Part shown: positions 1-64,000 of the stretch, piece after piece
Layout: every line of letters begins with the position of its first letter
How positions within the stretch are numbered: position 1 is the first letter of the stretch
Position numbers and translations under genes: made by a program
Notes under the pieces: generated by a model
Told to the model about the DNA's origin: nothing
The model's database searches: none
Seen by the model: the letters and a program-made list of their open reading frames with translations, nothing else
Source of the DNA: Melanopsichium pennsylvanicum
Lineage: Eukaryota > Basidiomycota > Ustilaginomycetes > Ustilaginales
Length of the DNA: 64,000 bases
Direction of reading: 5' to 3'
NCBI GenBank assembly: GCA_900208305.1
Contig: OAPG01000017.1
Span: 62,001 to 126,000, forward strand

Positions 1-1094
1 TGAGCCTTTGCGAATATTTGCGCTTGCTCCAGAGCGAGCCTCTTTCCCTGATTTTTGCGGGATAGCGACGCTTTTGGTGCAGGGCCGATGCGAGCCTCAT
101 CAGCAGACAAGGCAGATGCTAGCCTGGATCCGGAGGAGGATGCAGCCGCATGCTCGGTCTCAGACTCGGAGCTGTCGAAGCTGGAATCGCTCTCGTGAGC
201 GTGTTCGAGTCTTGCAGCGGCATTTACGCGAGCTGCTTTCTTTGGCTTCTTGGTTCGCTTGCGCATGATGGGCATGATTGGGTTACCGTTGGCGTCCTTT
301 GCGAGAGCAGAGCCAAGTGCGGATGCGAGGGCAGAGCCTTTGAGTGGCGCTGGAGAGGATGCGGCTGTTGTGGATCTTTGGTGCTCGGACTTGTCGAATA
401 TGCTTGCTGCAGCGATGATCCTTGCTCTTCGCTCTGGATCTTCCTCGACTTCACCCACGGGGCCACGGTCCTCTCCATCATCTTCTACGTCTTGAGGTGG
501 AGTGAAATTTGCCTCATGATCTTGGTCATCATCATCGTCATGGTCGTCGTCGTCGTCGTCGTATTTGAGTCGCTCTTCCATGTCGTCAAGATCAGCATCG
601 TCGTCGTCTTCCTCGATTTGCATGGCTGCGCCATTCATGGTTCTCCTTCTCCGCTTTGCTGAAACACGGTTTGACTTTTGACCAGCAGTATCGATCCTTT
701 CCTCCATGGTCTTGGCTCGACCGGTTCCAAGTGTGGCTGCTGATTTAAGTGCAGTTCGGTCCACTTCTGCGGAAGTCTGTGCTAGACTTTGCATGATCTT
801 TACCCTCTCCTCCTTCTTGAGGCGTGAAGCGATGTAGGCATCGAGACGCTTTCGCTTCTTGGAGGACATGGGAGCGGAGGCATCCTGACCTGAAGCTTGA
901 AGCAGCTCTTTACGCTGCTGTTCTGCCTGCTTCCTCTTGATATCCTCGTCGCTGCCGGGTAGGATGAGCTGTGCGTTAGAGTCATAAGTGTCTGCATCTC
1001 GTTGGCGCAAGGAGCGCTTGTTTTTGTGGGAAGAACCGCCGACGGATGAGCGACGTGCTTTGGCGTTGTAACGTTCTTTGACTGGAATCTTCAT
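1..1094 (-). CDS. DHR1: DEAH-box RNA helicase, Dhr1/ECM16/DHX37 type, N-terminal part (runs off the window)
   Basis: The minus strand is open without a stop from the ATG at 1094-1092 to the window edge, about 364 codons, so this is a partial 5' gene end. The helicase core lies outside the window. The visible part matches the N-terminal layout of the DHX37/Dhr1 family: a short basic start (MKIPVKERYNAKARR), a 'NAQLILPG' block, a lysine-rich helix with two 'SSKKRKRLDAYI'/'LKKEERVKIM' stretches, and 'SAATLGTGR', which in the family is the 'TSKLGTG' block. A long Asp/Glu tract (about residues 150-175) and a Lys-rich nuclear-type stretch follow. Known members act in the nucleolus on the U3 snoRNA in small-subunit processing; that role is inferred from the family. 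An unrelated acidic nucleolar protein is less likely, because the two short blocks occur in the right order and spacing. Confidence 0.68.
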   Translation of the reverse strand, partial: MKIPVKERYNAKARRSSVGGSSHKNKRSLRQRDADTYDSNAQLILPGSDEDIKRKQAEQQRKELLQASGQDASAPMSSKKRKRLDAYIASRLKKEERVKIMQSLAQTSAEVDRTALKSAATLGTGRAKTMEERIDTAGQKSNRVSAKRRRRTMNGAAMQIEEDDDDADLDDMEERLKYDDDDDDHDDDDDQDHEANFTPPQDVEDDGEDRGPVGEVEEDPERRARIIAAASIFDKSEHQRSTTAASSPAPLKGSALASALGSALAKDANGNPIMPIMRKRTKKPKKAARVNAAARLEHAHESDSSFDSSESETEHAAASSSGSRLASALSADEARIGPAPKASLSRKNQGKRLALEQAQIFAKA

Positions 1095-2164
1095 GGTGAC
1101 GGTGATGCAGCCGTCAATACATCCGAGGGATCATGTGATGCGGTGATCCCGACGATAAAGAGTGTGATGGTCGTTGTAGGTGTGTATCTTGTTGCTAGTC
1201 ACAGAAGAAAAGGTGTGAAAAGAAAAGGTGTGAAAAGAAAAAGTGTTGAGGTGCAAAGTTCTGTGCTCTAGTGCATGCGTTTCTCCACCTTCGGAAAGCT
1301 CCACTCTAAAAATTTTGGGGGTGAACAACTTTGATTTTGTTAGTCTTGAATTTGGTCGAAAGAATGAGATTCGCAAATAAATAAGTACACATAATAAAAA
1401 TCGACTGACAAAAATGCGTCACAAAATTGAATTTCGAGACTAAGTTCAACCACCTCGTCGGACGATGCCGATAAAACTGCTTTTCGAGTGCATAGAGTGT
1501 GGGCGTAAGTGAACTTTGAGAGGGTCGCATATGCCGTGTTACTTTGAACGCTGAATAATAATAATGTCGAGCACCAATAACAACAGAAGCGCAGCACACT
1601 GAACCAACTTTTGTCGGCATCTGGCTTGTACGCTCTTGATTATAGAGACAAATCTGTGGGTATGCATGGTATGCATGCTACTAAATTACTTGATGCGCCT
1701 CATCATAGCACAAAGTACCTTTGAATCGCTGATGCGTGGACCCTGAAGTTAATGCTCAACCAAACGTGCGGAGCAAAAAGAAACAGGTTGAATTCGAAAG
1801 AAAGGCGCGTCGAGCCAATACCACACTCGACCTTGACACATACATGGCCGTATCATCATTCATCAACATCATCGCTATCTGTCACTCTTCTCAACACCAC
1901 TCGCTTCTTCTTCTCTATTCAGCTCTCAATCAATAACAACGAGCATCGCCAAATAGTCAATGCAATTCAAAACATCCTGCACTGCCCCCACTCCTTAGCA
2001 CGAGCACGTGATTCTCAATCACATTCAAATCATCGATTTTGTCCCCAAAACGAGGTCTGAATGCTTTCCCCACCCCGGCTTCTTCCATGACCAACAATCC
2101 TCGCAATACTAGCACAACTGTCTCGAAGAGCCACGCCTAGCCGTGAGCATGGCTTAAGCTTCCT
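1095..2164. other. intergenic region between divergent genes
   Basis: About 1.07 kb between the helicase gene (minus) and the coiled-coil gene (plus), so it should carry both promoters. I see A-rich stretches, three near-copies of 'gtgtgaaaagaaaag' around 1210-1245 and a CACGTG box near 2005. There is no convincing coding region: the open frames here are short and have no protein-like composition. Confidence 0.5.
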
Positions 2165-4564
2165 ATGAATCCCTACGGCTCTTCGCGCGATACATATCGC
2201 CCTTCCGACCCGCGTCCCCGCTCGCGTTCCCCGCCCCCACGCATCTCCCGCTCCGCTCGCGACTACGATGCACCACCACTGGTCCTCCCCAAGAAGACCG
2301 TCACATCATCCAATTCGATTCCTGTGAATTCGCACGCCAGCCACACCAACAGCTTTGCATCTTCTTCCTCGTCCTCGACGCACCAAACCCGCTTCCTCCT
2401 TCCCGATCATCCGGATTCATCCAACGCTACAGCACGCCCAAACTCTGTCTCCCTTGATATTCCTGCAGATATCTATAGCCGCCTACTTGCCTCTCAACCC
2501 GAACGCAACCTGTTCGATGACATCGAGCTCAAGCGCTACTCGATCTTCGAGGATCGCAGGGACCTCGGCGAGCAGCACAAAAGGCTCAAAAGTCTCCAGG
2601 ACTATCTCAACAAAGCCACCAATAAGGATGCAAAGGCCATCGCAAAGCTTACCGAACATCAGCAAACAGTTTATCGCCTCGAACACAAGATCAAGATCGA
2701 CACCGACGACCTTTTTAGGCTTCAACTTCGATGGCAGCTTGAACTCACCCATCACATCTTTGCCGCCACCACTGCACATCTTGACGCCAAAGTAGATGCG
2801 CTCGGAAACGATCTCAAGGCAACTCGAGATGATCTTCGCAAAGGCATCAAGGATAATCGCGAGGAAGAGCGCAGGCGCTACGAAGACCTCGACAGAAGTG
2901 CGCGCATGAACTCAGGTCAGGTCAACAGAATGCAGAGTGATATAGTCAAGATCAAGAGCGAACTCTCCGCGCTCACAAAGGATGCCGAACGCCTTCGCAA
3001 GGGGGTCAACCAAGACGTCGTTCAGATCTCCAACAATAATAAACGCATGAGTTCCCTAGAGAAAGATGTGGCAACCCTTCAAACCAAAGTCGTCGAAAGC
3101 TTGCCACGCACCGCCGACGGCAGCAGCATTGCCGCCGTTGCCGTTCCCATTCCCGCCACCTCGACCAGACCTTCCAGTTCTCCAGCAGAGGACCTCGCCA
3201 GATCCAGCGCTACTCAGCCAATGCTTGATCCTCAAGCTCGTCCTCCTCCCCGTCAATACACCAACGGAGCGTCCTCGGCTTCGGCCCCTTCCAAATCTGT
3301 CACACAAGCACAGTTCCGCAGATGGCACAGAGAGTTCACACAAGATCTCGAGCTGCGTCTCGATGAAATCAAGGAGCTCGCGGTGCAGGAATCGAATGCC
3401 GAACACCAAATCTGCATGGAAGAGCGTCTGCGATCATTGGTGAAGAGGTGGAGGCAAAAGGCACTCGATGACAACGCCGACAGCGCCAATCAAGGCGCCA
3501 CAGTTGCTGACACCGCCGCGGCATCCTTGAGCGATGCCGCTGATGCCGCCCCTGTCACCGCAACTATCACCGCCAACGGAGCCACGCCCATGGAGGTGGA
3601 CGCCAGTGTAACGCTGGACCAAACACCCGCCGACGACGCTGAAGCTGCCAGAACAAGCATCGTGCAAGCAGCTCAATCGGAGGGCATACTGATGAATAGT
3701 ACCAACAGCGTCTCACCAAGCGTACCTGCAAATGCGGACTGTGTCGTGGTGGCATTAGCCTCTCCGCCCAACTCTGCTGTGCAAACCGCTCCGGTCGCAG
3801 ACTCAAGGACGGCGAACTCGGCCGCTGGCACTACAGCGGCCACTAAGCCCAGGATCGCCGCCATGTCGATAGAGGCTTTAAGCGGCATTCGCTCGATGCT
3901 ACGCGAGCACGATGGCAAGATCACCACCATCAAGCAGGAAGTCGAAAAGTGGGGCTCAAAGCAAGCCGAAATGTTTGACAAGCTTTATGGAAAGCTGGAA
4001 GTCGATTTCGCTCAAAGGCTCGACCACTTTGATCAGGCGAACTTTGCGACTCGATTCGACCAACTTGTATCTTCACAAGAGAAGTCGCAGCAGCTTTTAA
4101 GCGTTCTCATGGATATTGGGCTTGGACAGCGGCTCGAGTTTGCTCAAGCGGCGGCCAAGGCAATCGAAATTGAGCTGACTGCTCTCCGCGATTCGCAAGT
4201 TGGTCAAGCCGATCGAGTCAAGCTGATTGACGATTGGAGGCAAAATTTTGCGGTGTGCGTCGACAAAAAGCTCGAGTGGTTGCAGAAGCAGTTTGATCAG
4301 CTGGATGATCAGGCGTCACTGCAAGGTGCGTTGTTGGTCAAGCTTGCTGAGCATGCTAATCCGCGCCGCGGAGCCGCGCGAGGTGGTCAGGGCTCAAGTC
4401 AGCCGAATTCGCCTGCTATTCGCTCGCCGCTAGTGTCCCAAGCACATGCACCAGCACAGGCGCAGCCTGTACCAATGGTCGAGCACCAGCTTCACCGGCC
4501 TCAGCCGCAGCAATTCCATCCGCAGCAGTTGCATCCGCAGCATCACCATCAGCAGCATCAATAG
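2165..4564 (+). CDS. uncharacterised coiled-coil protein with Arg/Ser/Pro-rich N-terminus and Gln/His-rich C-terminus
   Basis: An uninterrupted 799-codon frame starting at the ATG at 2165. I do not recognise the family. Residues 1-35 are rich in Arg, Ser and Pro, as in SR-type tails. Residues of about 105-330 are charged and heptad-like, strongly suggesting a long coiled coil. Residues 330-560 are Ala/Thr/Ser-rich and probably disordered. Residues of about 565-725 form a second helical block with repeated 'EKWGSK', 'FDQLVSSQ' and 'DDWRQNF' type segments. The tail is Gln/His/Pro-rich. There is no signal peptide or membrane segment. It shares a divergent promoter region with the DHR1-type gene. 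The frame stays open beyond the TAG for two further short stretches with the same composition (see findings), so the C-terminus may be truncated or read through. Confidence 0.7.
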   Translation: MNPYGSSRDTYRPSDPRPRSRSPPPRISRSARDYDAPPLVLPKKTVTSSNSIPVNSHASHTNSFASSSSSSTHQTRFLLPDHPDSSNATARPNSVSLDIPADIYSRLLASQPERNLFDDIELKRYSIFEDRRDLGEQHKRLKSLQDYLNKATNKDAKAIAKLTEHQQTVYRLEHKIKIDTDDLFRLQLRWQLELTHHIFAATTAHLDAKVDALGNDLKATRDDLRKGIKDNREEERRRYEDLDRSARMNSGQVNRMQSDIVKIKSELSALTKDAERLRKGVNQDVVQISNNNKRMSSLEKDVATLQTKVVESLPRTADGSSIAAVAVPIPATSTRPSSSPAEDLARSSATQPMLDPQARPPPRQYTNGASSASAPSKSVTQAQFRRWHREFTQDLELRLDEIKELAVQESNAEHQICMEERLRSLVKRWRQKALDDNADSANQGATVADTAAASLSDAADAAPVTATITANGATPMEVDASVTLDQTPADDAEAARTSIVQAAQSEGILMNSTNSVSPSVPANADCVVVALASPPNSAVQTAPVADSRTANSAAGTTAATKPRIAAMSIEALSGIRSMLREHDGKITTIKQEVEKWGSKQAEMFDKLYGKLEVDFAQRLDHFDQANFATRFDQLVSSQEKSQQLLSVLMDIGLGQRLEFAQAAAKAIEIELTALRDSQVGQADRVKLIDDWRQNFAVCVDKKLEWLQKQFDQLDDQASLQGALLVKLAEHANPRRGAARGGQGSSQPNSPAIRSPLVSQAHAPAQAQPVPMVEHQLHRPQPQQFHPQQLHPQHHHQQHQ

Positions 4565-4669
4565 CCGCCGTACCCTCCGCATCAATACGTGTAGCCCACT
4601 GCTACAACGGACGCAGCGTGTGCGGCACTTTCGCCTCATATGCAACAGCAAACGTGGATGTACAAGTAA

Positions 4670-5475
4670 TACCAGTCTTATATGCGCTTTGCTATTGTCC
4701 AGCTTGATTCCATTGTGTAGAGGAAACGATGATGTCTGAGGTCGTGATGGCGCTATTGTGTGGAACAAAGGGAGAGTCGATGCCAAGTCCACGAGTCACC
4801 GATGTCACTGTAGCTCATCGGGACAGATAACTTTGACGATACGAGATCAGGTCGCAGACGACGAAACCGGAGAGTAGTGTTAGACTAGGTGAAGCTTGCA
4901 TGCCATGCAATTTACCTGAGTGCAAGCACGGAGCCGAAATTGGTTCATATGGAAAATAAAAGTTCCCACGGTGCATCTTTAAAACCGCCAAAAAATATAG
5001 CAAACGCGTCGCCCAAGTTCAAAACTCATTTGTATTCGTCGCCTAGACACTGTACTCATCTGCTCCCATTCTGTATTTGCGCTATTCGAATGTCAATGTA
5101 GTTTGGATTCGAGATTGCCAAAGCGTTGAGACTTGTCCTGCCGTTCCGGGTCCACAAAACTGCGCCAAACAAGAATTGAGGTTGCAGACAGCGACGAGAT
5201 TGGGAATTGGGATTCGAGCTGGGATAGGGATGGGCAACCATACCCATCGGAATCGATTTTTGCAGGGGAAGCAAGCACAGTTGCCAAATTTACACACACA
5301 CATACACACACATATACACACACACACACAAACGCGCAGTCGAGAGATTGGACTGGACTGGATTACTGTACGCCACAGAGCACAGCGTCCAAGGTATTGA
5401 GCTGGACAACTTGTTTCCCATTGTCACTCGTCGCCTTCCGTACCTCTTCACCTCAAGACACATACATCGCCCATC
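4670..5475. other. intergenic region upstream of RPS19
   Basis: This holds the 3' flank of the coiled-coil gene and the RPS19 promoter. A CA-rich simple repeat with short TA interruptions runs from about 5293 to 5331. The last 60 bases before the RPS19 ATG are pyrimidine-rich, as is common in leaders of ribosomal protein mRNAs. No gene seen. Confidence 0.5.
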
Positions 5476-7336
5476 ATGCCGAAGTAGGTATCAATTGCAG
5501 CAACAGCAGCAGCATCGCCACCATCGCAATCACACACACACATATCACCCTCTGTCGTACAAGCAGGAGCCAGCCAGCATTACCAATCCCGCCAATTAGG
5601 ACCGTACCTCAAACCAACACTCAAAACGTCAGATCAGCATGCCAATCTGAGCAGAAAGCATCACATTCGACGTGTTCACTCAGCATCCGGAAGAAAGAGG
5701 CTCAATAAGGGTTTCAAGTCACAGGAGGGATCCAATTGTCGAGAGCTGTGCAGTGCTGGTAGATACAGTTGATGTTGTCACGCTTCTAGTATCAGTATCA
5801 AAATATCAATCAAACAGCGTCGTTGTATGGTTACGATGTGTCAATGTTCAGGTATGGCTCACGACGATGCAGCAAGGATCTGAAGTGATCCCGATCGCAA
5901 TCTACACTCGACACAACACATTCGATATCTATTCGGACGATATCGGACTCAATAGCAGTTCACTCTTTCAACCACCCAAATTTGCCGCACAGGCTATCAT
6001 CGTTGGCAGCAAGCCACGCTCAGACCGGCTTCGATCTTAGTCTGTCAAGGTTCCATTAGCGCAAGAGTAGCCGTCGCCCCACATGCAGCTCCAACCAATC
6101 GACAATCTCTAGCTCGCTTCTCCAACTAAAAACAACCTCATACAATTTCATGCGCTGGCACGCAAATATATCAGTACAATGACGACTCGTATTGCGCGAC
6201 GAGCCCAAAGATGCGCAAAGCTGCAAAAAGAGCAACATCGATCAAAAGCATGAACGCTGACTTTCAATCCAACTTGCACCATTTGCTCTTTACTCTCCCA
6301 AACAGCGTTCGTGACGTCGACGCCGCTACCTTCATTGACGCTTACGCGCAGCACCTTAAGCGATCTGGTAAGTCTTTTCACGCAGCACTAACGAGCAAGG
6401 TAGCATGATTGGCAGGTCAAACGACAATTCGCTTCGTGACATCGTCACACCACATTCTGGGGATAACATAGTGACGAGAGTAGCAAGAGACACGGAGTTG
6501 GCTGCTAAGCACATCGACTTGCTCCAAGGACAACCGAAAACAAAGGCTGTGTGCTCGAAAGCGTAGACAAGGAAAGAACGCAGAGAAATTACTGGCTCAG
6601 AAGCTAGCCCTGCTGGCTTCGCCTCCGCCACCCTGAATCGAGGGAAGATAGCTATCAACACCGGTATCTACAGAACCGGCTCTCTCATCGAGACACGAGA
6701 ATCTTTGGGACAACGAAGGAAAAACCATTCCATGTCTGCACATGAGCTGCACCACCTCGACATTCTGACGCAAATCTGGCGCGATGTTTTGACCTGCCAA
6801 TTGAGCTGCCAACGAATCCTGTCACGCTTTGGTGTTATTCAGCATCACTGACGCATGTTCTTGCTTCCATTGCTCTCGATCTCTTGTGTTTCCCCTTGTC
6901 ACTTCTCGCACTCGTACTCTGAACAGGCAAGATCGAAGTGCCCACATGGGTCGACATTGTCAAGACCGGACACTTTAAGGAGCAGGCGCCTTACAACCCT
7001 GATTGGTTCTATGTTCGTGCTGCTGCGCTCGCTCGTCACATTTACCTTCGCAAGGCGGTTGGTATTGGCCACTTGAAGAAGTTCCATGGTGGAGCTTCCA
7101 ACCGAGGATTCCGACCTTCTCACCATGCCGATGCTTCCGGAAGTGTTCAGCGTAAAGTGGTTCAGGGTTTGGAGGGAATTGGTGTTTTGGAGAAGGATCC
7201 CAAGGGTGGTCGTCGTATTTCGCAGGATGGTATGCGTGATCTTGACCGTATCGCCGTCGCTTGCCTCGAGGCTGCTCGTGAGGAAGAGGAGGAGGAGAGT
7301 GAATCTGAGGCTGAGGAAGAGGAGGATGACGAGTAA
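5476..7336 (+). CDS. RPS19: 40S ribosomal protein S19 (eS19), three exons
   Basis: Exons are 5476-5483, 6306-6367 and 6927-7336 (480 coding bases, 159 residues). Exon 3 carries the unmistakable eS19 body (VPTWVDIVKTG, NPDWFYVRAA, ARHIYLRK, PSHHADASGSVQRK, GGRRISQDG, DLDRIA). Exon 2 gives VRDVDAATFIDAYAQHLKRSG, joined in frame through GTAAGT...CTGAC...AACAG. The family needs a short start before 'VRDV'. The only fitting one I found is ATG CCG AA at 5476-5483 followed by GTAGGT, which gives M-P-N-VRDV; this first junction is inferred. Introns are long for this genome (822 and 559 bp). eS19 sits in the head of the small subunit and is needed for 18S rRNA 3' maturation. Unusually, the protein ends in a run of about 20 acidic and Ser residues, absent from textbook eS19. 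Confidence 0.9.
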
Positions 7337-7964
7337 ATTATGTTACCAACAACAAATTTACACTTGTTCCCACCTCATCGCACCTCCTTTCACCTCTTTC
7401 GAATCTTGACGCACATAGCAGCGGAAACCGTGCTGAACCCGGTTTGACTCTGCATGGCCAAAAGAGAAAAACACTTCCCCTCTCTGCCTTTTCTCACTCG
7501 ATTTTCCAAGTACCTCCTTCACCACTTCGTTTCACTTTCCATACTTGCCATGCTCCAAGAAGAAAACGAAAAGGGGGAATTTCCCTTTCAAAAACCTTGG
7601 TGGTAAAAGAAAAAACAAAGGTCTTGGAAACGAAGGTTAAAGATGGCCCACTATTCTACTTTGCATCCCCTCCTCTGCCCTCGATCTGATCTTTAACATC
7701 GGTTTGAGGTGCACCCAAAACATACATACACTCGTCGAATTCTTTTTCGAGAAGACTTCTCTTTATCTTCTCATCTTGTATCATCTTCATACACTCACAC
7801 ACAAAATCTCCCGAAGTTTCCCAGAACAAAAGAAATATTTTGTCTCCTGTGTGTGTGTGTTAGGGGTTTTTTTTTGGCGAGTGTGATATAATCGCTTTTT
7901 GATAGCATTTGACAAATATGACCAAGTAACAACAGGTTATAACGAAGAGGGAGGGAACGAATTT
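7337..7964. other. intergenic region between convergent genes
   Basis: 3' flanks of RPS19 and the TANGO2-like gene. It is A/T-rich, with a short GT run near 7849-7860 and a T run near 7867-7875. No gene seen. Confidence 0.5.
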
Positions 7965-9227
7965 TTATTCTAGGTTCCAAGTGTACACTCTCTGACCACC
8001 ATTTCTACCCCTTTTGGCACCACTTTCTTCTGGTCCATTCATCAACACAACTTTGTTTCCATTTGCATTGTTTCGTTGTTGAAATGTATCCCTTTCCACT
8101 AATGTCGCTTTACCATCTTTTCTAATTAGAATCACTGTACTCGTTCGTGTTGCATACCAATCTGCTAATTTTTTTTCGCCTTGCTCCATCAAATTGAATT
8201 GTAATGGTCGAATCAGAACGCTATTCCTCAATTCAAATCGCTTCGTAGGGGCTGGGTTGGAACAAGTCCAAAGCACATCGAACAATTTTTCCACTAATTC
8301 TTGTTCGATTTTTGAACAAGATAATGATGATGTCGAGGGTGTATCGTCAGTAAAATGGGTTTGATTGTGCGAGTAGGAGGAGAGGACGTCGAGAAAAGTT
8401 TGAGTTCCAGAAGTGACTTTAAACCAAGGTTCTGAAAGGATACTGTTTGACATGCCTCCCGGTACAAACACTTTTTCCTCTGCTCCTGCTCCTGCTACTG
8501 GTTCTGATGTTTCTGCTACTCTTGATGGTTTTGGTGGTAATGTCGGATTTGATGCAGTTTTGTTGGATACAAACCCAAGATGCTCCTCTTTATCACGATT
8601 GTCCTCATTCTTCTTGCTTTTAATGTTGTTTGGTAAAAAAATCTGTGGAACACTATCCTTTGCCAAACTTCCATCACCATTTCTATTCGTCACATACCCA
8701 ACCACACTCCCTTCCCCCTTGAATGACGATATCGAACCTACTAAAAGATTAAAACCTGGATAAATCTCCCCCTTTTTTCCCACTTGTTTCAAATACTCTT
8801 CCACTTGAGCCTTTACTTGCTGAACCCCACCATGTTTCTTCTGTTTTGACTGTGAAATGAGCCAATCCCTAACGAGCGCACCACGACTCTCATACGCATC
8901 CAGTCCAGGAGGTAATGCACATGGTGGTGCATTTTCGGTAAAGTTTGTCAAAGTTGCAAATGAACCGTTGCGAGTAACGCCTAACCACGTTCCTCCTCCT
9001 GTTGCATCTCTTGCACTCAAGATCCTATACTCGTCTGTTTTGACACCTTTCGAAGAAGAAACCCAAGATTCCGAGGTGGAATTGTTGGAGGAAGAGCAAG
9101 ATTTGGAAGCAGAGGAAAAATCGTGCCAACAAGCAGGTAAAGTTGGACGTGAGACAAACTCGTCTCGATTCGAAGCAATCACCAAGTCGTAGTGCGGATC
9201 GGTTGTGGTCCAAAAGATCACGCACAT
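7965..9227 (-). CDS. TANGO2: NRDE-family protein, TANGO2 homologue
   Basis: A 420-residue intron-free frame starting at the ATG at 9227. It begins MCVIFWTTTDPHYDLVIASNRDEFVSRPT; Cys2 next to the start Met and the N-R-D-E signature at residues 20-23 define the NRDE/TANGO2 family. Further family blocks are 'GGGTWLGVTRNGSFATLTNF' (after about residue 75), 'SRGALVRDWL' and 'GFNLLVG'. An insertion of roughly 100 residues rich in Lys, Glu, Ser and Pro (about 200-275) makes it longer than the usual 270-300 residues. The C-terminal part has the expected 'RTSTVILIRKDGKATLVERD' strand pair. The cellular role in fungi is unsettled; animal TANGO2 has been linked to secretory organisation and to haem or lipid handling. 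The gene is more AT-rich than its neighbours. Confidence 0.88.
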   Translation of the reverse strand: MCVIFWTTTDPHYDLVIASNRDEFVSRPTLPACWHDFSSASKSCSSSNNSTSESWVSSSKGVKTDEYRILSARDATGGGTWLGVTRNGSFATLTNFTENAPPCALPPGLDAYESRGALVRDWLISQSKQKKHGGVQQVKAQVEEYLKQVGKKGEIYPGFNLLVGSISSFKGEGSVVGYVTNRNGDGSLAKDSVPQIFLPNNIKSKKNEDNRDKEEHLGFVSNKTASNPTLPPKPSRVAETSEPVAGAGAEEKVFVPGGMSNSILSEPWFKVTSGTQTFLDVLSSYSHNQTHFTDDTPSTSSLSCSKIEQELVEKLFDVLWTCSNPAPTKRFELRNSVLIRPLQFNLMEQGEKKLADWYATRTSTVILIRKDGKATLVERDTFQQRNNANGNKVVLMNGPEESGAKRGRNGGQRVYTWNLE

Positions 9228-9765
9228 TGTTTCCCCTCAAACCCACTTGCTTTTCTCTTTCGTTTTTTTTTTAGAAAGTTTCTAGAGAGGAGTCGCAGAA
9301 AATCGTTACTGATGAGAAGAGCAAAAGCAAGGTCGAAGGTGTAAGGTATATATATTGGCGAAAGAGCATAAAGAGGATATTCAAAGAGAGAGAGAGTGTG
9401 TGTGTGTGTGTGCGGGGGGAAGGGAATAAGGGTTCCCATCCGGAAGTCGGGGACACACAAAACAAACCCGGATTTTCGCGGCCGAGAAGAAATTCTTTCC
9501 CCCACCCATACCCCTTGAGCCTTGCTCTCCGCCTTGTCTGTCAAGCTCTACCTCAGCCGAGCAACTCGAAACAAGCAATGTGTTGTGTAGGATGCAGCAA
9601 CCGTACTTTGCGAGAATGATGCATGGTGGTAGTAGTAGTAGTAAAAGTAGTAGTAGTAAAAGTAGTAGTAGTAAAAGTAGTAGTAGTAGCGGTATAGATG
9701 AATGAAGACACACGCATAGTCTTCGGGTATATATATTTGTGTGGATACAATTGATGGAAATAGAT
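9228..9765. other. intergenic region with simple repeats
   Basis: 5' flank of the TANGO2-like gene and 3' flank of RPC11. It contains an AG/TG run (about 9385-9412) and a minisatellite of AGT triplets with AAA interruptions (9628-9690). No gene seen. Confidence 0.5.
9628..9690. repeat. (AGT)n-type minisatellite, unit about 15 bp
   Basis: Runs of 'gtagtagtagt' separated three times by 'aaaa', giving a 15-bp higher-order unit. It lies just beyond the RPC11 stop codon, so it may be in that gene's 3' UTR. Confidence 0.8.
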
Positions 9766-10413
9766 TTAATTTTCTTTCCACTGAAAAGCGCATTTGCCAT
9801 TTGTACATCGGTAAAAGGTCGTCACTGCATACACACACATGAAAATCGGTAGGAAACCATGAACAAGGCTGAGAATTGTGTCAGTATTTTGTTCAAAACA
9901 AAGAAGTCAGATGGTAGGATGAAAAAGGGAGGAAGCAAGGACATACTCGGTTCATCAGCAGATCGAATCTGCAACTGCATAAAGAAAGCTTTTGGATTCT
10001 CGCATTTTGGACATGGTGCTATGTATCATGTATCAATCATTCCCCCCATCCAAAGCCGGATCAGTTTAATTAAAGTCGAATCGTTTTCAGTACTTTGTGG
10101 TCCTTATACTTTATCAAGAATAAGGATTCTTCGTGACATGTCTACCATATTTTGCAAGACGAAATTTGCAAACTTGTAAAGCCAGCCAGAAGGGGGGGGG
10201 GGGGTAATACTTACCATCAGTTGAATCTACATTCTTCCAACTATCTTCACCACCCATTACGTCGTCCACCTCTTTGCGTTTCAGATGCTGGCGTGTGGTC
10301 ATTTGACGAACGATGGGAAATTCGTAAGGGCAAGTATGACATGACCATTTGTTGTTGCCTTGATCGTCGAGTTGGATGATAAGGCAGTTTGCGCATGTTG
10401 GACAGAACAACAT
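9766..10413 (-). CDS. RPC11: RNA polymerase III subunit RPC11 (POLR3K, C11), three exons
   Basis: Exons on the minus strand are 10413-10215, 10018-9947 and 9824-9766 (330 bases, 109 residues; the human protein has 108). Exon 1 begins MLFCPTC and carries the first zinc ribbon (Cys4, Cys7, Cys25, Cys28), then 'KRKEVDDVMGGEDSWKNVDST'. Exon 2 gives 'CPKCENPKAFFMQLQIRSADEP' and exon 3 'MTTFYRC', so the TFIIS-like second ribbon has Cys69, Cys72, Cys97 and Cys102, with the acidic Asp88-Glu89 hairpin that in C11 and TFIIS promotes transcript cleavage. All junctions are GT-AG (GTAAGT, GTATGT) and restore the frame exactly. C11 mediates Pol III RNA cleavage, termination and reinitiation in the nucleus. 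Intron 1 contains a run of 11-13 G on the plus strand. Confidence 0.95.
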
Positions 10414-11666
10414 TGTGTGTGTGAACGTTTTCCAGTGAGTAATACTCTATAGCTGCAGTTTGAATTGCTCTATTCGTCGTTGTGAGCCTCAGCAGAGATT
10501 AGAATGGCGATGAAAAGTACAGTGACTGATGGAGTTGAAAAAAAGTTCCTTGGCGCAGTCAGAATATTGAAATCTCAAGCCCCGCAATACTCTAGAGAGA
10601 TTCCTAATTCCGAATTCCGCAATTTTGTTGTGCTAGACCCTGACATGATTTTGTAATATCCAAGAATGTTAGAGCGTCGCAGCAGCGGTCAAGAGCAGGG
10701 GATTCGGCGTCTTTGCTTGTCCGAAAGCTGATGCGAGCGTAGCTGCATCCTGGCGTCATTTTCTTCAAGTACAGAGTCATGTTACAGTCAGTGTAAGTTT
10801 ACACGGTCACATTATTCACGCTCTCTCTCTCTCACAAATTACACGGTTAGTATTTTAGCAGAGCAAGCCACATGCACCTCGCTTCTTGGCCTCTTGTGGT
10901 GATCTGGTGCTGCTAACATTACTGCGCAGGCCCAAGTATTGTACCAGTAATTCATCTGGCCCGAAAGCAATTCCTATACCTCTCTCTCGCTCTTTGCTCT
11001 TAGTAGGCTCTAATGGGTTGTTGAAATAGCCGGGTGCTGTACAGTGCAGAGTGGCTCTTTGTGCCTTTCGCCAAAAGACAATGCACTAAAATTAAGAAAC
11101 GAACAAGACGGTAAAGAGAAGCTGCTGTCGAGCATTCAATTCAAATATAAAAGTAGTAAATAAATCAATAGAAAATTAATCACGCCCTGACCACCTTAGA
11201 GTGTTTTGAAGTGTGTTTTGAAGAGTGTGTCGGATTTTCAGCTTGAGTCGGAATGACCGAAAACGGGTGAGCAACATTCGTAGGGACAGTATGCTCTCTC
11301 TCTGTGTCTCTCTCTCTCTCTCACGTGGGCCCAAAGAGAAAAAATGCCCAAGAGAAAAAATGCCCAAGAGAAAAAATGCCCAAGAGAAAGCGAGCCAAAT
11401 AGGGTCATGTATCGTCAGATGATCAACCAGCACCCAATTCTCCGGGGCTCCCCCACGTTGACTTGGCATTGTTCGCCTCGTACCCCCAACCTGTGTTTGT
11501 GTGCTTTTGAGCTCCTTCTCTGAGAGTTGTGCTCATCCTTCTTCATCATTTCCTTTGTCGCATAGCTTTCCTGTGTTGCACCATCATCCTCTCGGCTCCT
11601 CTTCCTTCCAGCTGCTTCATCTCAACGTTTCAAATTCACATACAGTAGCCATACTATCTGATCAAA
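10414..11666. other. intergenic region upstream of glycerol kinase
   Basis: About 1.25 kb serving as the divergent promoter region of RPC11 and GUT1. It holds a CT tract (about 11292-11320), a CACGTG box at 11322-11327 and a 16-bp tandem repeat (11329-11389). A pair of 'gtgttttgaag' copies is near 11201-11224. No gene seen. Confidence 0.5.
11329..11389 (+). repeat. 16-bp tandem repeat in the GUT1 upstream region
   Basis: Three to four copies of 'gcccaagagaaaaaat' (the first has one extra A) immediately follow a CACGTG palindrome, 280-340 bp before the GUT1 ATG. It could be a transcription factor array or simply a minisatellite. Confidence 0.85.
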
Positions 11667-13199
11667 ATGCCTGATCTCGTAGGTTCCATCGATGCGGGTA
11701 CTACCAGCGTCCGTTTCATGGTCTTTGACGAAACTGCCAAAGTTCTCGCACTCCACCAAATGGAATTCAATCAGTACTACCCTCACCCAGGATGGCACGA
11801 ACAGGAGCCACACGAGATCATCGATTGTGTATATGAATGCATCGAGAAGGCGCTTGTCAAGCTCGAACAAGGCGGTCAGTACAACAAATCCGACGTCAAA
11901 GTCATCGGTGTCACCAACCAACGCGAGACCACCGTGGTATGGGACAAGAACACCGGAAAAGCGCTCACCCGTGCCATCGCTTGGCCCGATGCACGTACCA
12001 CCCACACCATCCGAGAACTCGAAGCCAAGTCCGACAAGGGTGTCGACGCTGTCAAGCAAGAGACCGGTCTGCCGCTTTCCACCTATTTTGCCTCTGTCAA
12101 GCTTCGTTGGATGCTCGACAACATTCCTGCAGTGCGAAAGGCTCACGATGACAAACAGATGCTCTTCGGTACAGTTGACTCTTGGATCGTCTACAACCTC
12201 ACCGACAAGCAGGTCCACATTACCGACGCTTCCAACGCTTCCAGAACCATGTTTATGGATCTTCGCGCTCAAAAGTGGGACTCAAAGTTGTGCGATTTCT
12301 TCGGTATCGACATGGACATTCTTCCCCAGATCAAGAGCTCGTCCGAGGTGTATGGAAACATCTCGCACGGCGCACTCAAAGGTGTGCAGATTGCCGGTAT
12401 TGTAGGTGATCAGATGGCTGCGTTGGTGGGTAACAAGTGTTTCCAGCCTGGTGAGGCCAAAAACACGTATGGAACCGGTGCATTTTTGCTGTACAATACG
12501 GGCGAGAAGGTGGTGAGTTCCAAAAACGGTTTGCTCAGCACCATTGCATACAAGGCGGGTCCCAACGCGCCCGTGCATTATGCTCTCGAAGGAAGCATCG
12601 CTGTGGCCGGCAGTGCGGTCAAGTGGGTTAGGGACAATTTGGGGTTGATCAAAGAAGCTTCCGAAATCGGCGATCTGGCCGGTCAAGTCGAAGATACTGG
12701 AGGAGTTTACTTTGTGACTGCCTTTAACGGTCTTTTCTGTCCGTATTGGGATGATACGGCTGCAGGAACGGTGGTTGGTATCACCGCGTATACAGACAAA
12801 CGTCATTTCTGCCGTGCCACTCTCGAAAGCACTTGCTATCAAACCAAAGCGATCCTCGACGCAATGGCAAAGGATTCGGGCGTAGACCTCAAAGCGCTTC
12901 AAGTCGATGGAGGTTTGACCAACAGCGATGTGGCGATGCAGATCCAGGCGGATATCTTGGGTATCAATGTGGAGAGGCCAGAGATGAGAGAGAGTACCGC
13001 ACTCGGAAGTGCATTGTTGGCAGGTAGCGCGGTAGGCTTGTTTGGTTGGGATATCAATAAGCCAGAAACGCTCAGCAAGGTCAACACGGCGGGTAAGCAG
13101 GTGTTCAAACCAAAAATTAGCCAAGACCAGAGGAAGGAGTTGTTGCACGGTTGGGAGAGGGCCGTCGAGCGTGCCAAAGGTTGGAATGAGAATCCTTGA
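11667..13199 (+). CDS. GUT1: glycerol kinase (FGGY family)
   Basis: An intron-free 510-residue frame from the ATG at 11667. It phosphorylates glycerol with ATP to sn-glycerol 3-phosphate. The N-terminal ATPase fold begins 'GSIDAGTTSVRFMVFD' (phosphate-binding strand-turn), followed by 'GVTNQRETTVVWDKNTGKAL' and 'WPDARTT', typical glycerol-binding segments. The two FGGY signatures are visible ('TYFASVKLRWMLDN' and 'DGGLTNSDVAMQIQADILG'), as is 'GTGAFLLYNTG'. The length equals that of bacterial and animal enzymes and lacks the insertions that make the budding yeast protein about 700 residues. No signal peptide; probably cytosolic or on the mitochondrial surface. The upstream CACGTG box and 16-bp repeats are candidates for carbon-source control, which is inference. 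Confidence 0.96.
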   Translation: MPDLVGSIDAGTTSVRFMVFDETAKVLALHQMEFNQYYPHPGWHEQEPHEIIDCVYECIEKALVKLEQGGQYNKSDVKVIGVTNQRETTVVWDKNTGKALTRAIAWPDARTTHTIRELEAKSDKGVDAVKQETGLPLSTYFASVKLRWMLDNIPAVRKAHDDKQMLFGTVDSWIVYNLTDKQVHITDASNASRTMFMDLRAQKWDSKLCDFFGIDMDILPQIKSSSEVYGNISHGALKGVQIAGIVGDQMAALVGNKCFQPGEAKNTYGTGAFLLYNTGEKVVSSKNGLLSTIAYKAGPNAPVHYALEGSIAVAGSAVKWVRDNLGLIKEASEIGDLAGQVEDTGGVYFVTAFNGLFCPYWDDTAAGTVVGITAYTDKRHFCRATLESTCYQTKAILDAMAKDSGVDLKALQVDGGLTNSDVAMQIQADILGINVERPEMRESTALGSALLAGSAVGLFGWDINKPETLSKVNTAGKQVFKPKISQDQRKELLHGWERAVERAKGWNENP

Positions 13200-13705
13200 A
13201 TCGAGACACAGTGATTAGGTGTAGAAGGAAGAGAAAGAAAAGATACCGTAAATAAAGTGTATCTAAGTATAGCAAATAAAGCTACAATACGGAGATCATT
13301 TGACACACTAACAGTAACAGCAACTGTAACAAAAAAAAAGGAGACAAAGACACCAAAGTTGGTTTGAAGGACACAAATGTTCTGGATGACAGCAGGTTCA
13401 GTGGTGGCCTCTTTAGTGTATTAAATAATACAATAAGCAAGATGTGTGCGAACAGACGATGATCTGGTTTGTCCAACCGCAGCCTAGGGACATGGAGCGA
13501 CACAAATGTGATCTAAGGCGGAAAATGTCGGGTTTCGTCTGATGTTTGTGGGAATGTAACTTACATTTTAGTATGTGTGACTGGTTTGCGTGGCAAGATG
13601 CAGGAACACAAAGCCAAAGGAAGGAAAAAGAAAAAAAGGAAAAAGAAAAAAAAAAAAAAAAAAAGGAAATGTGTTCAATTGAAGCAGTGTGGAGCTAACT
13701 TGGCT

Positions 13706-13744
13706 AGAAGAAGAAGAAGAAGAAGAAGAAGAAGAAGAAGAAAA
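13706..13744 (+). repeat. (GAA)n microsatellite
   Basis: About twelve uninterrupted GAA triplets; a polypurine tract in non-coding DNA. Confidence 0.9.
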
Positions 13745-13912
13745 ATTGGAAAGGTCAGAAACCATATCCGACACACACACACACACGAAAGACTGAGGAG
13801 AAGCGAGATGATGCACAACTTAGACAAAACAATTCCCGAGCCTGCAGCTAAAAGGGTACGGCCATTTTGCACATGTGTGAATTTGTCAGATTGACCGATA
13901 TTGCTCCCTTCT

Positions 13913-13913
<1 letters not shown>

Positions 13914-13947
<34 letters not shown>
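13914..13947 (+). repeat. (CAT)n microsatellite
   Basis: About eleven CAT triplets in non-coding DNA upstream of CIA1. Confidence 0.9.
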
Positions 13948-14229
13948 TCGAAATTTTATCCTTTAAGCAGCTAGTATCTTGTTCAACACTTCATTATCAA
14001 CATCTGATCGTAAAATCAAATTGCTGCATATCTCTGATTTCGATTCTCAAGCACCTTCGAGTCACCGTCTTATTCCATCCAGTCGAATAAAAGTTAGATA
14101 TCGCAACTACACAAACAGCTATCCCACACAGCGCGGCTCCTACGAATCAAAACATCCATACCTCACACGAATCCACAAGATTCACTCTTCAGCTGCCACT
14201 GTTTACATCGTCGCATCTCTCATTCCAAG

Positions 14230-15558
14230 ATGACCACACCACCAACTTGCACAACTTCTCTCCACCTGCTTGCTGATCTTCAAGGTCATTCTTCCCGAGC
14301 TTGGCATCTTGCGTGGAATCCACGCATGCCCATCCTCGCCTCTTGTTCCGGTGACAAGGACGTTCGTTTGTATGCTTACAGCTTTGTATCCACCACTGCA
14401 TCTTCGGGCCCATCTTCTTCCAGACAACCTCTCTTCAATCTTCGCGAAGTGATCCCCACAGGACATCAACGAACCGTTCGTCAAGTAGCCTGGTCACCCG
14501 ATGGCAAGATCCTCGCCACCGCTTCGTTTGATTCAACCGTTGGTATTTGGGAACGCATTCAAGACATGGATGGCCATGACGATTTAAACACAGAAACCCA
14601 CACCTCTGGCCCTGTAGCGCTCAGCAATCGAGGTCAATATGTGGATGAACCCGAATGGGACTGTGTAGGAACACTCGAGGGACACGAAAGCGAGTGCAAA
14701 TCCGTAGCTTTCTCACACACTGGTGGTGTGCTTGCTTCGTGCTCTCGAGACAAATCGGTGTGGATTTGGGAGGTCCAGGCTGATGCAGAGTTTGAATGTC
14801 TGTCTGTGCTCATGGAGCATTCTCAGGATGTTAAAGCGGTAGCTTGGCATCCAAACGACGAAATTCTAGCGAGTGCGAGTTATGATGATGCGATCAAGTT
14901 GTACCTTGACGATCCCAGCGATGACTGGTTCTGCTATACCACGCTTACAGGTCATGAATCCACGGTTTGGAGTTTGGCGTTCTCACCTTGTGGAAATTAC
15001 CTCGCTTCGGCGTCGGATGATCTCACCGTACGCATCTGGCGTCGGTTAGATGCGGATGAGTGCGAAAAGTTAGGATTCAAACCCGAAGGTAAAATGGCTG
15101 GAAGAAGAGGAGAGAAATGGATCCCTGTTAGCGTGCTCAAAGCTCAACATGATCGTACGATTTACTCTGTGTCTTGGGGTGTGGACAAAACTTCGAAGCG
15201 TACGGGTAATTTGGGTCGATTGGCGAGTGGTGGTGGTGATGGAAGGATATGCGTGTATGAGATTTCAGAGAGTGGGGATGAAAAGGTGTTGGCACCCAAA
15301 GTGGAGATGGTTGCAAAGATGGAAAGTGCGCATGCAAATGCGGATGTGAATTGCGTTTGTTGGGCACCTGACAGTTTGAATGGAAAGAAAACGCCGAGAT
15401 TTGAACAGGTTATGGATGATGATCGAGATCCACTTGAAAGTGGTGATGGAAATGGAAATGATTTTAGTGATGGATTGATTTCGGAAATGTTGGCGAGTGC
15501 AGGTGATGATGGGAGTGTAAAAGTGTGGGTACTTCCTATTTCACCCTATGCAAAATAA
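14230..15558 (+). CDS. CIA1: cytosolic iron-sulfur assembly WD40 protein Cia1 (CIAO1)
   Basis: A 442-residue intron-free WD40 propeller. Seven repeats can be picked out by their 'GH...V..V.W.P.....LAS.S.D..I.IW' pattern, for example 'GHSSRAWHLAWNPRMPILAS', 'GHQRTVRQVAWSPDGKILATASFD', 'GHESECKSVAFSHTGGVLASCSRD', 'MEHSQDVKAVAWHPNDEILAS' and 'GHESTVWSLAFSPCGNYLASASDD'. The succession of repeats, with 'DDAIKLY' in repeat 4 and 'LTVRIWRR' in repeat 5, is that of Cia1, which with Cia2 and Met18/MMS19 delivers [4Fe-4S] clusters to cytosolic and nuclear proteins. It is longer than the 330-residue yeast protein because of loops after repeats 2, 5 and 6, including an acidic loop before the last repeat. 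A generic WD40 protein is the alternative. Confidence 0.88.
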   Translation: MTTPPTCTTSLHLLADLQGHSSRAWHLAWNPRMPILASCSGDKDVRLYAYSFVSTTASSGPSSSRQPLFNLREVIPTGHQRTVRQVAWSPDGKILATASFDSTVGIWERIQDMDGHDDLNTETHTSGPVALSNRGQYVDEPEWDCVGTLEGHESECKSVAFSHTGGVLASCSRDKSVWIWEVQADAEFECLSVLMEHSQDVKAVAWHPNDEILASASYDDAIKLYLDDPSDDWFCYTTLTGHESTVWSLAFSPCGNYLASASDDLTVRIWRRLDADECEKLGFKPEGKMAGRRGEKWIPVSVLKAQHDRTIYSVSWGVDKTSKRTGNLGRLASGGGDGRICVYEISESGDEKVLAPKVEMVAKMESAHANADVNCVCWAPDSLNGKKTPRFEQVMDDDRDPLESGDGNGNDFSDGLISEMLASAGDDGSVKVWVLPISPYAK

Positions 15559-15874
15559 AGCAACCTATGACCCCGTTTTGAGGTTTACCTTGCCTACCAC
15601 CTTAGTATTGATGCAGTCAATATACAATAATATCACATAGCTATTGTTTTTTTTTTTTATGTCCAACGAGACTGAGTCTAATGAATGTTCATCGGCTGAC
15701 AAAAATAAATAAATAAAATAGAATAAAATAAAATAAAATTACAGTCTAAAACAAATCAGTGAGCTGATCCGAGCAGCTCCTATGAGCTGCGGGGATGATG
15801 GTATATCCTTCAGCATCACTCCGTTCAGCTGTAGTATCGTCACATTTACAAACAATTTTGCATCTCAAAACGCA
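15559..15874. other. intergenic region
   Basis: 3' flank of CIA1 and of the broken NTPase gene. T run near 15646-15658 and an (AAATA)-type run at 15703-15738. No gene seen. Confidence 0.5.
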
Positions 15875-17415
15875 TCAAGCTTGGGCAGCATTTGGTTGAG
15901 CTCTTTGAGGGTGAAAGATCTGTTTTGCGAAAAAAAAAAAAAAGAAAAAAAAGCGTTTGCGTGACTCGACTCTGAAATTGACATCGAGAGGCATCGCAGA
16001 GAAGGGCTGCGAGAGCCGATACGTGCTACCAGCTTGAAAACGTCTAGAGCCTGCAGGAGCCTGATCTCCAGTCAGCGGAGCTAAGTCTGAGTTAGTGTCG
16101 ATTAAGACGATCCAGGTGGACCGTGGTAGGGCATGAAACCAGATGCGGCGTATGACAGGAAGCAGACTGGCCATCGAGCCACACTCGTCAAAGGCAACAA
16201 ATGAGTAGGAACGCATGTCGTGCTCCTGCGGAGCGCATTGTTCTAGCTCCTGGAGACGGTTCACAAGATGCTTCTGAATCGTTTCGCTAAGCAATTCAGG
16301 CTCGGTAATTTGGTTCAAGGATTCTTCGCAAATGTCATTGTAGAGCTCGTCTGCGGTGTCGCAAATATGCTGTAGCAGAGCTTTGCGCAAATTGGCGGTC
16401 CTGAACAGGGGCGGTGGCGAAGAATTTGCTTTGTCGTTCCGTTTGGCGTTCCCTGCATGAGTACGAAGCGAAGTGGCGGCCACGTGATTGAGCTTGCTGT
16501 GACGACACAGTTCGGGTTGAACAAAGAGCTCATGGGGAGTGAAATATCGGTCGAGGAAGAGTGAATGGCAGCGGCTAGATGATAGATCACGGTTTCCCAA
16601 CACAATCGCCCATGCCGAGGCAAATCACGGCCCAAATCGCCAAAGCAACCAGCTTGCTGCTTGAAGATGGAAAGATAGTATGCCAACGTTGAACAGTAGA
16701 TGCTGAGCCATGCGAGAATACCAAGATGAGCCTTGTTGAATCTCATGTGTTGCTCGGATGTGGCCGGAAAGGTGATGTTGCCCAGTATTTGTCGCATCCG
16801 CTCGAAATAGTTGAAAACGACAGCGTCTTGAGGCAGAAAGGACTGCTCATGCTGCTGGGTGCGCGCCGATGCATCCCGGAGACACACGAGCATGCCAGGA
16901 CGGATGGTGCCAAGTTGCACACACATCCTTGTCTTACCAAACCCGGACGACTGCAGAATAGGGAGTACTTTGCAATGAAACTTTCGCGACCTCACATAGC
17001 GGGTAGAGGCTTCTTCAGACATGACAATGCTCTTTGGCATGTGAATAGGTGGGAGCGGTGTGGGGACCTGCAAAGGAAAGAGCTGGTTGTGGACGGTCAA
17101 GTGATCTTCCAAGAGCAAGAGGCTGTCACCGTAGAAAGCGTCGGTGAAGTTGGCAGCCGTTGTTGTCTTGGCCAGGTTTGAAGTGAGACGCTTCTGTTGA
17201 TCATTGTGCATAATTCGCAGCAAGACTTGCATGTATTCATCGAAGTCTTGAGGATCGAGCTTAGAGTTATGGAGCTCATCGAGTAGAGTGTCGGTGCGAA
17301 TCCTGTTTTTGACCGTGGGTGAATCTCGAGAAAAGTCAAAAACGTCGTCCACAAACGACTTTGGTAGCGACTCGATGTTGTCAAGGAGATCATTGAGAAG
17401 CTTTTTGAGGAACAT
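15875..17415 (-). pseudogene. broken P-loop NTPase gene (family common in smuts, Crinkler-like NTPase layout)
   Basis: Two overlapping minus frames together make one protein. The first (from the ATG at 17415) holds a Walker A-like 'ILQSSGFGKTRMCVQLG' near 16910-16960 and continues sensibly to 'WETVIYHLAAAIHSS'. The second, in another frame (open from about 16620 down to 15875), holds 'LRKALLQHICDTADELY', a Walker B-like 'YSFVAFDECGSM' near 16170-16215 and 'PRSTWIVLIDTNS'. The frame changes near 16540-16590 without usable intron sites, so this is a frameshift. The downstream end runs into a poly-A tract (15927-15956) read as poly-Phe, then a stop, so the C-terminus is also lost. The original frame is open upstream of 17415 for about 180 bases but has no ATG there. 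The family assignment rests on motif memory; the broken state is seen directly. Confidence 0.62.
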
Positions 17416-18308
17416 ATCACTGAGAAAGTGGTTGAGCGAATTGAGGCGTTCCTTGACTTTCCAGAAATGGAAAAGAGAGCCTGCTTCCGTCTTGCGGGCG
17501 ACGAAAGCGACGTCAGCTGCGAAGAGATGCTGGTCGAAGCAGCATGTAAGTCTGCCGGCACGGGAGTGAAGGATCGATGCTCTGGCAGTTGCTGCATTGT
17601 AATTGATACCTAAATGTTGTCATGATGCTTGAGAAGGACCAGTAAGCCAGACTTGGCGGTGATAGGCCAGAACAATGGTAGAAATGTGAGTGATCATGAC
17701 GAGGAATCATATGGATGTTCAACTTTGAAGTGGTCAAAGCACACTCTCGTTGGAGAGCAACGAATCGGCGATAAGATTCCCGATGTATCATTATCACACG
17801 CACGATATATAAAATGAATTACTGTACCTTGCGATTCAGATGAGCCGACAACGCGAAACACGACTCACTTATTCAAGTGCGTCTAGCTCGGGAATCATCT
17901 CAAAAGCTTGTACCTCCATCATCAACACCACCCTCATCCCTTCCAATACCCCGTCCAACCTCGTTTCGTGCTGACATCAACATCACTTCCTTCTCACGCG
18001 CTGTGAATCAACACATTTAACCTAAACTTACGAACCGATCAAACCTCGATCAACTCTTCTCGTTCATCCACTCCTCCGCAATCTTGCCCTACGACCATTT
18101 TGAATCTGCAGCTTTGTGACTGCATCGTTGCAATCAAATTCAGCAAGCTGGATTCGTCTCATTTTTCTCTGATAACTGCAAGCGTCGTGGTGATATGAAA
18201 CTCAGTCGCCACCTCATTCTACCTTAGCCAAAACCCACGCTGGCTGTCAACACACAGTCTTGGCAACCTCTCCACGCTTTTGCCATCAAACCGCGTCAAT
18301 CAGCTTCC
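17416..18308. other. intergenic region between divergent genes
   Basis: 5' flank of the broken NTPase gene and a roughly 600-base pyrimidine-rich leader and promoter region of the YTA7-type gene. No further gene seen. Confidence 0.5.
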
Positions 18309-21300
18309 ATGTCTGGCGGTTCGCAGTATCCTTTTCGTTCCCAGCATCAGACAAATTACAACCATAGTCACAATCTGAATCAGAATCAGAATTCCCACAA
18401 TTTTTACAATCAATCCCCCCCCGTTCAGCATCCAAACCTCAACCCAGCCTATTACACTTCGCATCAGGGTAACGCAGCTCAACATCCTGCCGCCTCGTCC
18501 CCCCAGTACAGCCATCTCCAACAACCTAATCACCATCTGGGTCCAAATCAGTTTGTTAATTCACAGCGTGACAACCAATTCAATCCGCAACCTCAATCGC
18601 AGCACACGCACACCAATTTCAGTCAAAGCGGCTATCCCACCAACAACCTTTACGCCCTCGACTTAAACAACCCAGCTAACTTTGCACCCAACCTCGACTT
18701 GGCCGGTGCCAATTTCAACGCGCAACCATCTCCTCAGCCTATCAACCACGCTCCTGCTCAGCATTTTCATACGGCTCATTGGAATCAACACTCGGCTTCA
18801 CCCGCATCCCTTCACGGCTCATATCAATCCCACTCACCTCAGCCATTAGCTGCGTACGACAACCGACCGAGCCCATCGCGCCTCCAGTACCACCACCAAC
18901 AACAATTACAGCATCAACAGCACCACTTCCAGCAGCAGCAGCAACAGCAGCAACAGCAGCAACAGCAGCAACAGCACGATCCTTTCTCTGCATCCGAACC
19001 TGCTCAGCCTGAGCTCGAGCTCGAACCCGTTGCCGCTCGACTCCCGCTCAAGGAAGAAGCTAACACTGACTCAGACTTCATCTCGACCCCTCCATTTCTC
19101 CCCGACGAGTCGACCAACACTTCACCCTCCAAACCCGCATTTCGCATCAAGATCAAGCGTAGCAAAGTCATTGAAACCAGTTCCGGTGGTCAGCAAGCAC
19201 AAGCTCAGCTTCAAGTAGAGCCCCCAGCCGTAGACATGACAAAAGGTAGACCGGCAAGGGCCGCTGCAGCAGCAGCCATCTCCAACATCACCAACTCGTA
19301 TTCAGATGGTCCACTCACCCGTTCCCTTCGCACCCGTTCAGCCAAGCAACAGCAGCCAGGCAGCGAAGAGGACTACGAAGAAGTAAGTCCCACCGACAAC
19401 GAAACAATGCCAGAAGGAAACCACCGTGGTGAACATGATGGAGACGAGACCCAGAGCGAGAGCACGTTGCCCTTGGCAAGTCACTGCCCGCAGCCAGCTC
19501 GGAAGAAACGCGCCACTGACTCGTATGCGAAGGACACCAAGCAGAAGCGAAAGCAGAAAGCAGAGCAGTCAGAGACAGAGTCGTTCGAGAGGAGTGGAAA
19601 GCGTGACCGTAGTAGCCTTGTAAATTTCAGCAGGGGCGATGCCGGTGGCAATGTCAGCGGCAGCGTTAGTCGAAGCGTTCTTCCTCCACGGTCACGTAAA
19701 CGGAGCAAGGTCAAGGTGTTTGAGTTGCATCCTCCACGCCGAAGCAACCGACTTTCTTCGCAGCCCGCTTCCAGTCAGGAAATCATCATGACCCCGCCGC
19801 CTCCGCTGCGCAGCGAACATTCGCTCGAGACTCGTATGCAGATGCAGTTTCAAGAGGTGCCACTTGGACAGCCGGTAAGCTCTTTCCGAGATTCGGATTA
19901 TGTTCGCACTTGGCAAGGAAAAGAAAGGGGCATGGCGGTATCGTAGACACAAGAAAAGGGCGTGAAATCCAAGCAGTGCAAAGCTAGCTCAAAACACGCT
20001 TTTGAGTTACGCCAGCGAATTTGCTCCTCGAGGCAGGATCTTTCCGCCTTGGTCGTACTGACAGCATCGTTGCGGCACCCATCCATCTACATTGCAGAGT
20101 TACTGACACTCACTATCTCCTTTTCTTGTTGTGCCTGCGACACCCTCAGGAAGCCGAAGAGCATGACGACGAAGACGAGGACGCCGAAGCCGACGAAGAT
20201 GCTCAGGGCGAGCAAGATGCTGGCGTTGTCAAAGAAGAGGTTCAACACAACAGACCTGAGCCTGTCCTTTCCCGTAGTCGCTCTGGGCGTATCCGCAGGC
20301 AAAAAGTGCAATCCATGGCCGAATCTGGCAGCTCGGAAGCCGAAGCCGAACACGGCCAAGACGAGGACGAGGAGGACGTTCGTCCCAACACGCGCCGCTC
20401 TTCATCTCGGCGACTCAAAAGCAACGCTCTCGACGGCTTTGTTGCGGAGGACGAAGAAGAACAGGAAGACGATGAAGGCGAATACGGATCAAAGCGCACC
20501 ACTCGCTCTTCCGGTCGACTGCGTCGTGGTAACACGGGCTCGAGCAACCGCCTAGCCGAGATGGCTGCGAAAAAGCGGGCCGCCAACGGTCGTGGTCGAC
20601 TACCAAAGCGTAAGTCCGTGGATGACGAGTTCGAAGTGGAAGGTGACGAGACACCTGAAGAGGACCAGATCTCGGGTGCCGAAGACGACCCACTCGACCT
20701 TCACAGCGACGAGCCGGAAGGAAGCCAAGGCAAATCCTACTCGCTCCGTCAGCGCAAGAAGGTCAACTATTCGCTTGTACCCCCTCCACCTTCGCCACCC
20801 AGAGACGGCTTCGGTCGGACCATCCGTAACAACCGGGGTGGTCGCGGCAGTAATGGGGCCTACGACCTCGATGCCACCGGAAGCGGCTCTGCCTCGGGCG
20901 GGCCTGGCGTGAGAATGCCCCTGCCCATGCCTTTCCCAGGCCGTGGCAAGAAGGGTAAGGAAGGCTGGGATGCGTTGCCAACTTCGATGACTGGCAAAGA
21001 CTACGATCGACTGTTTGGCGAACCGATCGACAGCTCCGACGAAGAGCTGCAGAACAGCGCACTACGGAAACCAGGTGGACCTGCCGCTCTTGGTGGTAGT
21101 GCTGCGGGCGGTCTGCTAGGCGCAGGTGGTGCTGGTGGCGCAGGTGGCCCTCCCGGCGGTCTTACCGGCTCGGGCGGCACTGACAGCTTCGGTCGAATCA
21201 AAAAGAGCGGCGATCCCCTTGCCGATGTCGATCCACTTGGTGTGAACATGAACATCGACTTTGACAGCGTCGGTGGTCTCGATGGTCACATCCAGCAACT

Positions 21301-24300
21301 CAAGGAGATGGTCATGCTACCCTTACTCTACCCTGAAGTGTTCCAACGGTTCAAGGTCACCCCTCCACGCGGTGTCTTGTTCCACGGTCCACCCGGTACC
21401 GGTAAGACTCTCGTTGCGCGTGCTCTCGCCGCAAGCTGCAGCACCGAGGGGCAGCAGGTCAGCTTCTTCATGCGTAAAGGTGCTGATTGTCTCTCCAAAT
21501 GGGTGGGTGAAGCTGAGAGGCAGTTACGATTGCTGTTTGAGGAAGCAAGAAACTCGCAACCGAGCATCATCTTTTTCGATGAGATCGACGGTCTCGCTCC
21601 GGTCCGATCCAGCAAGCAAGATCAGATCCACGCCAGTATCGTCAGCACCATGCTTGCGCTCATGGACGGTATGGATGGACGTGGTCAGGTGGTGGTCATT
21701 GGAGCGACGAATCGACCTGACAGCGTCGATCCAGCACTGCGCCGTCCCGGCCGATTCGATCGAGAATTCTACTTCCCCCTACCCTCGTTGGAAGCGCGCA
21801 AGAGCATCATCAACATCCACACCCGCAAATGGGAGCCTCCTCTTGACGACAATTTCAAAGCGAGGCTGGCTGAAGTCACCAAGGGGTACGGTGGTGCGGA
21901 TCTTCGTGCCTTGTGTACCGAAGCTGCATTGAATGCCATCCAGAGGAGATACCCTCAGATCTACTCTACAACTGACCGACTTTTGTTGGACCCTGCATCG
22001 ATTCAAGTGGACGCGAAGGATTTCATGATGTCAGTCAACAAGATCGTCCCGTCCTCTGCCCGAGCTTCTGCCTCTGCCGCGGCACCGCTTCCCGAGCGAC
22101 TCGCTCCACTACTCGGATCCGTGGTTCAGAATGCTGTTCAGGTTCTCGACCGAATCCTGCCTCCTGTGTCCAAGCGCAATCCGTTGGAAGAAGCGCTGTG
22201 GGAAGACGACACTTTTGCCCCACAAGGTCTGAGCTCTGGTCTCTCTGCCGCAGACAAGCTTGCTGGTGATCGAGGATTTGGACGAGAGATGCTTCTTCAG
22301 AGCTTCGAAGCTCAACGGGTCTACCGCCCGCGCATGTTGGTGCATGGAGACGTTGGTATGGGTCAGAACACCGTCGGTGCTGCCCTCCTCCAACATCTTG
22401 AAGGATACCATGTGCAATCGCTTGACATTGGAACACTCCTCGGTGACAGCGCTCGGACACCAGAAGCAGCGATCATCCAGCTTTTTGTCGAAGCCAAACG
22501 TCACAAACCCAGCGTGCTCTACATTCCTTGTCTCGTCCACTGGTCGCGGTCCGTCTCCGAGTCGGTCAAGACTACGTTCAAGTCCTTGCTCGATGGTCTC
22601 ACCGATGCCGATCCGGTCATGCTTTTTGGTATCGCAGAAGCGCCGCTGAATGAGCTCGATGAAGAGGTGCTCTCCTGGTTCGACTTTCTCGATGACGACC
22701 TTGTATACATCCCGGCACCCTCCGAGCAATCCCGCCAAAAATTCTTCCAGGAGATCTTTGACCACGTCATCCGACCACCCACTGAGTTCCCTGATGCCCT
22801 TCCCCGTCGCAAGCGCCTGCTTGAAGACCTTCCCAAGGCCCCGCCACGTCCTCCCCGCAAGCTCACTCAAGCCGAACTTCAACAACAGGCAGACAACGAT
22901 GCGAAGCTGTTGGAGCACCTGAAATTCCGCTTGAACCCAGTATTGATGGAGTTGAGGAAAAAGTTCAAAAAGTTCACCAGGGATGTTTGGGATGAATACA
23001 ACCTGAGGGAGCTGACGCAGCAGTTTGAGTGGACGAGGGAGAAGGGCAAGATCATGATCAAACTTTGGTACTACAGGCCTGGCACGGCCGCAGCGAAGAG
23101 GGCGGAAGCTAATGCAGAATCGCAGGATGTCAGTGACATGCTCGAGACTGAGGCCGACGTAGCTGTGAAGCGGGGAATCACCGCCCAGCAGTTTATCGGG
23201 CCTCCTGCGGCCAGTATCACTGAGATCGATGGCGACGGTCAAGGCGAAGGTCTGCCTGCTGGGCAAGGTGTGGCCGCGGTGGAAAGTTGCGACGTCGAGA
23301 TGGCCAACGGCGACGCGACTGCTGCTGTCAACGGCGCCCAAGGCGTCGCTCATGTTGCAGAGGGTCAAGTCTCTGCCACCGATAGCGCCCTGTTCCCACC
23401 TCCAAGCTCTCAACCCAACGGCTTCACCGATGTGTCTGCTACCACTGTGGATGCTTCCAATGTCAATGCCGTTGTCGACCCAACAGTTGCCGCAGATCCG
23501 CCCTCGGCGGCCCCGGGCGATGTCTCCACCATCTCTGCCGCTAATGACAACTCGCCTTCCTACGAGGATCCCGATTATACGTACCGAACCATGCCCATCT
23601 GGACCACTAACTTGGAAAAGATGCAGAAGCGTCTGTACTACAACGGTTACCTCTCGTGCTCGTCGTTTATGGAAGACATTCAAAAGATTGTCGAGAACGC
23701 CGAAGAAGCGGCAGAGGTGGATCAAGATCGAGTTTTCAAGGCTCACCAGCTAAGGAATCTGGCGATCGTATTGATGGATCAGTACATTGATGCCGGATTT
23801 AGGGAAGAGTGTGATCGAATGGCGTTGAGGCAGAGGGCTAGGGAGGAAGAGGCGAGGCAAGCGACTGAGATGGCCAAGTTGAGTGCGCAAGAGGCGGCGG
23901 AGAAAAAGGCCGAGTCTGCGAAGGGCGAGAGGCAGAGTAACCGGATTGCTGGCAAGGAGCCCGAGTTGGGAGCGTTGGAAGGGGGGGAAAGAGGATACAA
24001 GAGGCAGAGGAGTGTTAGTGCACAAGTTGTAGAAGGTGAACAGGGTGGTGCGATTGAACAAGAGCGGGAAGGAGCAGCGGCTCCAAAGGGTTCAAAGGAC
24101 GTTGTTGTGGTCGATGGTGATGAAGAAGAAGCACGTAAACGTGTTCGCTTGGTGTCTCCTTCTGCGCAAAACGCTGTCAATGCCATCACCAACACTGTCG
24201 CTCCCATCGAAGTTGACAATGGTGATGTCACTCGTGCTGCTCTCAGCACCCTCGCCACCACCTCTTCCGGCGCTGACACTGTCAATGGAACAGAAAATCA

Positions 24301-24649
24301 ACCCAACACCACCCCCGCCGCTGCCGCTGAGTCCGGTACTTCGACCACCACCGCCACCACCACTACTCAGCCTCCTGGTCAAGTCGAACAACAACAACTG
24401 GAATCATACCATCTTCCACTTACGTACGATTCGATTGCATACCGAAACCTGTGCATACAAATGGTGGAGAACACACGCGGATCCAACGTTGATCAACTGT
24501 CGAGGTTGAGAGCCGCGTGTTTCAATGCGATTTGGCAACATCGATCGGATTGGAACCGAGATGGTTTGATTCAAAAGTTGGTTGATATTAATCAAACGAG
24601 TAAAGTGGCTGTTGAGAGGGAAAGGAAGAGACGGACAATTTATTCGTAG
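18309..24649 (+). CDS. YTA7: Yta7/ATAD2-type AAA ATPase with divergent bromodomain, two exons
   Basis: Exons are 18309-19874 and 20150-24649, with a GTAAGC...CCTCAG intron of 275 bp (phase 0). The product has 2,021 residues. The N-terminal 500 residues are Gln/Asn/His-rich and then basic/acidic. Residues of about 525-700 are strongly acidic. AAA1 has 'GPPGTGKT' near residue 934 and 'FFDEIDGL' near 995, plus 'GATNRPDSVDPALRRPGRFD'. AAA2 is degenerate ('GDVGMGQNT' near 1252, without the Lys of Walker A). A divergent bromodomain is split: 'LRKKFKKFTRDVWDEY' and, after a variable acidic loop, 'LEKMQKRLYYNGYLSCSSFMEDIQKI' (about 1655-1735). Known members (Yta7, Abo1, ATAD2) are nuclear hexamers that remove or load H3-H4 and set heterochromatin limits. 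The extra length comes from low-complexity segments, including a CAG-encoded Gln run at 18930-18975. Confidence 0.93.
18928..18976 (+). repeat. CAG/CAA repeat inside the YTA7-type gene
   Basis: An almost pure CAG/CAA run encoding about 16 Gln in the N-terminal disordered region. Length variation between strains is likely. Confidence 0.85.
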
Positions 24650-25582
24650 GTTTGAAGCCAGAAGGGAGCGCGGACTGGCACATGTCATCACGGATCAGCT
24701 GCCCACCTCCCAGCACCTAGCGTGATACATAGGTCAAGTCAACTCAAGGCATAAAGTGGATCTCCCTTGGCAAAATTGGGGTGTTATTTTCTTTTCTTGT
24801 TACATTACGTTACTCTGTTTGACCCTTTAGGTTTTGAATAGCCAAATTGACAGTTACTGTTGTCAATAATATAAGATGTAAGAAGTTGGTTGGCCAACGA
24901 ATCAACTGAGTGTCTATGTGTGTGTCTATATGTGTGTCTATATGTGTGTCTATATGTGTGTCTATGTGTGTGTCTATGTGTGTGTCTATGTGTGTCAAGT
25001 TTGACTGAGAAGAAAGAGTTGCGATTGCAATCTCGTTGACCTTTGACACGATCAAGCTGCTGTAGCTCTCTGTCTCTCTGTCTCTCTCTCTCTCTTCTCT
25101 TCTCCTTTGCCTTCGATTTGCGTCAAAGTAACATGCGACTGTCGACAGAATCCCTTGAGTTTTATAATCTAATTTAAGAAAACAGCAAACAAATACAACT
25201 CTTGACAAAACCCCCAACCCGAGTACACCACACCCTCTTCCTTCCCCCAACCCCTTTTTTTTGTGACATGGCATTCCATCAACACACACATAAGTTTACT
25301 CTCTTACACAAACAGAAGCAGCAAATGCAACTCTTAACCCTCCCCATCCCAAAAAAGAGAGAAGAAAAGAAAGAAGAAGAAAAAAGGCGTTTTGCAATCA
25401 TTGCTTGGATTCTTTTGCCCATTACAACAAGGTCACTACGTTCAGAAAACACGAATTCCCCCTGGCACAAAAGCCAACATATAATGTCATTTACTGTACA
25501 GATTAAAACTCCATCACAACTTACTCTCTCTGAGAAGTCCCGTCACTCCCCCCCCCACCCCAAAAAAAACACACACTTAATG
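24650..25582. other. intergenic region between convergent genes
   Basis: 3' flanks of the YTA7-type gene and the RhoGAP gene, with a 12-bp minisatellite (24908-24998) and a TC tract (25070-25102). The rest is A/C-rich. No gene seen. Confidence 0.5.
24908..24998 (+). repeat. 12-bp minisatellite
   Basis: Seven to eight head-to-tail copies of 'tgtgtgtctata' and its variant ending 'tatg', in the 3' flank between two convergent genes. Confidence 0.88.
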
Positions 25583-28500
25583 TTAATCATCTTCAGCCTC
25601 AACCACCTCGCTAAGTTCTCTTCTGACACATTTGCCCCTTACTGATTCGACTCCGCCACCATCACCACTGCTACTGCCCTTCGGGGAGGATGGGGGACGT
25701 TCATTGGAGTCACCACTGATTGCACCTCCAAACACTATTGCTGACTCTGTTCCCACAGCCTTTGCGCTACTTTCACTAATTGCGTCTCGCTCCTTCACCA
25801 CTACCGATGTTGCAAGTGATGACGATGATGATGGTAATGCATCGGTACCACCACAGCTAGTGAATGTGGCTGTAGCGTTCTCTCCATTGATCACCACTCC
25901 ACTCAACTGCGACACTAACCGCTCTGTATCCGCTTCTACCCCTCCACTCGATTCGCTTGCACTGGTGAGAGTGGGAGTGGTGCTTACACCCAAACCCGAT
26001 ATCCCCCTCATAACACCCGCACTAGTGGTAGCAGCAGTGACGGGTGGAGTGAGAGGGGTGAAGCTTGCCCTAAGGTTGTTGTTACTACCTCCTAATCTAC
26101 CTTTGGTTAAACGCAACGATCCCGAACTGTTTCTCGCAATTGTGTTGCTATTGTTGATTCGATGTTGTCCGAACCCCAAAGATGCACGATATGCTTCCCT
26201 AGTAGATGCTGTACTACGATTCGTGATTCCAGATCGTCGATCCTCCTCCCCATCACCAGCATCATCATGATCGTCATCATTGTTATCTTGACTCCCTGTC
26301 ACACCAGTGAGTTTGTTGATGTTGGCGTGGATGGTGGTCATTGGCGTACCCCATGTTGAAAAGGAGAAATCACTCGAACTCGCACCACTCTCATCCCTTC
26401 GATGCCCAAGCTGCTGCTGTTGACGTTGAAATCCACCATTGAGACCAGAGGATGCAGGAGGCGTATCATAAATCCCACTCGGCAAACGACGAGACTTGAC
26501 CGAGACCGAAGGCGATGCGCCACCACCACCGCCCAAACTCGTCGCGTCCCGAACCAACCCATCCACCAACCCCTGCACCGTGTTGACGGGAGCAGTGAAC
26601 GAAACTTCGTCAAAGATCTCATAGTACCTCTCTATGCAGAACCTCAGAATCGAACCCAGAGTAGTGTTGTGATGGCTTTGGGCTTCGATCGAGTTCGAGA
26701 TGCTTGCTTTTCGCATGCGTGGAAGATTTGGCGTGGTCATTGTCGTGGTCGTCGTGGTCATTGTTGGAATTGCTGTTGTTTGTGGGGATGTAGACATAGA
26801 AGAAATACCGTCGACGCGACAAATCATAACATCCTTGATCGCATTACCACTCGCGACCAAGTTGGGAGCAATCACCGTCGCAAGGTTGGCCGCATCCATC
26901 TTGTTGGTCTCCTTGTACAGAGCCACTTTGTGCAGCATCTCGAGCACATACGACAAGAGAAGTCCGGCCGAAGCCGGTTCGATGGCTGGCAACAGCCTGG
27001 TACGTAGATACTCGATGGTTTCTTGTGCCTGTCCCGCATCGTCACTTCCGCTCAACGGTGGGTAGGGACAAGCTCGGATCATGCCGTACATGCTAGCAGG
27101 GAAGATGGGTCTGCGCAAAGATCGTATGAATACTTTGAGCAGTACGGCTGGAATGTGTGGATCGCGATATTGTTCCAAACTGACTGGGTGACCTCGATCG
27201 TAGCTCTCCTGTGCGGTTCGGAGCAGAGCCGAGGAAGGCGAACGGCGGAAAATGCCTTCAACTTGTGCCGGTCGAATACCGTCAAAGTCGCCCAGGATCG
27301 CCTCGACGCAGTCTCGAACCACACGCGGAACTCCACCGCTTTCACCGTACTCTCCCATGAGTGTGACCAGGTCGACACCAAAAACTTTTTCCCCCGTCCC
27401 GACCGCACTGCCACCATCGGTAGAGTTTCTGCTCGGTGGCAGAGTGAGGTTCTTCTCGTAACGGGTATTCCACTGAAGCACCTCGGGTGGAATATCGATC
27501 TGCGTCAACGGCACATGCTCCGCCAACGCCGACAGTGTGTACAGCTGCGACACCTTTTTGTTAAACTTGGGCGAGACAAAGTACGCTCCGGTGTTGACGA
27601 ACTGCAAAAGCGAGCGCGTGAAGAACGTCGGATGGATAATGTAGATCTTTTTGAGATTCTTGCGGAATCTTCGATCCAGCCGGCGGTACGCTCGCCAAAT
27701 CCAGTTCCATCCGGGTCTATGATGGCCTCCACCAGCAAAGTAAATGACAGTATAGTCGTTCTCCACAAACAGGTCCATAATGTCCATGATGCGATCCAGC
27801 AACGCATCATAATCGACCTGCTTGGGGTCGGGTAGACTACATGCGGCGAGGACCACCATGGGCCTGGTTTCGTAGTCCAATCCAGCTTGGAAGACAATCC
27901 TGCGCACGTACGAGTCGAGCTTTTCGGCCCGAGCAAGCGCTTCACTCCAACCCGCCGCCGGCCGAGATTGTGTAGCCGCAGCTGAAGGCGAAGTGGAATG
28001 GTCAGAAGCTGCGGGCCAGAGAAAACCCGAACCGGAACGAAGTTTGCTGGTCGAAGGTTTGGATTGGAGTCGTGAGAGGGTCGCGTATGCTCCACTGGGA
28101 GATTCGTCTGTGAGCGACGGCGATGCTGGTGGCAGATCGCGAAACTGGCCTCGCGGAGAAGCGGGCGAGCGTGACGCTGGAGTCTGAGGAAGTGAGTCGA
28201 GATCTTCAAAGATGCCTGCGAGCGGTCGACGACGCGGCGAGCCAGTAGGCGAGAGACGTGGACTCACCACTGTCTCGCTTCGCCTTTGTAGCAGAACTTG
28301 AGGCTGTACACTCAAAGTGCCTTGAGTCTTCTTGTCTCGGCCCTCGATCTTCTCAACTTTGTTTTCCGCTGCTGCTTCGAGAGGAGCCGAAATGTTAAAC
28401 GGGATTGCACCTCTAGCCCGACTCGGCTTTGGCGCACGTGATGGAGATGCCGACTTTCGAATCGTCGACGACGTATTTTGCCGGCCTGCTGCGGGGCCCC

Positions 28501-28825
28501 AGCTGAGAAGGTTACCCCAACCGCCGGGGATGGACGGGTTGGGTGATTCTGCTGTTGTTTGAGAAGACGAAAAAGGTGAGTGAAGTCGAGATGGACCGCT
28601 GTCGTGCTGCTGCTGCTCTTGATGATTATAGGTGCCCCACAGCGATGCAAAGACATTGGAGAGGGTGCCTGCTGCCGTGCGGTAACCGGCTGCAGGCGTA
28701 TGCTGGCCCGAAGGCGTGGATATGTGAGTGTTGAAGCCAGAAGTACCAGGAGAGTCTTGCTCTGGGTCAAAGCTTGGATGATGTGGTTGTGATGGTGAAG
28801 CCATGGTTGCGACGATGGCGGTCAT
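25583..28825 (-). CDS. Rho GTPase-activating protein with CRAL-TRIO (Sec14-like) domain
   Basis: An intron-free 1,080-residue frame from the ATG at 28825. Residues 1-290 are Ser/Pro-rich and disordered. Residues of about 300-455 form a CRAL-TRIO domain as in p50RhoGAP ('LVENDYTVIYFAGGGHH'-like strand, 'LKKIYIIHPTFFTRSLLQF', 'VSQLYTLSALAEHVPL'). Residues of about 482-700 form a RhoGAP domain ('FGVDLVTLM', 'GIRPAQVEGIFRRSPS' with the catalytic arginine finger at Arg527 or Arg528, 'IPAVLLKVFIRSLRRP', 'NKMDAANLATVIAPNLV'). The remaining 380 residues are Ser/Gly-rich. The layout matches ARHGAP1 and the yeast Ecm25-type proteins, which stimulate GTP hydrolysis by Cdc42/Rho GTPases at membranes and help set polar growth. 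The target GTPase is not decidable here. The first Met is used; a second Met seven residues on is equally possible. Confidence 0.92.
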   Translation of the reverse strand: MTAIVATMASPSQPHHPSFDPEQDSPGTSGFNTHISTPSGQHTPAAGYRTAAGTLSNVFASLWGTYNHQEQQQHDSGPSRLHSPFSSSQTTAESPNPSIPGGWGNLLSWGPAAGRQNTSSTIRKSASPSRAPKPSRARGAIPFNISAPLEAAAENKVEKIEGRDKKTQGTLSVQPQVLLQRRSETVVSPRLSPTGSPRRRPLAGIFEDLDSLPQTPASRSPASPRGQFRDLPPASPSLTDESPSGAYATLSRLQSKPSTSKLRSGSGFLWPAASDHSTSPSAAATQSRPAAGWSEALARAEKLDSYVRRIVFQAGLDYETRPMVVLAACSLPDPKQVDYDALLDRIMDIMDLFVENDYTVIYFAGGGHHRPGWNWIWRAYRRLDRRFRKNLKKIYIIHPTFFTRSLLQFVNTGAYFVSPKFNKKVSQLYTLSALAEHVPLTQIDIPPEVLQWNTRYEKNLTLPPSRNSTDGGSAVGTGEKVFGVDLVTLMGEYGESGGVPRVVRDCVEAILGDFDGIRPAQVEGIFRRSPSSALLRTAQESYDRGHPVSLEQYRDPHIPAVLLKVFIRSLRRPIFPASMYGMIRACPYPPLSGSDDAGQAQETIEYLRTRLLPAIEPASAGLLLSYVLEMLHKVALYKETNKMDAANLATVIAPNLVASGNAIKDVMICRVDGISSMSTSPQTTAIPTMTTTTTTMTTPNLPRMRKASISNSIEAQSHHNTTLGSILRFCIERYYEIFDEVSFTAPVNTVQGLVDGLVRDATSLGGGGGASPSVSVKSRRLPSGIYDTPPASSGLNGGFQRQQQQLGHRRDESGASSSDFSFSTWGTPMTTIHANINKLTGVTGSQDNNDDDHDDAGDGEEDRRSGITNRSTASTREAYRASLGFGQHRINNSNTIARNSSGSLRLTKGRLGGSNNNLRASFTPLTPPVTAATTSAGVMRGISGLGVSTTPTLTSASESSGGVEADTERLVSQLSGVVINGENATATFTSCGGTDALPSSSSSLATSVVVKERDAISESSAKAVGTESAIVFGGAISGDSNERPPSSPKGSSSGDGGGVESVRGKCVRRELSEVVEAEDD

Positions 28826-30614
28826 GGAGGCAGCAGCGAAGGTAGTTGGTTGGTCGACTGCTCGGATGAGGCGGCAGTGCTCTGGATGGCGGTTGCGGTG
28901 TAGTCTGTGTACTACTCTAAGGACTGACTATACGGCCTGACTTCAGTGGTATTCCGTGGCTATGGGTATTGTTGTAGCTGATGACGGAGATGAGATCGGG
29001 ATGGCACCTTTTTGGCGCTCGAGAATGGTAGGATCGCTAGTTGGGTTGCGCGTCGCTTCGTGGGATCTCTTGAGCATGTACCGGGCTTCGTGGCAAGACG
29101 AAACAGTGAACGCGATGAAGTACGAGTCGTGTCTGTGCCTCATGAAGATTCGAAAGGCAGATAGATGGTGATGAGAAGGAAAGGGTGACGCGCAAGTACC
29201 ATATACCCCCACACCTTTGAGCCATATGGAACAGGAAGTGGAGCGAAGGTGCCAACACGGGGTTGGGCTTGCTTGAGTTTCTTTTTTTCTGTTATTTTTT
29301 TTTTCTCTTTCTTGTTATTTGTTTTGGCGGCAACTCAGCTCGGTGTGAGGAAAGCAGGCATGTTTGATGCAAGTGTTGCAGCGATTGTGCAGACAAAGAG
29401 GAGGAGTGTGGGTGAGCATATGGAGCGTGAATTTGGGCGAATTGGGAGTGTGTCACGACGCGGGCGCGTCAAACTGCCTGTGTCTCAGCTGGGACCCTGA
29501 AATCGTAAGGGGCGCCCAACATACCGATACCTTGACCCTGCTTGTTTGTAACTTGAAGCTCAGCTCGTCTGCCCGCCTCTGCCACAGAGCTCACTTGGAG
29601 CTGAGAGAATATTATCGATGCATCACGAGCAAGTCAGGGTCGATGCCGTGAGCTTTTTGTGGTAGTTCTGCCCTCCGAAGCTGCAGTGCGAGTGTCATCG
29701 GTCTATTCGGGTCATAGGTATCACTGCCGATGAGACAAGAAAAAAAGGGTCGTGACGGTATCAAGTTCACGATTCAGCCCTTTCTGCTTAGCGAGATTTG
29801 TTGGGGATTCGCAAGGGCCGAACGGCGATGTCAGATGTAACTGATTGACATGTTCAACAGCGGGAGGACGCCGATGTAAGGATTGGGCTTTCCTAGGACC
29901 ATTTTTAGAGCTAGGCATTTGGTCTCGTGATATGCAGTATAGCACTTGCGTGAGCACTGAGCACTGAGCACTGAGCACTTCAGAAGAGCACCATAGTACA
30001 TACTTGACGTATTGCAACTGACAAATGTGTCACACTACAGCATCATTTAGCGAAAGAGTGGCACCGTGCTCTTTCTTGTCGATTGCTCGTCCAGTCCATG
30101 ATGAGCATGTCCCTGTGAGCCACGTGAGCATATACCAAACACCAATCAAGAGCTGAATAGCCTGGGCTAAGGTACAGCCAGAGCCCCACGCGTCGCTGTC
30201 ACGCTTCCCGTCCATCGAAAAATTCGACCAAGACGCCAGGCACACGACGACTTAAAGGTTCTCACGCCGCCAACAAAAATAGGGGCTGCCAACGAAATTG
30301 CCCTCACTCTACAAACTCCTGTGAAGCATTTGAACGTGACACCCGTGAAGCTCTCTATCCCACAAGATGTGCACAAGTGAAGGGCTTTCGGTGTTTCAAG
30401 ACTCTAATACACACTTGAGAACCAGATGATCCCATATCGTTTGTGATGGCTGCGGTTGTTGGGATCAAGCGAATCTCACTTTGGCATTGAACGAGGTGGG
30501 ATGTACTAAACATTCGGATACTCAACGCTGTAGAGTATCACGTCACACCTGACAGTATTGCTATGACTTGGTTCGCTATATTGTACCATACATACGTACG
30601 TTAGAATTGGTTAG
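28826..30614. other. large intergenic region (1.8 kb)
   Basis: Promoter of the RhoGAP gene (28826 upward) and 3' flank of the MFS gene. Short open frames are not protein-like. A 10-bp direct repeat ('gagcactgag', about 29956-29980) is present. I see no tRNA, no rRNA and no recognisable gene. Confidence 0.45.
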
Positions 30615-32267
30615 TCACCCACGCCCGACGTCCATCTTTCGCCACATGAACCCAATCAAACAGGCCCCTACCAACGTCACCAAGACTTCCAATCCCACAA
30701 TCCCAAACTGTCCCACTTGAAACACGGTCGATCCCCACAACGCACCCGAGATCCTTCCACTATAGTTACTCAGTTGAATCACCGTACTCGTCAACCCATT
30801 GTACTTTGCTGGCACCTGTTTGCTCAACAGCGACAATGTCACTGTCGTCAACATGTTATACCCTAACGCCACTAGGAACCAACTTGTAAAGAAGCTTCCA
30901 AAGTTCAAACTCGTCAGGCCTTCCAACTTCGTCACCGTACTATGTGCGGGAGATTCCAATGCACCCATATGTAACGACAGACCAAGTAAGCCGAAGAGGA
31001 GACCGGCAACGAGTATGAGACGATCCTGAATGTACTTTGCAAAGAAGACAAGTGCAAAAAGGATGGGCATGGTTGCAAGGCCACCCAAAGCGATGACGTT
31101 ACCAGAATTGTACTCGCTCCAATGGAAGTGTAAAGCGCCAAAGATGGGAATATTGGCTTCCCAAGCTCCTAAACACAGGAAGTTGACCATGCTGAACCAA
31201 CACATGGTTGCTACCGAGAATTTTTGCGTGGCGTTGAGATCGCGCATCATGCTACGTAGTGTGGGGGGTGCTTCTTCTTGTCCTACTTCTATGGTTCGTG
31301 GTGAGTCCTTGTTCGATCGCAGTGATGTGCCGTTGTTGGCACTTGCTGGGAGAGGGAGATGGGATAGTTCGACTTGATCTGCATGCTGCTGTGTCGGACC
31401 GACCACTGGATCCTTGAAGGAGATGTAAGTTACAAGGAAAAACATCGCAAAAACGCCTGCCATAAGCCATCCGGATGCAGTAAATCCATTCCATAGCTTG
31501 CTCTCCGTCGTCATCGGTCTCACCCGTTCACTCAACAATCCACCTACAAATGGGCCCACTGCCATGCCTCCAACTTGCGTGGTCACCAGACATGCACTCA
31601 TCATAGTCCTCTTACTCGTTCCAACCACGGCAGCATCTGTCATGTACTTTTTGACATACATCCAACTAACGAACCCAGCTCCGAGAATAATCCTACCCAA
31701 AAACATGAGCCATGCTGTATCCGCCGCTCCAGCCAAAGCATAAACGATTTCGCCAACAAGAATGCAGATGCAAGAAAACAGGATAGGTAAGCGATACACT
31801 CGAGAGTATTTCCTGGAGAAAGGGATCAGAAAGAGACCAGCGACCAAGGTAGAAATGCCAATGGTGAGGCCAGAAAACCAGGTAGATGCACCGAGAGCAT
31901 TGGCGTAGGCGGCAGAGGTGGGGACAATGATAAAGAATGTCATGTTGAGTAGAAGGTTTAGAGTGAGAATGATGGCACTCTGTGATATTGCGGGGATGTG
32001 GTCGGGTGGTACGGTAGGGTACGAGACAGTGGTGGATGTTAAGCTACCAGAGATTGGAGCCATTGCCAACTCGACGCTGTTCACTTCGGGTACATTTGAG
32101 AGCAGGTCGGTGCTGGAAAGCTGTTTCTTGTCGTCCATAGCATCGACCCTGGTGTGTGGGATCGGCGTTATAGTATCGTCGGAGCGGCGGCAGTGAGCCG
32201 TGCCGATCAAGGCGGTGGACGACATCCTGTTCGAGGTCATGCTCGTTTCGACCGCGTCGGCCATCAT
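30615..32267 (-). CDS. major facilitator superfamily transporter, 12 membrane segments
   Basis: A 550-residue intron-free frame from the ATG at 32267 (a second Met follows immediately). After a polar N-terminus of about 105 residues there are twelve hydrophobic segments in two groups of six, with a central loop of about 70 residues (roughly 295-350) rich in Ser, Asn and Asp. Segment 4 has the MFS-type 'FLGRIILGAGFVSWMYVKKYM', and segment 5 'TQVGGMAVGPFVGGLL' resembles motif C. The loop between segments 2 and 3 has 'PFSRKYSRVYRLPILF', the basic motif A region. The layout is closest to the MFSD8/SPX-MFS type of vacuolar or lysosomal carriers, but the substrate cannot be told from sequence. Neighbours give no hint. 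Confidence 0.82.
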   Translation of the reverse strand: MMADAVETSMTSNRMSSTALIGTAHCRRSDDTITPIPHTRVDAMDDKKQLSSTDLLSNVPEVNSVELAMAPISGSLTSTTVSYPTVPPDHIPAISQSAIILTLNLLLNMTFFIIVPTSAAYANALGASTWFSGLTIGISTLVAGLFLIPFSRKYSRVYRLPILFSCICILVGEIVYALAGAADTAWLMFLGRIILGAGFVSWMYVKKYMTDAAVVGTSKRTMMSACLVTTQVGGMAVGPFVGGLLSERVRPMTTESKLWNGFTASGWLMAGVFAMFFLVTYISFKDPVVGPTQQHADQVELSHLPLPASANNGTSLRSNKDSPRTIEVGQEEAPPTLRSMMRDLNATQKFSVATMCWFSMVNFLCLGAWEANIPIFGALHFHWSEYNSGNVIALGGLATMPILFALVFFAKYIQDRLILVAGLLFGLLGLSLHMGALESPAHSTVTKLEGLTSLNFGSFFTSWFLVALGYNMLTTVTLSLLSKQVPAKYNGLTSTVIQLSNYSGRISGALWGSTVFQVGQFGIVGLEVLVTLVGACLIGFMWRKMDVGRG

Positions 32268-33831
32268 GAATATGTGTTACAGTCGTACTCGTCAGGTAGT
32301 TTGGAGGACGAATAAGCTGATCTTTCGTATCACGATCCTTGGCAAGGCCACGCGAGTCATGGTTTGAAGCTGTGATTGACAATCTACCCGGAATATGACA
32401 TTTGCATGTCGTTCAACCGACGCTCTTCTCTTGACTTTATTATTGATACTTGACGTGAGTGAAATGTTCTGTAACTGCGATAACGTTTCTTGTCAAAGTG
32501 TGCAAGATGCCAAACGCTCGCCAGCTGCGATTTTAAGGAAACCTGCCTGCCCGATGGATCGGGCTGAACCTCATTTCAGCGAAACCTTTCCCAGTCTTGG
32601 ACTCGGCTGAGAAGACCATGCATTTTCTCATCTTTCAAGATCACAAAGCGGATTAACATCATACACAAACGCAGGCCACTAAGGGTTGTCAAAAAAACAT
32701 TAACAATTATCACTCTCATAAAGCCAGCCGCTGTGCAGCGCCGCCTGACGAAAAGGTATAATGCAAAGTAGGTGGAAATGTTGCGATCCAATCAAGACCC
32801 GAAAAACAAGGAAAAGGCAAGCTCTCATCAAAATGCTAGCACCTGTTACAGTAACCAGCCAAGAGTTGGCCCCAAATATCCTGCCTCAACGAGGTACTAA
32901 GTGAAAGATTGGGTAGGCTGACACACCTGACGGCTTAGCGAATGTGTAGAACGCCTCACCACCAAATGTGCCCTGCTCACTGTTTTGACACAACAAGCAG
33001 ATTAATGTTGGACCCTCACCAGGAACCGCTACGACTTAGAAGAGTGCAGAGCGGGCAGAATTAGGTCCAGTTTGTTTAAAAGAGCTTAAGGGGAGAAGGG
33101 GAGAGGGGAGAGGAGGTTGAAAAACGGACAGATGTACGAGGCTCAGAAGCGGATAATTGCCCCGCAATGATGAGAAAAACGAGTCGGGACTGGAGGCTAC
33201 TCAGAGAAGCACGGCAAGGAGAGAAATTTGGCGAGAGTGAGGAAGGTGAAGAAGACGAAAGATGACGGAGAACACGATGCAAGCGCAATCGAAGGTGAGA
33301 AATCAGAAATATGTGTCGAAGGAGACGATGATGGTGGAAATGCAAAGGTGGGCGGGATCGAAAGGACGCTTCTTATGGCCGTCTCGTAAAAATCTTGCGG
33401 GCTGCTCGTCCAAAAGCCCATGTTTCCTTGCAATTCTTTTTTTCTTGCTTTTCTGAGCCTGCGACTGCGGCTCACGTGACACTCGCATTAGGAGTCGGAG
33501 AGCTTCGCTTCTCCACTTTCAAACAGATCATTATCTTCTTCATCATCACGTGTGTAGCATCACCTTCACGAGCATTGACACCGTCATCGACATCTTATCG
33601 GACTCATCAGTGGGAGCGTGCTCCCACACTTGACATCACTAGACCTGCACAATCCGACTAATTGACTCCAACGACTCTCCAAAACGTATGAGTTTGTCTG
33701 CTCAGTGCGCAGCCCTTCTACATTCAACGTACCTCCATTCGCTCGACCCTCATACATCCCTTTCCGACATCGATCTATCCAGCAGGAGCACACTGTGTCC
33801 ATCTACTAGAACCAAGATATAGTCGGCAATC
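32268..33831. other. intergenic region between divergent genes
   Basis: 1.56 kb holding the promoters of the MFS gene and of LEA1. CACGTG occurs at about 33474 and 33547. No coding region, tRNA or long repeat seen. Confidence 0.45.
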
Positions 33832-34572
33832 ATGAAGCTGACACCGGAGCTTCTAGCTCGAGCGACCTCTTCAATAAACACGCTTAGCGATCGACACCTC
33901 GATCTACGTGGTCTCAAGATTCCTTCGATAGAGAACCTCGGTGTCACACGCGATCAGAATGATAGCATCGATTTCACCGACAACGACATTCGATATCTTG
34001 GAAACTTTCCTTTATTATCCCAACTCAAGCATTTGCAGCTCTCAAACAATCTCGTTGCGCGAATTGATCCTCGCATTGGGTTCTCTTTACCAGGTTTGCA
34101 TTCTTTGACGTTGACCAACAACTCGATAAGTGACGCTGCAGAGTTATCACATCTGACGAAATGCAAGAGATTGGAATTCTTGTGTTTGATGGGAAACCCG
34201 GTGAGTAGGGAGAAGCACTATCGCGAGTTTGTCATTTGGAAATTGCCGCAGGTGAGGGTGCTCGATTTTCAGAGGATCAAGGATAAAGAGAGGGCACTAG
34301 CGAAGGAGTTGATGGAGGATGAGGAGGGCAGACCGTCAGCATTGGCAGTGAGTAGGTTGGGCAAGTCGAATGGGATGGATGCGGACATTATTGGGATATC
34401 AAAGGACAGGACGTTTGAGCCAGGGAGATTGAATGGCAGTCAGAGGAGATTGCTCACCGCAGAGGAGAAAAAGGCTATTGAAGATGCAATCGAAAAAAGC
34501 GAAAGCCTGGAGGAGATCAGGAGGTTGGAGGAGCAGCTCAAGATGGGCCATACCTTTGTTGGCTCTTTATAG
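33832..34572 (+). CDS. LEA1: U2 snRNP protein A' (Lea1/SNRPA1)
   Basis: A 246-residue intron-free frame. It begins MKLTPELLARATSSINTL and has 'RHLDLRGLKIPSIENLGVTRDQNDSIDFTDNDI', followed by about five leucine-rich repeats ('LKHLQLSNNLVARID', 'LHSLTLTNNSISDAAEL', 'LEFLCLMGNPVSREKHYREFVIWKLPQVRVLDFQRI') and the basic/acidic cap helix, exactly the U2A' order. U2A' pairs with U2B'' on stem-loop IV of U2 snRNA in the spliceosome. The C-terminal 80 residues end in a charged helix ('EEIRRLEEQLKMG') typical for fungi. Start context 'aatcATGaag'. Confidence 0.96.
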   Translation: MKLTPELLARATSSINTLSDRHLDLRGLKIPSIENLGVTRDQNDSIDFTDNDIRYLGNFPLLSQLKHLQLSNNLVARIDPRIGFSLPGLHSLTLTNNSISDAAELSHLTKCKRLEFLCLMGNPVSREKHYREFVIWKLPQVRVLDFQRIKDKERALAKELMEDEEGRPSALAVSRLGKSNGMDADIIGISKDRTFEPGRLNGSQRRLLTAEEKKAIEDAIEKSESLEEIRRLEEQLKMGHTFVGSL

Positions 34573-35295
34573 GAGGTCCATCTTGATTGCGACGTTGTTT
34601 CTGCCGTCAAAGATCGTGCTCGCTCGAATGGCCTTGTCGGGCAGCACGTCATTGCAATGCACAGGATGCCGAAGATGCCTTTTCATGCGATGACGCCCTT
34701 AATGGCCATCATACCCAGTCAACGCAATGCTCAAGTGTACCATTCGTCCGTTGCGCCGCAATCTCTCGTAGTCATCGCCATTTTTCTGTTTTCGTGGCCC
34801 AACCCTCCTGCCACTTGTATTACTACTCTATCTTTGCGATTGAATGGCGCTCGACAGACCTATACTGTTGCGTCTCCACAAGTCACATTGATAATGATGA
34901 AAGACTATGTAAACAGGTGATGATGAGGGATGCGATGGGTGCTAATGCTTGTAGATGCGGAAAGAGCCGAAACTTGGTGGGCCACTGCGAAATATAATTT
35001 TGATAGAGTTTGGGCGTGCGGAGAGTGTGTGATTGACTCAATTGGTCATCAACTGCCGGCTTTTTGGCCGTAAGTTGTTCAGGATTCGTGATTGCCACAT
35101 TTTTTGAGGTCGAGAAATTTGGGGGAATTCAACGCAGAAAGAACAACGAAATTTCGGATTTGGTTGGATTGACCCACTCTGCCTCGATTCTGAGCTCACA
35201 GAAAGGTCTTTGTCTTCGCACCGGCTCCCCTTCATCGTCCTTTAACCACCACTGTCTATCTCGCAGCCTCACCTTTGCACTACCAAGTACCAAAG
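34573..35295. other. intergenic region
   Basis: 3' flank of LEA1 and promoter/leader of the fused LIP5 gene. Nothing else recognised. Confidence 0.45.
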
Positions 35296-37644
35296 ATGAG
35301 TTCAACGCTCCCTTCCAAGCTAGTGCGTACCGCTGCACCGCGTGTACTTCGCACTCGATCTACATTTCTTGCCATTGCTCGACCTACCCTTGTGGCAAGA
35401 TCTTTGTTCACTTCGACCACACGCCACAACAGCACCACTACCACAAGCTCGGTCAAATCCGACCTCTCGATCACTGGTCAGGACCTCTCCATAGCCCTGG
35501 ATGAGCATGGACAGATTCCCGCAACACCCTATTCTCCACTCCCACTCGCCGGCACCTCGCCATCCTATAAAGTGCACCTCATCATACATCCTTATGATAC
35601 CGCTCGACCAGTCGACACTTGGCCTTCCCACATTCAGAGCGTATCTCCCTTTCTCTCAGAGCTCGAGTCTCGCGCCAAGAAGGGCGGTAGTTTGGAAGGA
35701 TATGGCATCAGTTTCTCTGCCGGTGACACACGCGTTGCTCCCAAAGAGGGCCTCAAGCAGTGGGATTCCAGCACATCACGCATGATTAGAAGCGTTCCTA
35801 ATTCTGCTGCTGAAGAAGAAGAGTTCATCGTGTACGCATACACAACGAACGGCACATTTGCAAAGATCGGCCCCGTATCTCTCTCCACAATCGACATAGA
35901 CGCTTCCTTTCGAGAGCAAATCGACAAGGCTTTCGCATCTGCCACCCCGCAGACCGGTGCCGCAAAGGTATCAGACGAGACTCACATCTACGTCTGCACT
36001 CACGGCGCCCGAGATTGTCGCTGTGGCATTGCCGGAACCTCAGTTCTGCAATCTCTTCAGTCCGAAATTCGTTCCCACCAGGCCACATTGATCAAAGACG
36101 GCAAAGATTCGCCAAAGAAGGTCAAGGTATACCCCATCTCCCATGTTGGCGGTCATGCTTGGGCGGCAAACGCGTTAGTCTACCCACACGGCGACTGGTA
36201 CGGCAACCTCAGAACGACAGATTCCAAGCTCATCTTGCGCGCCGCATTGGCTCCAGCCAGTAGTGTTCACGACCTCGAGGATTTGCGTGAGAGGCTGGTG
36301 CATTGGCCCAGATGGAGGGGAAGGCTGGGTTTGAGTAAGGCAGCCCAAAGAGATCACTATGCCGAGTGGGGGCCACCCACCATCAATCCTGCTCATATCA
36401 CGCCCAGGAGTAGAGGTATCGCTACCAGTGCCGGTGGCAGGCCACTCGTAGCCACCCTTGGTTCTTCCACCTCGGCATTTCGTTCTGCTGCTAGCAGCGC
36501 AAGAACCTACGCCACGGACGCAAAGGACACAACCTTACCTAAAAAGACTGAATCAGCTCGGATGGCTGCATTCAGAGAGAAACTCGCCGCCGATCTCTCG
36601 ATCGACGATTTCGCCGCAGGCGATCCCATCGTCTCGCCTTCGTCCTCCGCTAAGCGCGTCCAGATGGGTCGCGTCGGTTCAGCCCGCTTACCTTCCCACT
36701 TGAAGACCAAGATCCCCACAGGTGCGGATTACACTCGCATCAAGTCGGATCTGCGAGGTCTGGGTCTCTCCACAGTTTGCGAGGAAGCGCGATGTCCCAA
36801 CATTGGCGAGTGCTGGGGAGGCAGTGGAGGAAAGGACACTGCGACTGCCACCATCATGATCATGGGAGACACGTGTACACGAGGTTGTCGCTTCTGTGCC
36901 GTAAAGACATCTCGGGCACCCGCACCATTGGATCCGCACGAACCGGAGAATACCGCAGAAGCCATTTCGAGGTGGGGACTGGGTTACATTGTGCTCACCT
37001 CTGTGGACCGTGATGATCTTGCGGATGGAGGATCCAAGCACATTGGCGAGACGATTCGAAGGATCAAGACCAAGAATCAAAAGATCCTTGTCGAGGCGTT
37101 AGTACCGGATTTCTCGGGCGACAAGGAATGTGTTGGCACCATTGTGGATTCTGGATTGGATGTGTTTGCGCATAATGTGGAAACGGTGGAACGTACGACA
37201 CCATTTGTGCGCGATCGAAGGGCAAAGTATAGGCAATCTCTGCAAGTGCTTTCACATGCCAAAGCTCTCAAACCTAGTTTGATCACAAAGACTTCGATCA
37301 TGCTGGGTTGTGGAGAACAGGATAGCGAAGTGGATCAGACACTGAAGGATTTAAGGCAAGCTAATGTTGATGTGGTTACGTTTGGTCAGTACATGAGACC
37401 AACAAAGAGACATATGAAGGTCGAGGAGTATGTGAAGCCGGAAAAGTTTGAGCATTGGCAAAAAAGGGCACAGGAATTGGGATTCTTGTACGTCGCTTCG
37501 GGTCCTTTGGTAAGGTCCAGTTACAAGGCTGGTGAATTCTTTATCAAGAACGTATTAGAGCAAAGGAGGAAGAAACAACAGGCAGGCATTATGGTTGAGC
37601 ATCAGCAGGCGGACAAGGAAGTAGAGGTCAAATCCAATCTGTAA
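35296..37644 (+). CDS. LIP5: fusion of Aim32/Apd1-like thioredoxin-type ferredoxin and mitochondrial lipoyl synthase
   Basis: One uninterrupted 782-codon frame from the ATG at 35296. Residues 1-50 are a typical mitochondrial presequence. Residues of about 85-370 are a sucrase/ferredoxin-like domain with the Apd1/Aim32 ligand pattern: Cys234-X8-Cys243 ('[12 protein letters not shown]') and His283-X3-His287 ('HVGGH'), then 'YPHGDWYG'. Residues of about 370-425 look like a second presequence ('[15 protein letters not shown]'). Residues 450-782 are lipoyl synthase: auxiliary-cluster Cys495/500/506 (CX4CX5C), radical SAM Cys527/531/534 (CX3CX2C) and the C-terminal 'RSSY' serine motif. Lipoyl synthase inserts two sulfurs into octanoyl groups on E2 and H proteins; the Apd1/Aim32 family binds a [2Fe-2S] cluster with two Cys and two His. 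No stop, frameshift or splice pair separates the parts. Possible internal cleavage is inference. Confidence 0.93.
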
Positions 37645-38017
37645 TAGAGGATTGAATTATCATTACGTTGAATAGAGCCCTTTTGGCGACAGAAGTAATT
37701 GTGTTGTTTTCAGATTCAAAGCAACAGTGTACTATCAAGTCAATTCAGTTTCGCATTCTGAAACCACAAGATCGAAAGGAAGGAACAATTAGCATTAAGA
37801 TCGTGATGAGAAGCAACAATCGGGAAAAGTGGTTTCGATTCCGAAGACCATCCTAAACAAGCGCAATTAGGACGGTAGCTACATGCAGTGATTGTGAGTG
37901 GTGGTGTGATGTTCAGGTAGAATCGGCAGATGTCCGGCATTTATTTTTTACATAGCAACGAACTCGCAAACCCTTTTTTTTATTTTATTTTTAAAAAAAA
38001 ATAATTATCAATCAAAT
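37645..38017. other. intergenic region between convergent genes
   Basis: A/T-rich 3' flanks with T and A runs at 37973-38001. No gene seen. Confidence 0.5.
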
Positions 38018-39679
38018 TTAGGACCATTCTCTGGAATCATATAAAGAACTGGCTAGATCACCATCGGAACTCAACCCGTCGTCCGGCAGCGAAATCAGAT
38101 CTTCGGACTCGACGCTGCTCATCCCTGCACACTCTCCTGACATTGCAGATAACGAAGGGTTCAGGTATTCAAACCCATCTTCCTCGCCTGTGCGCATGCT
38201 CGCGCTGGCACCTGCGTTTCTGCTGTCACGTATAAGCGAAGGAGGTTGGGCAACCGATAAATCCAATCCGCCACCACCACTTTCACTAGAGCTATCCTCA
38301 GTTTCACTACTCAAACATTCCACATTACACCAACTTCTCCATTCAAACCCAACCTCGCTATCCAGCAACGTCTTGACCTCGACCTCACCCCTACCCTTGA
38401 CCAGCACAGTCCAAACGGCTGGATCGGAAGAGAGATCCATATCGTGCAACAAGTTTGCATCCCTCAACACGCGCAAGATTGCTTTCGCCCGGAGATACCT
38501 CCGATGCTCATACTCTAGAACAGTGTTGGCATCGTGCAGAAACGCCTCGTCGAACAATCGCGGTCCCACCGCGACCTGTGTCGGTGGAGTAGGTTCACGA
38601 CTTCCTAGAGCAACGTGAAGCGGATCGATGAGACGGATGGTCACGAGTGTCTCGCAAGATGCAGTACTCGAGCCGAAGATGGGAAGGGAGATTTGAGGAA
38701 ACTGGAAATAGGTGAGATGCTCTTCTTCCTCCACCACTAAGCTCTCCTTGGTCACAACCGACGATGGTGAAAGGGAGATTGATGGGGTAGGTTGAAAATG
38801 GTGCTTAGTAGCGGTGGTGGCAAATACAAAAGCTTTCTTGGCGAGATTCTTACCAGCGAAAGAAGCGCCCGTTCTCCTAGCAGAAATCTGTCGACTCGTG
38901 GTGATGGACTTGCGACGGGCGAGCTTGGCCTTGTCATCCAGCTCGTCTGAAGCCAACCTCAAAGCCAGAGGAGCGTTGACGATCAGGTTATCGAAAACCC
39001 TCGCTCCACCACTCGAGAATTTCCTTGCACTCTGTAAGCCCATGCCTCCCTTCAAAGGCGAGAGTGTAAGCTGTCCAGCTGATGGTCTGGAACCATAGCC
39101 ACTGAGGGTGCCTCGAGCAAAAGCAATGGATGGTTTGTTGAGCTGCAAGTACGCATTGCGGGTATTGACGGGGGTTGCGCGAGTTGCCGTGCTTCGGAAG
39201 GTCGAAATGACGCCTTTCAGCAGCGAAGATCGTACCTGGTAGGGCCCAAGTTGAAGCGTACGAAGGGTGGTGAAAATTTGACGGGCTGAGAGTTGGAGGA
39301 ACTGGCGGGTGAGACGCGCGCCACGCACAGCTTTGGTAGCTCGAAGGAACAAGCGTTGAAGGGTAGCGGCCAGGATGCCGGTCCTGCGAACGATGGGACG
39401 AGAAGCGGAGGTGAAAGCGCGTCTGGAGACGGTACGCATGTAAGCTCCATTGCTGATGTGAGAGATGATTGGTGATGAATGAAGGCGGGGATGAATGGGC
39501 GAAACGATGGTGTTAGGGCGTAGGAATGGGGTGATAGTACTGATGGTGCGAGGACGGTTGCGTAATTTTCCAGCTTGCCGGAACAAGGCTCGCAGTCGGC
39601 CTGGTTGTGGCCTGAGTAGCATGATTGCTACTGGAGAAGCGTCGAATAGAGACGATGCGTGATGGTGGTGTGAGAGCAA
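38018..39679 (-). CDS. uncharacterised basic protein with probable mitochondrial presequence
   Basis: A 553-residue intron-free frame from the ATG at 39679. A second Met 20 residues in ('MLLRPQPGRLRALFRQAGKL') starts a better presequence. Residues 20-200 are very rich in Arg, Ser, Thr and Leu with almost no acidic residues, unlike most soluble proteins. A short block 'KFSSGGARVFDNLIVNAPLALRLASDELDD' (around 220-250) resembles a conserved segment I associate with a fungal family of unknown function. A hydrophilic domain follows with 'SLPIFG', 'TLVTIRLIDPLHVAL', 'VLEYEHRRYLRAKAILRVLRDANLL' and 'DPAVWTVLVKGRGEVEVKTLL' (about 330-460), then an acidic Ser-rich tail. No membrane segments. Function unknown; mitochondrial location is inferred. 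Confidence 0.72.
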   Translation of the reverse strand: MLSHHHHASSLFDASPVAIMLLRPQPGRLRALFRQAGKLRNRPRTISTITPFLRPNTIVSPIHPRLHSSPIISHISNGAYMRTVSRRAFTSASRPIVRRTGILAATLQRLFLRATKAVRGARLTRQFLQLSARQIFTTLRTLQLGPYQVRSSLLKGVISTFRSTATRATPVNTRNAYLQLNKPSIAFARGTLSGYGSRPSAGQLTLSPLKGGMGLQSARKFSSGGARVFDNLIVNAPLALRLASDELDDKAKLARRKSITTSRQISARRTGASFAGKNLAKKAFVFATTATKHHFQPTPSISLSPSSVVTKESLVVEEEEHLTYFQFPQISLPIFGSSTASCETLVTIRLIDPLHVALGSREPTPPTQVAVGPRLFDEAFLHDANTVLEYEHRRYLRAKAILRVLRDANLLHDMDLSSDPAVWTVLVKGRGEVEVKTLLDSEVGFEWRSWCNVECLSSETEDSSSESGGGGLDLSVAQPPSLIRDSRNAGASASMRTGEEDGFEYLNPSLSAMSGECAGMSSVESEDLISLPDDGLSSDGDLASSLYDSREWS

Positions 39680-40039
39680 GAGACGGAGAATATTATGGGT
39701 AGCAATGAGGCTTGTAAGTGGGGTGGCGAATCTTGATCCGTGTCAGGGTCCTACAAAGAATTTACTGTACAGTGCTGCACCCTCATGCATGTCACAGTGC
39801 ACAGCTCCACAGGGCGGACTTTTTGGGCTTTTGAATATCGTACGAGAAACGCGTCTTGGTAGTGAACGGGCGGCTCAGCCGAAGCTTTGGACCCAGAAAA
39901 GTGTTGTTCTCGAAGCTCGCCGGCTTAACTTTATCATCCTCAAGACATACCATTACCCGCCTTTCACCTCGACCTCAACAAAAACATCATCGTCCCTGCC
40001 TCTTGTATCTTCTAAGTTCAACAGCACAAACAAGCCACA
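39680..40039. other. divergent promoter region (360 bp)
   Basis: Lies between the basic protein gene (minus) and the LC8 gene (plus). No other gene seen. Confidence 0.5.
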
Positions 40040-40740
40040 ATGTCTTCGGAAGCACTCACCAGCCCTCCAGCAGCGGGTCCCACTTCCCACAACCAGGCTA
40101 CCTCCTCTTCCAATGTTCGCGATCTCAAACCAGTCATCAAGAACGTAGACATGTCCGACGACATGCAAGCCGAGACCATTGAAATCGCCTACGATGCGCT
40201 TGAAAAGTTCTCGGTTGAGAAGGATATGGCCGGTCACGTCAAGAGAACTATGGACCAGAAGTTCGGGCCAACTTGGCATGCAGTGGTGGGCCAGAGGTAT
40301 GGAAGTTATGTTACCCACGAGACGAAGCATTTTATCTATTTCTGTGAGTAAACAAGCATCATTACAGAGACCACACTGAATTATTAGAGAGACTAGCACG
40401 GGAATGAGCAGGAATAGCAGCCTGGAAAGTTGCAAATACGAACAAGGTCATGTGAAACAGACAAGAACAAATCTAGGAAAAGTTTCCGTCCTTGAGATCA
40501 ACAACATGGATACAGTCGATCGGAAGGATAGGGATAAACTATAAAGAACTCGGTTTGACAATCTTGACGATGTCGGAGGGGCTATCAGAGATGCCAAAAA
40601 GGGAAGAGCGATAGAGCATCGCATGATGCAACGCACATAATTGCCAAACGAAATGAGGAGAGATACTTACTGATACCTCCTCTCACCCTTCCTACACAAC
40701 AGATCTCGGGCAAATGGCCTTCTTGCTCTGGCGAGCATGA
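40040..40740 (+). CDS. DYN2: dynein light chain LC8 (DYNLL), two exons
   Basis: Exons are 40040-40343 and 40703-40740 (113 residues). Exon 1 gives an Ala/Ser/Thr-rich N-terminal extension of about 24 residues, then the LC8 core: '[28 protein letters not shown]', '[42 protein letters not shown]'. Without splicing the frame would end two codons later. Exon 2 restores the conserved last strand '[12 protein letters not shown]' through GTGAGT...CACAACAG. LC8 is a homodimer that binds short linear motifs in the dynein intermediate chain and many other partners. The extension is unusual, since most LC8 proteins have 85-92 residues; the 359-bp intron is long. Confidence 0.96.
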
Positions 40741-41112
40741 AGCATGTACAGCGCCGAATTTGGTTCAAACACTGTCATTATTGTAGTTGTCGTGTCTTCT
40801 CAGTAATACCTACCGTTACTCTCCAGCGCACCTCGAGATTTCATTTCGGTGCGCCGAAGCCGGATTTGTAGTTCTGTCGATCTCATAATCATCTCAAATG
40901 CATCAACTGAAAGTGTGAGCCGCTCAAATTTGTATTTTGATTCGCGCGATGCTGATTGTCACATGAGATAAATGCCTGAGGCTCATGCAAAGAGGACGGT
41001 GGTCTCAAAGTAAAAGCAGGATTGCATGCGTTTACGAGCAAGTAACATTAATGTAATACTGTATAGTACACTTGAGCTACGTGACCACATAGTCTCCACT
41101 GGATAGCGGCGT
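40741..41112. other. intergenic region between convergent genes
   Basis: 3' flanks of the LC8 and DNAJC28-like genes. Nothing recognised. Confidence 0.5.
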
Positions 41113-43143
41113 CTATGTGCGAATCTGTTGCCTTGCCCAGCGTAGACTCTTCTGAATCGCCTCTATCAATCTCAGATTCATCACCTTATCCTCTCCTGCC
41201 TTTTCACCACCATTATCACCATGCCCACCGTGTATAGCCGCCTTGCCGTTACCGCTGGATCCAATCGCACTACCAAACCAGCCATCGAGCATTCCCTTTT
41301 CTGTTTCTCGTCCTTCTTCTTTGCTTGGCCTGATCTCACGTCCCCACATGTCGTACGTTACCAATCCGCCGTGGTTCTTCTCAAGGTTATCATCCCATCC
41401 ATCTTTCCTTGCTGCATTACCACCGTTCACTTTCGCATGCAACAGGCTGGAGATCTCGTACACTAGCTTGGGCAGCGCTCGAGTGTACATGTGCCCAAGT
41501 TCGACGTCGAGCACCATAAGTCCTTTACGTGCGGTGAAAGGAGCCAAATGATTATGTTTTCGGATCAAATCGTTGAGCCGTTTGAGTTCGTGTACATGAT
41601 ACGCTTTTTCCCTCTTTTCCCATCCAGCATCGCGATATTGTGTCGCAACCTCGACCAGCCTCTGCTCGCCCGGCGTCCTTGCCGCTGGAACCTCTAATAC
41701 CAGCTTTGCCTCAGCCCCAGTCTTGGTCGGATCAATCTTGGGATCCACCTCTTCCCTCTCTGCCCTTATTTGCACTCCTGCAACCGCGTTCGGTCCAACT
41801 TTGGCCGTCAATGGCAGCGGCTCCAATCCTTGGGCCAAAGTGGAACTTGTGGTGATCATGCGACTCGCCCTTCTGATCCACGACTCGGTAAACCTCGTTC
41901 GCCAATGAGACAGTTCCGATTCGAGCTCAATGTTGAGTTCAACCCAAGGTGGAGCTGCACCTTGCCGTTTGACGATTCGATTCATAAAGTACTCTTCCCT
42001 CGCCAAGAAAGGGTTCTTTTCTTCCATGTCTCTTTTGATCGGCTTGCCACGAAGTTTGTTCTCCTTGAACAGCCCAGAATCCAAGGCTGCTTTGATGCGT
42101 TTTTCAATGACCGAGTCCCATCCTTGCGCATGTCCCAGTTGGTACTGCAGATCTCTATTCGTGTCTGAGAGCTCATCCCCTCTCATGACATCGCTTTCTG
42201 TGTTGTCAGAAGTGGAAGAGAAATTTGGATTCAAGCGAGATATTTGGTAGTCAAGCACGTTATCCCTTGCAGGCAGAAGCTTTCCCCGACGTTCAGCGAC
42301 CTTGACACCTTGCCGCAGCTGACTCATCGCTTTCGGATCGTCAAGCGGCAGAGCTCCTACATTGACTCCGGCGGCTTTGAGCTTGGATCTCATCTCGGAG
42401 CTCCCTCCTTTGGTCAGACCGGAGGAGGATTTGAGAAATTGGCCATAATAGATGCTGGGTTGAAAATCCTCCCCAGCGCCAACGCCCAAACCTACCGGTC
42501 GCACATAAACCGCCCTCCAAGGCTTTTCATCTGGCGTCTTGGGCAATTTCCTTCCATCCTCGTGCTGACCATCTGTACCAGGTGGTACAAACAAGTTTGA
42601 TGGCCCATGGCCAGCTAGAGTTCCGGGAGCAGAAGGTTGTTGGATGCCAGAACGGATTTTTTCATCTGCGGGGTTCTTTGAGGCGTCACCGAGAGAAATG
42701 CGGAGCGGTTTGTATTTGTCCATGACCATTCGTAGCACGGTATCTTGTACGCGTTCTTCTCCGGTCCACACGGGATCATTTGGGTCCTGAGTGCGAGAGG
42801 CACGGGAAAGTGCGTTCTGCTCTTCTTTCTTTAGGTGTAGAGCATCTTGCAATAGTTTATCAGCACCGGTCGGTGCCCTGTCTCCCTTTTTACTTGAAAG
42901 AGCGGCTTGCTCTTCCTCTGCTTCCTCTCTCAGAGCGTCTTTAAACAGCCTTTCTGAGCCGGTGATGCCGATGCCCTGCGTATGCTCGGCAGACTCAGCA
43001 GAGCTGGAGGTCGGTTTATTTTGTCTTGTTGCTGTGCTCGAGATGTGTCGCGTGGAGGGCAGCCTGGAGGTGGTTGGTACGCAACGCGAACAAGTGGCGA
43101 AATTTGAGCAGCAGGTTATGATTCGAGGTTTGCGAGACGACAT
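41113..43143 (-). CDS. DNAJC28-like protein with DUF1992 domain, probably mitochondrial
   Basis: A 676-residue intron-free frame from the ATG at 43143. The first 45 residues are basic and Ser/Thr-rich like a presequence. The DUF1992 block is clear at about 342-415: 'WDSVIEKRIKAALDSGLFKENKLRGKP', then 'NPFLAREEYFMNRIVKRQGAAPPWVELNIELE'. A second conserved piece near 540-565, 'ELKRLNDLIRKHNHLAPFTARKGL', matches the C-terminal part of DNAJC28-type proteins. No J domain is visible, as in other fungal members. The function of the family is poorly known; a mitochondrial role is inferred. It is the last ordinary gene before the transposon island. Confidence 0.86.
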   Translation of the reverse strand: MSSRKPRIITCCSNFATCSRCVPTTSRLPSTRHISSTATRQNKPTSSSAESAEHTQGIGITGSERLFKDALREEAEEEQAALSSKKGDRAPTGADKLLQDALHLKKEEQNALSRASRTQDPNDPVWTGEERVQDTVLRMVMDKYKPLRISLGDASKNPADEKIRSGIQQPSAPGTLAGHGPSNLFVPPGTDGQHEDGRKLPKTPDEKPWRAVYVRPVGLGVGAGEDFQPSIYYGQFLKSSSGLTKGGSSEMRSKLKAAGVNVGALPLDDPKAMSQLRQGVKVAERRGKLLPARDNVLDYQISRLNPNFSSTSDNTESDVMRGDELSDTNRDLQYQLGHAQGWDSVIEKRIKAALDSGLFKENKLRGKPIKRDMEEKNPFLAREEYFMNRIVKRQGAAPPWVELNIELESELSHWRTRFTESWIRRASRMITTSSTLAQGLEPLPLTAKVGPNAVAGVQIRAEREEVDPKIDPTKTGAEAKLVLEVPAARTPGEQRLVEVATQYRDAGWEKREKAYHVHELKRLNDLIRKHNHLAPFTARKGLMVLDVELGHMYTRALPKLVYEISSLLHAKVNGGNAARKDGWDDNLEKNHGGLVTYDMWGREIRPSKEEGRETEKGMLDGWFGSAIGSSGNGKAAIHGGHGDNGGEKAGEDKVMNLRLIEAIQKSLRWARQQIRT

Positions 43144-43419
43144 CTTGAAAGATCGTTCTGCGGTTCAAAGTATCGAAATGGTGCAGGAGAAAAATAGTGG
43201 GGGAAGTGTAACACGCAAGCACGACTGTGTCAAGGTCAATCAAGTGGAGGACTGAGCATCAAGTAAATTTTTATAGTATGCCGGCGATCCTGCGGCTTTT
43301 GCCACCCTGACAACGCAATTCCCGCTCAGGGTCCACAACGTCGAGCAATAATATTTAAGAAAAATTCCCTTTTCTTTTTCGAATATGAGCTATCTTTTTC
43401 CAAAATATTATTCCTTCTT

Positions 43420-43551
43420 CAGTTGCTGATAGCTGGTCAAACAGTGTTTGTATCCATCAACTTGATGTTATCATGATGTAATTTGTAGCACTGCTCACCA
43501 TTTGTAATCCAAATCAGTCATTTTGTAACTGTTAATTGCATGTCATTGTAA
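43420..43551 (+). repeat. left terminal inverted repeat of the DNA transposon
   Basis: Matches the reverse complement of 52580-52714 along its whole length, with blocks such as 'tttgtatccatca', 'cttgatgttat', 'tttgtagcactgctca' and 'cagtcattttgtaa' identical. Confidence 0.85.
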
Positions 43552-43690
43552 GCATTTGAACTGCTTGTAATCATTCTTTGGGACTGATGAACGGGCCCCC
43601 TGTCTGACAACTATCCATCTGCCTCAGCTCTGCTCTCACCATCTGAAGATCACCACCATTCAACATCAATGGAAACACATTCATTTCATC

Positions 43691-44100
43691 ATGTCAGCAC
43701 CAAAGAAGAAGCACACTGTTGTGCCCAACAATTTTAGAGCACAGATCTGCAACCTAGTGCTTCACCAGGGCCACACCAAGGCTGAAGTTGCTTGGCTCCA
43801 CAAGCTACCCTACACAGCAGTGATTAGCTTTGTGAAGAAATGTAACAACACTGAGGAAATGCCTGTGCTTTGGAGGAAAGGTGGGGCATTCCAAGGTACC
43901 CAGGGTCAACCAAGAGCATCTCAACTGCATGCATGCTTATTTTGGTAAGCACCCTGGCGTCACCATCATTGAAATCAAGGAAGACATCAAGCAAAAAAAA
44001 CAGCCTTGACTTGCCAGTCTCTGCTAAACAGAACTGCCTTCATATCCGTCTTCACTCGACCCTCAAGCGCACTGGAATCAAACACAATTGTCACAATAGT
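43691..44100 (+). pseudogene. DNA transposase, N-terminal half (interrupted)
   Basis: The ATG at 43691 starts a helix-turn-helix-like segment ('RAQICNLVLHQGHTKAEVAWLHKLPYTAVISFVKKC') typical of Tc1/mariner and related transposases. The frame ends at a stop near 43946. Related coding continues in another frame to the retroelement insertion ('LDLPVSAKQNCLHIRLHSTLKRTGIKH', up to 44100), so at least one frameshift predates or accompanies the insertion; an A run near 43993 is the likely place. The other half is at 51775-52393. Confidence 0.7.
44096..44100. other. 5-bp target site duplication ATAGT (left copy)
   Basis: ATAGT directly precedes the 5' LTR and reappears directly after the 3' LTR at 51770-51774, marking integrase-mediated insertion into the DNA transposon. 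Confidence 0.95.
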
Positions 44101-44530
44101 TGTTAGTGCCTACCAACCGGAGTCCAAAGAGGGGGTGCTCGGCCCCCCTCCCGATTGAGCGATCGTCGTGATCGGGCCCCGACCGACCCTCTCCGGACCC
44201 CTCGCAGCGGAGCGGTCGGCCTGACACGATCCTCCTACCGCCCAACCGCGGCTGGTCCCTCCGTACGTAGGATACGACCGTCGGCAACCTAACATTGTAA
44301 CGCCGCGGTGGGAAGTGACCGATAGTTCCTGTACCTTACCACCCCGCCCCCGCCTGACATGAGGTTGCCTCCGGACCTCGTCGCATGTATTACTTAGTTA
44401 GCTCTATAGCAACGCAGTAGTGTGCTCTGACCCCCGACCGCCTGTGTTGCCCCGCCTACGACCTCTCCGTACCCGTAGCCTCCATCCCGGCTGTAGCCGC
44501 CCGCGGTATCTAGACCCTACAGCCTTAACA
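44101..44530 (+). repeat. 5' LTR
   Basis: Starts 'tgttagtgcctacc' and ends 'cagccttaaca'. Identical to 51340-51769 except at 44228 (G here, A at 51467). Confidence 0.97.
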
Positions 44531-44545
44531 TTACATGCAACCTCC
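44531..44545 (+). other. primer-binding region, non-canonical
   Basis: The 15 bases after the 5' LTR (ttacatgcaacctcc) do not start with TGG, as a tRNA 3'-end primer site would. 'gcaacctc' (44537-44544) is the exact complement of 'gaggttgc' at 44361-44368 inside the LTR, which would suit Tf1/sushi-type self-priming if transcription starts near there. Confidence 0.4.
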
Positions 44546-44569
44546 CCACGGGACGACGTCGTAACCAAA

Positions 44570-45805
44570 ATGAGTACACGCTCCAACCGACGAAACCAAA
44601 CGGACGCCCCCCCCCAAGCGGAGGGAGACGCCCCCACCATCTCCCCCAGCGGAGACGAGCCCGCCAGCGTTGTTGCACCCTCGGGCGAACCGCCCGCCGC
44701 CCTGACCACCTTGGTCCAAGGGCAAGTGGATATCCTGGCGCTTCTGCGTGAAACCTCTGAACAACAGCGGCGCATTACCGCTCTGCTAGAGGCCGCCTTC
44801 TTCCCCAGGGAGGATCAACCTAGACCGGAGTCTTCCCAGCACTACCAAGGAGCAACCGCTGCCCAGGTTCCCCCGCCAACCGTAGCCCCCGTCTACGTGG
44901 AGGCCGCGCCCCGCAAGCCAGAGATTCGACTCCAGGCTCCGGAATGGGACAGCAGCCAAGACAAACTGGAGGACTTCTTGGATCAATGCGAACTCAACTT
45001 CGAGGCTAATCCCTCCAAGTTTCCGACGGATGCCCGTCGCATCATGTTTGCCATCGGCAACATGACGGGCAAACCACAAACCCGCATCCGCAATGTGCGA
45101 CAACAGGAGGGGGAGGATCCGCCCTGGATGAGCTCCTGGAGGGCCTTTTGCGCCGACCTCCGTCGCGTCCATGGCGATCCCGACCCCAGCTACACCGCAC
45201 GCCTCCAACTGAATGCCCTCCGCCAGAAGGGATCGGTATCAGAGCACGCGGCGGAGTTCATGTCGCTGACGGCCAAATCGCACCTGACCGACCAGCAGCA
45301 GGCGTTGATGCTGTTCGAACAAAGCCTCCGGCCGCGCCTACGGGAAAAGCTCACCCACGTGCCGATGACCGACATCCGTGACTTCATCAACGCCGCCATT
45401 GTCACGGAGCGCCGGATGCAGGTGATACAGGAGGCCACGACAAGACCCTTGGAGTCACAGCTGCGACACCGACCGCCCCTCCCAGCCGTGACGGCCAAAC
45501 GAGAGCCTCCGGAGGGACCCCGCAAAATGGAACGACCTCCACTACCGGCCAAGGACCCTACGCGTGATGCGGCGGAACGCCTCCGCCAGCACCGACGGAC
45601 CAACGGGCAGTGCTTTGGCTGCGGTGGCAGCAACCATTTGGCCCGTGACTGCCCGAAGGCACCCCAAACACAAACTCTCCGGGCACATGCTATTTCATTC
45701 GACAACGATTCCGGGACTATACTCGTCAACCCCATGGATGACGGGTCAGCCTCCAACCCCGACAGTGACCTATCGGATTTGGAGGATCCCCCGGAGGGAA
45801 ACTAA
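44570..45805 (+). CDS. gag: Gag polyprotein of the chromovirus
   Basis: A 411-residue frame from the ATG at 44570. The frame is open upstream into the LTR, but the first ATG after the LTR fits best. The N-terminal 90 residues are Pro/Ala/Thr-rich. A capsid (Retrotrans_gag) domain follows, with 'WDSSQDKLEDFLDQCEL' and, further on, 'WRAFCADLRRVHGDPD' and 'SVSEHAAEFMSL'. A CCHC zinc knuckle 'CFGCGGSNHLARDC' lies near residues 347-360 and is the nucleocapsid RNA-binding motif. It ends at TAA 45803-45805, directly after the slippery heptamer GGGAAAC. The frame is intact, so this copy could still supply particles. Confidence 0.93.
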   Translation: MSTRSNRRNQTDAPPQAEGDAPTISPSGDEPASVVAPSGEPPAALTTLVQGQVDILALLRETSEQQRRITALLEAAFFPREDQPRPESSQHYQGATAAQVPPPTVAPVYVEAAPRKPEIRLQAPEWDSSQDKLEDFLDQCELNFEANPSKFPTDARRIMFAIGNMTGKPQTRIRNVRQQEGEDPPWMSSWRAFCADLRRVHGDPDPSYTARLQLNALRQKGSVSEHAAEFMSLTAKSHLTDQQQALMLFEQSLRPRLREKLTHVPMTDIRDFINAAIVTERRMQVIQEATTRPLESQLRHRPPLPAVTAKREPPEGPRKMERPPLPAKDPTRDAAERLRQHRRTNGQCFGCGGSNHLARDCPKAPQTQTLRAHAISFDNDSGTILVNPMDDGSASNPDSDLSDLEDPPEGN

Positions 45806-45840
45806 GGGTCGATGGGTTCCTTCGGTCCGAACCCATCGAC
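45796..45840 (+). promoter_or_regulatory. -1 ribosomal frameshift signal at the gag-pol junction
   Basis: The heptamer G GGA AAC (45796-45802) lies in the gag frame just before its TAA. After a 5-base spacer comes a perfect 12-bp hairpin: gtcgatgggttc (45808-45819) pairs with gaacccatcgac (45829-45840) around a 9-base loop. The pol frame is the -1 frame and is open from 45769. Heptamer class, spacing and stem all match known -1 signals. Confidence 0.9.
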
Positions 45841-47224
45841 AACCTAAGCCAGCTCCGGGTGCTCGCCGCAGCATTCTGGGCAGCCCACCGGACCGACACT
45901 CCCGTCGTGGAGCAAGAGGGATCCGTTCTCCGGATCCATCGACACCCTACCTTACCAACCTACAAATGCTTGGTAAGCGTCGGCGACACGCAAGGCCTTG
46001 CCTTGCTCGATACCGGCGCCACCGCTTCTTTCATTACTCCCGAAATGGTCGCAACAGCCAACATTCCTACCCACTCCCTCCGTAAATCCGTCCACGCCAC
46101 ATTCCTCCAGGGCATGTCGGCCGCCATCAGTCGCCACGCGGCGGTGGATATCATCATCAACAACCACTGCATCACCTCTCGCCACCGACTCTTCATCACC
46201 CCCATGACCTCCCACGACGTGCTGTTGGGAATGGATTGGATCGAGGCCGCCAGGCCGGAGCCAAACTATACCCTCCGTACGTGGGACCTCCGGGTCCCCC
46301 ACACCGTCACGGTGCCCTCCAACCCCAAAATCGAAAAGAACGAACTCCACAACTTGGTCGGCCGGCGACAGCTGGTCTCCACTGAGGAGGACCTGCTGGT
46401 CCTCCCAGAACCGGAAGAGGAGCTACTGCCCCTCCGAGCTTCCGCGACCGACCTCGCCGTCCTACCGCCAGAGTACCGCGAGTACGCCGACGTCTTCGAC
46501 GCCGAGAGGGCCAACCAATTGCCTCCCCACCGCCCACACGACCACGAGATCAACCTGGAGGCTGGCAAAACCCCTCCCTACGGCGCACTCTACTCCCTGT
46601 CGCACCGCGAACAAGAGGAGCTCCGGAACTACCTCCGGAAGATGCAGGCCATTGGCTTCATCCGACCGTCAAGTAGCCAAGCTGCCGCGCCCCTTCTTTT
46701 TGTACCAAAGAAGGACGGTCGCCTCCGGCCGTGTGTGGACTACCGCGCCCTCAACGCCATCACCGTCAAGGATTGCTACCCGATCCCCCTCATCTCCGAA
46801 CACCTTGATCGGCTGGCGACGGCCAAGATCTTCACTAAATTTGACCTGAAGGGTGCCTACAACCTCCTCCGGATCGCCCCCGGCCACGAATGGAAGACCG
46901 CATTCCGCACGCGCTACGGCAGCTACGAGTACCTCGTCATGCCGTTTGGCCTCTGCAACGCTCCGGCGACCTTCCAACGGCTCATGAACCACGTGCTGTC
47001 GGATCTCTTAGACGTGTCCGTCATCGTATATCTGGACGACATCCTAGTCTTCTCCAACAACGAGGCCAACCACCACCACCACGTCTGCCAAGTGTTGGAT
47101 CGATTACGGAAGCATCAGCTGTATTGCGCTCCGGACAAATGCGAATTCCACACCGACTCCGTCGAGTTCCTCGGCTACCTCGTCAGTCCCGACGGCCTCT
47201 CCATGGACCCAACCAAGGTCAGTA

Positions 47225-47334
47225 CAGTCTTGGAGTGGCCGCCACCACAGTCGATCCGACAGATCCAAGTCTTCCTCGGCAGTCTTGGAGTGGCCGCCAC
47301 CACAGTCGATCCGACAGATCCAAGTCTTCCTCGG
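47225..47334 (+). repeat. 55-bp tandem duplication inside pol
   Basis: 47225-47279 and 47280-47334 are identical ('cagtcttggagtggccgcca...'). 55 is not a multiple of three, so pol is shifted. The downstream reading resumes in a different frame at 47285. Confidence 0.97.
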
Positions 47335-49581
47335 ATTCGCCAACTTCTACCGTCGCTTCATCCGCCACTATTCTCGTGTAGCGGCCCCCCTCACCGACCT
47401 CCTGAAAGGAGGAGCCTCCGGAAAGGTAGATCTGCCCCCGGAAGCAACGGCAGCCTTCAACCGGCTGAAAGAAGCGTTCACCTCTGCCCCTATCCTCCGG
47501 CACTTCTCTCCAACGCTCTACACCGTCGTCGAAACAGACGCGAGCGATGCTGTGGTAGCCGCCGTGCTGTCGCAGTGGCACCCACAGCCGGGCGCCGACG
47601 CGAGCGCCGAGCCCAACAGCCGCTCGCATACCCTCCATCCTGTGGCATACTGGTCGCGAAAGATGATCCCGGCGGAGCGTAACTACGAAATCCACGACAA
47701 GGAACTCCTGGCTATCGTAGACGCCTGCGGCGCTTGGAGACACTACCTCCATGGCCTCACCCAACCGTTCCTCATTTACACCAACCACCAAGCGCTCCAG
47801 TATTTTCAGACGAAGCGACAACTCAACCGTCGCCAAGCCCGCTGGCAAGCCGACCTGGCTGAGTTCGACTTCGTCCTCCACTACCGTCCGGGTAAGGAGG
47901 CCGTCCGCCCCGACGCTCTGAGTCGCCGGCACGACTTGTTCCCCGACGGACCGTCGCGCCCAGACCCCGCCAACCAAGCCACTCTCCTCCCTGCAAACTT
48001 GTTTGCAAGGGCAGCCGGCGTACACTCCTCGGACCCCCTGCCTACGGAGTGGATCGAAACCCTCCGGAAAGCGGCCAACCTCCCCCCAAACGTTGCCGTC
48101 CGCGATGGTGTCCCGTACACCACAGAGGGTCACGTCTACCTGCCACCCCAATTACGGGACAAGGCACTCCACCTACTGCATGACCACCCTACGGCAGGAC
48201 ATCCTGGCCGCAAGACGACCCTCCATCTCATGCGTCAACGTTTTTACTGGCCAACCATGGTGCAGGACACCGACAGCTATGTCGCCTCTTGCGCGGCCTG
48301 CCGAAGGGCAAAACACCCCCGTCACAAACCCCACGGCTACCTTCTCCCGTCGGTCCCTCCCGATCGGCCCTGGTCCACTATTACCATGGACCACATCACT
48401 GACCTCCCGCCCTCCCTTGCCAACGGCACCACCTACAACTCCATTCTCGTAGTCGTCGACCGCCTCACCAAGTTTGTGGTCTTCATTCCTGCAAACAAAA
48501 CCGATACGGCGGAGACTTTGGCGTACCAGCTCCACCGCTACGTCTTTTCATACTTTGGCCTCCCGGACACCATTGTATCTGACTGAGGAACCACGTTTGT
48601 AGCTTCCGTTTGGACGGAACTCCTCCGGGCCCTCCGGATTAAAGGGTCTTACTCGTCGGCCTACCACCCTCAAACAAATGGCCAGACCGAGCGAGCCAAC
48701 CAGACGCTGGAGTTGTTCCTCCGCTTCTATGGGCAACCCTCCTGCCGACAGCCCAGCTCGCGCTGAACCAAAGACCGTCGGCGACCACAACCATCGCCCC
48801 GGCTATAGCTTGCTTCACATTTGCACCTCGGGCACACCCCTCCATCCCCCCGGCCACCTCCAACGTTCCGTCGGCGGATAAAGTGCGGGTGTGCCAGGAC
48901 GCCATCGCCAAAGCCAACCTTGCCGTCGCGAAGTGGTTTAACCGTCGCAGGAGCGACGTCTCGTTCCGCCGGGGGGACCTGGTGCTCCTCCGTACCAAGC
49001 ACCTCCGCAGCGACCGACCCTCCCACAAGCTCTCCAACCCCCTCGCCGGCCCGTTCAAAGTCGACGAGGTGATTAGCGACCGAGCCTACCGACTCCTCCT
49101 GCCTCCGTCGTGGAAGGTCCATCCCGTCTTTCACGTACAGATGCTGGAGCCATACCCCGACGGAGTCAGGGAGTCCAGCGACGCCCCCCAACCGACTACT
49201 CTGGAGGACGACTACGCCGATTTCGAAGTCGAGGGCGTATTGGACTCCCGCCGCCGCGCCGGACGCCTACAGTACAAGGTCTCCTGGGTAGGGTACCCCC
49301 CAAGCTGGGTCCCGGCGGAAGACGTGGACCGCGCCCCGGATCTGGTTGCTGCGTACCACGCCGCGAACCCGACCAAGCCGGCCCCTACCCGGCGTTAGGC
49401 ACGGATACGAGCGACGGTCGCCGTCGGGAGACCCCCCCGCCGGAGCCAAAACCCCTCCGGTCCCCGACCTCTGGAGTAGGAGACCCGGTCGGGCTCCCCT
49501 CACCCCCACTCCCACACACGGACACACACACACGCAAGCGACAGAAAAGAAAACAAATGCATTCGAGGAGGGGCCCCGGGG

Positions 49582-51036
49582 CTAGTCCCTCAGGAAACCC
49601 TCCAACCACGCCCAGACCACGTCCACCTGCTGTCGCGTGTTCTGCGACAGTTGCTGGATCTCGCTGATCCGGCGGAGCTCTCGCTCGCCGCCGGTCCTCA
49701 GCGACTCTGTCAGCAACACCGCAGCCACGTCGGCCAGCCCCTGTTGAAATAACTCAGTCCCCTCCTGCACCCCGTGGAAGAGGGACTCGGCACGCCTTAC
49801 GGCCGCACCCAGATCCCCCAGGCCCGTAGCGGACTCCTCCGGCTGGCCTTGGGCCCGCGCCCGAGTGCGGCGCCGCTCTCGGGCAGCCTCGGCTGGACGG
49901 TCGGGGCGAGACCTAGCTCGCTTGCGAGCCGCCTCCCGCTCCCGACCCACCGCGCCCACCCGAGCCACCTCCTCCCTCAGTTCCTCCTCCTCCTCCGGGA
50001 TCTCGCCAAGTGTCCTCAGCGACAACCTGACGTTGGGGTGGGGGCGGCAACGCCGACCGACCCCTCCGGACCTCCACCTCTCAAGCAAGCACGCGTAAAC
50101 CCTCATTCGGAGGGGACCTTGGGCGCCGCCAAGTGGTGGGACTGTCGAGGAAAACAAAAGGAGGAACAAGAGTCAGCCGACCACCCAAGACATCGCGACA
50201 GACGCCCGACGGAAATACTTACCGCGCATATCCGCGTCGCAGGGTTGCCCGTGGTGCCCCTGACACCGACGGCAGCGGAGATCGCCTCCCGCCCGCTCAC
50301 AGGCAACGCCGGCGCATACGCAGGCGTAGCAATTGCCCCACGTCTCGGCCCATAGCGGGGCAAGGTCTGTCGTATCGGCCACGGAAACACAAACGTCAGT
50401 AGCGATCCCAATCAACACAGCAATGGAACAAATACTTACCATCACCAACAAGTTCCGGAGTGATCTCAATGGGAACCGAAGGACGCGACCACGGCATCAA
50501 ATTCCGGGGCGCCAGGACGAGGGAAGTGTTGGTCGATGCAGAGGAAGGAATGGCCGACGGATCGGCAGACTGTTGACGCACGGCGCGCTTGCGACGGCCC
50601 GAGTTGGCTCCCCGGGAAAGGTGAGCACGCGGAGAACGGCGCACCCCCCGGATGGGACCAGCGGAGGTCTCCGACGGCCGATCTGTTGTAATTGAAACAA
50701 GGGGGAGGGAACAAACGTCAGTAACCCATTCCACGGCACCGACCGGTGGTTGTCAGGCCCTCTGGGCCCCCACCCGCAACCGAATCACGACGGAACCACG
50801 ATCGACTCACCTCCGGAAGCGGGTAACGTTGTTGTTGTTGTTGGTGCTGTTGTTGTTGTTGCTGCTGCTGCTGTTGCCGACGCTGCCGCCGTCGCGGACG
50901 TAGGCGATGGAGGGGGAACGGTACTGACACCGGCCGACGGGTTGTCGGCCGGGGAATCCATGGGAGCGTCTACTGGTGACGACGACATTGCAAAAAAAAG
51001 ACAATCCAAGGAAGCGTCTGCTGGTGGCGACGACAT
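49582..51036 (-). CDS. antisense, spliced accessory protein of the retrotransposon with Zn2Cys6-spaced cysteine cluster
   Basis: Four minus-strand exons: 51036-50811, 50682-50440, 50366-50223 and 50141-49582 (1,173 bases, 390 residues). All three introns (128, 73 and 81 bp) are phase 1 with GTGAGT or GTAAGT donors, CTGAC or ACTGACG branch-like sequences and CAG acceptors. Retaining any of them brings a stop or a frameshift. Residues 1-75 are Ala/Thr/Pro-rich and start with a duplicated 16-residue unit. Exon 2 is basic. Exon 3 has Cys169, 172, 179, 188, 191 and 199, i.e. C-X2-C-X6-C-X8-C-X2-C-X7-C, the spacing of fungal Zn2Cys6 clusters. Exon 4 is Arg/Glu-rich and helical, probably a coiled coil. 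It lies between pol and the 3' LTR. Function unknown; nucleic-acid or chromatin binding is inference. Confidence 0.8.
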
Positions 51037-51096
51037 TGCGAAAAAAAGAATGGGGAAGAATGGGGGAAATCGAGAAGGAAGACCCGTCGAACCCCA

Positions 51097-51108
51097 TCCT
51101 TATATCCC
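51097..51108 (-). promoter_or_regulatory. possible TATA element of the antisense gene
   Basis: The minus strand reads GGGATATAAGG about 60-70 bases before the antisense ATG at 51036, a suitable place for a TATA box inside the retroelement body. Confidence 0.35.
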
Positions 51109-51326
51109 TCCTCGATAGCTACGCACGAGCAATGGCGCACAGTCAATTCCGCCGGTCCAAGGCATTGTGGGTGGTATTGCCTCATTGCTGCGCATCCGCG
51201 ATTAAATTGCCGAGACGAGCGTCGCAACTTGTACAGAGAGGCGCCCCTGGCGCGGATTAAGGTTGAGGGAGTACGACCCCCCCCCGCCCTCCTGTCCTAT
51301 CAGCCGCCTGGGGACCAGTCGGCCTG

Positions 51327-51339
51327 AACCGGGGGGTAA
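51327..51339 (+). other. candidate polypurine tract
   Basis: 'gaaccggggggtaa' directly before the 3' LTR; the G run is the probable plus-strand priming site. It is short and interrupted by CC, so the call is tentative. Confidence 0.45.
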
Positions 51340-51769
51340 TGTTAGTGCCTACCAACCGGAGTCCAAAGAGGGGGTGCTCGGCCCCCCTCCCGATTGAGCG
51401 ATCGTCGTGATCGGGCCCCGACCGACCCTCTCCGGACCCCTCGCAGCGGAGCGGTCGGCCTGACACAATCCTCCTACCGCCCAACCGCGGCTGGTCCCTC
51501 CGTACGTAGGATACGACCGTCGGCAACCTAACATTGTAACGCCGCGGTGGGAAGTGACCGATAGTTCCTGTACCTTACCACCCCGCCCCCGCCTGACATG
51601 AGGTTGCCTCCGGACCTCGTCGCATGTATTACTTAGTTAGCTCTATAGCAACGCAGTAGTGTGCTCTGACCCCCGACCGCCTGTGTTGCCCCGCCTACGA
51701 CCTCTCCGTACCCGTAGCCTCCATCCCGGCTGTAGCCGCCCGCGGTATCTAGACCCTACAGCCTTAACA
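51340..51769 (+). repeat. 3' LTR
   Basis: 430 bp, identical to the 5' LTR except for A at 51467 in place of G. TG...CA ends, followed by ATAGT. Confidence 0.97.
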
Positions 51770-51774
51770 ATAGT
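51770..51774. other. 5-bp target site duplication ATAGT (right copy)
   Basis: Same five bases as 44096-44100, directly after the 3' LTR end. Confidence 0.95.
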
Positions 51775-52393
51775 CCCAAGACTATTGCTGCTCAACAAGC
51801 ATGGGTTCCTGCAATCCAAGCCCAAGGTGAATCACTTGATGATGCTGTCTTTCTAAATAGCTTTCACCTGCAGACAACTTGCAGATTGGGTCAAGCTCCA
51901 GTTGTGTGCCATACAGAAAGGCCAACCCTACAATTGTGGTCCAAATCTTTCTCTTCTTAATGCCATCAACAGGATTGGCATCCAAGCAACCCGTGTCAAG
52001 ACTGGTGCTTGGAATGCAAGAGCAATGCTGAACTTCTTCTACACACAGGTGTTCCCTGCTTTCCAAGGCCAACATTGTACATTCTGCATGGACAACAGCT
52101 GTGACCTCATCACAGCAATCAATATGGCTGGTCATCAAGTTCTCTTCTTCCCTTTGTACATGCCTTGGTTTAACATTGCTGAAAGGGAGATTGGAAAGAT
52201 TAGGCCTTGCATATGTCAACAGGAGCTCCATGAGGCTGACAACATCAGGGTAATGATTGACCAACAGCTGAGCACCATCACACCAGCAATGGCAGTTGGT
52301 TGGATTCACAAATGTAACTGCTGGATTATGGTAGCCAAGCATGGTCACCCCCTTGGTCCTGAGCACAATGCAACTGGTGCTCTGCAGCGCTAA
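51775..52393 (+). pseudogene. DNA transposase, C-terminal DDE half (interrupted)
   Basis: Continues the transposase split at 44100. An open stretch in one frame from 51775 ('LDDAVFLNSFHLQ') ends near 51960. A second frame from about 51895 to the TAA at 52393 reads 'CGPNLSLLNAINRIGIQATRV', 'FCMDNSCDLITAI' and 'FFPLYMPWFNIAEREIGKIR'. This is the DDE_3-type core of Tc1/mariner transposases, where 'DN..' gives the second acidic residue and 'P.Y.P..N..E' the third. In the family the first catalytic Asp lies in a 'VFIDE'-like strand; here it reads 'VFLNS', so the enzyme looks dead even without the frameshift and the insertion. Confidence 0.72.
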
Positions 52394-52579
52394 GGTCTCC
52401 TTGGTAGTCCACACATTATTGATCCCACATTGTAACCACAATGCTGTCTGTACTTACGCTTGAACAATTTTGCATTTCTCTGTGACAACAAGAAAGCTCA
52501 AACCATCATATTGATTGGAATTCCAAGAGCAATGGATCGTCACAATACATTGGTAGCTTGCTATAACATTTTGTTGCAG

Positions 52580-52714
52580 TTACAACAACATGCAATTAAT
52601 GATTACAAAATGACTGACTTGGCATTCAAATGTTGAGCAGTGCTACAAACTACATCACAATAACATCAAGCTGATGGATACAAAGACTGCTTGACTAGCT
52701 ACAAATGGCAACTG
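52580..52714 (-). repeat. right terminal inverted repeat of the DNA transposon
   Basis: Inverted copy of 43420-43551. Ends '...ggcaactg' at 52714. Confidence 0.85.
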
Positions 52715-53551
52715 AAAAAGGGAGATGTTGTTGGTACAGAAGATTCTCAATGTTGTGCACTAATGGATCCAGAGTCCCCAACTTGCCAGAATTCTGCTTC
52801 AAACATGCATACAGTACAGCTTGCTGTAGTGTGTTGATGTCTTCCTACCTATTGATGCGGTATGTATTTGATGTTTGCATCTTTGTGTGTCAAAAATTGT
52901 TCTTTGATTGCAAGCATACTTGTTCCTTATGGTGATTGGTTGCTTTGCCTTGTTGCATGATTGTTAGAGGTTTGCCCCTCCACATTAGTATCCTGGTAAG
53001 GATTTGAGAAGAAGGAAAATTGCCCCCTTTTTCATATCCGCTCATTCAAAGCAATCAGGAGGAGAAAATCCAAACACTATCTACAAGATAATAGAGAATC
53101 ATGAAGGAAGTAGAGACTTCAGGGCTAAACCTGCAAAAACTTCAAGACCTTAACCAGCAACATCCCTTGTTGTATATCAGAAGTATTGTCAAGGGAAAGC
53201 TGACAGAAGAAAAGTGCAGTGCTAGCATGATATCAAGCGCCAACCAAGCACAAAGTATGAATGAAAGGGAGAAGCTAAAGGGCTGCACTTTGCTGCAGGG
53301 AAGGGCACCATTAGCACACCCATTTCCAAAGAAAGCTGCCACAATTCCTGCCAGGGTCCAGTATCAACAAATCTATTTGAATCTTTTGGGCTGAGAAAAG
53401 GTCATTTCTCGGTTAGACTTTTGGAGCCTTTTCAGAACTCACATCATATTTCATCATCTCCACTCTATGGTCTTCTCTGATTTCTCACCATTGCTGTTGT
53501 GGATTTGATGAAGTGTGGAAAAAAATTGAAAAACAAAAAAAAAACAAAAAA
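52715..53551. other. AT-rich region beside the transposon island
   Basis: About 0.84 kb of AT-rich sequence unlike the gene space further right; probably more degraded repeat. A 97-codon open frame at 53101-53394 has no recognisable features. Poly-A blocks at 53521-53551 include the likely Pol III terminator of the tRNA gene. Confidence 0.4.
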
Positions 53552-53674
53552 CGACGCCTACAGGATTTGAACCTATGCTCCCAGAGGGAATGGCATTATT
53601 GTTGAGTAGATGTATACTCTAGAAGTCTTCTTCCTACTTCTAGTGCCACGCGATAACCACTCCGCCAAAGCGCC
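53552..53674 (-). tRNA. tRNA-Ser(AGA) with a 41-nt intron
   Basis: The minus strand folds as a type II tRNA. The acceptor stem pairs 53674-53668 with 53559-53553 (two G-U pairs), with discriminator G at 53552. The D arm is GCG/CGC. The anticodon stem TGGCA/TGCCA surrounds the loop CT-AGA-A. The long variable arm is CCC-TCT-GGG, as in serine tRNAs, and the T loop is TTCAAAT. The anticodon AGA lies at 53641-53639. The intron (53637-53597) begins one base after the anticodon, the canonical place; removing it leaves 82 nt. The Pol III terminator is the T-rich stretch (minus strand) just below 53550. It reads UCU, and UCC/UCA by wobble after A34 is converted to inosine. Confidence 0.92.
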
Positions 53675-53971
53675 TTGTTGTGTGACAGGAACAATGTTGT
53701 GTATATAATTTGTACAACCTTTTTCTTTAACAATTATATTTGTGTTCATCGTTGTAGATTGTGGGTATGATGGAACACCTTTAATAAAGCAGGGTCGTTG
53801 CATGGCATTGCCACCCACAGGTTACCTCAGGCGGTCAATTGTGATCAAATGGGAGTGAAGTAAGCATCAGAGCTATTCGGATCATGTGATCTTCTGGTGA
53901 TGATGATTGTCGAATCGAAAGATACAAGTACAAGTGACAGGTAATGTGATTTCTAAAGTAGGTCGGCAAGA
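53675..53971. other. intergenic region
   Basis: Upstream flank of the tRNA gene and 3' flank of the prefoldin gene. Nothing else recognised. Confidence 0.45.
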
Positions 53972-54590
53972 CTATTCACGTTCGAGATCTGTTCAAAAGT
54001 GAATATACATGAGAATAACTTATCAGTACAGCCTCTATCTATTTTGCTGTCTGGGTCTCGCATGCTTTCTCTGATTTGGAAAAGGAGAGGCTGTGTTGCT
54101 GTGCACTTACTGATATTATCCCCAAACTTGGCGTAGAGCTTAACTTTCAACCCCTTCATCTCTTGGTCATACCCATCCAATTTGTCTTGCAGCGCTCTGA
54201 TCTCTTGATCCGCATCTTGCTGCTCCTTCTCAAGCCTCTCCATCGCATCTGCATGTGGAAGCGACACAAATGTGTCAGCAATCTTGTAGAGGACTGCTTC
54301 GTCTTCGTCTGCGAGTTCGAGCTCCATAGCCAAATCGTCTAGCGACTCGCGATTCTCTTTGAGAACGCGGAGGTCCTCCAGAACGTCAGAGTAGGTCGAA
54401 TTCAGACGCGAGAAGGAGTTGATAGACTGTTGATCTTCCCATGTCACTTCGATCTCGTTTGCTTCTTGTTCGGAGAGCTGCATTGATACGAATTGAAAAA
54501 AAAAATCCCGGGTTGGTGATCAGAGTGGAAATCACACAACGGAGCGGACAAGATAGATAAAAGCTAGGAGAGGAGACTCACCATACGCAT
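53972..54590 (-). CDS. GIM3: prefoldin subunit 4 (Gim3/PFDN4), three exons with micro-exons
   Basis: The main exon (54477-54111) carries the beta-class prefoldin body: 'VTWEDQQSINSFSRL', a coiled coil, 'LELADEDEAVLYKIADTFVSLPHADAMERLEKEQ' and 'GLKVKLYAKFGDNI'. The last exon is only 17 bases (53988-53972), joined by GTAAGT...GAACAG, and gives the family ending 'NINLERE' and TAG; without it the frame runs into unrelated residues. At the 5' end, ATG CGT ATG (54590-54582) followed by GTGAGT splices to 54477 after a T tract and TGCAG. This gives MRMLSEQEA, a beginning I know from other fungal Gim3 proteins; an unspliced start at 54483 is the alternative. The total is 130 residues. Prefoldin passes unfolded actin and tubulin to CCT in the cytosol. 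Confidence 0.9.
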
Positions 54591-54957
54591 CTTGAACAAA
54601 TTTCTTGTTGCACTAGGGCAAAACGACGTTGGTATGGAGCTTGTGGACAATAAAGAGGAAGTGAAAAGAGTTAGAAGAGTGCTCTCGAGGAGAGCTGTCA
54701 AAAAAAGAGGCTCGACCCGTGCACGAGCACTTTTTCAGACTTCTCGGACCTCGGCACAATTTGTCAAGCGTGTGTGTTGCACAAAGACCAACACTTTCCT
54801 TGGCCCGACTTTAAAAAAAATCCTTGTGGGGCCTTCATCCGTCGCCTCTTCTCTTGACTCCCTCATCGTCATCCTGTTCTTGTCAATTCGTTCGCAACAG
54901 TATGAGCTGCCGCTAATCATTACAATCTTGAGCCCCTGGTTGCTTCAATTCGCCGTC
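54591..54957. promoter_or_regulatory. shared promoter of prefoldin subunit 4 and ALG1
   Basis: Only 367 bp separate the two divergent start codons. An open frame without ATG crosses most of it in the ALG1 direction but does not look like part of the protein. Confidence 0.6.
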
Positions 54958-57357
54958 ATGCTGCTGTGGTTGGTCCTCCTTACCTTCTGCGCGGTCCTCT
55001 TCCCCATAGTCGCACTGCTCTGCCTTTGCATCTACATCAGCGCCTATCGAAGCACCAGATCCTCCGATAAACCATGTCTCGGTCGATCTGCAGCAGTGGT
55101 GGTCTTGGGTGACATCGGCCGCTCCCCTCGCATGTGTTTCCACGTGCAATCATTGGCAAACGAAGGCTACAAAGTTGCCATAGTGGGCTATCCCGGCTCA
55201 GCTCTCCCTACCGCCCTTCGCCGATCCTCTGTCAAGTCGCATCACCTTCGCTCTCCACCCGCATTCATAGCTCGCCTCCCTCGTAAAGCTTTCATTATCG
55301 CCGCACCCTTCAAGCTCCTTCTTCAGGCAATCTCGCTGTTTTTGGAATTGACGATCAACGTTCATCCGCCTCCCGAAGTGGTGCTGGTCCAGACACCACC
55401 GGCGTTGCCGACGCTGTTGGTGGTGAAGATGGCTGCAGCTCTGGTCAAGGCAAGAGTGATCATAGATTGGCATAATTTGGCCTACACAATCCTGGCACTT
55501 AGATTAGGAGCCAAAAGTAAGTTGGTCAAATTGGCCGAGTGGTTGGAGAGATGGAGCGGAAGGGGGGCATACGCGCATCTGTTCGTGACAGAGGCTATGA
55601 AGAGTCATCTGAGCGCGAGTTGGAAATTGAAAGGAGAGAAGAAGGCCCTTCACGACAGACCGCCAGCGCACTTCAGACGAGCGACACTGGGAGAGACGCA
55701 TAAGCTTATGACAAAACTCATTCCCATGCTTCAACCTCCGATAGAGGACGAATTTCTGCCCAAGGCCGAAGGTGCGGAAAGTACGCCATTCACAAAGGTG
55801 CTGCGTCCTGAGGCTAGCGCACACAAAGAAGGAGGAGATAGGGAGGAGAGCGGATTGCAGTCGAGACAAGATCGACCAGCACTGGTCGTGTCTAGCACGT
55901 CTTGGACAGCAGATGAAGACTTTGGTCTACTTCTAAGAGCTGCAAGGCTTTACGAGTATCGCGCTCGCACACTGGCTGAAGCTTGTCATTCCGTCTCAAA
56001 CTCACCTTCGGTCTCGCCAGTGCACTCGCGCAGCAGCACAGCAGACGATTCGACCTACCACACTCTGCTCTCTCCCATCTCACCCTCGTCTGCAGCCTCG
56101 ACTGCATCTCACTTTTCCTACACTTCCGGTTGCGCCTCACCCATTCGCACCTCGAAACAACGCCGACGAGCATCCCATTCGTTCCCGCACACCACCCCTG
56201 CTACTCCAACTCTTCCACATTACCCAGCCTCGCTGCTGCCCAGGATGCTCATCATCGTTACGGGCAAAGGCGAGCTCAAGTCTCGGTATCTCGCGGAGAT
56301 TCGGCACCTGGAATTCACCGAAGAATGGCGATATGTGCGCATTAGAACTGCTTGGTTGGAAACCGAAGACTATCCCGTACTACTCGGAAGTGCAGATATA
56401 GGTGTCAGCTTACATACAAGCAGTAGTGGTTTGGATTTGCCCATGAAAGTGGTCGACATGCTGGGTTGTGGTTTGCCCGTGTGCGCGTTGGATTTCGACT
56501 GTCTGGACGAGTTGGTGAAAGACGGGATGAACGGAGTGGTGTTCAAGGATGCAGAAACATTGGCCAGGCAGTGGGAGAGTCTGTTCGCACGACATCCAGA
56601 GAAGAATTGGTTGGTTTCGGGAGATGGGATGCGTCGCCCCTTTGAATTAGAAGGTATGCTTGAATTAGAAGGGGCGAATGATTTTGCAGAAGGATTGACG
56701 GCGAGTACTGCACGAAATCTGCTAAGCAGCGCGAGAGTGGAACAAGGTGTTCCCATGAGTCCAAATCCGAGCATGACCCTGTTGCCTAGTCCCGGATTGG
56801 CACCAAAAATGTATGGACGTGATCGCGGACCAGTTCAAGGTCAAGTAGAAGGAGGAGGTAAGGGGAGAAGCGGAACCAGTACGTGGGGCGGAAATTGGAA
56901 GGCTGTCATGAGGCCTTTGTTGTCACCACCCAATGTCGATGCAAGTGTAGACGAACGGGATCGAGCTTCGGTTGATCCGAATCTTTCTCGCACTTCAGCA
57001 CTGAAACTCGACACTGCACTGGGTAGGGGAATCCTCTTTTCGCGTCGGTCTAAAAAAGGCTGTGTCCCTGCATCCCAGATTGATGTCGACGAACCCTCTC
57101 AAACAAGTATGACTCAACATGGAAACGAGCAAGGTCAAGAAGACATGCTGGCAGGTACAGCAGATAGCAGCAAAATTTTTAGTAAGAATGGATTCAATTT
57201 TGTAAGCCAAACAGCAAAACCCATAGGCTCCGAGCGTCACATTGGTCTACGTCAAAGGAAAAGCCTCAGCAAACCACCCAATTCTCACTCCTCTTTGCCT
57301 CCTCAACAAGATCCAATTCCTGTCATTCAGGTATCCAAACCTCCCACACCTCCGTAA
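54958..57357 (+). CDS. ALG1: ALG1, chitobiosyldiphosphodolichol beta-1,4-mannosyltransferase
   Basis: 799 residues from the ATG at 54958. An N-terminal membrane anchor ('MLLWLVLLTFCAVLFPIVALLCLCIYI') precedes the ALG1 sequence 'AVVVLGDIGRSPRMCFHVQSLA', 'VIIDWHNLAYTILALRLG', 'LVVSSTSWTADEDFGLLLRA', 'WLETEDYPVLLGSADIGVSLHTSSSGLDLPMKVVDMLGCGLPVCALDF'. It adds the first mannose from GDP-Man to GlcNAc2-PP-dolichol on the cytosolic ER face. Two oddities: a Ser/Pro/Thr-rich insert of about 90 residues (roughly 340-430) between 'SSTSW' and 'ITGKGELK', and a disordered C-terminal extension of about 240 residues after the catalytic domain. Splice pairs that would remove them are not evident. The start is chosen because it opens the anchor; the region before it has only a TTG and one early ATG. 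Confidence 0.95.
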   Translation: MLLWLVLLTFCAVLFPIVALLCLCIYISAYRSTRSSDKPCLGRSAAVVVLGDIGRSPRMCFHVQSLANEGYKVAIVGYPGSALPTALRRSSVKSHHLRSPPAFIARLPRKAFIIAAPFKLLLQAISLFLELTINVHPPPEVVLVQTPPALPTLLVVKMAAALVKARVIIDWHNLAYTILALRLGAKSKLVKLAEWLERWSGRGAYAHLFVTEAMKSHLSASWKLKGEKKALHDRPPAHFRRATLGETHKLMTKLIPMLQPPIEDEFLPKAEGAESTPFTKVLRPEASAHKEGGDREESGLQSRQDRPALVVSSTSWTADEDFGLLLRAARLYEYRARTLAEACHSVSNSPSVSPVHSRSSTADDSTYHTLLSPISPSSAASTASHFSYTSGCASPIRTSKQRRRASHSFPHTTPATPTLPHYPASLLPRMLIIVTGKGELKSRYLAEIRHLEFTEEWRYVRIRTAWLETEDYPVLLGSADIGVSLHTSSSGLDLPMKVVDMLGCGLPVCALDFDCLDELVKDGMNGVVFKDAETLARQWESLFARHPEKNWLVSGDGMRRPFELEGMLELEGANDFAEGLTASTARNLLSSARVEQGVPMSPNPSMTLLPSPGLAPKMYGRDRGPVQGQVEGGGKGRSGTSTWGGNWKAVMRPLLSPPNVDASVDERDRASVDPNLSRTSALKLDTALGRGILFSRRSKKGCVPASQIDVDEPSQTSMTQHGNEQGQEDMLAGTADSSKIFSKNGFNFVSQTAKPIGSERHIGLRQRKSLSKPPNSHSSLPPQQDPIPVIQVSKPPTPP

Positions 57358-57514
57358 TATGGAATCCGTGCCGCAGTTGGACAATCGAAAGGTTCTTGTG
57401 CACATGGTATATTCATAATTCTGCTTTTCTCCCAGGTGACAGGAAAAAGTGAGCCGGTCTTGTTTATGAGTCGCTTTTGATGTTAGCACGGCAATGAGAG
57501 GGGGCGTGTATGTA

Positions 57515-57548
<34 letters not shown>

Positions 57549-57716
57549 AATTGCGGTAGACCAACAAACGACAGTGAAGATGACAATGATGAATCAAACC
57601 AAGACCAATAATAATGTGAACGAGCGGCAGGGTGACGACCGCAGACCCACTCGCCACCTCGTTGTTGTATTTCATGCTTCTAAATTCTTTCACCCGCCCT
57701 ACGCTATTTTGCCACT
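57358..57716. other. intergenic region between convergent genes
   Basis: Contains a (TG)n run at 57517-57546. No gene seen. Confidence 0.5.
57517..57546 (+). repeat. (TG)n microsatellite
   Basis: About 13 TG units preceded by 'tgtatgtatg', in the 3' flank between convergent genes. Confidence 0.85.
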
Positions 57717-59300
57717 CTAAGGATTGGCAAGATGCAATCCAGCGCCAGGCCTACCCTGTTCACCATCGGGCGAACCGGAGTGTGCGTCATAGTTGCCATA
57801 CTGATCGTGGTCCTGATGGCCTTGGTAATATTGAGGCTGTTGCTGCGGCGAGCCGTGACCTTGGTAATGCTGTGGGTACTGTTGCGGACTAGTGGCGCCA
57901 AGCGGCGGGCTCTGGTAGCCGCCGTCGTATTGACTTCCACCATGTCCATCCTGCGATCCTCCAGCGCCTTTGTGGCCGCCTTGGCTAGACGCATTCGGTG
58001 CACCGACTTGAGTCGAGCCGACAGACAGACTGTGACTCAAGTTCTGATTACCGTGTGCCTGACTCTGACCTGGACTAGTGTACCCAGGTGCGGCGCCCCA
58101 TGCTTCGCCTGAAGGGTAAGCGCCCTGTGGCTGAGCACCCCATCCTTGCTGCATTCCGTATTGCTGCTGATACTGAGGGTTGCCATAGCCTTGTGGATGA
58201 GCGTAGTATGCGTCGTAGCCCTCCTGCTGGTGGTGCTGTCCGTACTCGTGCGCGGCGTATGCTCCGGCGCCCGCGACACCGGCTGCACCCCACGCCGGTT
58301 CCTGTCCAACGTTTTGGTAATGGTAAGGCTGTTGCGACATTTCAGAATCATGAGCCATATCGTCCATCTGAATCTCGTTCACGTTGGCCACGCTGCCTCC
58401 TTTGGCTTCGCCATTGCCACCAGCTCCCCGACCGTAGACCGCCTCTGCAGAGTTCTCGTTGACGTGGTCGTTCTCCTGACCGAACGAGAGCCACTCGACT
58501 TCCTTTGCCTTCTTAGCTCTCCTTCGGAGAGGAAGCAGGATGAGCCAGATGAGAATGATGAGACCAGCAACACCACCAGCCACACCGCCGATGATTGCGC
58601 CGAGGTTGGTGTCGGATCCACTGCTCGAGCCTGAAGCGCTGGAAGCGGTGGCGGAAGGATTAGCGGATGAGGTAACGCCGGTGACCAGGGCGCCGTCGGA
58701 ACCAGTGGTGGTGTAGGTCACGACGACCACCGGAATGGATGTAGCAGATGAGGATGCGGCAGAAGTGGTCCGAACGCTGGATGCAGCCGATGTTGTTGGG
58801 GTTGTCACAGCAGCGGAAGAAGTGGTGGTGACGGAGGCGGAGGTAGGTGTAGTCGAAGCGCTGCTCGACGTGGGCGTGGTCGGGGTCGTGGTCGTGGTCG
58901 TGGGCGTGGGCGTGGTAGAAGAGGTAGATGTCGAGCTGGGAGTAGAGGAAGTGCTCGAAGTTGTGGGAGTGGTAGAAGTGCTCGACGCGCTGGTGCTGGT
59001 GGTACTGGGTTGACTGCTAGAACTGGAAGTTGCGTCACTGGTAGTAGGATCAGTGCCAGATCCAGTAGAAGCAGTGGTACCAGTGGTGTCATTGGTGTCA
59101 GTGGTACCAGTGGTGTCAGTGGTACCAGTGGTGTCAGTGGTGTCAGTGGAAGCAGTGGTGCCGGAAAGAGTGTTGCCGGTGTTTTGAGGCGACCGAGGAA
59201 CGCCAGCCATGGTCATTTCGGATTGAATGTCGGTTTTGGGATTGCCGATGTGATCGTTATTGGTGATGACCGGAGTGATGGTATCAGAGAGAAGGACCAT
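57717..59300 (-). CDS. Ser/Thr-rich single-pass membrane protein (Mid2/mucin-like layout)
   Basis: From the ATG at 59300 this is a 527-residue frame. Residues of about 45-215 are almost only Ser, Thr, Pro, Ala and Asp, with TDTTGTTDTT-type repeats, suited to heavy O-mannosylation. One membrane segment follows (about 235-258, 'AIIGGVAGGVAGLIILIWLILLPL') and then a basic 'RRRAKK' stop-transfer. The cytosolic tail of about 260 residues is rich in Gln, Gly, Tyr and His ('YQQQYGMQQGWGAQPQ'). This layout is that of fungal wall-stress sensors or signalling mucins, but there is no WSC domain. No signal peptide is visible at this start. A possible upstream exon at 59963-59902 begins MSFYDVIDHRAFGG and ends LHQRQAT before GTAAGT; it could splice in phase into acceptors near 59022 within the Ser/Thr region. 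The N-terminus is therefore uncertain. Confidence 0.72.
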   Translation of the reverse strand: MVLLSDTITPVITNNDHIGNPKTDIQSEMTMAGVPRSPQNTGNTLSGTTASTDTTDTTGTTDTTGTTDTNDTTGTTASTGSGTDPTTSDATSSSSSQPSTTSTSASSTSTTPTTSSTSSTPSSTSTSSTTPTPTTTTTTPTTPTSSSASTTPTSASVTTTSSAAVTTPTTSAASSVRTTSAASSSATSIPVVVVTYTTTGSDGALVTGVTSSANPSATASSASGSSSGSDTNLGAIIGGVAGGVAGLIILIWLILLPLRRRAKKAKEVEWLSFGQENDHVNENSAEAVYGRGAGGNGEAKGGSVANVNEIQMDDMAHDSEMSQQPYHYQNVGQEPAWGAAGVAGAGAYAAHEYGQHHQQEGYDAYYAHPQGYGNPQYQQQYGMQQGWGAQPQGAYPSGEAWGAAPGYTSPGQSQAHGNQNLSHSLSVGSTQVGAPNASSQGGHKGAGGSQDGHGGSQYDGGYQSPPLGATSPQQYPQHYQGHGSPQQQPQYYQGHQDHDQYGNYDAHSGSPDGEQGRPGAGLHLANP

Positions 59301-62276
59301 TTTGGGAAGGACAAGCACGAAAGATCAAACAAGGGGTGTAGGTGTGCCAAAAATGGAGGTTCGAGCGTCAGTCTATCGTGCGCTTAATGTGTGAGCGAGG
59401 GAGAAAGAGAGGTAGTGTGTGTGTGTGTGAACCGCACGCAGTCAGACGATCGCAGATGTGGCGAGGCAGGCTTTGCACTTGAGACGTCCGATCGTGTGAT
59501 TGCGCATGGAACGCCCCAGTTAAGCGGATCAATGCTCAGCACGCCAGCAATGGATGCAGCAGCAAGACTTCGGGGTTGAGCGACGATGATGGGGGACAGT
59601 GGTGGTAGATCTGCCGTCTATTCACAAAGACTAGTCAGAAGAAGACCAGTTCGAGTGATTAGAGGTGGAAGAAAGGAACGATGAAGGGATCAAGGTAGAG
59701 GAGAGGAGCGAGGCGTGATTGCAACCCAACGACGGCGAGGTGTGGCGCAAAATAAAGTGGTGGGTTCACAAAAGGAGCCGCCCCGACTGCACATTCTGGT
59801 CTACCTTGCTGGATTTGTGCGTGTGCGTTTGTGTGTGCATAGAGGAGCAAAGGCAGGGTTGTGATCTATAAGAGGGAAACAAGACTTAAAAAGAAACTTA
59901 CGTAGCCTGACGCTGGTGAAGGCCGCCAAAGGCTCTGTGGTCGATAACGTCGTAGAAGCTCATGGTAATGCGCGAATTAGGGTTGGGCTCGAGATTGTGC
60001 TTGAGTCAAAATGAAGCGTATGGCTGATCAGCCTTGTGTTGTGGGCGTGTTGATGAGGTTCAACAAGGGAACAGTGCAGATGAAGCGGTTGGCGGATCAC
60101 ACTCGGTGAAAATGGTGTGAGTGAGCGACAAATCGAAGCCGAATGAAACGCAGAAACGATGCTGGGAGAGCCGATGCAGATGGAGCGTGGACTGGACAAG
60201 TGGGTGGGAGAGCCGATGCAGATGGAGCGTGGACTGGACAGGTGGGTGGGAGGATAGGAGAAGGGAGTTGTTGAGGGTTATGGAAGCATGAAAGCAAAGT
60301 GGGTAGATGTGGGAGATCCGTATCCCTCTTTTTGCACCGACTGATCGAGGGTGCAAGGGTGTCGAAACGTTTTTTGTTCGGCGTAGCTGCAGCTTGGATG
60401 CGTGTATGACGATGGCCAATGTGTGTGCAGGCAGAAGAGATGGCAAATGCAAGCAGGCAGGAAAAAGGGGTAAGCAGAGCGTGGAGGAAAAGAGAAAGTT
60501 TCTCGGCACTCACGTTCGAGCGGCAATGCTGTGCCAAAAAAGGGGGAATTTGCAGCCCATTCTCCCGGTGCTGTCAAGTGCAAGCCTGGCCAGAAACCAA
60601 CACGAACACACTCACGCAATCACACAGGGAGGCTGTACCAAATCATGGACAGCACTACACAGCAATCAAGTGGATTTTTAAGCTCGAGACCAAATGCAAA
60701 AGCTGCGTGGATAAGGAACCACGGTTTGAAAATTAAGCGCGGAAGCCACTAGAATTCCCAAAATGTCTGCAGGAAAATCACGAGGTAACTTAAAGAAGAA
60801 AAAAACACACACACACACACACAGGGGCCACACAGATGATAAACATTCCGCCACATAGAATACTCTGTAGCAGCTCCTGGATATAACAAGGATCTTATTA
60901 ATAAGTCAATCCCGAAACAAAGGATCGTGTGGTCGAGCTTCGAGCTTCGCGGTGCAAAGACAATGCCTTGACGCAACCCAAACTACGCTTCTTCAGACTG
61001 CCTTGATCACTTTGCAGATTCGCAAGAGTAGCGGAAAGGGACCGAAGGAGCTGTGTTGCTTGGTACTTTTGTGTCGGAATCAGCCGAGAAGAGTGAGTGC
61101 TGTACAATAAATTACAGTAATTTACATTACGCACATCTAGGAGCTTCTTACCCCATCACGGTCGTTGCCTTGCTTTGCGTCGCATTGACCAGCGTGTTGG
61201 GGTTCGCGAACTGAATCGATCCGACAATAGCGTCATGTGTAACTGTGTGATGGTCACTTTCTTACAAGAAGGTTCAGTAGTTTTTTTTCCCTTTCATGCT
61301 GACCGATCCTTGAAGCAGTCAACGTTCAAGCGTCATCAAATTGCAGCCCATGGTAAGCTCAAAATTCATAGCTACATTGTTTTTCTTTTCTTTCCCCCTT
61401 TTTCCACTCTAATTTTCTAATTTGTGACTGTAGTGCAGTAATCACAGCTTGCACGAACGATCGGCCCTCACAACACGGCTGCACAGTAGTTGCTGTTGGA
61501 TGCGCTGAAACACTCCTGCGATAAGGCCCCTTGTGAGCACACGTTTTGGTCAATCACACATGGCAGGGCTGCGACAAGAAAGGGCATGTTCGAAGGGATT
61601 CATCATTCCAACCACGGGCAGATGAAGTCGAGCGCAGTGCGGCGTTATGTGGTCCATGCGAGCCTCACCGTCACTCGGAGGCTGTGCAATCTGTCTAAGC
61701 GAGTGCCGCACACAGCTTCTTTGCTCTCACGTGGTGCTCCAATGTTACGAAGTCGCGAAAATGGTCTGGACCCTTATTGGTTCGCGCAGCAGAGCTCTCG
61801 TTGTCGACTTCTTCTTCTCTCTTCCCAGTCTCATCCTGCCGATTCCGACCGAGGGCGCCCGATGCGATCTGTGACGCAACCATGGATTGCGATTGCAACA
61901 TCGAATCTTCTGTCACAGAGACATCTACTTGATCCATTCCTTTGCCTTCTACAACGACCAAAAGGTTCTTACTGGTACGACATGCCAGAGATGCAGCAGA
62001 GTGAGAACCTAGCAAGGAAGTTCGGTCATGTAAGCTCTGAACCTTCCCTTTATATTTCGCAACTACATCTTGTCATCACGTCTTTGCCTCTTTTTAACCT
62101 TGACAACATCATCCCTTCCGGCCACATTCTGGTGCTACTGCCTCGCTGGCACTGTGTCGTATTGAGATCAAACTGATGGTATGTCCATGGTATGAAATGT
62201 GATCATCTGAGCTTCCTGAACAAACACCATCATCTTTCCATTCTCTAACACATGTAGTCTGCACGACGCGCTCAGT
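59301..62276. other. large intergenic region (3 kb)
   Basis: Contains the promoter, leader and possibly a first exon (59902-59963) of the membrane protein gene, a 42-bp tandem duplication (60164-60247), an (AC)n run (60807-60822) and the promoter of the UPF0643-like gene. Open frames at 61490-62176 and elsewhere lack protein-like composition and homology I can recognise. No tRNA seen. Confidence 0.45.
60164..60247 (+). repeat. 42-bp tandem duplication
   Basis: 60164-60205 and 60206-60247 ('gggagagccgatgcagatgg...') differ at one base. Non-coding, about 200 bp upstream of the possible first exon of the membrane protein gene. Confidence 0.9.
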
Positions 62277-63233
62277 ATGGTCTCACCCATCAACACCGCC
62301 CAGCCGTCCGCTAGCTCTTCTCGTCTGGCCAAATCTTTGAATATTTCAGGGGCATCGGGAACCTCTACGCGCAACCGCCTGAATGCAGCACTTGGAAAAC
62401 AACACTTTCTTGTTGATCCAAGCACACTGAGTCGGCCCAACCCCAGCAAGGCTTTGTTCGATGCTGTCCCCAGGAATTCCGAATTCGAACAACTCAAACC
62501 CATACTCGCGCGTCTCCCTCTCGAAATGCTTACCAGTGATGGTGATGATGATGATGATGATGAGCAAAATTTCGATAGAGAGAACCTGGACTACATAGTG
62601 AAGCGAGGGGTGATGTACACCCGTTCCCGGCTGCCATTCCTAGATAGCGCAAGTGTAGACCTCTGGAAGTCGCTACATCATTTTCGCCCGCTTCATGCAG
62701 ACTACGCTTCAGGCTACCTGTCTGGTCCTCCGACGCATCCCCTCCCTTTCCCCTCATCACCGCTTAACCCGTCTGCTTGTCCAATGTTCTCCAGTGCCAC
62801 AGAACGAGGTCTAACCCAACTGCGTTCATCATTCAACTGGTCCTCTCTTGGTCCCTTACCCTTATCCGCATCTCGCGTATGGTACGGCGTGCTCTTCTTG
62901 TCGGTTCGAAGAAAGGATTCTGAGTCGCAAAGCTTCTACGAAGCGGACAGGCTAGCTCACGAAGAAGCCACCGCTTCAGGCGGCCTCATTATGTATTGGT
63001 ACGGTTCACCTTCGCCTACCACGGGAGTAAACCTCGCTACCTGCATCTGGACATCACGACGAGACGCGATAGAGGCCAGCAAATTGCCCTTGCATAGGAA
63101 AGCAGCGGTATGGGCTGCACCCAGCTATGAAAGATACGATCTGGTTCGATACAGGGTGGTCAAACGCTCCAACGAAGCAAGGCTTCGCATCGAATCGTGG
63201 ACAATAGAAGACGATAGAGCCGAAGAATTGTAA
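62277..63233 (+). CDS. UPF0643-like conserved fungal protein of unknown function
   Basis: A 318-residue intron-free frame from the ATG at 62277. The N-terminal 50 residues are Ser-rich. An acidic run of Asp (about residues 88-95) is encoded by a GAT repeat. The C-terminal half has 'VWYGVLFLSVRRKDSESQSFYEADRLAHEEATASGGLIMYWYG', 'NLATCIWTSRRDAIEAS' and 'LPLHRKAAVWAAPSYERYDLVRYRVVKR'. The last parts resemble the small fungal UPF0643 family, in which a Trp-x-Ser-Arg segment and an H...A....Y..Y.L.RY segment are conserved. No signal peptide or membrane segment. Function unknown. Confidence 0.72.
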   Translation: MVSPINTAQPSASSSRLAKSLNISGASGTSTRNRLNAALGKQHFLVDPSTLSRPNPSKALFDAVPRNSEFEQLKPILARLPLEMLTSDGDDDDDDEQNFDRENLDYIVKRGVMYTRSRLPFLDSASVDLWKSLHHFRPLHADYASGYLSGPPTHPLPFPSSPLNPSACPMFSSATERGLTQLRSSFNWSSLGPLPLSASRVWYGVLFLSVRRKDSESQSFYEADRLAHEEATASGGLIMYWYGSPSPTTGVNLATCIWTSRRDAIEASKLPLHRKAAVWAAPSYERYDLVRYRVVKRSNEARLRIESWTIEDDRAEEL

Positions 63234-63408
63234 AAACTTTGATGCTTGCATGGTTGCGGTACAAATACATGCCCTTCTCGATGGTGTGAGCCGAGATACC
63301 AGAGAAAATGACTGAGGAAGGAGAGGCAGCGAGTGAAGGCTGAAAGGTCCCATGAGCGTCGAGTGCGTGCGTGTGTGTGTGCTAAGGTGGAATGAAAAGG
63401 GGGTGAGA

Positions 63409-63975
63409 TCATTTGATCTGAGAGCCATCACCACGAAGGGAGAGGTAAGCATTATCAACACCCGGTCCAAATTGTTTGATGATCTCGTACACCTCGACGG
63501 AATGATACCTCAAGCCCGACTTGGGATCGGTATAAGGTGCGATAAGACCAGTGACGTCGCAGTACTTCTTTGCCGGTCTTAGACTAGGTGGCGCTTCCAC
63601 ACTTGAGTAGCTTGGGATGTCGCGTTTTGGCGCACCTGGATCCTCCTCTTCCTTCTCTCCGCTTTCCGCTTTCTGTGCAGTCTCTTCTGCTTTGATCTCA
63701 AGATCGCCCTTCCCGTCCCCTTCAGCCTTGATCTCCTCATGAGCCACTGGTGTCTCAGACTTGGCGGCCTCTTCCTTCGCCAATCGCTCACGTTCCTCTC
63801 TACGTGCTACAGCTTGCAGTGCAGCGCCAACCAAACGCCCTTTCTTCTCTCCCTCCTTGTTCTTCCTCTCCTTGAACTTCTGACCCGCAGCCCTCATCGC
63901 CGCTTCTCGTTCAGCTTGAAGAATCTGTTTCAAGCTCTTGTTTCGCCGAGAAAGATTCGAGGACATTTTGGTCAT
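63409..63975 (-). CDS. IES6: INO80 complex subunit Ies6 (INO80C), YL1 C-terminal domain
   Basis: A 188-residue frame from the ATG at 63975; a second Met three codons on is possible. Residues of about 128-168 are a YL1-C domain, 'PPSLRPAKKYCDVTGLIAPYTDPKSGLRYHSVEVYEIIK', the diagnostic block of Ies6/INO80C. The first 120 residues are a Lys/Glu/Ala-rich helix, longer than in yeast. Ies6 with Arp5 forms the nucleosome-gripping module of the INO80 remodeller. The ending 'GVDNAYLSLRGDGSQIK' departs from the usual last residues, and a 3' intron beyond 'LSLRG' cannot be excluded, although the GTGATG there is a weak donor. Confidence 0.9.
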   Translation of the reverse strand: MTKMSSNLSRRNKSLKQILQAEREAAMRAAGQKFKERKNKEGEKKGRLVGAALQAVARREERERLAKEEAAKSETPVAHEEIKAEGDGKGDLEIKAEETAQKAESGEKEEEDPGAPKRDIPSYSSVEAPPSLRPAKKYCDVTGLIAPYTDPKSGLRYHSVEVYEIIKQFGPGVDNAYLSLRGDGSQIK

Positions 63976-64000
63976 TCGGTTGGTGAATTCGACTGACTTG

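Follow-up and report, generated by a model that had tools for sequence, protein, structure and literature searches.

Antisense genes located between pol and the 3' LTR of LTR retrotransposons (aORF-3R) have been described in Grande, RIRE2, Retand and PvRetro13 and in the fungal element Boty, as listed in the accessible part of one account (PMC7264820). The same part treats the function of such antisense accessory genes as open and describes GENE23 of Grande as nuclear and as having its own promoter. For Retand, the available excerpt of a second account (PMC11963269) states that the antisense proteins may bind DNA, with TRP28 being predicted to do so. In fungi, brtn is an additional antisense gene of the Boty-like gypsy elements of Botrytis cinerea, according to the accessible parts of PMC7264820, PMC8365987 and PMC4227169. 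An earlier note on the DNA analysed here knew of no described fungal case with a Zn2Cys6-like protein. The wider view that fungal antisense genes are undescribed does not hold, since brtn of Boty is cited in PMC7264820 and PMC8365987. Two other systems are relevant for comparison. HBZ of HTLV-1 occurs in spliced and unspliced forms, is nuclear and lowers viral sense expression in the accessible text of PMC10186651, and retrotransposons of Blumeria hordei produce antisense lncRNAs which are in part spliced and are reported as non-coding in the accessible text of PMC10648671.

The gene described here was found in a window of 64,000 nucleotides, this being the whole stretch of DNA that was analysed (C17:62001-126000), from the 21.1 Mb, 61-contig genome of the smut fungus Melanopsichium pennsylvanicum. 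It has the properties of an aORF-3R in its position, its orientation, its occurrence in most copies (33/35) and its coding character (N/S 0.68 of expectation). It is like brtn in that both belong to fungal gypsy elements with a chromodomain and both occupy the opposite strand in the stretch from pol to the 3' LTR, whereas a Cys cluster is not mentioned for brtn in the accessible parts of its sources and the likeness is one of description rather than of compared sequence, introns or domains. Brtn of the Boty-like elements is said to have been presented by Zhao et al. in Virology in 2011. Homology searches with the window's protein, in which 7994-7998 candidates were scored, named no Botrytis protein. 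The plant aORF-3R genes (Grande gene23, RIRE2, PvRetro13 and Retand TRP28) share the antisense location between pol and the 3' LTR, but their hosts are plants, Retand is not a chromovirus, and the accessible text on them mentions neither introns nor a Cys cluster.

HBZ is likewise a spliced antisense gene, and its nuclear product that lowers sense expression makes it a useful model. However, HBZ is a bZIP protein with a promoter in the 3' LTR, whereas the window's gene has a Cys cluster and a TATAA outside the LTR; the window's protein matched no Pfam family, bZIP included, and no homology to HBZ is claimed. The Blumeria lncRNAs are similar in being antisense, partly spliced products of fungal retrotransposons and differ in that they were described as non-coding in the accessible text, whereas the smut gene is under coding constraint. 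Among open-access titles and abstract openings, we found no spliced antisense gene with a Cys cluster in a fungal chromovirus. Within the same listings, no gene was found that combines three introns and a Cys cluster with coding selection measured on many copies and with recurrence across smut chromoviruses, and this combination is considered here as new.

The host element

The element is a chromovirus, i.e. a Ty3/gypsy element with a chromodomain, because LTRs, gag, protease, reverse transcriptase (RT), RNase H, integrase, SH3 and chromodomain are all present. Its two LTRs of 430 bp (5' LTR, 44101..44530; 3' LTR, 51340..51769; both plus strand) have one difference between them, and the 5-bp duplication ATAGT is found before the 5' LTR (44096-44100) and after the 3' LTR (51770-51774). 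The gag frame (44570..45805, plus strand, with the start codon taken from the sequence) encodes a capsid with a weak CCHC match, assigned by Pfam Retrotrans_gag and Ty3_capsid. Pol (45769..49398, plus strand) was assigned from its frames and Pfam and is broken into pieces which contain protease and RT (frame 45769-47682; RVT_1 for RT), RNase H and integrase H2C2 (frame 47048-48586; RT_RNaseH and Integrase_H2C2), and SH3 and chromodomain (48643-49398; SH3_Tf2-1 and Chromo). Three lesions were observed in pol, namely frame changes at about 47.2-47.3 kb and about 48.7 kb and, between these, a TGA that ends at 48586. Among the matches listed in a search with the end of pol, 15 of the 36 close ones have an open frame of 1198 aa.

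The element is inserted within an older DNA transposon-like stretch (43571-44100 and 51770-52453 of the window), where a match to DDE_3 in the frame 51857-52393 stays under the Pfam cut-off (23.2 vs 28.6 bits). In addition, the LTR octamer GAGGTTGC (44361-44368) is complementary to the stretch directly behind the 5' LTR (44531-44560). This complementarity is short and may be due to chance; we take it to resemble the self-priming of the Tf1 type.

Structure of the antisense gene

The antisense gene is placed after pol, which ends at 49398, and before the 3' LTR, on the strand opposite to gag-pol, and has four exons, all on the minus strand. Exon 1 (50811..51036, 226 nt) encodes a low-complexity Ala/Thr/Pro-rich N-terminus, exon 2 (50440..50682, 243 nt) a basic, disordered-looking stretch, exon 3 (50223..50366, 144 nt) the Cys cluster, and exon 4 (49582..50141, 560 nt) an acidic and then a basic segment followed by a helical tail. 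The three introns measure 128 nt (50683..50810, GTGAGT...CAG), 73 nt (50367..50439) and 81 nt (50142..50222), and are all in phase 1 with GT...CAG ends. Their removal yields a joined frame of 390 codons and a stop, whereas without splicing all three frames over the gene are interrupted. The four exons, the three phase-1 GT-AG introns and the junctions 50811/50682, 50440/50366 and 50223/50141 are as proposed in the earlier note and were confirmed from the sequence. Its description of an intact antisense frame beside a triply broken pol also agrees with our reading, in which the 390-codon frame is open and the three lesions fit the pol frames.

A TATAA at 51100..51104 (minus strand), about 67 nt upstream of the first ATG and outside the LTR, forms a candidate promoter. 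Around the start codon, a tandem duplication of about 48 bp (50980-51036) gives rise to a second in-frame ATG, and was observed in 23/35 copies as judged by the distance to the TATAA. Both ends of exon 3 are in phase 1 and skipping of this exon would therefore keep the frame. An isoform without the Cys cluster is possible, the basis being gene models, as exon 3 is left out of four public ones. The intron calls in the public gene models P0001-P0004, P0010, P0012 and P0042 of these antisense genes are in conflict.

Conservation among genomic copies

At least 42 matches to the exon-4 protein were found in the genome. At least 38 of them cover nearly its whole length, and of those 38, 36 are free of stops. 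A total of 40 regions of the window's family (family A, 3.1-3.3 kb each) were collected, including the window's own (L009), and 35 copies were aligned after L014, L029, L045, L047 and L048 had been dropped as partial or rearranged. The earlier note had raised the question of whether other copies keep the gene at the same place, which is the case in all 35 aligned copies, and the spliced frame is open from an ATG to the usual stop in 33 of them. The two closed copies have a frameshift in exon 1 (L037) and a TAG at codon 304 (L039), respectively. Two copies counted as open lack the usual ATG, with other in-frame ATGs being present (L034), or the first splice donor (L025). This donor is the only exception to GT-AG among the 105 introns (104 conform), and all 105 have a CTRAY motif no more than 50 nt from the acceptor. 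The upstream TATAA is kept in 35/35 copies and lies about 67-76 nt upstream of the first ATG in the short reading.

Compared with the window, two kinds of indels were observed in exons 2-4 (-9 and -18), both multiples of three, and four kinds in the introns, all of 1 nt. The introns therefore drift while these exons hold their frame, as had been anticipated. Exon 1 showed six kinds of indels, one of them frame-shifting, where the tandem duplication at the start codon was not counted. None of the 35 aligned copies has lost an intron, which fits the earlier proposal that antisense introns escape the splicing of genomic RNA. The introns would persist because they exist as introns in the antisense transcript only, whereas reverse transcription starts from genomic RNA, in which their complement is found. 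This suggests that multi-intron genes can persist for a long time in a retrotransposon if they are antisense.

Selection on the gene

The mean pairwise dN/dS among 34 copies was 0.55 in exon 2, 0.69 in exon 3 and 0.52 in exon 4, and 0.99 in the low-complexity exon 1; L037 was excluded from the substitution tests owing to its frameshift. Since mutation bias can mimic constraint, we used a null model in which each variant is randomly relocated to sites that share its base and CpG context. The counts observed for exons 2-4 were 103 amino-acid, 69 silent and 2 stop variants, against an expectation of 116.6, 52.9 and 4.5 respectively, such that N/S is 0.68 of the spectrum-matched expectation (P=0.018). 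The depletion of stop variants (2 vs 4.5) is not significant (P=0.16). Singleton variants gave an N/S of 0.49 of expectation (P=0.0017), and variants common to at least two copies gave 0.94, which amounts to no constraint; the older divergence therefore looks unconstrained or diversifying. Nine of ten wrong-frame controls in exons 2 and 4 gave values of 0.82-1.53, and the tenth, a sense frame of exon 2, scored just as low (0.65) as the correct frame (0.63-0.64). For comparison, a piece of pol in 35 copies has an N/S of 0.75 of expectation (P=0.16), with shared variants at 0.53 (P=0.048).

The window's gene is thus kept as a frame yet is fast-changing, and the N/S signal alone is modest. The purifying selection that the earlier note had proposed to test for is seen in the overall N/S of exons 2-4, but not in the shared variants nor in exon 1. 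For the window's family, this support is weaker than the earlier note had hoped, and strong evidence comes from the group-C gene described below.

Related antisense genes in other chromovirus groups

Besides the 36 close matches, the search with the pol end listed 20 matches at 41-43% identity (group B) together with 4 partial ones at 48%, and 35 at 37-39% identity (group C), with a few more distant ones among the matches listed. Both groups include elements that have a spliced antisense gene in the corresponding position, and these two further chromovirus groups with such a gene are new. In group C, the gene sits between pol and an LTR of about 1 kb. Twenty loci were fetched and 15 were aligned over the gene; L063, L064, L068, L074 and L078 were excluded because the gene region is incomplete or rearranged in them. 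The gene has two exons and an intron of 71-93 nt, which shows GTRAGT...TCCCAG in 15/15 copies, and the cluster C-x2-C-x6-C-x20-C-x2-C-x7-C is present in all 13 copies that are not cut short before it. Eight of the 15 copies are open over 349-356 codons, and seven have an early stop.

The group-C gene is under clear coding constraint. Its N/S is 0.46 of expectation (141:151 vs 192.2:93.9) and none of 5000 relocations was as low, with shared variants at 0.42 of expectation and stop variants at 3 vs 8.9 expected (P=0.02). Four shifted-frame controls gave 1.2-1.9; these used acceptors 39 and 51 bases downstream of the final one, and the N/S of the gene is 0.46 either way. Furthermore, the exons have one type of indel (-21) and the intron has six, five of them frame-shifting. 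Two public gene models of group C omit part of the Cys cluster.

The matches listed in a search with P0008 include group-B homologues and one more distant homologue at 34-41% identity. In the two group-B loci that were read, the intron is 71 nt (GTAAGT...TAG) at the same position as in group C, and the linker of the cluster is x18. The antisense gene lies 393 bp beyond the chromodomain in at least 3 of the 20 group-B matches and in at least 3 of the 4 partial ones. An antisense match nearby is absent in at least 14 of the 20 full group-B chromodomain matches (17 by coordinates, among the matches listed). Three such loci, L049, L050 and L051 (on C3, C18 and C14), have repeated segments and no antisense frame between pol and LTR and are natural loss variants. 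Group-B elements without the gene have multiplied, and the gene is therefore not needed in cis for spread.

The searches for relatives and Pfam families of the group-C protein were made with a 339-aa query that lacks 17 residues, including the third Cys. The search for relatives returned 37 proteins, of which 25 are from M. pennsylvanicum (uncharacterized at NCBI) and 12 are from others (P0032-P0043), including Ustilago sp. UG-2017a, U. nuda and U. hordei, with E values of 1e-32 to 1e-7; the P0032 cluster represents 75 sequences. Five of the 12 (P0032, P0034, P0035, P0036 and P0039) have all six cysteines of the cluster and a linker of x18, while the gene models of P0033 and P0040 each lack one Cys and the five others stop short of the second half. 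These Ustilago relatives were compared at the protein level. One U. hordei relative is annotated as 'related to monocarboxylate permease', a name that is probably wrong, and such genes appear in public annotation under the label of uncharacterized fungal proteins.

The window's type and the B/C type have position, orientation, splicing and the Cys pattern in common. They differ in the linker (8 vs 18-20) and in the positions of their introns. Homology between the window's protein and the group-C protein is not claimed, as hhalign on the copy alignments gave an E of 0.35 and, with the Ustilago relatives added, an E of 0.071 with a probability of 0.8%, neither being significant. The two types may reflect either common descent with fast change or convergence.

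The Cys cluster and features of the protein

The Cys cluster of the window's protein occupies residues 169-199 (50239..50331, minus strand) and has the form C-x2-C-x6-C-x8-C-x2-C-x7-C plus C174. The earlier note had counted six cysteines in exon 3. Their spacing was right, but there are seven, at residues 169, 172, 174, 179, 188, 191 and 199, and the six-Cys spacing skips C174. All seven are invariant in 35/35 copies while 14 of the 47 exon 3 positions vary, although a hypergeometric estimate puts the chance of seven invariant cysteines alone at about 0.07.

The Zn2Cys6 family (PF00172) has the spacing C-x2-C-x6-C-x5/12-C-x2-C-x6/8-C, and classical clusters carry basic residues between the second and third Cys. 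The window's spacing is like that of PF00172 and was found in 35/35 copies, so the name Zn2Cys6 used earlier is apt as far as spacing and invariance go. It is not borne out by the rest of the segment: C172 and C179 enclose VCAGVA, six residues of which none is basic, and a Pfam search with the exon 3 segment gave no family even when E values as high as 10 were allowed. The linkers of 18-20 in groups B and C also fall outside the PF00172 range. Pfam searches with the window's and the group-C antisense proteins gave nothing above the cut-off, PF00172 reaching 14.5 bits against the group-C segment where the cut-off is 21.

Basic stretches occur at residues 81-120, 221-250 and 271-300 of the product. 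In the AlphaFold2 models, exon 4 has a mean pLDDT of 54, with long C-terminal helices at about 70, and the group-C protein has a mean of 40. The relatives of the window's protein are six, all from M. pennsylvanicum, among the 7994-7998 candidates sharing most words with it.

Proposed function

Gene structure, conservation among copies, coding constraint and recurrence in further chromovirus groups are computed results, and it is almost certain that this smut chromovirus has a real accessory gene in antisense orientation in the stretch from pol to the 3' LTR, one that is spliced and codes for a protein. The notion of a chance product, where three apparent introns in a GC-rich stretch happen to join open frames, could draw on the 122 stop-to-stop frames of at least 120 aa in the window and is of negligible probability, being already refuted by the conservation tests and by the like gene in other groups.

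Overall, we lean towards an accessory gene that is also a nuclear regulator of its own element. The gene would probably be transcribed from its own promoter, for which the TATA box between the 3' LTR and the ATG is the candidate, and the antisense transcript would be spliced to give the predicted 390-residue protein. This protein is predicted to have a disordered N-terminal half of basic character, then a Cys cluster that has the spacing of a binuclear zinc cluster and may bind zinc, and finally a charged helical tail. It would enter the nucleus, act on the DNA or chromatin of its own element and set the level of sense transcription, by analogy with HBZ in HTLV-1; for this particular action the chance is a little short of even. 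The basic stretches, the long C-terminal helices and the Cys cluster speak for such a regulator, and precedents for nuclear proteins encoded by antisense genes, GENE23 and HBZ, favour it by analogy (accessible parts of PMC7264820 and PMC10186651). Counting against it, the gene is absent from most of group B and public models omit exon 3. The lack of a Pfam domain and the poor structure models also weigh against it. A bolder reading, which we consider possible but rather doubtful, is that smut chromoviruses repeatedly evolved, or have kept since before the split of Melanopsichium and Ustilago, an HBZ-like spliced antisense zinc-cluster self-regulator that is shielded from intron loss, and that most of group B, once it had been lost there, could multiply without it.

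Alternatively, the protein might act after reverse transcription, as a nuclear or chromatin-bound helper that works alongside the chromodomain and takes the pre-integration complex into the nucleus or to its target. The basic stretches and the Cys cluster would suit this role equally well, the element does have a chromodomain, and such a role is discussed for plant antisense ORFs in the accessible part of PMC7264820. However, group-B elements have spread without carrying the gene, although it may have helped them in trans, and a separate antisense promoter would fit a regulator better than a component of the particle. We regard the helper role as doubtful.

It is unlikely that the antisense RNA itself is the active product, as a spliced non-coding RNA or a source of dsRNA that sets copy number, with the frame being incidental. 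The spliced antisense retrotransposon lncRNAs of Blumeria hordei offer a parallel in the accessible text of PMC10648671, and the shared variants of the window's family, being weakly constrained, would agree with it. On the other hand, the exon indels keep the frame where the intron indels do not, relatives exist at the protein level in Ustilago, and the N/S of 0.46 (group C) and 0.68 (window's family) of expectation reveals constraint on the ORF. A role of the RNA alongside the protein is possible.

The introns suggest a cellular origin, and Cys-cluster proteins are a common type of fungal gene, as would be expected of a captured host gene that is carried along without use to the element. Against this, searches of the genome with exon 2 and exon 4 gave copies and fragments of the element and no clearly diverged free-standing gene among the matches listed, whose flanks were read in part, and the frame is open in 33/35 copies and recurs in other groups. 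Such a passive passenger is very unlikely.

For the regulator that we prefer, the genome itself offers a means of study. Within one 21-Mb genome there are dozens of close copies that carry the gene, a group C with stronger constraint and a group B made up mostly of non-carriers. With carriers and non-carriers in one genome, the function is therefore testable through comparison of expression, silencing and insertion.

A neighbouring oddity was noticed in one broken copy. The public model P0006 (MEPE_01710; C3:502306-507300, L056) fuses antisense exons 2 and 3 to an SNase-Tudor protein, presumably SND1/Tudor-SN. This locus and L055 (C3:186017-191000) are 99.9% identical over 4221 bp and diverge at the junction, and a duplicated host stretch therefore seems to have landed beside the broken copy.
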